Below are positions 1 through 43,040 of a stretch of 43,040 nucleotides of DNA, piece by piece. Position 1 is the stretch's first letter; every line of letters starts with the position of its first letter. This DNA is from Gemmatimonadota bacterium. GTDB lineage: Bacteria > Gemmatimonadota > Gemmatimonadetes > Gemmatimonadales > Gemmatimonadaceae. Below the pieces are notes generated by a model that did no database searches, was not told the DNA's origin, and saw nothing but the letters and a program-made list of their open reading frames with translations. The DNA is taken from assembly GCA_023249375.1 (NCBI GenBank), contig JAHFCT010000002.1, forward strand, positions 1-43,040. Reading direction: 5' to 3'. The position numbers were made by a program, and so were the translations under genes.

Positions 1-183
1 GAGCCGGATACTGTGCTCGACGAGAAGGCGACGATCGCCGATGCGTTCCAGGAACTCGCGCCGTTTGTCGCGCTGCGCACCAAGGTCGACCTGTCGCTCG
101 TCGGCACCAAGCTCGCCAAGGATCGCGCCGCCGATTCGCTGGCGCACGTGATGATTCCCGAAGTGCTGGATTATCCGGTATGA
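1..183 (+). CDS. C-terminal fragment of an unidentified protein
   Basis: An open frame runs from the window edge to a TGA at 181-183, giving the last 60 residues of a protein that ends in VLDYPV. I do not recognise the family from this tail. Its stop codon overlaps the ATG of the next gene (ATGA at 180-183), so it is probably translationally coupled to the ETF:quinone oxidoreductase gene and belongs to the same operon. A dehydrogenase or accessory protein feeding the ETF would fit the position, but nothing in the 60 residues proves it. Confidence 0.7.
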   Translation, partial: EPDTVLDEKATIADAFQELAPFVALRTKVDLSLVGTKLAKDRAADSLAHVMIPEVLDYPV

Positions 184-2036
184 GCAGCGACTCCACCGTG
201 CGCAGCGCGATGGACGTTGATATCGCCTGCGTGGGATTCGGGCCTGCCGTTGGCGGGTTCCTGACCACGCTGTCGCGCGCGATGGTGGATGCCGATGGCA
301 ACACGGTGCTTGAGAGCCGAGTGATGCCGGGCATGCCGTTGCAGGTGCTGTGCTATGAGCGCGCCGATGACATTTCCTTTGGTGTGTCGGGCGTGGTGTC
401 GAAGGCGCGCAGCATCAAGGCGTCGTTTTCCGCCGAGCAGTTGGCCGAAGTGCCCATGGCGACGGCGGTCACGCAGGAGCAGGTGCTGTATCTGCTCGAT
501 CCACTGGGCGCGAGCCGTCGCAGCAACGGAGTGAAGGCGCTCGACGCGGTGGTGGATGCATTCAAGGGCGCGCTGCCGGTGAATGATTGCGCGCTGCAGC
601 TGCCGTGGATTCCGCCCTTCCTGCAAAAGCACGACGGCATGGTCCTCTCACTCGGCCAGCTCAACCAATGGGTGGGGACGCAGTTGATGTCGTCGGGGCT
701 GGTGCAGGTTTGGCCGGGCATGCCGGTGAGCGAGCCGTTGTTTGACGGTGACACGGTTATTGGCGTGCGGCTTGTCGATCAGGGCGTCGATAAGTCCGGC
801 GCGCCGAGCGGCGCATATATGCCGGGCATGGATGTGCACGCGGCGCTCACTGTGGTTGGCGATGGACCGGTGGGTCCGGTCGGTCAGATGCTCAATCAGC
901 GCTTCGGATTTCCTGAGGGCCATCATCAGCGCGAGTGGGCCATCGGCATGAAGGCGGTGGTGGAACTCGCCCCTGATTGCGGTCTTGAAGCGGGCGCGGT
1001 GCTGCACACGTTCGGATATCCCGAGCCGGAGATCTTCGGCTTTCTCTACGTGCATCCAGATCGCATGGCGTCGGTGGGGATTTTCGTGCCGTCGTGGTTC
1101 GACAATCCCGCGCGCACGGCATATCGCTACCTGCAACATTGGATGACGCATCCGCGCCTCTGGAAACATCTCAAGGGCAGCACGATGCGATCGTGGGGAG
1201 CCAAGACGCTGCAGGAATCGGGACGTCGTGGTGAACCGTGGCTTTGTGGCGACGGTTACGCGCGCATTGGTGAAGGCTCGGGCAGCACGAACGTGCTCAC
1301 CGGTTCAGGCGTGGACGAAGCGTGGGCCACGGGCGTGCAACTCGCCGAGTCGGTGATTGAACTCGCCAAGGCCGGCAAGCCGTTTACGAAGGAGAATCTC
1401 GATGCGACGTATGTGGTGCGGCGTCGCAATAGTTGGGTGGAGCGCGAAGCGAAGATCGCCGAAAAGGCGCGCGATGGATTCAATGCGAGTTTCTTGCGCG
1501 GGTTGATTGGCATGGGTGTGACCGGCATGACGCGCGGGATGATCAACGTGCCCGGCCGCGCCAAGCGGCCGCACGAACGCATTCCGTCGATCGAGAAGTA
1601 CTTTGGCGATCGCATTCCGCTTGAGGAGATTCGCGAGATTCGCCGGCAGTGCCAGGCGGCCGGTGCGTCGCTGCACGACGCGCTGATGGATCGCTCGGGG
1701 TGGCCCAAGATCGAGTTTGACGGCGCACTGCTTGTTTCGCATCAGGACGCGTTGCTGATGGGCGGCAAGGTGCAGGCCTCGGGTGGATTCGCCGATCACG
1801 TCACGTTCCTCGATACGGCGACGTGCCAAAGTTGCTTTGAACAAATTTGCATCGACGGCTGTTCGGGACAGGCCATCATGCCAGGCCCCGATGGCGTGCC
1901 GCAGTTTGACCGCGAGAAGTGCATTCACTGCGGCGTGTGCATGTGGAATTGCTCCAAGCCGCATGCGGCTGATCCGGAACGCAGCAACGTTGGGTTTGCG
2001 GCGGGATCGGGTGGGCTGCACTCGCCGATCAACTAG
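180..2036 (+). CDS. ETF:quinone oxidoreductase-like flavoprotein with Fe-S C-terminal domain
   Basis: This 618-residue protein probably passes electrons from reduced electron-transfer flavoprotein to the membrane quinone pool. The N-terminus has an FAD-binding fold starting VDIACVGFGPAVGG, a GxGxx(V)G variant of the dinucleotide motif. A second FAD-contact segment (WLCGDGYARIGEGSGSTNV) lies near residues 350-370, followed by a long helical region. The last 75 residues are ferredoxin-like, with a first set of cysteines (CQSC, then C-x4-C and C-x3-C) and then CIHCGVCMWNC. Classical ETF-QO has one 4Fe-4S cluster bound by four cysteines, so the eight here could hold a second. The length matches the ETF-QO/FixC family. 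EtfB and EtfA follow directly, which supports the assignment. The start is the ATG overlapping the previous stop. Confidence 0.8.
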   Translation: MSSDSTVRSAMDVDIACVGFGPAVGGFLTTLSRAMVDADGNTVLESRVMPGMPLQVLCYERADDISFGVSGVVSKARSIKASFSAEQLAEVPMATAVTQEQVLYLLDPLGASRRSNGVKALDAVVDAFKGALPVNDCALQLPWIPPFLQKHDGMVLSLGQLNQWVGTQLMSSGLVQVWPGMPVSEPLFDGDTVIGVRLVDQGVDKSGAPSGAYMPGMDVHAALTVVGDGPVGPVGQMLNQRFGFPEGHHQREWAIGMKAVVELAPDCGLEAGAVLHTFGYPEPEIFGFLYVHPDRMASVGIFVPSWFDNPARTAYRYLQHWMTHPRLWKHLKGSTMRSWGAKTLQESGRRGEPWLCGDGYARIGEGSGSTNVLTGSGVDEAWATGVQLAESVIELAKAGKPFTKENLDATYVVRRRNSWVEREAKIAEKARDGFNASFLRGLIGMGVTGMTRGMINVPGRAKRPHERIPSIEKYFGDRIPLEEIREIRRQCQAAGASLHDALMDRSGWPKIEFDGALLVSHQDALLMGGKVQASGGFADHVTFLDTATCQSCFEQICIDGCSGQAIMPGPDGVPQFDREKCIHCGVCMWNCSKPHAADPERSNVGFAAGSGGLHSPIN

Positions 2037-2040
2037 CGGT

Positions 2041-2112
2041 CGCGTATCAGCTCGAAGTCGCACATCAGTTCGCAGTCGCGCACTAACACGCATTCGCTCA
2101 CACGGAGCACGC
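2041..2112 (+). repeat. Degenerate 18-bp tandem repeat, four units
   Basis: The gap between the quinone oxidoreductase gene and etfB can be written as four consecutive 18-bp blocks beginning CGCGTATCAGCTCGAAGT, CGCACATCAGTTCGCAGT, CGCGCACTAACACGCATT and CGCTCACACGGAGCACGC. The first two agree at 14 of 18 positions; later units are weaker. The last block carries the GGAG ribosome binding site of etfB. No function is known. Confidence 0.5.
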
Positions 2113-2116
2113 CGCG

Positions 2117-2926
2117 ATGTCCACGGGTTTTCATATCGTCGTCCTAGGCAGTCTGGTTCCTGACCTGCTCCAAACACTCGAGCCGGTGCAGGGGCCCACG
2201 GGCCCCGCGCTCAAGAACGAGATGATGCTGCCCGCGGTGCTCGATCCCTGGGCGGCGCACGCGTTGTTTGAAGCGGCGCACTTGGCCGCCAAGACACCAG
2301 GCAGCAAAGTCTGGCTCGTCAGCCTCGGCCCCAAGGCCAAGCTGCAGCAACTGATGATGAGCATCGCGCAGAAGGTGCCGTTTGAACTCGTGGCCATTGA
2401 CGGCCCGTCCAGCGGCTTCACTGATCCCACGGAAGTCGCGGCGGCGCTCGCTGGCGCCATCGAGAAGATTCCCGCGCTCGACCGCACGCGGATGCTGCTG
2501 TTTGGCGGCTGCGCCTCGGCGTCGCGCGATGCCGGCGTCACCGTGCAGTTGGTCGGCGAGCGGCTCGGTGTCACCGATCAGTTCCTCGCGGCCGATGAGT
2601 TGACGGTATCCGCCGAGGGAACGTTCACGATTCTCGAGCGCGTGGAAGGCGGCAAGTATCTCGTCTCCGAAGTTGCGGGCCCACCATGCGCGATTGCCTG
2701 GGCCACCGGCAACTTGCCCGAGCCACCCAACAATCCGCAGGTCGGCATGCAAAACATGCGGACGCTGATGCCGGCGCTGCAGAAGGCGCAGCCGGCGCAG
2801 TTCGGCAAGCAGGAAACAGTCTTCCACAGCGTCGAGATTCCCAAGCAGGAGCGGCGCACGCGCATCGTGAAGGACGTGCCGATCGACGAGATGGCCCGTG
2901 AAATCGCCGACTGGATCAAGGGATAA
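2117..2926 (+). CDS. etfB: Electron transfer flavoprotein, beta subunit (divergent)
   Basis: This 269-residue protein is the small ETF subunit, which packs against EtfA and normally binds AMP. ETF-beta features are visible: LKNEMMLPAVLDPWAAHALFEAAHL replaces in degenerate form the usual stretch around NPYDxxAVEEA, described here as residues 35-58; SRDAGVTVQLVGERLGVTDQ near residue 138 matches the nucleotide-loop region that usually reads DGxTGQVGPxLAExLG; and the C-terminus ends in an amphipathic helix that would dock on EtfA. The ATG has GGAG nine bases upstream. etfA begins 5 bases after the stop. Conservation is clearly below that of housekeeping EtfB proteins, so this is a divergent ETF subgroup rather than the textbook form. 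Confidence 0.85.
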   Translation: MSTGFHIVVLGSLVPDLLQTLEPVQGPTGPALKNEMMLPAVLDPWAAHALFEAAHLAAKTPGSKVWLVSLGPKAKLQQLMMSIAQKVPFELVAIDGPSSGFTDPTEVAAALAGAIEKIPALDRTRMLLFGGCASASRDAGVTVQLVGERLGVTDQFLAADELTVSAEGTFTILERVEGGKYLVSEVAGPPCAIAWATGNLPEPPNNPQVGMQNMRTLMPALQKAQPAQFGKQETVFHSVEIPKQERRTRIVKDVPIDEMAREIADWIKG

Positions 2927-2931
2927 CGCCG

Positions 2932-3963
2932 ATGACTATCGAGACCATTTTGTTTGTCGCGCACACCGAGGAGGACGGGTCGCTCGGGCGCGCCGCGCTT
3001 GAATGCCTCACCGGCGCCGTGGAACTGCACCGGCAGATTGCTGGCGCGTCGTTGGTGGCCGGTGTCATCGGTGTTGACGCGACGGCAGCGGCCGTCGCCA
3101 TCTCGGGCTGCGGAGCCAGCAAGCTCTTTGCCGTGTCCGGACCCGAGTTTGCGATGTCGCGCTATGCCTCCGACACGGCGGCACTCGATTCGATTTGCCG
3201 AACGTCCGGCGCCACGATCATTGTGGCACCCGCCACGTCGCGCTTCAATCGCGCCGTGCCCGGCGCGGCGCAGCGGATTGGCGGGAAGATCGACACGCAC
3301 GTCGGCGGATTTCTCGTGAATGGCGCCGAAGTGACTATTCAGCGCGGATACTATCGTCAGCGCATGATCGCCACGCTCACGCGCGCGGCGCGTCCGTGGT
3401 TCGTGACCATCGATGCCGGCTTGTTCCCGAAGTTTGAAGGTGCGGCAGCGAATACCCCGGTTGAGAGCCTGACTGTCGCGACGAGCGACGCATTCAACCG
3501 GACGAAGGTGGTCGGTTATCGCGCGCCCGAAGCCGATGCGCAGACCATTCGCCCCGATGCCAATCTGCTATTCGTCGCCGGCGTGGGCTGGACCAAGAAG
3601 CAGGCGGACGGCCAGGTCCATCTCACCGAGGCCGCCGACATCATTCTTGGTTTCCTCGACAAGTCCAAGGCGTCGCTCGGCAGCAGCAAGTCGCTGGTGG
3701 ACCAATCGACCGAGGGGCACAACGTCTTCTCGTTCATGAGCCACCTGAATCAGGTGGGCCAGACGGGGGCAACGCCGCGCCACGCCAAGGGGCTCTCGGC
3801 CTGTTGCCACGGCGAGGAACCGCACGTCGTGGGCTGGCGTTTTATCGGCGAGCGGCGCGCCATCAACCTCGACGCCAACTGCGGCTGGGCACAGGGGAAG
3901 ACCGACGTGCTCTACATCGCCGACGCGTTTGCACTGGTAAAGAAGGTCGGCGAGCTGCTATAG
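2932..3963 (+). CDS. etfA: Electron transfer flavoprotein, alpha subunit (divergent FAD domain)
   Basis: This 343-residue protein is the FAD-binding large ETF subunit. The N-terminal half is the usual ETF alpha/beta fold (IETILFVAHTEEDGSLGRAA; TIIVAPATSRFNRAVPGAA). The C-terminal half keeps the GSSKSLVD and NQVGQTG elements of the FAD domain. The segment that normally reads LYIAxGISGAIQH is replaced near residues 285-300 by LSACCHGEEPHVVGW. AIN and ADAFALV then align with the family's AINKDP and ADYGLV. The flavin site is therefore remodelled. A ribosome binding site (AAGGGAT) overlaps the end of etfB. The gene ends before a gap holding two small hairpins and the fabI start. Confidence 0.85.
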   Translation: MTIETILFVAHTEEDGSLGRAALECLTGAVELHRQIAGASLVAGVIGVDATAAAVAISGCGASKLFAVSGPEFAMSRYASDTAALDSICRTSGATIIVAPATSRFNRAVPGAAQRIGGKIDTHVGGFLVNGAEVTIQRGYYRQRMIATLTRAARPWFVTIDAGLFPKFEGAAANTPVESLTVATSDAFNRTKVVGYRAPEADAQTIRPDANLLFVAGVGWTKKQADGQVHLTEAADIILGFLDKSKASLGSSKSLVDQSTEGHNVFSFMSHLNQVGQTGATPRHAKGLSACCHGEEPHVVGWRFIGERRAINLDANCGWAQGKTDVLYIADAFALVKKVGELL

Positions 3964-3968
3964 GGAAC

Positions 3969-4025
3969 CAGAGCGCGTCGGGCTCTGTATATTTCAGGTC
4001 TTCGGGCGCCCCTTGCCGGGGCGCC
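3969..4025. terminator. Two hairpins after etfA
   Basis: CAGAGC/GCTCTG (3969-3974 with 3982-3987, 7-nt loop) is followed by TATATTTC. GGCGCCCC/GGGGCGCC (4005-4012 with 4018-4025, 5-nt loop) follows. Neither has a good T-run, so these may be a weak terminator or a leader structure ahead of fabI. Confidence 0.35.
3988..3995 (+). promoter_or_regulatory. TAnnTTT-type promoter-like motif upstream of fabI
   Basis: TATATTTC lies 53 bases before the fabI ATG. Similar TAnnTT boxes stand before tkt, the 27.4-kb surface protein gene and mmsA. It resembles the -7 box of Bacteroidota-type promoters, but no matching -33 TTG element is clear. Confidence 0.25.
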
Positions 4026-4047
4026 TGGCCCCCCTACTGTTCCCTCT

Positions 4048-4971
4048 ATGCTCAACATCGACCTTCGCGGCAAGCGCGCGCTTGTCGCCGGCGTCTCTGA
4101 CGACAACGGATTTGGCTTTGCCATCGCCAAGGCGCTCGCCGAGGCGGGCGCTAGCGTCAGCGTCGCCACGTGGCCGCCCGCGCTGAACATTTTTCGCAAC
4201 CTGCTTGATCGCGGCAAGCTCGACGACGCGCGCCGGCTGGCCGACGGCTCGCTGCTCACCTTCGAGCGCATCTATCCGCTCGATGCCGCCTTCGACACGC
4301 TCTCCGATGCACCGCAGGAGATCCGTGAGAACAAGCGGTACAAGGACTGCGGCGATTTTTCGATCGACGGGATGACCGCGCAGTTCCACACCGATTTTGG
4401 CGACCAGTCGCTCGACATTCTCGTGCACTCGCTCGCCAACGGCCCTGAGGTCAAGAAGCAGTTGCTCGACACGAGCCGCAACGGCTACCTCACCGCGCTG
4501 AGCATTTCGTCGTACTCGCTGGTGTCGATGCTCTCGCGGCTCGGGCCGATGATGCGCCGCGGGGGTTCCGTCGTCTCGCTGTCGTATCTGGCGGGCCAGC
4601 GCGTCATCCCGGGCTACGGCGGCGGCATGTCCACCGCCAAGGGTGCGCTCGAGAGCGATACGCGGACGTTGGCATTCGAAGCCGGACGCCGCTTCGGCAT
4701 TCGCGTCAATACCATTTCTGCCGGACCGTTGGCGTCGCGCGCGGCCAGCGCCATTGGCATCGTCGAAACGCTGGTCGCTTACTACAAGCTCAATGCACCG
4801 CTCCCCGAAGCACTGACCGCCACCGAAGTCGCTTTTGCCGCCGCGTTCCTCTGTTCGTCGTTGAGCAGCGGTATCACCGGGTCGACGACGTACGTCGACA
4901 AGGGCTACAACGCGATGGGCATGGCGGTGGCCATGCCGCCGGATTTCCCCGATCTCACCTCACGCACGTAA
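4048..4971 (+). CDS. fabI: Enoyl-[acyl-carrier-protein] reductase, plant/chlamydial type
   Basis: This 307-residue short-chain dehydrogenase family enzyme would reduce trans-2-enoyl-ACP with NAD(P)H in the last step of each fatty-acid elongation cycle. The nucleotide-binding region is RALVAGVSDDNGFGFAIAKALAE. The catalytic tyrosine and lysine are Y190 and K198 in GYGGGMSTAK, followed by ALESDTRTLAFEAG. The YGGGMSxAK motif (one residue longer than in E. coli FabI) and the extra loop at residues 75-105 (IYPLDAAFDTLSDAP, then NKRYKD) are the signature of chloroplast and chlamydial enzymes. No Shine-Dalgarno sequence precedes the ATG, and TACTGT lies 7 bases upstream, so the message could be leaderless. 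The next gene starts 9 bases after the stop. Confidence 0.92.
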   Translation: MLNIDLRGKRALVAGVSDDNGFGFAIAKALAEAGASVSVATWPPALNIFRNLLDRGKLDDARRLADGSLLTFERIYPLDAAFDTLSDAPQEIRENKRYKDCGDFSIDGMTAQFHTDFGDQSLDILVHSLANGPEVKKQLLDTSRNGYLTALSISSYSLVSMLSRLGPMMRRGGSVVSLSYLAGQRVIPGYGGGMSTAKGALESDTRTLAFEAGRRFGIRVNTISAGPLASRAASAIGIVETLVAYYKLNAPLPEALTATEVAFAAAFLCSSLSSGITGSTTYVDKGYNAMGMAVAMPPDFPDLTSRT

Positions 4972-4980
4972 TTCACTGCC

Positions 4981-5568
4981 ATGCGACGTTTGTTCTTTCC
5001 TGTTGCTGCCATCCTCGGCGTTGCCGCGTGCAACGCCCCGCCCAAGAACGATCCCAAGGCGCCGGCCGAAGCGCCCGCCGTCATCGACACGCGGCCGCCG
5101 GCACCGGCGCCGGTTGCACCCAGCCAGCCCAAGGTCAAGATCATTCCCGATGATCCGACCGAACGGAACATCGCGGTGGAACAACCCTACTCGCTGGCCG
5201 CGTTCACGATGCGCAACGGCGACATCGGCATGCTCGCGTCGGTCTATGCGCCAACGGCCACGCTGAAGCTCCCCGATACGACGGTCAGCACCAACCAGAG
5301 CATCGCGGAGTCACTGCACCGCTTCGCCATCAGCAAGTCGATGGCCTACTTCCAGCGGACGTCGCGGCGCCTGACGATCACCGATGATTCGACGCTGGTC
5401 GACAGCGGCACGTACGCCCTGATGACCTCCCGCACGAAGGGAGACACGATCACCGAGAAGGGACAGTACATCGCGCGCTGGCGCGCTCGGCCGAGTGGCA
5501 AGAACTGGGTCATGCTCGAAGATCAGATCCTGCCCGGAAAGATCGAGAAGAAGAAGAGCGGCAAGTAA
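4981..5568 (+). CDS. Lipoprotein with NTF2/SnoaL-like domain
   Basis: This 195-residue protein begins with a lipoprotein signal (MRRLFFPVAAILGVAAC, lipobox GVAAC, modified Cys at 17). A proline/alanine-rich linker follows to about residue 55. The rest (AVEQPYSLAAFTMRNGDIGMLASVYAPTATLKLP to WRARPSGKNWVMLEDQIL) has the pattern of an NTF2-like/DUF4440 cone fold: a helix, a short 'time and dose' segment and a closing beta sheet ending in a W. These folds act as small-ligand enzymes or as binding domains; no catalytic residues are evident. It follows fabI by 9 bases and ends before a strong bidirectional terminator. Confidence 0.7.
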   Translation: MRRLFFPVAAILGVAACNAPPKNDPKAPAEAPAVIDTRPPAPAPVAPSQPKVKIIPDDPTERNIAVEQPYSLAAFTMRNGDIGMLASVYAPTATLKLPDTTVSTNQSIAESLHRFAISKSMAYFQRTSRRLTITDDSTLVDSGTYALMTSRTKGDTITEKGQYIARWRARPSGKNWVMLEDQILPGKIEKKKSGK

Positions 5569-5584
5569 CGCGCGACGTGAAGCA

Positions 5585-5616
5585 CAAACGGGAGCGGCCA
5601 TCGCCGCTCCCGTTTG
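5585..5616. terminator. Bidirectional rho-independent terminator
   Basis: A perfect 14-bp stem (5585-5598 with 5603-5616, core AAACGGGAGCGGC) closes a CATC loop. The stem base is A-rich on the left and T-rich on the right. It lies between the convergent lipoprotein gene and the BNR protein gene and can serve both. Confidence 0.85.
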
Positions 5617-5671
5617 CTGTCACCGCACGATCTCCTGTGTCAGCAACAACGTGTTGTCGTCGTGCTCGCGC

Positions 5672-8600
5672 TTACCACTTGATCTTCTCACCCGCCCCGC
5701 TGTCAGTGTCGTCGTCCGCGGCGACCTTCGGCGCTTTCTTCTTGGGCGTCACCTCGGGCAAGCCCAGTTTCTTGAGCTGCTCGTTGAATGCCTTCAGGTC
5801 GTCCGTGTAGACCTTGTCCATGCGCTTGGCCTGCGCGTCGAGCTTGCCGTTCAGTTCCTTGAAGACCTGCATCGCCTGAACCGGCGGCCGGCCTGGCGAT
5901 GAGCCCGCCATGCCCAGCAGCGCGGCGATCTTGTTGTTGAGCTTGATCGGGAAGTTCAGCGGATCCTGCGAGCTCTGGTTCTTGACCTGATAGATCTCCG
6001 CCTCAACGTCCGTCACCTTGCCGGCCAGTGCCTTGCCCTGATCGCCGAGCTGCGGCGCCTGCTTCAGGCGGTCTGTCACCTGCGATTTCACGTCGCGCGC
6101 CGTGATCACGGCGTCGTTGGCCTCGCTCACCTTGTCGCGCACCTGGATGAGAAAGTTGAACTGCGCCACGAGGTCTTCCATCGAAGCCTTGAAGCGCGGG
6201 TCGGCCTTTACGGTGAAGGTCTGGCTTTGCGTTTCGCCGCCGGCCGTCAGCTTCACCGTGTACGTGCCGGGCAGGGCCAGCGGTCCCGTGACGTTGCCGG
6301 CCCAGAAGATCATGCCGTCAAATCGCGTGGCATCGGCGTAGCGGAGGTTCCAGTTGAACTGGTTGAGGCCGGTCTTGTTTGGCAGACGCTGCGGGCGCGG
6401 CGCGCCGCGCATCATCGCTTCCATGTCGCCAGCCGCACCGGCAGGTGCCGCGGGCGTCGAGTCGCTGCTGTATGACTTGATGAGACTCCCCTTCGCGTCG
6501 AGGAACTCGAGCGTCACGCGCGTGTTCGGATCCTTGAGCTGGTAGTAGACCACCGCGCCCGATGGCGGATTCTGTCCGGTGGGCGTTTCGCCGCCGAAGC
6601 CGGCGCCCGGAATACGGAAGCCGCCGCCCCAATCAATGCGAAACGCATCCGACGGCTTGTACAGGTGCGCCTTCTTCTCCATCACGGCCGCCGCGAGCTG
6701 CCGCAGCGGGGCGACGTCGTCCATGATCCAGAACGAACGGCCGTGTGTGCCGATCACGAGATCGTTGTCCTTGATCACCAAGTCGTGCACCGGCACCGAC
6801 GGCATGTTGCGCCGCAGCGACTGCCAGTGGCCGCCGTCGTCAAACGACACCCACACGCCCTTCTCGGTCGTTGCGTACAGTAGGCCGGCTTTCTTGGGAT
6901 CTTCGCGAATGGCGCGCGTGAACTCGTCGGCCGGAAGTCCGGTCACGATCTTCGTCCACGTCTTGCCGTAGTCCGTCGTCTTGTAGAGGATCGGCGAGAA
7001 GTCGTCTTGCTGGAACCGGTTCGCCGACACGTACGCCGTGCCGGCATTGAAGTGACCGGCGTCGATGAGCGACACGCGCGTGAAGTCGCCGATGTCCTTG
7101 GGCGTCACATTGACCCAGTTCGCACCGCCGTCCTTCGTAATCCAGATGAGACCGTCGTCCGTGCCCGCCCAAATGAGTCCCTGCGCAACCGGCGACAAAC
7201 CAAGCGCGAAGATCACGCCGTATGTCTCGACGCCGGTCTGGTCCTTGGTGATCGGACCGCCCGATGCGCCCATCGTCTTGGGATCGCGGCGCGCGAGTGG
7301 CGGCGAGACAATCGTCCAGCTCTCGCCTTCGGTCGTCGTCTTGAAGAGCTGGCTGCCCGCCGCGTAGATCACCGTCGGCGTGAATGGCGAGAACATGATT
7401 GGGAACGTCCATTGGAACCGGTACTGGATGTCCTCCGACGAATAGCCCATCGGGTTGTCCGGCCACGGACTCACGTTGCGCTCGAGATCCGTCGTGAGAT
7501 CCTTGCGCGTCAGCAAGCCGCCGTAGCTGCCGGCATACACGATGTCGGGCTTCACGGGATTGGGCGCGATGTACCCCGACTCGCCGCCGCCCGCATCCTT
7601 GAAGTCGGCGATGGTCATCCCGCCTTCCTTACGCGACGGACCGCACAGCGTGCTGTTGTCCTGCTGCGCCCCGCACACCTGGTACGGGAAATGATTGGTC
7701 GTCGTCACGTGATACATCTGCGCCGTGGCATACCCCTGATTGGTCCACGCTCGGCCACCGTTAAACGACACGTTGGCGCCGCCGTCGTTGGCCTCGATCA
7801 TCCGGTTGCCGTCATTCGACGCGATCCACAGATCGTGGTTGTCGCCGTGCGGCACGGCCATGTTCTGCGGGAACGTCTTGCCGCCGTCGCGCGACCGGAA
7901 CCACTGCACGTTCAGCGCGTACACGATGTTCGAGTCCTTGGGGTCGGCCACGATGCGCGAGTAGTACCACGCGCGCTGCCGAAGTTTCCGTTCGTCGTTG
8001 ACCTTGGCCCACGTCGCGCCGCCGTCATCGGACCGATACACGCCCCCTTCGTCGGCCTCGATCAGCGCCCACACACGGCTCGACTTCGCGCCCGAGATTG
8101 CCAGGCCGATCTTGCCAAGCACGCCTTTGGGCAGTCCCGGATTGTTCGTCAGTTCGATCCACGACTCCCCGCCGTCCGTGCTCTTCATGATGCCGCCGCC
8201 GGCGCCGCCTGACTCGAGCGACCATGGCGTGCGGTACGCGCGCCAGAAAGCGGCGTACAGCACGTTGGCATCGTTGGGATCGAGGTCGATGTCCGAAATA
8301 CCGGTGTTCGCATCGCGGTACAGCACCTTGCGCCATGTCTTGCCGCCATCGGTGGTCTTGAACACGCCGCGCTGTTCGTTGGGGCCGAACGCGTGCCCGA
8401 GCACGCCGATCCAGACGATATCCGGATTGGTCGGATGAATGCGAATGCGCCGCGTGTGATTCTTCACGTCGAAGAACGCAATGCGCGTCCACGTCTTGCC
8501 CGCGTCTTTCGACGTCCACACGCCATCGCCCGGTGCGGTGTTGCCGCGAATGTCGGCTTCGCCGCCCGCGGCCCAGACGACATCAGGATTCGATGCGGCC

Positions 8601-8884
8601 ACGGCCAGCGCACCAATGGTCCCGCCAAAGTACTTGTCCGTGGTCGGCGCCCAGCTCATGCCGCCATCGGTGGTCTTGAACACGCCGCCGCCGGTGGTCC
8701 CCATCCAGTACTCGTAGGGGCGGCTCGCCGAACCGGCGACGGCTACTGATCGACCGCCGCGGTACGGGCCAATCTCGCGCCAGCGCAGCGCGGCAAAGGC
8801 CGTGGTGTCATACGATTGGGCGGCTGCGAAGGCCGGCAGCAGGAACAGCAGCGAACTGGCGATGATTCGGCGGGGGAACAGCAT
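5672..8884 (-). CDS. Secreted sortilin/VPS10-like BNR beta-propeller protein
   Basis: This is a 1070-residue exported protein of the WD40/YVTN/BNR-like or 'glycosyl hydrolase' annotation group common in Gemmatimonadota, Acidobacteriota and Bacteroidota. I chose the ATG at 8884 because AGAGG stands 7 bases upstream and a clean signal peptide follows (MLFPRRIIASSLLFLLPAFAAAQ). An in-frame ATG 13 codons earlier lacks these. BNR/Asp-box repeats (VFKTTDGGMSW, VWTSKDAGKTW, VFKTTDGGKTW, MKSTDGGESW, VYRSDDGGATW, WFRSRDGGKTF, LYKTTDYGKTW) form two propellers over residues 25-700. A beta-sandwich-like region and a helical tail with K/A-rich end follow. No glycosidase catalytic pair can be seen, so enzymatic activity is not supported. 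A binding or scaffolding role outside the cell is more likely. Confidence 0.85.
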   Translation of the reverse strand: MLFPRRIIASSLLFLLPAFAAAQSYDTTAFAALRWREIGPYRGGRSVAVAGSASRPYEYWMGTTGGGVFKTTDGGMSWAPTTDKYFGGTIGALAVAASNPDVVWAAGGEADIRGNTAPGDGVWTSKDAGKTWTRIAFFDVKNHTRRIRIHPTNPDIVWIGVLGHAFGPNEQRGVFKTTDGGKTWRKVLYRDANTGISDIDLDPNDANVLYAAFWRAYRTPWSLESGGAGGGIMKSTDGGESWIELTNNPGLPKGVLGKIGLAISGAKSSRVWALIEADEGGVYRSDDGGATWAKVNDERKLRQRAWYYSRIVADPKDSNIVYALNVQWFRSRDGGKTFPQNMAVPHGDNHDLWIASNDGNRMIEANDGGANVSFNGGRAWTNQGYATAQMYHVTTTNHFPYQVCGAQQDNSTLCGPSRKEGGMTIADFKDAGGGESGYIAPNPVKPDIVYAGSYGGLLTRKDLTTDLERNVSPWPDNPMGYSSEDIQYRFQWTFPIMFSPFTPTVIYAAGSQLFKTTTEGESWTIVSPPLARRDPKTMGASGGPITKDQTGVETYGVIFALGLSPVAQGLIWAGTDDGLIWITKDGGANWVNVTPKDIGDFTRVSLIDAGHFNAGTAYVSANRFQQDDFSPILYKTTDYGKTWTKIVTGLPADEFTRAIREDPKKAGLLYATTEKGVWVSFDDGGHWQSLRRNMPSVPVHDLVIKDNDLVIGTHGRSFWIMDDVAPLRQLAAAVMEKKAHLYKPSDAFRIDWGGGFRIPGAGFGGETPTGQNPPSGAVVYYQLKDPNTRVTLEFLDAKGSLIKSYSSDSTPAAPAGAAGDMEAMMRGAPRPQRLPNKTGLNQFNWNLRYADATRFDGMIFWAGNVTGPLALPGTYTVKLTAGGETQSQTFTVKADPRFKASMEDLVAQFNFLIQVRDKVSEANDAVITARDVKSQVTDRLKQAPQLGDQGKALAGKVTDVEAEIYQVKNQSSQDPLNFPIKLNNKIAALLGMAGSSPGRPPVQAMQVFKELNGKLDAQAKRMDKVYTDDLKAFNEQLKKLGLPEVTPKKKAPKVAADDDTDSGAGEKIKW

Positions 8885-9045
8885 GGCTGCCTCTCGAAAG
8901 TCGGTCGTACTGAAACGACGCATCGATAACGACAGCGCGTTTCAGCAGGTCATCGTACATTCAGTAAAGTTGGCCACTCGCGCCGCCTGAGGCGAGAGCG
9001 CCGGCCCACAGTTTCACCAACCGATCCCATCTACCATCTCCCCCG
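8885..9045. promoter_or_regulatory. Divergent intergenic region
   Basis: These 161 bases separate the divergent BNR and YncE/phosphoesterase genes and must hold both promoters. Apart from an AT-richer core around 8925-8975 and heptad-like TCTACCA/TCTCCCC just before the right-hand ATG, I see no clear -35/-10 pair. Confidence 0.4.
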
Positions 9046-11508
9046 ATGCGCCTAGTTCTCCCCGTCGCCCTGCTGCTCGCCGCCTGCAACTCCACACCAT
9101 CCTCCAAGCCAGCATCGGCGTCGCTCGACACCGGCCCAAAGCTGCTGCCCACCGGCCGAACGCTTGATCCGGCGGGTACGGTGTCAGAAGTCGGATCGAT
9201 GCCGCTGGCGATGACGCTATCGCCGAGTGGCAAGGAAGTGGTGGTGCTGCTGAATGGGTGGCGCGAGCAGGGGGTGCAGGTCGTCGATCGCGCGACGGGA
9301 CGCATTCTCCAGACGCTGCCGCAGGCGGCGGCGTTCATCGGGCTCGCATTCTCGCCCGACGGCCGCACGCTCTACGCCAGCGGCGGCAATCAGGATTGCA
9401 TCTATCGCTACGCCTGGGCCGATGGCCGGGCAACGCTGAGCGATTCGGTCGTCATCGAACCCAAGGCGGTGGGCAAGAACGGCAAGCGGTATCCGGCCGG
9501 GCTCGCGGTGTCGCCCGACGGCTCACGACTGTACGTCGCCGAGAACCTCACCGACTCGCTGGCGGTGGTGGATCTTTCATCGGCGCGCGTACTGCAGCGC
9601 TTCGGGGTGGAGCGGTATCCGTACAGCGTCGTCGTGGACGGGCAAGGCGCCGTGTACGTCTCCTCGTGGGGCGGCTCCACGGTGGCTGCCTTCACCTCGA
9701 CCGCAACGGGACTCTCGCCAGCGGGACGCATGTCGGGCGGACGGCATCCGTCGGCGATGCTGCTCAGCCGCGACGGATCGCGCCTGTTTGTCGCGTCGGG
9801 CTCCACCGATCGCATCACGGTGCTCGATCCGCGTCGCCGGCGCACCATCACGAGCATTGTCGTAACACCGCCGGGCGGGCCTGGTGAAGGTTCAACACCC
9901 AATGCGCTGGCACTCTCCGAAGACGGCACACGGCTGTTTGTGGCCGAGGCCGACAACAACGCCGTGTCGATTGTTGATCTCGCGGCGGCGACCGCGGGTG
10001 TTGCTGGTGCGAGCGGCGCCGACACCGTCTCAGGACGCGTGCCGGTTGAGTGGTACCCCACCGCGGTGATTGCGCGCGGCGACTCGCTCATCACGCTTAC
10101 CGGCAAGGGACGCGGCACCGGTCCCAACATTGCCGGTCCGCAGCCAGGCCACGGACGCGGTGATGCAGGTTTCGACAACCATCAATACACACTCGGCCAG
10201 ACCACCGGTTCGATCGTGACAACGCTGGTGGCGCGCGCTGGAGCCGCTGTGTTGGGGCCGCTCTCCGCGCGTGTCGCGCGGGCCAATCGGTGGGGCGAAA
10301 CGCGCGAGAAGTTTGTCTACCCGCCCATTGAGCACGTTATCTACATCGTCAAGGAGAATCGCACGTACGACCAGATCCTCGGCGATCTCACGCAGGCCGA
10401 TGGGGACACGTCGCTGGTCTTCTTCCCCCGCGTCGTCTCTCCCAATCATCATGCGCTCGCCGAGCGTTTCGGCATCTTCGACCGTTTTTTCGTGAATGCC
10501 GAAGCCAGCCCCGACGGGCATAACTGGTCGATGGCCGCGTACACCACGGACTATCTGCAAAAGACCGTGCCCTCGAACTACTCCAACCGGGGCCGCACCT
10601 ACGACTGGGAAGGGACCAATCGCGGACGCGAACCGGAGAACGACGACGACGTGTCGGAGCCGGTGAACGGTTACCTCTGGAACCTCGCGCAGCGCTCAGG
10701 CATCTCCTTCCGCAACTTCGGCGAGTTCGTGATTCCGCAGGACGTCAATCGCGGCGACCCCATGCCTGCCGGCTACAAGGGGAACAAGCCGTTTCTCCGC
10801 GCGCACACCAATCCGGACTATCCGTCGTTCAACATGGAGATTCGCGACCAGGTGCGCGCGGATGTCTGGCTCGCCGAACTGAGCGGGTGGACACACGTCG
10901 GTACGATGCCGCGCCTGCAGATCCTGCGGCTGCCCAACGATCACACCTCCGGCGCGCGCGCCGGCGCGCCGACGCCGCGCGCGCACGTCGCCGACAACGA
11001 CCTGGCGCTGGGCCGCATCGTCGCAGCACTCTCCAAGTCGCCCTTCTGGAAGAACACGGTGCTGTTCGTCCTCGAGGACGACGCGCAGAATGGTCCCGAT
11101 CACGTCGATTCGCATCGCTCGCCATTGATTGTCATTTCGCCGTGGAGTGCGGGCGGCGTGATCCACCGCTTTGCGAACACCACGGACGTGCTGCTCACCA
11201 TCGAGGAGATCCTTGGCCTCGGTTCACTCTCGCAGTTCGACCAGTTCGGCCGGCCGTTGCGCGACATCTGGAGCAAGAGTCCCGACCTGCGGCCGTACGC
11301 CACGCTGGTACCGGCCGTGAATCTCGATGAGGTGAATCGCGCCAACACGCGCGAAGCGCGCGAGTCGGCACGGTTGGAGCTGCGGTTCGAGGACATCGCG
11401 GACGAATCGCTCTTCAATCAGATCCTGTGGCGCACGATCAAGGGGGACGCCGTGCCGTACCCCGGCGCGCGCCGCATTCCCCTGCTCGAGTTCGCCCGCG
11501 CCAAGTGA
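9046..11508 (+). CDS. YncE-type beta-propeller and phosphoesterase bifunctional lipoprotein
   Basis: This 820-residue lipoprotein (MRLVLPVALLLAAC, Cys at 14) has two parts. Residues about 40-340 form a YVTN/YncE propeller with repeated blade ends such as LAVSPDGSRLYVAENLTDSLAVVDLSS, and similar motifs at RDGSRLFVASGSTDRITVLD and EDGTRLFVAEADNNAVSIVD. Residues about 425-800 match the phosphoesterase/alkaline-phosphatase-like superfamily: HVIYIVKENRTYDQILGDL, NAEASPDGHNWSMAAY, and the metal-site end VLFVLEDDAQNGPDHVDSHR. Substrate is unknown; phospholipid or another phosphate ester is possible. No Shine-Dalgarno sequence is seen before the ATG. The stop overlaps the next gene's GTG (GTGA). Confidence 0.85.
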   Translation: MRLVLPVALLLAACNSTPSSKPASASLDTGPKLLPTGRTLDPAGTVSEVGSMPLAMTLSPSGKEVVVLLNGWREQGVQVVDRATGRILQTLPQAAAFIGLAFSPDGRTLYASGGNQDCIYRYAWADGRATLSDSVVIEPKAVGKNGKRYPAGLAVSPDGSRLYVAENLTDSLAVVDLSSARVLQRFGVERYPYSVVVDGQGAVYVSSWGGSTVAAFTSTATGLSPAGRMSGGRHPSAMLLSRDGSRLFVASGSTDRITVLDPRRRRTITSIVVTPPGGPGEGSTPNALALSEDGTRLFVAEADNNAVSIVDLAAATAGVAGASGADTVSGRVPVEWYPTAVIARGDSLITLTGKGRGTGPNIAGPQPGHGRGDAGFDNHQYTLGQTTGSIVTTLVARAGAAVLGPLSARVARANRWGETREKFVYPPIEHVIYIVKENRTYDQILGDLTQADGDTSLVFFPRVVSPNHHALAERFGIFDRFFVNAEASPDGHNWSMAAYTTDYLQKTVPSNYSNRGRTYDWEGTNRGREPENDDDVSEPVNGYLWNLAQRSGISFRNFGEFVIPQDVNRGDPMPAGYKGNKPFLRAHTNPDYPSFNMEIRDQVRADVWLAELSGWTHVGTMPRLQILRLPNDHTSGARAGAPTPRAHVADNDLALGRIVAALSKSPFWKNTVLFVLEDDAQNGPDHVDSHRSPLIVISPWSAGGVIHRFANTTDVLLTIEEILGLGSLSQFDQFGRPLRDIWSKSPDLRPYATLVPAVNLDEVNRANTREARESARLELRFEDIADESLFNQILWRTIKGDAVPYPGARRIPLLEFARAK

Positions 11509-12536
11509 AGCACCGTCGGTGGGCGCTGGTCGCGCTCTCCTTCTTTGCCGCGTTCGCGATTTCTGCCGCGGTGGTATGGCGAGGATGGAGGCACGGCGGC
11601 GCCATACCGGCACTGCCGTGGCGCGCGCACCTGCTTGCCTTTCTGGTGTTCGTCTTCGAGACTCTCGCCCGCGCCACCAAGGTGCAGTGGGGGGCCAAGG
11701 CGCTGCGCACGCCGTTGCGATGGGTCACCGCCCTTCGTGTGAGCCTTGGCGGAGACTTTGGCGCCTCCATTACTCCGGCGCGCGCCGGCGCCGAACCCGC
11801 GCGTTTTCTCGTGCTGGCCGAGTCTGGCGTGGCCACCGCCCCCGCGCTGCTGATTCTGTTCTTTGAGTTGGCACTTGAGCTCGTTTCGCTGGTGCTCTTC
11901 TGCGCCTTTCTCGCGTTCTTTACAGTGGGCGGCGCGCAGGCCGGCGGCATGATTGGCGTGATCGGCGGCTACTCCGTGTTCATTATCGGTATTGCCGGCG
12001 CCGCGATCGTGCTTTCTGGGCGCAAGACCATTGGTCCGCCGCCCCGCTGGCTGCGGGCGCTCGGCATTCACGCGGGACGGTGGCGCGCCATCCGCCGAGC
12101 CCTGCACCACATCCGGACGCTGGTCGATGGCCTGCGGCACGCGCGCGTCGGAGCGATGTTGGTTGCCTTCGTGCTCTCGATGGCCCACGTCGCACTGCGG
12201 CTCGCCGTGCTCCCCGCGCTCATTTACGGCAGCGGCATTGCGGCGCCGCTCACGCCGCTCATCGTCTGGCCGTTGCTGCTGCTGTACGGCGGGGCCATCG
12301 CGCCCGCGCCGGGTGGCGGCGGGGCCGTTGAAATCGGATTTTCCCTCGGGCTTCGCAAGGTGCTTGGTCCCGCGGAGCTTGCCGGTGCACTGGTCTGGTG
12401 GCGATTCTACTCGTTCTACGTCTACCTGATCGCCGGTGCGATCGTGGCTGGTACCACGGTTGTGCGCGCCATCAACGGAACTGGCCGGAGCCCCCGCCGT
12501 GACCCATCCTCGTCCCTTCACGCAAGATTGGGCTGA
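11505..12536 (+). CDS. Flippase-like membrane protein (LPG synthase TM region family)
   Basis: This is a 343-residue integral membrane protein of the UPF0104/AglD2-type family, related to the transmembrane half of lysylphosphatidylglycerol synthase (MprF), which flips lipids. I chose GTG 11505 because it overlaps the previous stop as GTGA and is followed by KHRRWALVALSFFAAFAISAAVVW, the first membrane segment. The earlier in-frame start would bury 78 bases inside the phosphoesterase gene. The family hallmark is present near residue 80 (SLGGDFGASITPARAGAEPARFLVL). About 7-8 hydrophobic segments follow. A short periplasmic or cytoplasmic loop near residue 180 is basic. It overlaps the SCP2-like gene by 38 bases. 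Confidence 0.8.
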   Translation: MKHRRWALVALSFFAAFAISAAVVWRGWRHGGAIPALPWRAHLLAFLVFVFETLARATKVQWGAKALRTPLRWVTALRVSLGGDFGASITPARAGAEPARFLVLAESGVATAPALLILFFELALELVSLVLFCAFLAFFTVGGAQAGGMIGVIGGYSVFIIGIAGAAIVLSGRKTIGPPPRWLRALGIHAGRWRAIRRALHHIRTLVDGLRHARVGAMLVAFVLSMAHVALRLAVLPALIYGSGIAAPLTPLIVWPLLLLYGGAIAPAPGGGGAVEIGFSLGLRKVLGPAELAGALVWWRFYSFYVYLIAGAIVAGTTVVRAINGTGRSPRRDPSSSLHARLG

Positions 12537-12924
12537 CGCCCTCCGCGCCGCCATCAACGGCGACGCGGTATATCGCGCGAAGGCCACCAGTTGGATCTGG
12601 CCCGTCGCACTCGTGCTCGAAGCCGCGCCGGAGTTTGGCTACAGCCGGGACATTGCCGTGGAGTTCGACCTCGACCGAGGGGCGTGCACGGCCGTGCGTG
12701 TGGTCGAGCCGTCGGCCGCGACGGCGCCGTTTGTGCTGCGGGCACCGTACGCCGTGTGGAAGCGCATCGTGCGCGGTCTCACCGATCCGCTGATGGCCGT
12801 CGCGCTGCGCCAAGTGACCTTGCGCGGATCGCTTGGCACGCTGATGCTGCACGCCGGCGCAGCCAAGGCGCTCGTCGCCTGTGCGCGCGGTGTCCCGACG
12901 CATTTTCCCGATGAGGCGGACTGA
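12499..12924 (+). CDS. SCP2-like sterol/lipid-binding domain protein
   Basis: This is a small 141-residue protein. GTG 12499 was chosen because GGAG stands 8 bases upstream; the first possible start lies further inside the upstream gene and gives an unlikely N-terminus. The second half (LRAPYAVWKRIVRGLTDPLMAVALRQVTLRGSL) matches the SCP2 pattern in which xxWxxLxxGxxDPxxAxxxGxxxxxG is followed by a final hydrophobic helix. SCP2 domains bind lipids, acyl-CoAs or quinone precursors. Its coding region overlaps the flippase gene by 38 bases, so the two are likely co-translated. The assignment rests on one motif and is tentative. Confidence 0.65.
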   Translation: MTHPRPFTQDWADALRAAINGDAVYRAKATSWIWPVALVLEAAPEFGYSRDIAVEFDLDRGACTAVRVVEPSAATAPFVLRAPYAVWKRIVRGLTDPLMAVALRQVTLRGSLGTLMLHAGAAKALVACARGVPTHFPDEAD

Positions 12925-12930
12925 CTGGCC

Positions 12931-14052
12931 TTACGGCACCGCGCACGCGGATCGTGTGACGATCACCGGCACGGCGCCACGCCTGTCGTTCGTCGCCGTC
13001 ATCGCCCCGCGCCCGACGCTATCGCTCCACACAGCCCACGCCCGCAACGTCGATGTCCCCAGTGCGGGTTCGAGTCGCAGCGTGTCGGCATCCATACGAA
13101 TGAAACGCATCACGATGCCGGCGTCCGCCGCTGCGTTGGCGCTACGCACCAGATAGCACACAATGCGTTGCCGCGTTGGCGTCGCGCGCTCAGCCGCCAC
13201 GCCACCCACCGCGCGCAACGCTGGCGCGGCCATCGCCGCGGGCGTCGCGGATTTCATTGAGGTCACAGCGCTGTCGGCCACGGAGGGCTTGGCCGCCGCG
13301 GCAAACGTCTTCGCCGCGCCCGCTTGATTTGCCACACGTTCCGCCGCGATGTCCTTCGACTGCGCGTCACGCATCATCTGGATGGCGTTGCCCAGCAGCT
13401 GCGACGCGGCACGTCCCGAGTCACCGCGCATGCCCTGCCGAGTCTGTGATGCCTCGGACTGAGAGCCCACGACGCCCTGCAACGCCAACGGCGCGGGCGG
13501 CGGCGCGGCGGCGCGTGCCTCGGACGATGCGCCAGCAATCGCGTGGACGTTCGCTTCAACCGACACCGCTCGTTGCGGCGCGTCGGCCGTGCGTGGCGTT
13601 TCACGCGGCAGTGCGTTCTTCGGCGTCACGGGCGTTGGTGTGTTCAGCACAGCCTGAGGTTGTAATGCGTTCGCCGGCGTTGGCGCGTTCGCCGTCCCAG
13701 CCACAGGCGGCGCGACGCGCACCACGGGTGCGGTGGCGATGACCGGCGCCGACGAACGTTGCACCACCAACACGCTTCCACCCGCCACAATCACCACCGC
13801 GGCCGCAACCTTGGTCCACCACGGCAGCGGCCGCACGGTGCGCGGCGCCGTGCGCTGCGGAATGACGCCCGCTGGCACGTTGTCCAGCGCCGAGAGAATG
13901 CGCGACGACGCCGCCACAAATCCGCGTGCCTCGGCCACCGCGGCGGCCCATTCGGGATCAGTCGCGGCCAACTGCTCAATGCGCGCCGCTTCGTCACTCG
14001 GCAGCTGGCCGTCGAGCCAAGCGTGAATCAACCCTTCATCAGGACGCGGCAT
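12931..14052 (-). CDS. Anti-sigma factor (single-pass membrane protein)
   Basis: This 373-residue protein is the likely cognate anti-sigma factor of the ECF sigma gene just upstream. I chose the ATG at 14052, which has a GGGGG run 5 bases upstream and overlaps the end of the sigma gene by 14 bases. Residues 1-60 (EGLIHAWLDGQLPSDEAARIEQLAATDPEW) form the helical cytoplasmic domain typical of zinc-finger anti-sigma factors, but the usual HxxxCxxC zinc ligands are missing. A membrane segment spans residues 81-97 (KVAAAVVIVAGGSVLVV). The rest is a long alanine/proline/threonine-rich linker and a small C-terminal domain with CYLVRS and a final CAVP. Two cysteines in that domain could form a disulfide. 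Confidence 0.75.
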   Translation of the reverse strand: MPRPDEGLIHAWLDGQLPSDEAARIEQLAATDPEWAAAVAEARGFVAASSRILSALDNVPAGVIPQRTAPRTVRPLPWWTKVAAAVVIVAGGSVLVVQRSSAPVIATAPVVRVAPPVAGTANAPTPANALQPQAVLNTPTPVTPKNALPRETPRTADAPQRAVSVEANVHAIAGASSEARAAAPPPAPLALQGVVGSQSEASQTRQGMRGDSGRAASQLLGNAIQMMRDAQSKDIAAERVANQAGAAKTFAAAAKPSVADSAVTSMKSATPAAMAAPALRAVGGVAAERATPTRQRIVCYLVRSANAAADAGIVMRFIRMDADTLRLEPALGTSTLRAWAVWSDSVGRGAMTATNDRRGAVPVIVTRSACAVP

Positions 14053-14557
14053 GTTGCCCCCGCTGCGCACGCGCAGCCACCTGTGCCTCGTACGATTCCG
14101 CCAGGCGGCGGCGCGCGCGTGAGAGTGTCGTTCCCACGGAGCCCACGGCGACGCCGAGGATCTCCGCGATTTCCGGATAGTCGAGTCCTTCTTCCCGCAG
14201 CAGCAGCGCCTGCCGGTCGCGCTCGGCCAATGCGTCGAGTGCACGCCGTGCGTCCGCCGCGTCCAGCGCACGCTCGAGCGTGATGTCCGGTGACTCCACG
14301 TGCGCGTCACGCTGTTCCGCCGCCAACAACTCCAGATGCCGCCGGCGCCGGATGTCCTTGCGCGCTTCATCGCGCACCAGGTTGGTGGCCACGGCAAAGA
14401 GCCAGCTTCGCTCGTTCACGATGGTCTCCTGCCGCAATGCCCGCACGAACGTCTCCTGGGCAATCTCTTCGGCCCAGTCGCGATCTCCCAGCCGCCTCGT
14501 GAGGTAGCGCACGAGGGCGGCGTGGTAGGTCAGGAAGAGACGTTCGGTGTCGGACAT
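14039..14557 (-). CDS. ECF-type RNA polymerase sigma factor
   Basis: This 172-residue sigma-70 family protein has only regions 2 and 4. Region 2 covers about residues 5-75 (LFLTYHAALVRYLTRRLGDRDWAEEIAQETFVRALRQ, then WLFAVATNLVRDEARKDIRRRR). Region 4 covers 110-160 with the helix-turn-helix DYPEIAEILGVAVGSVGTTLSRARRRL. The ATG at 14557 lies 5 bases after the stop of the VIT-vWA gene. A TTG four codons earlier would start inside that stop region and is less likely. Gene order (vWA protein, sigma, anti-sigma) with overlaps implies co-transcription, and such systems usually control their own operon. Confidence 0.9.
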   Translation of the reverse strand: MSDTERLFLTYHAALVRYLTRRLGDRDWAEEIAQETFVRALRQETIVNERSWLFAVATNLVRDEARKDIRRRRHLELLAAEQRDAHVESPDITLERALDAADARRALDALAERDRQALLLREEGLDYPEIAEILGVAVGSVGTTLSRARRRLAESYEAQVAARAQRGQHAAS

Positions 14558-14562
14558 CGTGG

Positions 14563-16734
14563 CTACCAATCTCGCATGATCGCGTCGAGCATGCCGGTGG
14601 TCAGCGTGGTGTCGCCGGCCGGATCGAGCACCAGTCGCACCGCACGACCCTGCACTTCGACACGTTCGCCGAGCGTGAACGCTGCCTTCAGCTGCGGCAA
14701 GCGGGTGAGCAAGGCAAAGTACGCTTCGGAGAACGCCGCCACGCGTACCACGCGCGTTGCCGTGGGCGGCGGTGCATCCTGCCAGACCCGATCGCGCTGC
14801 GTGAACATGCGCCCCATCACAAACTGCTGCTGGTCGCGGCGCTCGCGCTGCGAATCTTCCAGCTGCGCCATGTTCTGGACGGCGCGCTGTGCCGACGCGG
14901 CCTTGGCCGCCTCAAAGGCCTGCTGCGGAGCGGGAGCCGCGGCAGCGCCGCCGATCATTCGCGTGCGCATGGCCACGTCCTTGGTCGACGTGGTGACGCC
15001 AAGTCCGTTCACTTGCATTCCCGGCTCGACCACGAGATAGGACGACAGCTCCGTTGGGATGCCGTACTTCGTGCCTAGCATGCGCAGCTCGTCGTCGAGT
15101 TCCGTCGTGCCGCCGTTGCGCCGGCGTTCGGCACTGAGCCATCCGACGCGCTGCACCGCCCACAGCCGTGCGATGAACGCATTGTCATCGGCGCGCCCCG
15201 GGAAGTCCGCCGATGTCGTCCAGCGCACCGGCCCATCAACCGAGGCACCCTCGATACTGACGGTCGCCTCGCGCCGCCCGCCGCGATACCTCGCAAAGAG
15301 CGTGAGTTCCTGCCCCGCAAACAAGTCGAAGGAACCCGAGGGCTGCAACCGGTCGAGGCGTACGCCATCCACCCGCACGTGCAGATCGGTGGCCACCGGA
15401 TTGGTGAGGCGCTGCGCGACGATGCCCACCGCGCGTTCCACGTCTTCTTCGGGACGCACGAATTGCGCCGTGCCGTGGCCGCTGAGCGCCAGTTGCTCCA
15501 ACAGCGCCGCATTCACGTCGACGCCCACGCCAAACGTGAACACCCGTTGCCGCCCGCGCAGTCGTTCGGCCAGCGCGGCGATTCTATCTGGATTGCGTTC
15601 GCCGACGGTCGGCGCGCCATCGGTCAGAAAGAGCACCACCGGCAGGCGGTTTAACGTCGTCGGTGTCTGCAGGGCCTCTTCCAGCGCGCCCGAGATGTTC
15701 GTCGAGCCCTCGGCTCTCAGTTCATCAAGAAACTGTTGCGCGGCGCGGATGTTCGGCGCGGTCGCGGCCTGCCACCCGGCGCGGAACGTGTTCACGTCGG
15801 TGCTGAAGGCGATCACGCGAAACCGGTCGGTGGGGAGCAGGCCGCCCAGCAGCGCGCGCCCCGCCTTGCGCGCCTGTTCGATCTTGGCGCCATTCATCGA
15901 ACCCGAGACATCCAGCACGAAGGTCACATCGCGCGGTGTCACCGTGCGGCTCGGCGGAGGCGGCGCGATGGTGATCATCGCGTAACCGTCCTCGCCGGCA
16001 TCGGCATGCGTGAGCACGTGCACCGACGCCGTGCGCGCCGCGCGCACCGGCACCAGCACCGTGACGACGCCGTGAACGTTGTCGGCGCGCGCGTAGCGAA
16101 GGCTGCCTTGCTCACCAGTGTCCAGGTCGTGCGTCGGCGAGAAAGCGCGCCCGAGTTCGCCCTGACTGGCGTAGCGTACTTCCAGCGTGCTGCGCGCGCC
16201 GTCATCACCGGTTCGCATCGGCGGCCGATAGTCGATGCGCAGCGCGTCGCCCTCGCGTTCGGCAATGGCGCGGAAGCGCACCACCACCGTTTTCTCTTCG
16301 CCTGGGGCGATGGGGAAGATCCGCGTGCGCAGCAGCCCCTGTCCCATCCACTCGACGAGTGCGGGATCGCGCTGGCGGCGCACGATCTCTTCATAGATGG
16401 CGCGTGCCCGGTCGGAATTCATGGTTTCGCCGGTAACCATCTCGCCGTTGATCGACAGCGCCAAGTCCTCAAACGCGGCGCGGCGGGGCAGCGGCAGCAG
16501 GTACTCGGTTTCGCCCGCCACGTTGCCGCGGTTGAGGAATCGTTCCGTGATCTCGTAGCGCACCACGCGGCCGTCAATGGTGAGCACCGCCCGGCTCGAG
16601 GTGCGCACTACCTGCGCCGCGCGCCCGCACGGCGCGCTGACACACACGATGCGGCCGTCAATGGGACCGGGACGCGGTTGCGCGGGCGAGCGAAAGGGGA
16701 GCGAAAGCAGGGACAGCAGCAGAACGTTGCGCAC
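14563..16734 (-). CDS. Exported VIT and von Willebrand factor A domain protein
   Basis: This 723-residue protein has a signal peptide (RNVLLLSLLSLPFRSPAQ) when read from GTG 16734. That start has GGAGGAG 3 bases upstream; an in-frame start 19 codons earlier has neither feature. A VIT domain (about residues 25-165: ITERFLNRGNVAGETEYLLPLP and ARAIYEEIVRRQRDPALVEWMG) precedes a vWA domain (about 265-440) with an intact metal-ion-dependent adhesion site: DVSGSMNG at 275-282, the T in GSTNISGAL, and LTDGAPTVGE. A beta-rich region and a helical Q/A-rich C-terminal part follow. Inter-alpha-trypsin-inhibitor-like proteins of this type are thought to mediate adhesion or envelope sensing. It heads an operon with a sigma and anti-sigma factor. 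Confidence 0.85.
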   Translation of the reverse strand: MRNVLLLSLLSLPFRSPAQPRPGPIDGRIVCVSAPCGRAAQVVRTSSRAVLTIDGRVVRYEITERFLNRGNVAGETEYLLPLPRRAAFEDLALSINGEMVTGETMNSDRARAIYEEIVRRQRDPALVEWMGQGLLRTRIFPIAPGEEKTVVVRFRAIAEREGDALRIDYRPPMRTGDDGARSTLEVRYASQGELGRAFSPTHDLDTGEQGSLRYARADNVHGVVTVLVPVRAARTASVHVLTHADAGEDGYAMITIAPPPPSRTVTPRDVTFVLDVSGSMNGAKIEQARKAGRALLGGLLPTDRFRVIAFSTDVNTFRAGWQAATAPNIRAAQQFLDELRAEGSTNISGALEEALQTPTTLNRLPVVLFLTDGAPTVGERNPDRIAALAERLRGRQRVFTFGVGVDVNAALLEQLALSGHGTAQFVRPEEDVERAVGIVAQRLTNPVATDLHVRVDGVRLDRLQPSGSFDLFAGQELTLFARYRGGRREATVSIEGASVDGPVRWTTSADFPGRADDNAFIARLWAVQRVGWLSAERRRNGGTTELDDELRMLGTKYGIPTELSSYLVVEPGMQVNGLGVTTSTKDVAMRTRMIGGAAAAPAPQQAFEAAKAASAQRAVQNMAQLEDSQRERRDQQQFVMGRMFTQRDRVWQDAPPPTATRVVRVAAFSEAYFALLTRLPQLKAAFTLGERVEVQGRAVRLVLDPAGDTTLTTGMLDAIMRDW

Positions 16735-16808
16735 GGTCTCCTCCGGGTGGTATTTGCCGAGGAGACGTCTGCCGCCGTGTTTCTTGCACACCGCCCGTCC
16801 GGGCGGCC

Positions 16809-17693
16809 CTATTCCGTGGTCGTATTCGCTCGCGTGGCGGTGCGTTCCATGACGCGCACCGACAGCAGCCGCTGATCGGCCCGGTTCACGGTATCCGGCA
16901 CCGTTTCGCCGGGCCGGCGCGCACTCCAGCCAAGCGAAAACGGCACGGGCGCCGTGCGAATGGCCGCCAGTTGCAGGCGGCGCGCCACCATCTCCACCGC
17001 GTCTTCATCCGCCGGGTTCAGCAACAGCAGGAACTCATCGCCGCCCAGCCGGATCACGGGTTCCTCCGCACGCACCTGCCGCATCAGGAACCGGCTCATG
17101 CGCACGAGCGTCGTGTCGCCCATCGCGTGGCCATGCACGTCGTTGTACTGCTTGAAATGGTCGATGTCGATGAAGATGCAGCCGAACGGCGATTCCGCGC
17201 TTTCGAGTTCGGGTTCGAGTTGCTCGAGATACCGGCGATTGTAGCAGCCGGTGAGCGGATCGCGCACGCTTTGCTCGCGCAGCGCGTCTTCCTGGCGCTT
17301 GCGGTCGGTGATGTCCACCAGCACGCCGTGATAGAACGTCTCGTCCGTTGCCGCATCCACGCAGACATAGCAGCTGTCCAGCACGGTCCGCACGCCGCCG
17401 TCCGGGCGGACAATCTCCAGCTCGAAGTCGCGCACGTATCCGTCACGGTCGAGAATATCCAGCTCCTCCATGCGCCGTTTGGGATCGGCCACCATGTCCG
17501 AGAGCGAGTAGGCACGCAGGTCGCTCATCGTGCGCACACCGAGCATGGAGAGGAACGCTGGGTTTGCGTCCACTACCTCACCGCGGGCGCTCGTGATGTA
17601 GATCGACTCGCGCAGGTTCTCCACGAGCGCCGACATGGCGTCGGGATTCCTCAGCGAGCGAAACCGCAGCGATGGTTTGGGCGGAGTGGTCAT
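16809..17693 (-). CDS. PAS-GGDEF diguanylate cyclase
   Basis: This 294-residue soluble protein probably makes c-di-GMP from two GTP. A PAS domain covers about 20-130 (ITSARGEVVDANPAFLSMLG to YHGVLVDITDRKRQED). The GGDEF domain begins RDPLTGCYNRRYLEQ at 144, with the metal site FIDIDHFKQYND and the active-site loop GGDEF at 217-221. The inhibitory I-site, normally RxxD five residues before GGDEF, reads RAEE (208-211), so product inhibition may be weakened. The usual C-terminal ADxALYxAKxxGRN block is degenerate (RADQRLLSVRVMERTATR). The ATG overlaps the stop of the HD-GYP gene (ATGA), so synthesis and breakdown of c-di-GMP are tied in one operon. Confidence 0.88.
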   Translation of the reverse strand: MTTPPKPSLRFRSLRNPDAMSALVENLRESIYITSARGEVVDANPAFLSMLGVRTMSDLRAYSLSDMVADPKRRMEELDILDRDGYVRDFELEIVRPDGGVRTVLDSCYVCVDAATDETFYHGVLVDITDRKRQEDALREQSVRDPLTGCYNRRYLEQLEPELESAESPFGCIFIDIDHFKQYNDVHGHAMGDTTLVRMSRFLMRQVRAEEPVIRLGGDEFLLLLNPADEDAVEMVARRLQLAAIRTAPVPFSLGWSARRPGETVPDTVNRADQRLLSVRVMERTATRANTTTE

Positions 17694-18985
17694 GTCGAAG
17701 CCGCTGGTGGAGAATCTGGCGAAACGGGCGCGGCGTCGCTCGTCGATGCGGCCGCCGCCGCCTGCGCCGCCGCGGCCGCCGCCTGTTCATTCGCGGCCGT
17801 CATCGCCGCCGTGTACTGCGGCAGTGCGGTCTTGTCATCCACCACCGCCACGCGGCGTTCCCACTGGCCCATCATCTGGATGAAGGACTTGGAGACGTCC
17901 TCGTCGAAGTCCCATCCCATCCCTTTCTCGATCTGCGCGAGCACGCGGTCGGCCTCCCACGCCTCGCGATACGGCCGGTGCGTGCGCAGCGCGTCGTACA
18001 CGTCGCAGATGTGCACCAGCAGGCTCGCCTTGTGGCAGTCGCGCTGAAAGTGGCGGTGCGGATAGCCGCCGCCGTTGATCATGATGTGATGCTCGTACGC
18101 CACCGCCGACGCGAGATCCAGCTGGCGGTCGCTCTCGTAGATGATCTTCGCCCCGTCCACCGGATGCCGCCGCATGATCTCCCACTCGTCGTCCGTCAGT
18201 TTGCCCGGCTTGGTGAGCACATCCTTCGGAATGCGCACCTTCCCGAGGTCGTGCAGCAACCCCGCCACGCCGAAGCCGCGCACATCCTTCGGCCCCATGC
18301 CCATGTATTCCGACAGCGCCATCGCCAGCACCGACACGTTTAGCGAGTGCGTCGTGGTGTACTGGTCGAACTCCTTCAGCTGCAGTAGCGGGATGATGAT
18401 TTCTTTGTCCCCGTGCATCGCCACCGACAGCGACTTCACCACCGATTCCGCTTCCAGCAACGGCAGTTCGCCGCGCACTTCCACCTCGTCGTGCAGCCAG
18501 CGAATGGTGTCCGCTTCTTCCTGCAGCGAATACGCAATCGTCGCCGTCGGCAGCAGCTCATCCGGGCGCATCACGCCCTCGGTTCCTTTCACGCCAATCG
18601 CGCCGAACTTGATCGACGTCTTGCGCTCGGGACTTCGCGTCGCCGAGTCGATGAACTGCAGCGTCAACCGCGCCAGGCACTCATCGAGGAACACTTCGAA
18701 GTCGTCGCGCGTCACGTCGTAGTCGAACTCGAGGCGCTGGATGCCGGCGTTTGCCAGCCGCGCGCCCCAGTCCCACTCCTTCAGTTCGCGCAGCGCAATG
18801 TTGCCGTACACGACGTCGTAGCCAAGGAATGAGAACTGCGGACGCGAATCGGTGGACTGCAGCGACCGCAGATGCTCAAACGCCGTGTCGATGGCGCGCG
18901 CCCGCGCCGGATGACCGTCCGCGTACAGCGTCATCGTCGACAGCGCCTGCGCCAGCGACGTCAGAAATCGTGCCGGTTCGCTCAC
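17690..18985 (-). CDS. HD-GYP phosphodiesterase with N-terminal input domain
   Basis: This 431-residue protein probably hydrolyses c-di-GMP. Residues 1-150 are an N-terminal domain that resembles the N-terminus of the upstream HEAT-repeat protein (FLTSLAQALSTMTLYADGHPARARAID). The HD-GYP domain spans about 185-385: H213 in TTTHSLN, H245-D246 in LLHDLGK, H274 in RRHPVDG, H299-H300 followed by GGGYP at 305-309, and D328 in ICDVYDALRTHRPYR. The HHE motif has isoleucine in place of glutamate, but all metal-binding histidines and aspartates that I can place are present. The C-terminal tail is alanine-rich low complexity. It is ATGA-coupled to both neighbours. Confidence 0.88.
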   Translation of the reverse strand: MSEPARFLTSLAQALSTMTLYADGHPARARAIDTAFEHLRSLQSTDSRPQFSFLGYDVVYGNIALRELKEWDWGARLANAGIQRLEFDYDVTRDDFEVFLDECLARLTLQFIDSATRSPERKTSIKFGAIGVKGTEGVMRPDELLPTATIAYSLQEEADTIRWLHDEVEVRGELPLLEAESVVKSLSVAMHGDKEIIIPLLQLKEFDQYTTTHSLNVSVLAMALSEYMGMGPKDVRGFGVAGLLHDLGKVRIPKDVLTKPGKLTDDEWEIMRRHPVDGAKIIYESDRQLDLASAVAYEHHIMINGGGYPHRHFQRDCHKASLLVHICDVYDALRTHRPYREAWEADRVLAQIEKGMGWDFDEDVSKSFIQMMGQWERRVAVVDDKTALPQYTAAMTAANEQAAAAAAQAAAAASTSDAAPVSPDSPPAAST

Positions 18986-21057
18986 CGCGAGCCCCCACGA
19001 CGCGTCGCCGCGTCGCTGATCTCAAGATCCGAATGCTTGCTGGCCTGCGCGAGCACTTCTTTCGCGGCCGGCTCCGAACTCCAGTTCGCCGCCAGGCCGG
19101 CCAGCGCCGCCAGCATTTCCGGCGACTTTGACGCCAGGCTGCGGCGGAACATCAGCACCTTGTTGCCCGCCACGCGATTCAGCAGCCAGTTGAGTGTCTC
19201 CATCGAGCGATGCCCGGCGAGCGCCCGAATGCCAAGCGCCCGCAGGTCGGCCGACAGGCTTTCATCGCTCGACCGCGCCATCAAAATTGCCGCTTGCGCC
19301 GCCGTGCATCCCTGCATCGCCGCGCCCAGCGCCAGTCGCACGTTGCGCTCGTCCGGATCGCCAAGCGCTGACGTGATCGCTTGCTCCCGGTAGGCGGGCA
19401 TCTTGATCAGCAGGCGCACCGCCTCGCGCCGGACATCGGCATCCGGATGCCGGATGAACTCGCGGGCATCGAATCCCTCGGGCCATCCGTCGAGCCTGTT
19501 GATCGTAGCCAGCAAGTGCCGCACCAGCTGCCACCGCGACGACCCGAGCCGTGACACCACCACGGGGCCAACTTCGGGGCCAATGGAGGCCAGCAGTTCC
19601 ACCAACGGCCCAGCGGTGGTGTCGCTGGCTCGCGCGAGCGCGGAGATCAATGGATCAGCCGCCGCCAACTTCAGGCGCGCCACCAGCCGCGTTGTCGCAA
19701 CCGGGTTGGCCGTCGCCAGCTCAAGCTGCGCTTCCAGACGTTCCGGCGTCGCGACGTGCCGCCACAACGCATCCTTCATCCAGCCGTCGTTTGCCGCGTC
19801 CATCAAGTCGAACAACGGAATCAGGTCGGGACGCGCCGTCATCTGGTCAATCGACCGCCACACGGGCTCTCCCAGAATCTCAATCTCGAATCCCATCGCA
19901 ATCAGGCGTTCAGGATCCGCCGGAAAGCTGTCCTCGCCCCGAAAGGTCGGCGCCGCCATCGACATCTTCTCGAGCGCCTTTCGGTAGTTGTCGGGATTCG
20001 GATCCTCGAGGTTCCACCCGCTCACCAACTTGTGCACCTGATCGCGCAATGCGCTGTCGGCCGCCGGCCGCGCCATCGGCGCCCCGTCGTCCGCGTGCAC
20101 CGCCAGCTTCGACAGCATGCGCACGAGCGAGTGCGAAATGCTTTGGTCGGAGGTCTCGGCCGCCGCTTGCACCAGATCCACCACCGCTTCCACCGCCATG
20201 CCCTGCGTGGCATCCAGCACGAACTTGCGGCGCTGGATGACGTCGCCGCCCATGTCCATCAGGTTGTGCAACGTCTCGGGTTGCAGCGTCGACACGAGGC
20301 GCGAGATGCGCTTCTGCAGTGCGGCCGCTTCCTTGCCGCCCTTCGATTTCAATTCCTCCGCGATCTGCAGGAGATAGCCCACCACCACCTGATCGTACGC
20401 CGCGTCGCGGCGGTGATCGTCGATGGCCTTGGCCACCACCACCGGATCCGTCGAATCTGCCGCTTCGAGCGCCTCATCATCCAGTTCGCTGGCCAGTGCC
20501 GCGCGCGCCAATCCAATCCACAGCTGCGCCGACCGGCTGCGGCTCCCGCGCATTTCCGCCTTCTCTGCTTCGTTCTCTTCCTCTTCCTCGAGCAGCTGCA
20601 GCTGCTCGAACGTCAGCGGATACAGGCGTACGTGCGGCCACTGCGCCAGCACGTCATCGTCTTCCAGGCCGAGCGGCCGCGCGCGGCGGCCAGCCTCCAC
20701 CGATACAGTCGAGAGCACATCCGCCACTTCATCGGCGGTCACCCCTTGGCTGAACTTCACCGCGCCCAGATGGTGCCGGTGAAGTCGCAGCGCGAGATCC
20801 CGCAGCACCGGGTTGTTCTCCTCGGTGGCTACGCCCTCGATGATCAGTTGGTGACGCGCCACGCCCAGGGAGAGCGTCGAGCGCTCCTTGAGCAGCGCAT
20901 CCAACCGGCGCATGATGAGGTCGGCGGCGGCATCCCGCAGCGGATGCCCCGTCGGATAAATCGCGTTCTTGTGCAGACCGATCGAGAACTCGATCAAAAA
21001 GTCTGACAACTCGCGGGAAAGGGCGGCAGACTCGCCAACCGTCGTGAGGCGGCTCAT
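18982..21057 (-). CDS. HEAT-repeat-like protein, first gene of the c-di-GMP operon
   Basis: This 691-residue, mostly helical protein has no signal peptide or membrane segment. Residues 10-120 (SDFLIEFSIGLHKNAIYPTGHPLRDAAADLIM) are homologous by eye to the start of the HD-GYP protein next door: a shared FL...Y.xGHP core, a central beta segment and a closing DE/DV..L helix. An acidic EEEEENEAEKAE stretch follows near 180. The C-terminal half has HEAT/armadillo-like helical pairs (LVRHLLATINRLDGWPEGFDAREFIRHPDADVRREAVRLL; ALGDPDERNVRLALGAAMQGC). HEAT arrays bind proteins, so it may be a regulator or scaffold for the downstream enzymes. Start: ATG 21057, directly preceded in frame by GTG; neither has a strong ribosome binding site. 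Confidence 0.75.
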   Translation of the reverse strand: MSRLTTVGESAALSRELSDFLIEFSIGLHKNAIYPTGHPLRDAAADLIMRRLDALLKERSTLSLGVARHQLIIEGVATEENNPVLRDLALRLHRHHLGAVKFSQGVTADEVADVLSTVSVEAGRRARPLGLEDDDVLAQWPHVRLYPLTFEQLQLLEEEEENEAEKAEMRGSRSRSAQLWIGLARAALASELDDEALEAADSTDPVVVAKAIDDHRRDAAYDQVVVGYLLQIAEELKSKGGKEAAALQKRISRLVSTLQPETLHNLMDMGGDVIQRRKFVLDATQGMAVEAVVDLVQAAAETSDQSISHSLVRMLSKLAVHADDGAPMARPAADSALRDQVHKLVSGWNLEDPNPDNYRKALEKMSMAAPTFRGEDSFPADPERLIAMGFEIEILGEPVWRSIDQMTARPDLIPLFDLMDAANDGWMKDALWRHVATPERLEAQLELATANPVATTRLVARLKLAAADPLISALARASDTTAGPLVELLASIGPEVGPVVVSRLGSSRWQLVRHLLATINRLDGWPEGFDAREFIRHPDADVRREAVRLLIKMPAYREQAITSALGDPDERNVRLALGAAMQGCTAAQAAILMARSSDESLSADLRALGIRALAGHRSMETLNWLLNRVAGNKVLMFRRSLASKSPEMLAALAGLAANWSSEPAAKEVLAQASKHSDLEISDAATRRGGSR

Positions 21058-21231
21058 CACGCCGGAATATGCCCCCCTGCCAGAGAGCGTGGAAGGACTC
21101 GCCGACGTCCCGCACCACCCACGCGGCCCTCAGACGGTGCCTCGCGTCGCACCCTATTGGTCGTCCGGCTAGCTTTATCACTGCCGCAGAATCTGCGCCC
21201 TAACCACCCCTGACAGCCTGAGTTCCGGTCC
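21058..21231. promoter_or_regulatory. Divergent promoter region of the c-di-GMP operon and tkt
   Basis: These 174 bases lie between the HEAT gene (-) and transketolase (+). TAGCTTTA at 21170-21177 is a TAnnTTT-like box facing tkt. For the leftward operon, CATATTCC about 20 bases before its start is the only AT-rich stretch. No operator dyad is obvious. Confidence 0.35.
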
Positions 21232-23244
21232 GTGGCCGCTTCCGACGCCCTCGATCTGCTCGCCATTAATACCGTCCGCACGCTCGCCATGGACGCGGTG
21301 CAAGCCGCCGATTCCGGACATCCCGGCACCCCCATGGCGCTCGCCCCGCTCGCCTACGCGCTTTTCACTCGGCACGTGCGCCACGCACCCTCCAACCCCC
21401 ACTGGCAGGATCGTGACCGGTTCGTCCTGTCCGCCGGCCACGCGTCGATGCTGCTCTATGGCACGCTCTTCATGTCGGGGTACGAACTCACCCTCGACGA
21501 CCTCAAGCAGTTCCGCCAGTGGAACAGCAAGACGCCGGGCCACCCGGAAGTCGGGCACACGCCGGGCGTTGAAACCACCACCGGCCCGCTGGGCCAGGGC
21601 ATCGCCAACGCCGTCGGACTCGCCCTCGCCGAGCGAACCCTCGCCGCCACGTTCAACAAGCCGGGCCACGCGGTGATCGACCACTACACGTGGTTCATCG
21701 CCGGTGATGGCTGCCTCATGGAAGGGATTTCGCACGAGGCGTCGTCGTTCGCCGGCCATCAGAAGCTCGGAAAGCTCATCGGTTTTTTCGATGACAACAG
21801 CATCACCATCGACGGCCGCACTTCCCTCAGCTGCAGCGATGACGTCGCCAAGCGGTTCGACGCCTACGGCTGGCAGGTGCTGCACATCGCCGACGTCAAC
21901 GACCTCACGGCCATCGATCGCGCCGTCGCTGAAGCCAAGGCCGATGCACAGCGTCCCTCGCTGATCATCACCAAAAGCCAGATCGGATTTGGCTCTCCCA
22001 ATCGCGCTGGCACGTCCAAAGCCCACGGCGAACCGCTCGGCAAAGACGAGATCGCCCTCACCAAGCAGGCACTCGGCTGGCCGCACACCGCGCCGTTCGT
22101 CGTTCCTGAAGAAGCCGTCGCACACTGGCGTTCACAGGTCGCCGCCCGCGGCGAGGCCGCGCACAAGGAGTGGATGCAGCGGTTCGCCGCATTCACCAAG
22201 GCCAACCCGGACGACGCCAAGGAACTTGGCCGCCGCTGGCACGGCGATCTCCCCACCAACTGGGGCAGCCACCTGCCGACCTTCGATGCATCAAACGGCA
22301 GCGTCGCGTCGCGTGCGGCAAGCGGCACCATTATCAATGCGATTGCGCCGCACGTGCCGGAACTCGTCGGAGGATCTGCCGATCTCGCCGGATCCAACCT
22401 GACCGCGGTCAAGGGCGCCGAAGCGATCTCCGCCGAGCATCCCGATGGCCGCAATCTCTTCTTCGGCATTCGCGAGCACGCGATGGGCGCCATCATGAAC
22501 GGCATGGCGCTGCACGGCGGGTTCATTCCGTACGGCGGCACTTTCCTGGTCTTCGCCGACTACATGCGTCCTGCCATTCGCCTGGCGGCGCTGATGAAGC
22601 AGCACGTCATCTACGTCTTCACGCACGACTCGATCGGCCTCGGCGAAGACGGTCCCACGCATCAGCCTGTTGAGCACATTACGTCGCTGCGCTGCATCCC
22701 AAATCTGCTCGTCCTGCGGCCGGCCGATTCCGTGGAGACAGTCGAAGCGTGGCGCGTGGCGATGGAGCATAAGACAGGCCCCGTCGCCCTCATCCTCACG
22801 CGGCAGAAGCTGCCCTTCATTGACCGAGCGGCCCGCACCGCGGCGGTCCATGCGTCGCATGGGGCATACGTGCTGGGCAACACGCTCGACGGCACCTACC
22901 CCTTGGCGATCATTCTTGCCTCAGGCTCTGAAGTTTCCATTGCATTGGCCGCCCAGCAGCAGCTCGCCGATGAGGATATTTCTGTTCGCGTCGTCAGTGC
23001 CCTGTCGCTGGAACTTTTCGCCCAGCAGGACAAGAAATTCCGCGACGCGGTGCTCCCTGCCGGAGTGCCCCGTGTGGCCATCGAGGCCGGCCATCCCATG
23101 AGCTGGTACCGCTGGCTGGGTGACCGCGGCACCGTCATTGGCATCGAGACCTTCGGCGCCTCGGCGCCGGCACCCAAACTCTACGCGGAATATGGACTCA
23201 CGGCTGGTCGCATCTGCGAAGCAGTGAAGGCGCTCATCACCTGA
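21232..23244 (+). CDS. tkt: Transketolase
   Basis: This 670-residue thiamine-diphosphate enzyme moves two-carbon ketol units between pentose-phosphate and glycolytic sugars. The N-terminal domain has the substrate/TPP loop AVQAADSGHPGTPMALAP, the catalytic histidine segment FVLSAGHASMLLY, and the TPP-binding motif GDGCLMEGISHEASSFAGH ending with DDNSITIDG. The middle domain carries THDSIGLGEDGPTHQPVEH and the C-terminal domain is complete. Full length matches the family (about 660-670). The start is GTG 21232, the only suitable start before ASDALDLLAINTVRTLAMDAV. A strong bidirectional terminator follows 20 bases after the stop. Confidence 0.96.
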   Translation: MAASDALDLLAINTVRTLAMDAVQAADSGHPGTPMALAPLAYALFTRHVRHAPSNPHWQDRDRFVLSAGHASMLLYGTLFMSGYELTLDDLKQFRQWNSKTPGHPEVGHTPGVETTTGPLGQGIANAVGLALAERTLAATFNKPGHAVIDHYTWFIAGDGCLMEGISHEASSFAGHQKLGKLIGFFDDNSITIDGRTSLSCSDDVAKRFDAYGWQVLHIADVNDLTAIDRAVAEAKADAQRPSLIITKSQIGFGSPNRAGTSKAHGEPLGKDEIALTKQALGWPHTAPFVVPEEAVAHWRSQVAARGEAAHKEWMQRFAAFTKANPDDAKELGRRWHGDLPTNWGSHLPTFDASNGSVASRAASGTIINAIAPHVPELVGGSADLAGSNLTAVKGAEAISAEHPDGRNLFFGIREHAMGAIMNGMALHGGFIPYGGTFLVFADYMRPAIRLAALMKQHVIYVFTHDSIGLGEDGPTHQPVEHITSLRCIPNLLVLRPADSVETVEAWRVAMEHKTGPVALILTRQKLPFIDRAARTAAVHASHGAYVLGNTLDGTYPLAIILASGSEVSIALAAQQQLADEDISVRVVSALSLELFAQQDKKFRDAVLPAGVPRVAIEAGHPMSWYRWLGDRGTVIGIETFGASAPAPKLYAEYGLTAGRICEAVKALIT

Positions 23245-23264
23245 TCGGTGTTTCCTCAATGCAC

Positions 23265-23296
23265 ACAGGGGGCGTCCAAACACGGGCGCCCCCTGT
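23265..23296. terminator. Bidirectional rho-independent terminator
   Basis: ACAGGGGGCG (23265-23274) pairs with CGCCCCCTGT (23287-23296). Three more inner pairs (one G-T) leave a six-base AAACAC loop. It separates convergent tkt and the cyclic-nucleotide-binding gene. Confidence 0.8.
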
Positions 23297-23311
23297 TCTC
23301 GTTCCGCGTGC

Positions 23312-23839
23312 CTACTGCAGGTGATCGACGAGCCGCCCGCTGGTCATGCGCAACCGCTGCGACAGCAGCCGTGCCAGCACGCGAAGGATCTTCGCGGCAA
23401 TGGCCGGATGCGCATCCTCGAGGTCGTCGAACGAGTCCTCGTCCAAAATCAGCAGGGTGCTGTAGGTCTTCGCGATGGCCGTGGACGACCGCGGTCCTCC
23501 GTCCATCAGGGAGAGTTCGCCGAACGTCTTGCCGCGGTTCAGCGACACCACGACGTGATGCCCGCGGTGCGAATCTTCCTTGACGATGTCGATCTTCCCG
23601 TCCGCGACGATCGCCAGGAAATGGTCGCGGTCGCCCTCGGTGAAGATGCGCACGTCCGTATCCGCGTACATCACCCGCATGTGCCGCGCCATCATCTCGA
23701 GTTGCCGCTGCTCGAGATCATTCGCCCACGGCGTTTCCTCGAGGAAACGCAGGATGAGCGAATGCTCGGCATTGGGCGCCGCCGGCGGCGCCGGGGCAAT
23801 CGAATCGATGGCTGCGTCGGCACGGGTATTCAAGACCAT
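23312..23839 (-). CDS. Stand-alone cyclic nucleotide-binding domain protein
   Basis: This 175-residue protein holds a single cNMP-binding beta-roll (about residues 50-160) after a proline/alanine-rich N-terminus. The phosphate-binding cassette is visible: GKTFGELSLMDGGPRSSTAIA, with the glutamate and the R-S-S-T-A order expected for nucleotide binding. The C-terminal helix (AAKILRVLARLLSQRLRMTSGRLVDHL) is the usual hinge helix, but there is no helix-turn-helix as in Crp/Fnr and no effector domain. It is probably a signalling subunit or inhibitor that acts on a partner protein. The ATG has GGAGGGTTC upstream. The MFS gene upstream on the same strand ends 41 bases before this start, so they may share a transcript. 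Confidence 0.8.
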   Translation of the reverse strand: MVLNTRADAAIDSIAPAPPAAPNAEHSLILRFLEETPWANDLEQRQLEMMARHMRVMYADTDVRIFTEGDRDHFLAIVADGKIDIVKEDSHRGHHVVVSLNRGKTFGELSLMDGGPRSSTAIAKTYSTLLILDEDSFDDLEDAHPAIAAKILRVLARLLSQRLRMTSGRLVDHLQ

Positions 23840-23880
23840 GAACCCTCCATTTCTAGAGGATCGGTCTCAATTCCCCTGGC

Positions 23881-25134
23881 CTACAATTCGCCGAGTTCGT
23901 GAATGCGACGCAGTGCCCGTAAGCTCTTGTTGCGGGCGAAGATAACGGCAACCACCCCCAGTGTGGCGAACCCGCCAAACACGACCGACGGCACCGTCCC
24001 GAACATCTGCGCGGTCACGCCCGACTCGAACATCCCGATCTCGTTCGACGACCCCACGAACACGCTGTTCACCGATGACACGCGGCCAAACAGGTGTGTC
24101 GGAGTCAGTGTCTGCAGCAGGTTCGATCGAATCGACACGCTGACCATGTCCGACGCGCCGGCCGCGGCGAGCATGGCCACCGAAAGCCAGAATGTCGTCG
24201 ACAATCCGAATCCGATGGTGAACAGGCCAAAACCACACACCGCCAACGCCAGTGTGCGGCCCGCCCGCTCAAATCGCGGACGATGGACAATGATGAACGA
24301 CGTCACGACGGCGCCCAGCGCGGGCGCGGCGCGCAGCAAGCCGAGTCCCTGCGGACCGACCTTCAGAATCTCGTCGGCATAGACGGGCAAGAGTGCCGTC
24401 GCGCCGCCAAAGAAGACCGAAAAGAGATCGAGCGATAGTGCGCTGAGCAGGATCGGTTCGTTGAACACAAACCGCAGGCCGCTGGCCAGGCTTTCGCCGA
24501 TGTCGTTGGTATGATCAAGGTTGATCGTGCTGCGATACTGGATCGATAGAATGGACAGCACGCCGATCACGATCAGCAGCACGTCGCCCGTGTACGCCGC
24601 GGTCGTCCCGCCAAAGGCGTACAGCCCGCCGCCAATCGCCGGCCCAATTACCGACGCGAGCTGCCATGAACCGCTGCGCCACGTGACGGCATTGTGAAAT
24701 AGGGCGCGCGGCACCAGCTCCTGGCTCAACGCCTGGCGGGCGGGCTGTAGAAAGCTGCGCGCCACGCCGCTCACCACGATGGTCACGTAGATCAGCGTCG
24801 TCACCCGGCGCGGCGCATGCGGCAGCAGCAGGGGCAGCAGCAAGAGCGCCACGGCGCATCCCGCGAGCACGCAGAGCGCGGCGAGCGCCACGCGCCGCCG
24901 GTCGTGGCGGTCCGCAACGTGCCCCGCGTAGAGAGCCAGGGCGATAAAGGGCAGCGCCTCGGCCAGCCCGATCATGCCGAGGGCCAGCTTGTCGTGCGTC
25001 AGCTCATAGATCTGCCAGCCGACCACCGTCCCCTGGATCTGCACGGCCATCGTGAAGGCGAAGAGGCCCACGACGTATCGCCGGAAGTTTGGGTGCTGTA
25101 ACGCCGCGTACGGCCCGGTGGGGGTGTCGGACAT
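23881..25134 (-). CDS. MFS transporter (EntS-like/MFS_3 family)
   Basis: This 417-residue inner-membrane protein has about 12 hydrophobic segments. It begins MSDTPTGPYAALQHPNFRRYVVGLF; the ATG at 25134 has AGG 8 bases upstream, and the longer reading frame ahead of it is G/A-rich non-coding. The motif between segments 2 and 3 is GHVADRHDRRRVAL, a form of the MFS motif A (GxLaDrxGrkxxl). The sequence QPARQALSQELVPRALFHNAVTWRSGSWQLASVIGPAIGG is typical of the MFS_3 branch that includes the enterobactin exporter EntS. The substrate cannot be read from the sequence. It diverges from the metallopeptidase gene. Confidence 0.85.
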   Translation of the reverse strand: MSDTPTGPYAALQHPNFRRYVVGLFAFTMAVQIQGTVVGWQIYELTHDKLALGMIGLAEALPFIALALYAGHVADRHDRRRVALAALCVLAGCAVALLLLPLLLPHAPRRVTTLIYVTIVVSGVARSFLQPARQALSQELVPRALFHNAVTWRSGSWQLASVIGPAIGGGLYAFGGTTAAYTGDVLLIVIGVLSILSIQYRSTINLDHTNDIGESLASGLRFVFNEPILLSALSLDLFSVFFGGATALLPVYADEILKVGPQGLGLLRAAPALGAVVTSFIIVHRPRFERAGRTLALAVCGFGLFTIGFGLSTTFWLSVAMLAAAGASDMVSVSIRSNLLQTLTPTHLFGRVSSVNSVFVGSSNEIGMFESGVTAQMFGTVPSVVFGGFATLGVVAVIFARNKSLRALRRIHELGEL

Positions 25135-25160
25135 GACCAAACCTACCCTCCCACCCTCAC

Positions 25161-25198
25161 CCCCTGCACCACACCCCGCCCCTTCCCCTGCACCACAC
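25161..25198 (+). repeat. Two copies of a 14-bp direct repeat
   Basis: CCCCTGCACCACAC occurs at 25161-25174 and again at 25185-25198, 24 bases apart, in the 116-bp gap between the MFS and metallopeptidase genes. The spacing of about two helical turns would suit a dimeric regulator, but chance in a C-rich stretch is possible. Confidence 0.5.
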
Positions 25199-25250
25199 AG
25201 TGTTCCCTGCCCTTGCCGTAAGCGGTTATGCGCCGTACCGTCTGCCCTCA

Positions 25251-26282
25251 ATGCCTTCCTCTCGCCGCTTCCCTTGGGCCAACTGGCCTTCCAAGGAACT
25301 GCTGCAGCTTCGCATCAAGGATCTCGGTGTTGTCATCGAGGGGACATGGCTCGAGGGGTGTGTCAACGACCTCTATGCTGAGCTCGACGCGCGCCGGATT
25401 CGCGTGCATCCGCATGTCTGGATCAGCGATGAGTGGTTTTCGCCGGGCAACGTGCCGGGCATCGCCATTCCGTTCTACCTCACGCATCCGCGGCTGATGA
25501 AACTCGAGCGCTCGCAGTTGCTCGAGGTTGAGGGCGGCACATATACGGAATGCATGCAGATCCTGCGCCACGAGTGCGGGCACGCCGTGCAGCACGCTTT
25601 TCAGCTGCATCGGCGGCGCGAGTGGCAACGGCTCTTTGGCATTTCGTCCACCAAGTATCCCGAGTCGTATCGGCCGAATCCCGCCAGCAAGAAGTACGTG
25701 CAGCATCTGCGGCGCTGGTATGCGCAGAGTCATCCCGACGAGGACTTCGCCGAAACATTCGCCGTCTGGCTCGCGCCGCGGTCCGATTGGCGCCGGCGCT
25801 ATGCCGGCTGGCACGCGCTCCAGAAGCTGCAGTACGTCGATCAGCTGATGGAGGAACTCGCGGGCCAGAAGCCCAAGGTGACCACGCGCACCGTCATCGA
25901 TCCGGCACGCACGCTCACCCGCACGCTGTTCGAGCATTACACCTACCGGCGCGCGCTGTATTCGGTGGAACACCCCACCACGTACGACGAGGACCTGCTG
26001 CGCCTGTTCTCCGATGCGCCCAAACATCGCGAACACGAAGCGGCCGGCCTCTTCCTGCGCCGCCATCGCCGCGAGATACGTCGCGTCGTGTCGCGCTGGA
26101 CGGGTGAGTACCAGTTCACGCTCGACCAGGTGCTGCATGACATGATCGGCCGCTGCAGCCAGCTCAAGCTCCGCGTCGTTGGCCGTGAGCGGCAGCTGCT
26201 CATGGACTTCATGGTCTTGCTGACGGCCCGCACCATGGAGTTCCTCTCCAAGCACGGCCGCCGCGACTGGATTGCCGTATGA
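25251..26282 (+). CDS. Putative zinc metallopeptidase (Peptidase_Mx-like)
   Basis: This protein has 343 residues when read from ATG 25251; an in-frame GTG 17 codons earlier is possible. The zinc motif HECGH is at 107-111 (ILRHECGHAVQHAF). A second conserved block SHPDEDFAETFAVWLAP at 160-176 supplies a likely third ligand (E168), matching the HPxEDxAETxA pattern of the 'putative zinc-binding metallopeptidase' family. There is no signal peptide, so it is probably cytoplasmic. The C-terminal 150 residues are basic and helical. Its stop overlaps the ATG of an ATP-grasp ligase (ATGA), which implies a joint pathway, such as trimming and ligation of a peptide. Substrate unknown. Confidence 0.75.
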   Translation: MPSSRRFPWANWPSKELLQLRIKDLGVVIEGTWLEGCVNDLYAELDARRIRVHPHVWISDEWFSPGNVPGIAIPFYLTHPRLMKLERSQLLEVEGGTYTECMQILRHECGHAVQHAFQLHRRREWQRLFGISSTKYPESYRPNPASKKYVQHLRRWYAQSHPDEDFAETFAVWLAPRSDWRRRYAGWHALQKLQYVDQLMEELAGQKPKVTTRTVIDPARTLTRTLFEHYTYRRALYSVEHPTTYDEDLLRLFSDAPKHREHEAAGLFLRRHRREIRRVVSRWTGEYQFTLDQVLHDMIGRCSQLKLRVVGRERQLLMDFMVLLTARTMEFLSKHGRRDWIAV

Positions 26283-27289
26283 GAAAACTCCGCGTGCTGG
26301 CGCTCATGCACCCGCAGTTGGTTCCCCCCGATTCGCTCGAGGGGCAGAGCGACAAGGACATCAACCGATGGAAGACGGAGTTCGATGTCGTCAGCCATCT
26401 GCGCGGCTGCGGCCATGAACTGCGCCCGCTTGGCGTGCAGTACGAACTCGCCCCGGTGCGCGATGCCGTGGAGTCGTTTCAGCCCCACGTCGTCTTCAAC
26501 CTGCTCGAGGAATTCCACGGCGAGGTGGTCTTCGATCACAACGTCGTCAGCTATCTCGAGTTGCTCCGCATTCCGTACACCGGCTGCAACCCGCGCGGCA
26601 TGATCCTCTCGCGCGGCAAGGCGCTGTCCAAGAAGCTCTGCGCCTATCACCGCATTCGCGTGCCCGAGTTCGCCGTCTTCCCCATGGGACGAAAAGTCCG
26701 CCGCCCCGCGCACCTCGCGTATCCGGTCATCGTCAAGTCGCTCATCGAGCATGCCTCCGTCGGCATTGCCAAGGCGTCGGTCGTCGACTCCGATGACAAG
26801 CTGGCCGAACGCGTGCGCTTCGTGCACGAACGCATTGGCACCGATGCCATCGCCGAGCAGTTCATCGATGGCCGCGAGGTGTACGTGAGCGTGATGGGCA
26901 ACGAACGCCTCGTCGCCTTCCCGCCCTTTGAACTCGTCGCCGACAAGCGCCCCGCCGATGAGCCGCTCATCGCCACCGCGCGCGCCAAGCATGACATCGA
27001 GTACCAGGAGCGCCACGGCATCGACATTCGCCCCGCCGAACTCCTCCCCGATCTCGCCGCCGAAGCCGCGCACGTCAGCAAGCGCATCTATCGCATCCTT
27101 GAACTCAGCGGCTACGCCCGCCTCGACTTCCGGCTCGATGCCCGCGGTGACCTCTATTTTCTCGAGGCGAATCCGAATCCCGAGATCGCCGCGCGCGAGG
27201 AGTTCGCTTCGTCGGCGCGTCACGCGGGGGTGGCATACCCCGATCTACTCGAACGCATTCTCCGTCTGGGCCTGCGTCAGCAAGCCTGA
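26279..27289 (+). CDS. D-Ala-D-Ala ligase-like ATP-grasp enzyme
   Basis: This 336-residue protein has the ATP-grasp fold of the Ddl/RimK superfamily and should form an amide or peptide bond with ATP. Visible parts: an N-terminal Rossmann-like domain (LRVLALMHPQLVPPD), the substrate-contact stretch VVFNLLEEFHGEVVFDHNVVSYLELLRIPYTGCN, ATP-binding YPVIVKSLIEHASVGIAKASVV, IAEQFIDGREVYVSVMG, and the metal/active-site end FLEANPNPEI near 292-302. True Ddl enzymes have NTLPGMT there; this one has NPNPEI, so the substrate differs from D-alanine. It is ATGA-coupled to the metallopeptidase. A separate true ddl lies at the right end of the window. Confidence 0.85.
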   Translation: MRKLRVLALMHPQLVPPDSLEGQSDKDINRWKTEFDVVSHLRGCGHELRPLGVQYELAPVRDAVESFQPHVVFNLLEEFHGEVVFDHNVVSYLELLRIPYTGCNPRGMILSRGKALSKKLCAYHRIRVPEFAVFPMGRKVRRPAHLAYPVIVKSLIEHASVGIAKASVVDSDDKLAERVRFVHERIGTDAIAEQFIDGREVYVSVMGNERLVAFPPFELVADKRPADEPLIATARAKHDIEYQERHGIDIRPAELLPDLAAEAAHVSKRIYRILELSGYARLDFRLDARGDLYFLEANPNPEIAAREEFASSARHAGVAYPDLLERILRLGLRQQA

Positions 27290-27354
27290 GCGGGCGGCCA
27301 GCGAAGCACCCGCGGCGCGGCGTGTGGAACGCAGTGCGGCCGCGGACGGCTGTG

Positions 27355-27362
27355 TAAGTTTC
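27355..27362 (+). promoter_or_regulatory. TAnnTTT-type promoter-like motif
   Basis: TAAGTTTC stands 40 bases before the ATG of the surface protein gene in the 113-bp gap after the ATP-grasp gene. Same class as the boxes noted before fabI and tkt. Confidence 0.25.
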
Positions 27363-27402
27363 TCTGTCGCCCCCACCCTGCTGCCTTTCTCGCAAGCTGA
27401 CG

Positions 27403-28722
27403 ATGCGCGTTTTCAACTCGGCACGCGCCATGTGCGCTGCCATGATCGTGTTGCGCGCTGCACCCGTGCACGCCCAGTCGGGCGTCGCTGCGGTTGCGGT
27501 GCAGGCTGAGGCGTCAGCCGCCGCACCCTCCGCCGCGCTCCGCGTCTATCTCGACTGCCGCACCGGCGGTTGTGACCGCGACCTGTTCATCACGGAGGTG
27601 AGGTTCGCCTCGCTGACGCGCGACCGGGCCGATGCCGATGTGCACCTGCTCGTCACCGGACTCAGCACCGGCGCGGGCGGACGCCAGCTCACGCTGCAGT
27701 TCATTGGCCTGCACGCGTTCGAAGGGCGCGCCGACACGGTCATCACCACGCTGCCGCCGAACATCGCGTACGACCGCACGCGGCGTGAGATCATCCGCGT
27801 GGCCAAGCTCGGGCTGGTGCGATACGCGCTGCAGACGCCCAGTGCCGCCGGCCTTCACCTCGATGACGCCGACGTGCCAGCCGCACGGCGGGAGGCGCAG
27901 ATTCGCGCCGCCGATCCGTGGAACTTCTGGGTCGTCTCCCTCGGCGTGAACGGCGGCGCCAACGCCGAGAGCCGTTCGTCGCGCGGCAACGCCGGCGCGT
28001 CCGTCAACGCGCGCCGCATCACCGACGCGTGGAAGATCAATGTCGCCGCCAACGGCAATTACCGGCAGTCCACGTATCAGCTGAGCGACAGTACGCGCGA
28101 CACCTACATCTTGCGCGACTTTGGCGCCCGCGGCCGCATTGTGCGCAACTCGGGGGCGCACTGGTCCACCGGCGTCATTGGCAACATCGGCCACACCGAC
28201 TACGCCAATCAGGACACCTATGCGCGCATCGGCGCCACAGTCGAATACAGCATCTTCCCGTGGAGCCAGGCCTCCACGCGGCAGCTCGTCGCCGCGTGGC
28301 AGGTGGCGGTGCAGCACTTCGACTACATCCAGACCACGCTCTATCTCAAGGACCACGAGACGCGTCCGCATCACCAGCTCATCATCGCCGGCAGCACGCG
28401 TCAGCCGTGGGGCAACGCCGACATCTCCGCCAACTGGTCGCAGTACCTCAATGACATGTCCAAGAATCACCTGGGCATCAGCAGCAATGCGTCGCTGCGC
28501 ATCACGCGCGGCCTGTCGCTGAACGTCGGTGCCTTTGCCAGCCGTGTGCGCGATCAGCTCTACCTCCCCAAGGGCGACGCCACCGACGAGCAGATCCTGA
28601 CGCAGCAGCGGGCACTCGCCACGAGCTTCGTCCGCGGCGGATCACTCAGCGTGTCGTACACCTTCGGGTCGATCTACAACACGATTGTGAATCCGCGGCT
28701 CGACGTCATGGGCGGGTTCTAG
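27403..28722 (+). CDS. Exported outer-membrane-barrel-like protein, paralogue 1
   Basis: This 439-residue protein has an N-terminal export signal (MRVFNSARAMCAAMIVLRAAPVHAQS). Residues about 40-150 form a small domain starting LRVYLDCRTGGCDRDLFITEV. The remainder has alternating beta-strand pattern with aromatic ends (WKINVAANGNYRQSTYQL; HWSTGVIGNIGHTDYANQ; QVAVQHFDYIQTTLYLKDHETRP; YTFGSIYNTIVNPR), which fits a beta-barrel in the outer membrane. A second gene at 32589-33914 is clearly homologous over its full length. No named family is recognised. No Shine-Dalgarno sequence precedes the ATG. Confidence 0.75.
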   Translation: MRVFNSARAMCAAMIVLRAAPVHAQSGVAAVAVQAEASAAAPSAALRVYLDCRTGGCDRDLFITEVRFASLTRDRADADVHLLVTGLSTGAGGRQLTLQFIGLHAFEGRADTVITTLPPNIAYDRTRREIIRVAKLGLVRYALQTPSAAGLHLDDADVPAARREAQIRAADPWNFWVVSLGVNGGANAESRSSRGNAGASVNARRITDAWKINVAANGNYRQSTYQLSDSTRDTYILRDFGARGRIVRNSGAHWSTGVIGNIGHTDYANQDTYARIGATVEYSIFPWSQASTRQLVAAWQVAVQHFDYIQTTLYLKDHETRPHHQLIIAGSTRQPWGNADISANWSQYLNDMSKNHLGISSNASLRITRGLSLNVGAFASRVRDQLYLPKGDATDEQILTQQRALATSFVRGGSLSVSYTFGSIYNTIVNPRLDVMGGF

Positions 28723-28742
28723 GCGTCGCTCGCCGGCCGTCG

Positions 28743-28750
28743 TAGCTTGA
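28743..28750 (+). promoter_or_regulatory. TAnnTT promoter-like motif directly before mmsA
   Basis: TAGCTTGA ends 4 bases before the ATG of the dehydrogenase gene. If it works as a -10/-7 box, the transcript would start at or near the ATG (leaderless). No Shine-Dalgarno sequence is present. Confidence 0.25.
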
Positions 28751-28754
28751 TAGC

Positions 28755-30251
<1,497 letters not shown>

Positions 30252-30286
30252 CACGGCGGCAGCCGAGGATCGCCGCCGCCGCGCTC

Positions 30287-30311
30287 AATTAGTACCTATT
30301 AGGTACTAATT
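30287..30311. repeat. AT-rich perfect palindrome between convergent genes
   Basis: AATTAGTACCTA (30287-30298) and TAGGTACTAATT (30300-30311) flank a single central T, giving perfect 12-base arms in a region of otherwise very high GC. The aminotransferase stop codon TAA (30306-30308) lies inside it. It could be a bidirectional terminator stem or a protein-binding operator. There is no following T-run. Confidence 0.8.
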
Positions 30312-31640
30312 AGTTGCCTCGAGCGCCCGCCGCACCTTGGCCACCAGCTCGTCAATCTGCGCCTCGCTGATGATGAGCGGCGGCGACAGCGCAATGATGT
30401 CGCCGGTCGTCCGCACCAGCACGCCTTGATTGAAGAAGCAGTCCACAAACGCGTCATACGCGCGCGTCCCCGGACGCCCGGCGCGCGACTCCAGCTCAAT
30501 GCCCGCCACCAACCCCAGGTTGCGCACGTCGATCACGTGGCGCGCGTCGCGCAACGAATGCATGGCCTGCTCCCATAGGGGCGCCATCGACGCCGCGCGG
30601 GCAAACGTTCCCTCCGCGGCATACAGATCGAGTGTCGCCAGTCCCGCGGCCGCCGCCAGCGGATGGCCGCTGTACGTATAGCCATGGAAGAACTCCACGC
30701 CCTGTTCCGTCGCGTTGATCACGGTGTCGTAGATCTTCCCCTGCACGCAGGCCGCGCCCATCGGCACCGCTGCGTTCGTCACGCCCTTCGCCAGCGTGAT
30801 CATGTCGGGCGTCACGTTGAAGAACTGTGCCGCGAACGGCGTGCCCAGCCGTCCGAATCCCGTGATGACTTCGTCGAAGATCAGCAGGATGCCGTGCGTG
30901 TCGCAGAGGGCGCGCAGCTTCTCCAGATAACCGACGGGTGGAATCAGCACGCCGGTGGATCCCGCCATCGGCTCCACAATCACCGCGGCAATCGTCTCCG
31001 CGCCGCGTGCCGCGACAATCTGCTCGAGCGCATCGGCAAGATGCGCCCCCCACGCCGGCTGCCCCTTCGCGAAGGCGTTGTGCGCGAGGTCGTGCGTATG
31101 CGGCAGGTGATCCACCTGCGGCAGCAGCTGTGCCGCAAAGGGCTTCTTGTTCGGCTCGATGCCGCCGACCGAGATGCCGCCGAACCCTACACCGTGATAG
31201 CCGCGCAGGCGTCCGATGAAACGCGTGCGCTGTGGCTGGCCGTTGGCGATGTGATACGCCAGCGCAATCTTGAGCGCACTGTCCACCGCCTCGGATCCGG
31301 AGTTCGAAAAGAAAACGTGGTCGATCCCGGCCGGCAGCAGTCCTTTGAGTTTCGTCGCCAGCTGAAAACTCGCGGGATGTCCCATCTGAAAACCCGGCGC
31401 AAAATCGAGCGTTGCCGCCGCTCGGCTGATGGCATCGACAATCGGTGTGCGGCAGTGTCCTGCATTGACGCACCACAGTCCGGCGGTGCCGTCCAGGATC
31501 TGACGGCCATCGTCCGACTGGTAATGCATGTCCTTGGCACTCACCAGCAGGCGCGGACGCGCCTTGAATGCCTTGTTGGCGGTGAATGGCATCCACAGCG
31601 CATCGAGCGCCGGGTCATGGGACTTCATGGATGTGGTCAT
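30306..31640 (-). CDS. Class III omega-amino acid:pyruvate aminotransferase
   Basis: This 444-residue pyridoxal-phosphate enzyme resembles beta-alanine:pyruvate transaminases. I chose ATG 31640 with AGGA 8 bases upstream. Family marks: LWMPFTANKAFKARPRLLVSA at the N-terminus, LWCVNAGH, FFSNSGSEAVDSALKIA, GYHGVGFGGISVGG, the PLP-binding IFDEVITGFGRLG, and the Schiff-base lysine in ITLAKGVTNAAVPMGA. C-terminal GVLVRTTGDIIALSPPLII is also standard. Transfer of the amino group of beta-alanine to pyruvate yields malonate semialdehyde, the substrate of the convergent dehydrogenase. Other omega-amines are possible. The stop lies inside an AT-rich palindrome. Confidence 0.9.
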   Translation of the reverse strand: MTTSMKSHDPALDALWMPFTANKAFKARPRLLVSAKDMHYQSDDGRQILDGTAGLWCVNAGHCRTPIVDAISRAAATLDFAPGFQMGHPASFQLATKLKGLLPAGIDHVFFSNSGSEAVDSALKIALAYHIANGQPQRTRFIGRLRGYHGVGFGGISVGGIEPNKKPFAAQLLPQVDHLPHTHDLAHNAFAKGQPAWGAHLADALEQIVAARGAETIAAVIVEPMAGSTGVLIPPVGYLEKLRALCDTHGILLIFDEVITGFGRLGTPFAAQFFNVTPDMITLAKGVTNAAVPMGAACVQGKIYDTVINATEQGVEFFHGYTYSGHPLAAAAGLATLDLYAAEGTFARAASMAPLWEQAMHSLRDARHVIDVRNLGLVAGIELESRAGRPGTRAYDAFVDCFFNQGVLVRTTGDIIALSPPLIISEAQIDELVAKVRRALEATN

Positions 31641-31831
31641 GGGCAGAATCCTCGTGCGCTCAACGTGCCAAGCGGAGCACCACGGGGCAACCCCGGGTGT
31701 TCTCATGAAATGGCGCCCGTTGGTGCACCATCATCTCCTCACGACGCCTTCACCATTCCGTAACGTGACAGTCAGCGGCGCATAATCCGCCGATGGTACG
31801 CTCTCCTTAGGCACTCATCACGGAGGCTACC

Positions 31832-32524
31832 ATGCTGTCGCAGCTGCTCGAGTCGCGCCCGGTGCGGCGTCGGTCGCCGGCGGGCTTTGCCGCCAGTCTT
31901 GCCTTGCACGGCATTGTGGTGGGTGGCGCCATGCTGTTCACGTCGCACGCCGCTCGGCACCAGGACACATCGCCGACGCAGACGATCATCACCTTCGACG
32001 TGCCGCGGCACCAACCGCCGCCGCCTGCTCGCAGCACACCGCGTCCCCTCGGTCCGCTGCCGATCGGACCAAGTGTGATCAATGTGCCGATCACCGTGCC
32101 GGACGGCATTCCTCCCATCGATCCGCTGCGCGCCGTCATCAACACCGACCAGCCGTTCGAGTTTCGCATCGGGGTGCCGTCGCACGCCGCGTCGCCGCCG
32201 GACGTGCCGTCGGATCCCGGCATGGCCCTGCTGGAAAACCAGGTGGAGGTGCCCGCCGCGCTCGACGGCCGCAGCCCGCTCCCGCGTTATCCGCAGATGC
32301 TGCGCGATGCCGGCGTGGAGGGAATGGTGCGCCTGCGGTTTGTGGTCGACACCGCAGGTCATGTGGAAGCCGCCAGTGTGCAGGTGATCGATGCCACGCA
32401 TCCGGCATTCATCGACGCGGTACGCGCCATCCTGCCGCGCCTGCGCTTTACCCCGGCGCGCGTCGATCATCGGGCGGTTCGGCAGCTCGTCGAGATTCCG
32501 CTGCAGTTCCGGCTCAATCGATAG
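31832..32524 (+). CDS. tonB: TonB-family energy transducer
   Basis: This 230-residue protein has a single N-terminal membrane segment (AGFAASLALHGIVVGGAMLFTSHA), a proline-rich periplasmic stretch (RHQPPPPARSTPRPLGPLPIG), and a C-terminal TonB domain from about residue 145. That domain has RYPQMLRDAGVEGMVRLRFVVDTAGHVEAASV and ends in LRFTPARVDHRAVRQLVEIPLQFRL, the YPxxxxxxGxxGxVxxxFxVxxxGxV pattern. It couples the proton-motive force to outer-membrane receptors. The start has GGAGG 5 bases upstream. ExbB/ExbD are not in the window. A strong hairpin follows the stop. Confidence 0.88.
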   Translation: MLSQLLESRPVRRRSPAGFAASLALHGIVVGGAMLFTSHAARHQDTSPTQTIITFDVPRHQPPPPARSTPRPLGPLPIGPSVINVPITVPDGIPPIDPLRAVINTDQPFEFRIGVPSHAASPPDVPSDPGMALLENQVEVPAALDGRSPLPRYPQMLRDAGVEGMVRLRFVVDTAGHVEAASVQVIDATHPAFIDAVRAILPRLRFTPARVDHRAVRQLVEIPLQFRLNR

Positions 32525-32532
32525 CGGTCAAG

Positions 32533-32571
32533 CACCGGAAGGCGCCGAACACTCCTCGGCGCCTTCCGGTG
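32533..32571. terminator. Bidirectional terminator between tonB and surface protein paralogue 2
   Basis: A perfect 16-bp stem (32533-32548 with 32556-32571, arm start CACCGGAAGGCGCCGA) with a 7-base loop sits between the convergent ends of tonB and the 32589-33914 gene. Confidence 0.85.
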
Positions 32572-32588
32572 TCACTGTGCAACAATTG

Positions 32589-33914
32589 CTAGAACGACAT
32601 CATGATCGTGTTGCCGCCTCCGCCGAATGCACCGAAGCGCTGGTTTACGACCGAGTTGAACATCGAACCGAACTGGTAGCGCACGCCCACCATTACGAAG
32701 TACCGATAGTTCGTCGACAGCGCCTGCTGGCGCGCGATGATGTCCTCGTCCGTCGCTTCGCCGCGCGGCAGATACAGTTGGTCGCGCACGCGCGACACGT
32801 TGCCGCCGACGTTCACGCTGAAGCCCTTCCCCACGCGAATGTCCACGCCGCCATTGAGGCTGGCATTGTAGTACTTGAGCGCGTCGAGGAACTGCGAGCC
32901 GCTGAGCGAGATGTTCGCCGATCCCCACGGCTGCCGCTTGGCGAGCCCCACCGCCAGAAACTGCAGCGGCCGCGTCTCGTGGTCTCTGCCGTAAATCGTC
33001 GTCTCCCGATAGTCGTAGTGCTGCACCCCCACCGAGTAGAGCACGGTCAGCTTGCGCCGCGTGAACTCTTCATAGGGATAGCGGTCCCATTCGATCGCCG
33101 GCCCCACGACCGCGTTGATGTTGGTGTTGTAGTAGTCCGAGCGGTCGGCTTGCGCCTTGCCGCCCACGGACCAATGGGCATCCAGGCTCTTCACGACGAT
33201 GCTGCTCACGCCAAAGCTGCGCTGCAGCGTGTTGTACGTCGTGCCATCGCTGAGCGTGTACGACGACTGGTCATACGAAAAATTGCCGTTGATGCGAATC
33301 TTCCATCGGTCCGTCGTGCGATTCGCGTCGATGCTGCTCCAGAGGTTCTCGAACGTCTGTTGCTTCTCGCCGTTGGCAAATCCGTTGGCCGAGATGCTGT
33401 AGGTCCAGAAGTTCCACTTGTCGTGCACGGCGGCCGCGGCCGCGGTGCCTCCGCTCGGCGCCGCATACCCAATGCTCAAGTGCGCTGCCAGCGGAGTGCG
33501 CGCCGCATACGGCAGCAGCAGTTGGCTGATCACGCGCAGCAATCCACGGCGGCGTAGGTCGTCCGCATCGTTTGAGTTCGCCGTCCACGACAGCGTGTCG
33601 GCCTTGCCGGCATACTGCTTCTGCCCGATCGCCACCACGGTGTACTGGCGTCCGCCCGACCCGGTGGCCGCCGAGGTCACGAGCACGTGAATTTCCGAGT
33701 CGAGCCGCTCGCGCATCCAGTTCACCCATTTCATCTCGGTGACCAGAAAATCGCGATCGCATCCCATTTCCTGGCAATCCAGGTATGCTCGCAGGGCGGC
33801 GTTCTGCACGGTGTCGCGTGCCGGGGTCTTGGGTTCCTGCGCGGCAAGCGGGGATGCTATCGCCAGCATCAACAAGAGGACACCGGTCGCCATCAGTGAG
33901 CGGCCTTGAGACAT
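32589..33914 (-). CDS. Exported outer-membrane-barrel-like protein, paralogue 2
   Basis: This 441-residue protein starts at ATG 33914, which has AGGA 7 bases upstream, and has a clean signal peptide (MATGVLLLMLAIASPLAAQ from the eighth codon). It is homologous end to end with the protein at 27403-28722. Both start the mature chain with LRxYLDC...GCDRD..xTE; both have DxWNFW.YSIS/SLG, TD.WKI.x.GNxxY/Q, VQH.DY..T..Y..DHETRP, QPWG.A.IS, and SRVRDQLYLP.G.ATDE.I. The C-terminus is glycine-rich and ends in MMSF, a terminal phenylalanine as expected for barrel assembly. A membrane beta-barrel with a small periplasmic N-domain is likely; the ligand is unknown. Confidence 0.75.
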   Translation of the reverse strand: MSQGRSLMATGVLLLMLAIASPLAAQEPKTPARDTVQNAALRAYLDCQEMGCDRDFLVTEMKWVNWMRERLDSEIHVLVTSAATGSGGRQYTVVAIGQKQYAGKADTLSWTANSNDADDLRRRGLLRVISQLLLPYAARTPLAAHLSIGYAAPSGGTAAAAAVHDKWNFWTYSISANGFANGEKQQTFENLWSSIDANRTTDRWKIRINGNFSYDQSSYTLSDGTTYNTLQRSFGVSSIVVKSLDAHWSVGGKAQADRSDYYNTNINAVVGPAIEWDRYPYEEFTRRKLTVLYSVGVQHYDYRETTIYGRDHETRPLQFLAVGLAKRQPWGSANISLSGSQFLDALKYYNASLNGGVDIRVGKGFSVNVGGNVSRVRDQLYLPRGEATDEDIIARQQALSTNYRYFVMVGVRYQFGSMFNSVVNQRFGAFGGGGNTIMMSF

Positions 33915-34235
33915 GAAAATCCTAGGTTGGTTTCTTGAGAGAACGAACGAGACCGCCAAGTTCCTTTCGTCATTGAACTTAGCGTCTGAGATGGTGGGAC
34001 GAGGTGCAACTATGTGCGGACTACGGTCCCGCCACCCCACTTGTGACACGCGCCAACAAACAAGCGTTGCGTGGCGATGGCAATCTCGACGATCGACCGG
34101 CCTCGTGGCTAGTCGAGACGGCCAGGACTGTCGTCTTCATTTCGTCCCGCCAAGCGGTCCGCCTCCCTCTGCCGTAATTGGCATGTAGCTCGCAGCCCCC
34201 CGTCGCACGTGGTCTTCCTCCGGGAACGACGGTTC
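33915..34235. other. 321-bp divergent intergenic region
   Basis: No gene is seen between the surface protein (-) and the permease (+). It is less GC-rich than its surroundings and has a 9-bp stem (TGGTGGGAC at 33992-34000 with GTCCCGCCA at 34026-34034, one G-T pair, 25-base loop). Both promoters must lie here, but no clear -35/-10 pair or small ORF with a good ribosome binding site stands out. Confidence 0.5.
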
Positions 34236-35456
34236 ATGCACGTTTCGCTGACGGAAACCCTCAGCATCTCCGTCGACGCCTTGCGCGCCAACAAGATGCG
34301 CTCGGGGCTGACGATGCTCGGCATCATCATTGGCATTGCGGCCGTCATCACGATGATCGCCCTTGGCAACGGTGCGCAGAATGCCATCAAGGATCGTATC
34401 GCGCGCCTCGGCACCACGGTGCTGCAGATCAACCCGCAGCGGGTACGGCAGGCGGGGGTCGGCACGGCAACCAATGCCAAGCTGACGACCAAAGACGTCG
34501 ACATGATCCGCGAGCGGGCGCCGAATGTTGTCGCCGTCAACTGGCAACAGGATCGCGACCTTCAGGTCGTGTGGAAGAACAAAAACACGCGCGTGCAGAT
34601 CACCGGCACGCCGACGAACTTCCTTGAGGTCCGCGGCTTCAAGCTGGCGATGGGACGCATGTTCAGTGAAGCGGACGATGCGGCGCGGCGCAAAGTCGCG
34701 GTGCTCGGGTCCGACGTGCTCGCACAGTTCGAGATCGACGACCCCGGTGCCATCCTCGACGAGCAGGTGCGCATTGGCGGACGGATGTTCACGGTGATCG
34801 GCGTCTTGCAGGCCAAGGGTGCCGGTATGGGGGGTGACGGCGACCGGCAGATCCTCATTCCATTCCGGACTGGCTTGCATGAGCTGTTCGGAACCGATCG
34901 CATCAACGACATCTGGACGCTCGTCAGCCACGAAGATTCCATCACGATGGCGATGGCCGAAATTCAGGGCGCTCTGCGACGCTCGCATCGGCTGCGCCCC
35001 GAACAGGTCGACGATTTTCAGATCCGCGATCAGGCCGACCTGCTCGAAACCATTGGCGAGACAACCAAGACCTTCACGATGCTGCTCGCCGGCGTAGCCG
35101 CCGTGAGCTTGCTGGTCGGCGGCATCGGCATCATGAACATCATGCTCGTCTCCGTCACCGAACGCACGCGTGAAATCGGGGTGCGAAAGGCGCTGGGCGC
35201 CACACGTCTGAACATCCTCTTTCAGTTTCTCGCCGAGTCGGTGATCCTGTGTGTGCTCGGCGGGGCGTTGGGAGTGGCCGCCGGTGTTGGCGGCGCGGCA
35301 CAACTCAGTCGTTCGATGGGGTGGACCACCGCGGTCGATGCCCAGTCCATTCTACTCGCCTTTGGGTTTGCGAGCGGTATCGGTATCGTTTTCGGCGTCT
35401 GGCCGGCGCGGCGCGCTTCGACGTTGGATCCCATCGAGGCGTTGAGGTACGAGTAG
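34236..35456 (+). CDS. MacB/FtsX-type ABC transporter permease
   Basis: This 406-residue membrane protein has the MacB layout. There is an N-terminal membrane helix after a short cytoplasmic start (LRANKMRSGLTMLGIIIGIAAVITMIALGNGAQ), then a periplasmic MacB_PCD domain to about residue 280 (LGTTVLQINP, MGRMFSEADDAARRKVAVLGSDV). The FtsX domain has three helices and the coupling stretch NIMLVSVTERTREIGVRKALGATRLNILFQFLAES. It ends in DPIEALRYE. Such permeases need an ATPase of the LolD/MacB type, which is not in this window, so it is an isolated permease or its partner lies elsewhere. Start: ATG 34236 chosen over an upstream GTG; ribosome binding is weak in both cases. Confidence 0.88.
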   Translation: MHVSLTETLSISVDALRANKMRSGLTMLGIIIGIAAVITMIALGNGAQNAIKDRIARLGTTVLQINPQRVRQAGVGTATNAKLTTKDVDMIRERAPNVVAVNWQQDRDLQVVWKNKNTRVQITGTPTNFLEVRGFKLAMGRMFSEADDAARRKVAVLGSDVLAQFEIDDPGAILDEQVRIGGRMFTVIGVLQAKGAGMGGDGDRQILIPFRTGLHELFGTDRINDIWTLVSHEDSITMAMAEIQGALRRSHRLRPEQVDDFQIRDQADLLETIGETTKTFTMLLAGVAAVSLLVGGIGIMNIMLVSVTERTREIGVRKALGATRLNILFQFLAESVILCVLGGALGVAAGVGGAAQLSRSMGWTTAVDAQSILLAFGFASGIGIVFGVWPARRASTLDPIEALRYE

Positions 35457-35478
35457 GCCGTTGGCTCCGGAACGACAA

Positions 35479-35508
35479 CGCGCCCGAACCATGACTGGCC
35501 CGGGCGCG
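35479..35508 (+). terminator. Hairpin after the MacB-type permease gene
   Basis: CGCGCCCG (35479-35486) pairs with CGGGCGCG (35501-35508) around a 14-base loop, followed by CGCTTGTC. It begins 22 bases after the permease stop. Confidence 0.5.
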
Positions 35509-35514
35509 CGCTTG

Positions 35515-35549
35515 TCTGCCATCTACCGTCTACCCTCTATCATCTATTG
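35515..35549. repeat. Five tandem heptanucleotides (TCTAYCN)
   Basis: Five consecutive 7-base units start at 35515, 35522, 35529, 35536 and 35543, with consensus TCTAYCN (first unit TCTGCCA, last TCTATTG). They end 2 bases from the 3' end of the tRNA gene. A shorter run of the same type (TCTACCA TCTCCCC at 9030-9043) precedes the 9046 gene. Confidence 0.7.
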
Positions 35550-35551
35550 AA

Positions 35552-35624
35552 TGGCCAGGGGCAGAATCGAACTGCCGACACGCAGATTTTCAGTCTGCTG
35601 CTCTACCAACTGAGCTACCTGGCC
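35552..35624 (-). tRNA. tRNA-Phe (anticodon GAA)
   Basis: The reverse strand folds into a complete 73-base tRNA. The acceptor stem is GGCCAGG/CCTGGCC with discriminator A. The D-arm is GCTCAGTTGGTAGAGC, the anticodon arm is GCAGA-CTGAAAA-TCTGC with anticodon GAA, a short variable loop follows, and the T-arm is GGCAG-TTCGATT-CTGCC. The 3' CCA is not encoded. No other tRNA adjoins it, and no integrase or attachment-site duplication is seen. Confidence 0.97.
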
Positions 35625-35792
35625 GCAGTCCGTAATTCTAGTCAGGGCAAGGCCTTGGGCCAAGGGGACACCAGTCGATTTCCCCGCAATCCGTGCCTCA
35701 GGACCTCTAGAATCAGGCGTCGAATCCCGCCGTCTGGCCAAGCCCGATCGCTCGGCATCACGTATTATCTAGTATTCCTCAATCATGACCTG

Positions 35793-37148
35793 ATGCGACC
35801 CTCATTTCTTTCCTTGCTGGCGGCCGTCGCACCGGCCTTGGCCGCGGCACAAGGCGCGCCGCTGCACGTCTCGGCGACCGTCGACACGCTCCCCAACGGC
35901 CTGACCCTCATCATTCATGAGGATCACTCCGTTCCCATCGTCACCACCAACGTCTGGTTCCACGTCGGCTCGGGCGACGAGAAACCGGGGCGCACCGGCT
36001 TTGCGCATCTGTTCGAGCATCTGATGTTCATGGGTTCGCAGAATGCGCCGTACCCGCAGTTCGACCGGCTGCTTGAAGCGGCTGGCGCCAACAACAATGG
36101 TTCAACCACCGAAGACCGCACCAACTATTACGAAAACGGGCCGGTGTCATCGTTGCCGTTGATGCTCTGGCTCGAAGCCGATCGCATGGGCTGGCTGCTT
36201 CCCCCGATGGACAAGCCGAAGGTCGACCTGCAGCGCGATGTCGTGAAGAACGAGCGGCGGCAGAGCTACGAGAACCAGCCCTACGGCATGGTCAACGACC
36301 ACCTCCCCAAGCTGCTGTATCCGGCCGTGCATCCTTATTCGTGGCCGGTCATTGGCAGTATGGTCGATCTCTCGGCCGCCTCGCTTGAGGACGTCAAGGA
36401 CTTCTTCCGGCGCTACTACGCCCCCAACAATGCCACGCTGGTCGTCGCGGGTGACGTGAAGCCCGACGACGTGCGGGCAATTGTGAAGAAGTATTTCACT
36501 GACATTCCGCGCGGGCCGGCCATCGACCGTCCAGCCCCTGCGCCGTTCACGGTCAAGGACACGGCCATCGTGCTCGAAGACCGCGTGCAGCTGCCGCGCC
36601 TCTACCTGAACTGGCATACGGTCAAGGGCTGGCACGCGGACGATGCCGCGCTCGACATCGCGGCGTATATCCTTGCCGGTTCGCGCACGAGCCGTCTCAC
36701 ACAGGCACTCGTGTATTCCGGTGAGATCGCCACGAACGTCCAGGCGTATCAGGACGGCAAGCGGCTCGACGGTGATTTTTCCGTCGTGGCCACCGCGCGT
36801 CCCGGCCGTGGACTCGACACGCTGCGCGCCGTCATTGACGCGGAACTGGTCCGCCTCGCGAGCAGCGGCCCCACGGCGCGCGAGCTCGATGAAGCCAAGA
36901 ACGCCACCGAAGCCTCCTTCCTGCGCAGCATCCAGCAGGTGGCCGGCAAGGCGGATCGCCTCAACGCCTATTTCTTCCAGACGGGAAATCCCGATTCCTT
37001 CCAGGCCGATCTCGACCGCTTCAAGGCGGTCTCTGCCGCCGACGTCCAGCGCGTCGTCCGGCAGTATCTGCGGGCCACGCGCGTGATGGCATCGGTGGTT
37101 CCGCAGGGCAAGCTCGAACTCGCGGCCAAGAAGGCGGTGATCCAATGA
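35793..37148 (+). CDS. M16 zinc metallopeptidase, catalytic subunit
   Basis: This 451-residue exported protein (signal peptide MRPSFLSLLAAVAPALAAAQ) belongs to the insulinase/pitrilysin family. The inverted zinc motif HLFEH is at 72-76 (GFAHLFEHLMFMGS), and the third ligand is E154 in VVKNERRQSYENQPYG. These pieces match active M16B proteins. I chose ATG 35793; a longer reading frame starting at 35547 runs through the tRNA and cannot be the real gene. Its stop overlaps the start of a second M16 gene (ATGA), the usual arrangement of a two-subunit peptidase. Confidence 0.9.
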   Translation: MRPSFLSLLAAVAPALAAAQGAPLHVSATVDTLPNGLTLIIHEDHSVPIVTTNVWFHVGSGDEKPGRTGFAHLFEHLMFMGSQNAPYPQFDRLLEAAGANNNGSTTEDRTNYYENGPVSSLPLMLWLEADRMGWLLPPMDKPKVDLQRDVVKNERRQSYENQPYGMVNDHLPKLLYPAVHPYSWPVIGSMVDLSAASLEDVKDFFRRYYAPNNATLVVAGDVKPDDVRAIVKKYFTDIPRGPAIDRPAPAPFTVKDTAIVLEDRVQLPRLYLNWHTVKGWHADDAALDIAAYILAGSRTSRLTQALVYSGEIATNVQAYQDGKRLDGDFSVVATARPGRGLDTLRAVIDAELVRLASSGPTARELDEAKNATEASFLRSIQQVAGKADRLNAYFFQTGNPDSFQADLDRFKAVSAADVQRVVRQYLRATRVMASVVPQGKLELAAKKAVIQ

Positions 37149-38575
37149 GACGCTCTATCCTCACGCTCTTCGCGTTCGCGCCCGTCGCGGCCTTCGCGCA
37201 GCAGTTTGACCGCACGCAGGTCCCCTCACTCGACAAACCGCCGGCACTCAAGCTTCCCGCGCTCGAGCGCGTGTCGCTCCCCAATGGTGTCACGCTGCAG
37301 CTCGTCCAGCAGCATGAGCTGCCGCTGGTGCAGGTCACCCTCGTGATCGCCGGCGGCGTCAAGCTCGACGCCGCGCAGCCAGGGCTCGCGTCGTTCACCA
37401 CGCGCATGCTCACCGAAGGCGCCGGCACGCGCGACGCCAACGCGTTGCAGGGCGAACTGGCATTCCTTGGCGCGCAGCTCTTTGCCAGCGCTGGCACCGA
37501 TGCGTTCACCATTTCGCTGAACGTGCCCAAGCGAACCCTCGGTGAAGCGCTCGACCTGTTGGGCGATGTCGTGCTGCGTCCAACATTCCGCGCCGCCGAC
37601 GTGCGCCGCCAGCGTGACCTGCGACTGGCGAGCATTCTCCAGCGCCGCGACAATGCCAATACGCTCGCCGCGCTCGCCTTCAACCAGCTCGTTTTCCCCG
37701 TCAACCATCCGTATCATCGGCCCGCCGATGGCGATTCCGCGACCACGGCGGCGCTCGACTCGGCGACGGTGCGAACGTTCTACGAGCAGACCTTCGTGCC
37801 GGAGCGCGCGAAGTTCGTCGTCGTGGGTGACGTCACCGCGCCAGAAATGCGCGGGCTGCTCTCAAAGCGGTTTGGCGCGTGGACACGCGGTGCGGCCGCG
37901 CGCACAATGGCGGCCGTGACGGTGAAGCCGGTGAACAATGCAAACATCAGGATCTATCTCGTCGACAAACCCAATGCCGCCCAGTCCGTCATCTACCTCG
38001 GTGCAGCAGGTGCTGATCGGCTGAGCCCCGATTATCCCGCCCTGATGGTGATGAACACCATTCTTGGCGGTTCGTTCTCATCGCGCCTCAACTCCAACCT
38101 GCGCGAGACGAAGGGCTACACGTACGGTATCAGCTCACGGTTCTCGTGGGCACCGCTCGCCGGGCCGTTTGTTGTCTCGAGCGGCGTGCGCACCAACGTC
38201 ACCGACAGCGCGCTTGTCGAGATCTTCAAGGAAATGAAGATGCTGCGCGACCTCGCCGTGGACGCCACGGAACTCGAACGCGCCAAGGCGTACGTCGCGC
38301 TCGGTGTGCCGCAGCGCTTCGAGACCAACGCGCAGGTAGCCGCGCAGCTCGTCGATCTTGGAGACTACGGCCTGCCACTCGCGTCGCTCGGCGATTTTGT
38401 GGCCAAGGTCGGCCAGGTCGCCGTCACCGATGTGCAGCGCGTGGCCAAGCAGTATCTGCCCGCCGGCACCGCCACGCTGGTTGTGGTCGGTGACGTCGCA
38501 AAGATCCGCGCGGGCATCGAGGCCCTGAAGCTCGGCAGCATCACCACGCTCGACGCACAGCAGGTGGCACGATAG
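37145..38575 (+). CDS. M16 peptidase partner subunit lacking the zinc motif
   Basis: This 476-residue exported protein (MRRSILTLFAFAPVAAFAQ) has the same two-domain M16 fold as its neighbour. The HxxEH site is replaced at the equivalent place by TTRMLTEGAGTRDAN, so it cannot bind zinc there. It keeps the R...Y pair near residue 325 (SSRLNSNLRETKGYTYGISSRF) that positions substrate in the active partner. Together with the upstream gene it should form an alpha/beta heterodimer like other bacterial M16B pairs and the mitochondrial processing peptidase. pheA starts one base after its stop. Confidence 0.88.
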   Translation: MRRSILTLFAFAPVAAFAQQFDRTQVPSLDKPPALKLPALERVSLPNGVTLQLVQQHELPLVQVTLVIAGGVKLDAAQPGLASFTTRMLTEGAGTRDANALQGELAFLGAQLFASAGTDAFTISLNVPKRTLGEALDLLGDVVLRPTFRAADVRRQRDLRLASILQRRDNANTLAALAFNQLVFPVNHPYHRPADGDSATTAALDSATVRTFYEQTFVPERAKFVVVGDVTAPEMRGLLSKRFGAWTRGAAARTMAAVTVKPVNNANIRIYLVDKPNAAQSVIYLGAAGADRLSPDYPALMVMNTILGGSFSSRLNSNLRETKGYTYGISSRFSWAPLAGPFVVSSGVRTNVTDSALVEIFKEMKMLRDLAVDATELERAKAYVALGVPQRFETNAQVAAQLVDLGDYGLPLASLGDFVAKVGQVAVTDVQRVAKQYLPAGTATLVVVGDVAKIRAGIEALKLGSITTLDAQQVAR

Positions 38576-38576
38576 C

Positions 38577-39464
38577 ATGAGCACTGCGCCGGTCCGCGTC
38601 GCCTTTCAGGGCGAACTCGGGGCATTCTCCGAGGAGGCCATCCAGCAGATCTGGCTGGGCGGCGCGGAGCCGTTGCCGCATCGCGATTTTGGCGATGTGA
38701 TTCGCGCGGTGCAGTCCGGCGTCGCGGATCGCGGTGTGATTCCCATCGAGAATACCATCGTCGGCGGCATCGCCGCCGCGCACGACGCCATCACCGCAGC
38801 GGCGGACGTGCACGCCACCGGTGAGACGGTGGTCAACGTACATCACTGCCTGCTTGGTCCGCCGGGTGCGACGTTCGCTGGCGTCAAGATGGTGCTCAGC
38901 CATCCCGTCGCACTCGCGCAGTGCGGCAAGTTCTTCGCCGCAAATCCGCGGCTCGAGGTGCATCCAGTGTACGACACCGGCGGCGCCGCGCTCGATGTGT
39001 CCAACGTGGGTGATCCCGAGATCTCCGCCGTCGCCAGTCGCAATGCGGCACAGCGGTACAAACTCGCGGTGCTAGCCCCCGACATTGAGGATCGCGCGGA
39101 CAACCAAACGCGCTTTCTCGTGCTCGCGCGCGAACCCGAGGTGCTTCCCGTCGGCACGCCGGCGCGCACCGCGGTGATCATCACGCATGAGGACCGGCCA
39201 GGCTCCCTGCTGCGCGTGATGGAGCCGCTCGCGCGTCATGGCATGGATATCCGCCGGCTTGAGTCGCGTCCCACGGGCGATCCCTGGAGCTATCTCTTCT
39301 TCCTGGAGTTCGACCACGCGTACGGTGAGCCCGTCGTGGATGTCGTGCTCAAGGAGATGGCGGCCGCGGCGCGCGTGCTGCGAGTGCTTGGCACGTTCCC
39401 GCGATGGAACCCTGGGCGTCGCGGCTCGATTGGCTGGCGTTCCGGCAGCATTCCGGCGTTTTGA
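38577..39464 (+). CDS. pheA: Prephenate dehydratase
   Basis: This 295-residue enzyme converts prephenate to phenylpyruvate in phenylalanine synthesis. The catalytic domain covers residues about 5-185: VAFQGELGAFSEEAIQQ, GVIPIENTIVGGI, VLSHPVALAQCGKFF, and the active-site NQTRFLVL. An ACT regulatory domain follows from about 195 (IITHEDRPGSLLRVMEPLARHGMDIRRLESRP) with the GALx-like and ESRP elements used for phenylalanine feedback. There is no fused chorismate mutase. It lies in an apparent operon after the M16 pair, with no obvious metabolic link, and its stop shares one base with the start of the DUF2490 gene. Confidence 0.95.
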   Translation: MSTAPVRVAFQGELGAFSEEAIQQIWLGGAEPLPHRDFGDVIRAVQSGVADRGVIPIENTIVGGIAAAHDAITAAADVHATGETVVNVHHCLLGPPGATFAGVKMVLSHPVALAQCGKFFAANPRLEVHPVYDTGGAALDVSNVGDPEISAVASRNAAQRYKLAVLAPDIEDRADNQTRFLVLAREPEVLPVGTPARTAVIITHEDRPGSLLRVMEPLARHGMDIRRLESRPTGDPWSYLFFLEFDHAYGEPVVDVVLKEMAAAARVLRVLGTFPRWNPGRRGSIGWRSGSIPAF

Positions 39465-40156
39465 TGCGGCGCTGGTTGCTGCTGTGCGGTGTCGTGGCAC
39501 GCGTTGCGTCTGCGCAAAAGGCCCCGCCAGACAGTCAATTCTGGACCGATTTCGTGCCGGCCTGGCGCGTGAACGACAATACCACGAATGAACTCGAACT
39601 CTCCCTGCGCACCGCATTGCACGGCGCTGCGCCGACGCAATACTGGGCAACCAATACACTGGAATGGAATGCCGCGTCGTGGCTCGGGCTCAGCGCCATT
39701 GGGTCCCTGGTGGAATCACGCGGGCCGCAGCACGGCAGTGGATACTTCGAGGCGCGCGCATCGGCCGGCGCGCGTTTCACGTGGCGTGGACAGCGCGTCA
39801 GGGCCAGTGAGTTTGCGCGCATTGAGCACCGCATGCTGCGCCCACTCGACGCCGCCGCATTCACCATCGAGCGGCTGCGTCACCGCGAACAGGCGCTCGT
39901 CGCGCTCAATCATTCGTCGCTCTCCGAGCCCCGCACGGCGTTCCTCATTGCAGACGCCGAGTGGTTTCTGGTGCACAACGGTCACCGGGGATGGACGAGC
40001 AATCAACTGCGTGAGCGCGTCGGGCTTGGCTACCGGTTGAATGTGCACCGGAGCTTCGAGGTGATTCTCAATGACACGAGACGGCGCGCTGATCTGGATG
40101 CAGCCTTCGAGGACGGCGACCACGTCCTGCGGCTGCGCTGGCGTGAGAACTTCTAG
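39464..40156 (+). CDS. DUF2490-like exported protein
   Basis: This 230-residue protein starts at ATG 39464, which overlaps the pheA stop (TGATG). The signal peptide is MRRWLLLCGVVARVASAQ. The mature part begins DSQFWTDFVPAWRVNDNTTNELELSLR and has alternating strands and closing aromatic residues (NQLRERVGLGYRLNVHRSFEV, VLRLRWRENF). The ending and the early FWxxxxxxxxxxNxxxxxxE pattern suit DUF2490, a predicted outer-membrane beta-barrel family of unknown role. The earlier in-frame ATG at 39404 would lie inside pheA and lacks the signal peptide start. Confidence 0.7.
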   Translation: MRRWLLLCGVVARVASAQKAPPDSQFWTDFVPAWRVNDNTTNELELSLRTALHGAAPTQYWATNTLEWNAASWLGLSAIGSLVESRGPQHGSGYFEARASAGARFTWRGQRVRASEFARIEHRMLRPLDAAAFTIERLRHREQALVALNHSSLSEPRTAFLIADAEWFLVHNGHRGWTSNQLRERVGLGYRLNVHRSFEVILNDTRRRADLDAAFEDGDHVLRLRWRENF

Positions 40157-40175
40157 CGGCGCGATGCAACGCCGC
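40156..40175. terminator. Small hairpin between convergent DUF2490 gene and queF
   Basis: GCGGCG (40156-40161) and CGCCGC (40170-40175) form a six-pair stem with an 8-base loop. No T-run follows, so its efficiency is doubtful. Confidence 0.4.
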
Positions 40176-40186
40176 GTACACGGACG

Positions 40187-40582
40187 TCAGCGCGTGGCGC
40201 CGTACCGCGCCGTGATCACCGACTTGATGCCGCCGCGCACGTTGAAATCGCCAACTACGGTCATCGACACGGGCTGACATGCCGCGCTCAGGTCGTCGAG
40301 TATCCGGTTCACCGCGCGTTCGTAGAAGATCCCGTCATTGCGGAAGCTCCACAGGTAGAGCTTCAGGCTCTTCAATTCGAGGCACGTCGCGCCCGGCGTG
40401 TACGTGATGTGAATCGTCCCGAAGTCCGGTGCGCCACCCTTGAGCAAGTCCAGTTCGGCCGCGTCCGTCTCGATGCCGCCCAGCGGGCACAGCGCCGTGA
40501 ACTCGTCGCACGTCATGTGGATGTCGTAGTCGCGTCCCGGATACGGGTTCGCAAACGTCTCAAGCAAATCGGTGCGCGGCAT
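40187..40582 (-). CDS. queF: NADPH-dependent preQ0 reductase
   Basis: This 131-residue tunnel-fold enzyme reduces the nitrile of 7-cyano-7-deazaguanine to preQ1 in queuosine tRNA modification. The catalytic cysteine is C32 in FTALCPLGG, and the proton-transfer aspartate is D53 in PDFGTIHI. ELKSLKLYLWSFRNDG at about 69-84 is the substrate-recognition motif, and VVGDFNVRGGI closes the fold. In Bacillus subtilis QueF the Cys and Asp are seven residues apart; here they are 21 apart, a 14-residue insertion. The ATG lies one base after the rhomboid stop, and a long upstream extension of the frame is non-coding. Confidence 0.93.
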   Translation of the reverse strand: MPRTDLLETFANPYPGRDYDIHMTCDEFTALCPLGGIETDAAELDLLKGGAPDFGTIHITYTPGATCLELKSLKLYLWSFRNDGIFYERAVNRILDDLSAACQPVSMTVVGDFNVRGGIKSVITARYGATR

Positions 40583-40583
40583 G

Positions 40584-41528
40584 TCAGTCGTGGCGGCGCC
40601 GCTTCGACGCATCGTCGAGCAGCTGGAGTTCTTCAGGGGTGAGGCTGGCGAGCCCGGTAGCCGAAATCTTGTCGAGCACGCGGTCCAGCCTCGCCGCGTC
40701 GCTCTCGCGCGGTGCTGCGGTCTCGGCCGGCTGCTGCGGTGACGCCGCCACACGCCGTGACGTCACGGCCTTGCTGCGCGCGACCGCATCGTCCGCATCA
40801 CGCCCGCGTGGCGGACGGTGCGACTTGGGCACGGCGCGAGGCAAGTCTTCTTCCGGCAGATCAGGAACCGGCTCCACGTGACGTCGCACTCCGGCCAGGC
40901 TCATGCGCGCCGACGTGCGCAGGTACAGCCCCCCGGCCGCGAGTCCACCCAGATGCGCCAGGTACGCAATCCCGTTGCCGTCCGGTGACGCCGAAATTCC
41001 GCCCAGCAAGTTCATCAGCACCACCAGCACCATCAGCCAACGCACGGTGATCGGCACCAAGCCGAAGAGATACACCATCTCGTGCGGCCAGAGCGTGGCA
41101 TACGCGAGCATCACGCCCATGACGGCCGCCGACGCGCCGATGAGCACGCTGTCGCCCGCCATGAAAAGATGCAGGAACCACCCGCCGAGTCCGCAGAACA
41201 AATAGAAGCGCGTAAACTCGCCGGGCGTCCACGCCGCTTCCACGCGGGGACCAAACAGCCAGAGCGTGTACATGTTGAGCGCCAGGTGCCAGAAGCCCCC
41301 GTGCACGAACATGTAGGTGCCAATCGTCCACCACGCGCGGCCGAGCGTGCCCAGATCCTTCGAATGGAAACCCAGCACCGCAAACATGTCGCTCGGGCTC
41401 ACGACCGTGACCTGCAGGAAATACACGGCGATGTTGAGGCCCAGCAGCCATGCCACCGCCGCGCCCATATGGCGCGACGGCTGGTAGTTCACGGCGGGAG
41501 AATCGGCGGCGGAGTCGGCGGGGGACAT
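40584..41528 (-). CDS. Rhomboid intramembrane serine protease
   Basis: This 314-residue protein has about six membrane segments. The catalytic serine is S133 in GASAAVMG and the catalytic histidine is H192 in AYLAHLGG. H76, H81 and N85 in VHGGFWHLALNMYTLWLFG are the conserved residues of segment 2. Residues 205-314 form a long basic cytoplasmic tail ending in LDRVLDKISATGLASLTPEELQLLDDASK, a helical C-terminal motif found on many bacterial rhomboids (DUF6576-like). The start is ATG 41528; the longer reading frame starts inside the next gene and has atypical composition. The gene lies 13 bases after the QueE-like gene and one base before queF. Confidence 0.93.
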   Translation of the reverse strand: MSPADSAADSPAVNYQPSRHMGAAVAWLLGLNIAVYFLQVTVVSPSDMFAVLGFHSKDLGTLGRAWWTIGTYMFVHGGFWHLALNMYTLWLFGPRVEAAWTPGEFTRFYLFCGLGGWFLHLFMAGDSVLIGASAAVMGVMLAYATLWPHEMVYLFGLVPITVRWLMVLVVLMNLLGGISASPDGNGIAYLAHLGGLAAGGLYLRTSARMSLAGVRRHVEPVPDLPEEDLPRAVPKSHRPPRGRDADDAVARSKAVTSRRVAASPQQPAETAAPRESDAARLDRVLDKISATGLASLTPEELQLLDDASKRRRHD

Positions 41529-41541
41529 GACCGAAGTATCG

Positions 41542-42200
41542 TCAGCGCAGCCCGGCAGGGGCAGGGAGTCGCAGCGCCAGCCGGGTGTCGGCGTGCAGCG
41601 CGGCCGCCTGTTCGAGCAGTGTCGACCACCGGCGGTCGAGCACCGGAGGTTCTCCGGTGAGCACCGGATGCACGACCACTTGGGTTTCCGCGCTTGCCGC
41701 GTGCGCCTGCTCAATGAGGCGCAGTAACTGGCTGTCGGTCGTGTCCTCGCGCGGGCAGAGTACCAGCGCATGCGGGCAGCTGGCGTTCGCCGCCATCGCC
41801 ACCGTCTCAATCGCGCTCGATCGCGTGGCGTCTGGTCCCACGAAATCCACGGTGACCTGTGCCATCGCCAGATGCGGCGCCAGCGCCCCCAGCGCTTCGG
41901 GACGCTGACCATCGCTGTCGAGCATCAGCGGCACGGGCATCGGAACTCCACTGAACGCCGCCGTCAGGAACTCGAGGTTCCCCAGCGGATCGCGGCCGCC
42001 GATGGCGATCGAGTGAAACTTCGTGCGCCCAAGCTGACGATCGATTTCTTTCAGCAGCGCCGCCGCCGTGTACATCGTCGCGGTTTCGGCCTCGCCGGCA
42101 AAACGCACAAAGAGCTGGCGGCGGCCGGCCCAGACACCCTGCGCCTGGACGCCGGCAGGTACGCCAGCGAGTGCCGCAGCGGCCATTCGTGGTGCCGTCA

Positions 42201-42201
<1 letters not shown>
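41542..42201 (-). CDS. Cysteine-less QueE-like (degenerate radical SAM) protein
   Basis: This 219-residue protein follows the layout of 7-carboxy-7-deazaguanine synthase (QueE) but lacks its iron-sulfur cluster. VQAQGVWAGRRQLFVRFAG (18-36) matches the QueE start IQGEGxxxGRRQxFVRFAG. Where QueE then has CNLRCxYCDT, this protein reads EAETATMY, with no cysteine. IGGRDPLGNLEFL (67-79) stands for the SAM-binding TGGEPLLQxxFL. PVPLMLDSDGQRPEALGAL follows the family's ETNGxxPxxL. VVVHPVLTGEPPVLDRRWSTLLEQA and the final TRLALRLPAPAGLR match QPVTxxxxPP and the VRVxPQxHxxLG ending. It is ATGA-coupled to ddl and followed by rhomboid and queF. Radical-SAM chemistry is ruled out; another role is unknown. 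Confidence 0.78.

Positions 42202-43040
<839 letters not shown>

Follow-up and report, generated by a model that had tools for sequence, protein, structure and literature searches.

The window analyzed here, a stretch of 43,040 nucleotides from a genome of the family Gemmatimonadaceae (Gemmatimonadota), contained a gene for a zinc peptidase directly followed by a gene for an ATP-grasp ligase with the fold of D-alanine-D-alanine ligase (Ddl). The stop codon of the former and the start codon of the latter share four nucleotides, a layout that points to translational coupling (Table 1). An earlier note had described an HECGH peptidase with an HPxEDxAETxA block overlapping a Ddl-like ligase, and the ORFs, motifs, and coordinates were all confirmed. 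The start of the peptidase gene was backed by homologues, whose similarity mostly extended from residues 1-9 onward. Because homologues in other phyla retained both ORFs, their motifs, and mostly the overlap, and dN/dS was 0.05-0.15 for both genes alike, the two ORFs are not chance reading frames. Additionally, the window contained a true ddl outside the pair, as the note had claimed, which carries NTLPGMT and fell together with DdlB of E. coli in the phylogeny.

Table 1. Coordinates of the peptidase-ligase pair, its motifs, and the comparison gene in the window
Feature	Position	Strand	Remarks
Peptidase ORF, 343 aa	25251-26282	+	ATG at 25251, stop at 26282
HECGH zinc-binding/catalytic motif, residues 107-111	25569-25583	+	H107, E108, and H111 invariant in 47 aligned relatives
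HPDEDFAETFA block, residues 161-171	25731-25763	+	H161, P162, E164, D165, A167, E168, T169, F170, and A171 invariant in 47 aligned relatives
Peptidase C-terminal helical part, about residues 207-343	25869-26282	+	From the structure model; no Pfam match
ATGA shared by peptidase stop and ligase start	26279-26282	+	Translational coupling
Ddl-fold ATP-grasp ligase ORF, 336 aa	26279-27289	+	ATG at 26279, stop at 27289
EANPNPEIAAREEFA segment of the ligase	27164-27208	+	Mg2+ ligands kept; Ddl G276/S281/L282 replaced by E302/E307/E308
True ddl (D-alanine-D-alanine ligase), outside the pair	42201-43040	-	Partial, runs past the window edge

Family and fold of the peptidase

The peptidase matched PF15887 (Peptidase_Mx) with 34.4 bits against a cut-off of 27, and the HExxH motif and downstream acidic zinc ligand (EDxAE block) of this family were present and conserved in the 47 relatives. 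By analogy with the zincin family, the third zinc ligand is probably E164 or E168. The AlphaFold2 model (pLDDT 88.7) consisted of a zincin part (about residues 1-206) and the helical C-terminal part. Residues 1-206 resembled the anthrax lethal factor/PPEP zincins (Z 8.7, rmsd 3.7, 157 aligned residues, 13% identity), and PPEP-type matches reached Z 6-7. This likeness is one of fold only, with 13-17% identity over these matches and no secretion or toxin parts in the window peptidase; its PF07737 match fell below the cut-off, and a PDB sequence search found no relative.

The window peptidase differs from other Peptidase_Mx proteins in lacking N-terminal zinc ribbons, which are present in clade C (see below), and in having the additional C-terminal part. 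This part is unnecessary for pairing, since it is missing from five paired relatives (L061, L063, L064, L065, and L067). The peptidases of these loci comprise only about 240 aa, and most are separated from the ligase by 29-40 nt without overlap. The peptidase start, judged by eye, had no evident signal sequence, and thus both enzymes are probably cytosolic.

Fold and acceptor pocket of the ligase

The ligase matched PF07478, the C-terminal ATP-grasp domain of Ddl (EC 6.3.2.4), with 93 bits against a cut-off of 24, and the top solved match of its AlphaFold2 model (pLDDT 90.4) was P. aeruginosa DdlA, aligned over the whole chain (Z 33.7, rmsd 2.3, 289 aligned residues). Despite this fold, its scores were below the cut-offs of the curated Ddl families (PRK01372.1, 124 bits vs 243; TIGR01205, 109 vs 246), and the Ddl N-domain PF01820 scored 12.1 against a cut-off of 34.6. 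No RimK match was obtained in a profile search up to E 1. In a tree built by quick search, the ligases of clades A, B, and C formed a single clade with L163 and L178 (SH-aLRT 97), and Ddl formed a separate clade (100).

Active-site residues were compared by alignment to DdlB of E. coli, whose sequence was verified with 2dln and whose numbering is used hereafter. As in Ddl and VanA relatives, the residues for ATP, Mg2+, and the oxyanion (K97, K144, E180, E187, R255, D257, E270, and N272) were all kept in the window ligase, as well as in 122 of 122 ligases linked to a peptidase, with rare Asp at E187 and E270. In contrast, the window ligase had His, Glu, Glu, and Glu at the positions of Tyr216, Gly276, Ser281, and Leu282. 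In Ddl, Tyr216, Ser281, and Leu282, together with Lys215, have roles at the second D-alanine site. Window residues K237-H238 were placed at Lys215/Tyr216 according to the larger of two alignments, the smaller of which differed around the omega loop. Linked ligases had His or Trp at position 216 (with three exceptions), Glu, Asp, Tyr, Phe, Gln, or Trp at 276, and mostly Glu or Gln at 281, while the nine Ddl controls all had Y, G, S, and L at the four positions. In the more distant clades, not every ligase had acidic residues at 276 and 281, but position 282 was Glu or Asp in every one of the 122 linked ligases and Leu in all controls. An acidic 282 was also found in 8 of 17 unlinked homologues, namely six peptidase-less members of clade A and L163 and L178, which belong to the same larger clade as the linked ligases.

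These results bear out the claims that the metal/active-site end of the ligase departs from the NTLPGMT of Ddl and that, judged by its sequence and acceptor pocket, the enzyme is not a Ddl. D-Ala-D-Ala ligase activity appears unlikely from the sequence, because the acceptor-pocket residues of Ddl are replaced, though those for ATP and Mg2+ are kept. The pair might instead combine a second D-Ala-D-Ala or D-Ala-D-X ligase of the Van type with a VanX-like dipeptidase in the remodelling of cell-wall precursors. The Ddl fold (Z 33) and the His at the Tyr216 position, which VanA has as well, agree with such a role. We consider it very improbable, however, given the replacement of Gly276, Ser281, and Leu282, the scores far under the Ddl/Van family cut-offs, the normal ddl already in the window, and the lack of cell-wall genes among conserved or scanned neighbours.

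The nearest non-Ddl relatives outside the clade were the ligases of L158-L160 and L115-L117 (about 30% identity), which differ from those of the pair in having neither a Peptidase_Mx-family neighbour nor an acidic 282. Tandem Ddl-like ATP-grasp genes without a peptidase were observed at L158:5162-7071, L159:4804-6629, and L160:4555-6494, with a separate active-site signature for each gene (NPLPGI..., NPNPDL...); such tandems recur in Gemmatimonadota and apparently also in the phylum of L107. Additionally, distant Ddl-like ligases were encoded beside genes for lysine 2,3-aminomutase and gamma-glutamyltransferase on a Bradyrhizobium plasmid (L116:2198-6963) and beside diaminopropionate genes and a KamA-family gene on a Thioflavicoccus plasmid (L117:2557-8038). 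These two loci are likely small amide metabolite clusters. Tandem and metabolite-cluster paralogues alike had other residues in the pocket.

Conservation and gene order of the pair

A scan of genome contigs yielded 199 ligase relatives, and 80 loci were retained. The peptidase gene lay directly upstream of the ligase gene in 76 of these, with the exact 4-nt overlap in 65 and a gap of 4-47 nt in 11. The carriers belonged to Gemmatimonadota, Alphaproteobacteria, Acidobacteria/Thermoanaerobaculia, one Gammaproteobacterium, one Deltaproteobacterium, and one Polyangiaceae (Myxococcota) MAG; as many pair-carrying genomes are MAGs, single taxon placements may be wrong. The possibility raised in the earlier note that the pair might not be conserved is thus contradicted by its recurrence across several phyla. 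Ligases of the pair clade were common in the Gemmatimonadaceae and rare in Alphaproteobacteria, where 2 of the 190 sampled had one at high identity. In the phylum to which L107 belongs, 14 genomes out of 99 encoded such a ligase; the peptidase adjoined 12 of the 14 ligase relatives there, and one more was about 4 kb off. At L195, peptidase and ligase genes (2-844 and 4960-5955) were located on the same strand about 4 kb apart in reversed order, with the ligase upstream. Protein distances of ligase and peptidase correlated with r 0.89 (shuffled maximum, 0.14), which fits joint inheritance, as expected, although shared species history also yields such a correlation.

Relatives at about 35-44% identity were also paired. 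In clade B, the peptidase gene was upstream, the matched stretches lying about 100-300 nt apart, or it was convergent, and L181-L183 were arranged likewise; in clade C, the ligase gene came first, followed by a gene for a peptidase with N-terminal zinc ribbons and PF15887. As pairing has outlasted large sequence divergence and occurs in three gene orders, common descent by itself does not account for the neighbourhood of the two genes. At the loci L145, L146, L149, L150, and L157, a conserved row of genes encoded a class V aminotransferase, LOG-like and deoxyhypusine-synthase-like proteins, an MFS carrier, the ligase, and the zinc-ribbon peptidase; the aminotransferase was not observed in L146.

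In 150 Gemmatimonadota genomes, hand comparison placed the ligase gene next to 55 of 57 peptidase hits (about 1.3 kb away in G061), and the two hits without an adjoining ligase were at a contig end (G014) or weak (G147). Clade A ligases without a peptidase were found in G043, G069, L078, L080, L098, and L099, and also in L177/L196. Because the peptidase hardly ever occurs without the ligase, and the ligase sometimes occurs without the peptidase, this pattern of presence and absence suggests that the peptidase acts on the product of the ligase, which it would hydrolyze or trim in turnover or maturation. A rather unlikely alternative is that the peptidase acts first and liberates a fragment of a protein, either a peptide or an amine, which the ligase then caps or extends. 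The peptidase gene does lead the coupled mRNA, and zincins of the lethal factor/PPEP type, to which the match is one of fold only, cut exposed protein segments. However, such an order of action accords poorly with the several genomes that keep the ligase without the peptidase and with the reversed gene order of clade C.

Surroundings and possible function of the pair

Neighbour clustering of the 80 loci found no third gene common across phyla, and the flanking genes were by Pfam lineage-specific or mutually unrelated (FtsY-type GTPase, trehalose phosphatase, and others); a third gene or pathway partner was rejected on this basis. On the 3' side of the ligase gene, positions 27403-28722 (+) encode a 439-aa protein with no Pfam match over the cut-off. 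As for the Anbu/alpha-E system with a circularly permuted ATP-grasp protein, genes for alpha-E, transglutaminase, and Anbu were not seen among the flanking genes in the general neighbour scan. A defence role was rejected, as PADLOC gave no defence-system match, and so was a mobile or viral origin, since the window ligase had no plasmid relative at E 1e-30 and its ten relatives on viral contigs were distant (<=38% identity).

The earlier note had reported no precursor peptide gene between or beside the two genes, and this was upheld: the 4-nt overlap leaves no room for one, and clustering of short ORFs within 900 nt yielded only families confined to Gemmatimonadota, none being conserved beyond this phylum. 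A dedicated precursor peptide is unlikely; a housekeeping protein or a common metabolite would be the more plausible substrate. Although the combination of ATP-grasp ligase and peptidase is a theme of RiPP clusters, a graspetide-like cluster with a hidden precursor is the least probable of the readings considered, because the window ligase is Ddl-like without a RimK match, no short ORF is shared across phyla, and the neighbours are unrelated.

ATP-grasp amide ligases and metallopeptidases also occur together in the NAGGN osmolyte system, which consists of the ngg ligase, asnO, and an M42 peptidase, and in LysX-LysW-LysK. These systems differ from the pair in having RimK-type ligases, other peptidase families, and extra partner genes. 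Moreover, the LysW carrier (TIGR01206) had no match in the window genome, which is 96% complete, while the controls were positive. Among the open-licence papers searched, none was found to describe the pair.

The firmest conclusion from the data is that the zinc peptidase and the non-Ddl amidoligase form a functional unit. Of the make-and-trim peptide system suggested in the earlier note, the conserved coupling and the departure from Ddl are supported, and the product may or may not be a peptide. We tentatively favour, at somewhat less than an even chance, a self-contained cytoplasmic two-gene module in which the ATP-driven amidoligase uses an amine other than D-alanine and the peptidase hydrolyzes or trims the product. 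The ligase would use ATP to activate a carboxylate as an acyl phosphate and then join it to the amine. Because, in the alignment, acidic residues stand where the second D-alanine is bound in Ddl, the acceptor may be cationic or carboxylate-free. A bolder version, which we regard as possible but doubtful, is a phylum-crossing cycle of ligation and cleavage without any precursor gene, in which the Ddl-derived ligase couples such an acceptor to a protein or a common metabolite and the bond is then reversed or trimmed by the dedicated zincin.

As a special case of the two-gene module, the ligase could modify the carboxylate of a protein with an amino acid or amine, a reversible tag that the peptidase would remove, in the manner of TTL and vasohibins, which add and remove a residue on tubulin. 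The dedicated peptidase and the lack of a precursor gene would suit such a tag, as would the zinc ribbons of the clade C peptidases, which could bind macromolecules; we nevertheless hold it to be unlikely, as the nearest solved relatives all act on small amino acids and no protein target was seen. The acidic acceptor pocket and the operon-like row of clade C also recall conjugation of polyamines or polycations, in which the ligase would amidate a polyamine and the peptidase release it, as in the glutathionylspermidine enzymes. This reading is less probable still. The linkage is limited to one family, where inherited synteny suffices, and deoxyhypusine-synthase-like genes occurred in 136 of 150 genomes, being located on another contig in the window genome; for these reasons the link through this neighbour was rejected and not counted as evidence.

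Ddl-fold ligases are routinely annotated as cell-wall enzymes, and the linked clade is separable from Ddl across phyla. The acidic residue at the position of DdlB Leu282, together with the ligase's own peptidase, provides a diagnostic by which such annotations can be corrected. The pair described here also offers two genes through which a new protein modification or amide-bond metabolite might be sought.
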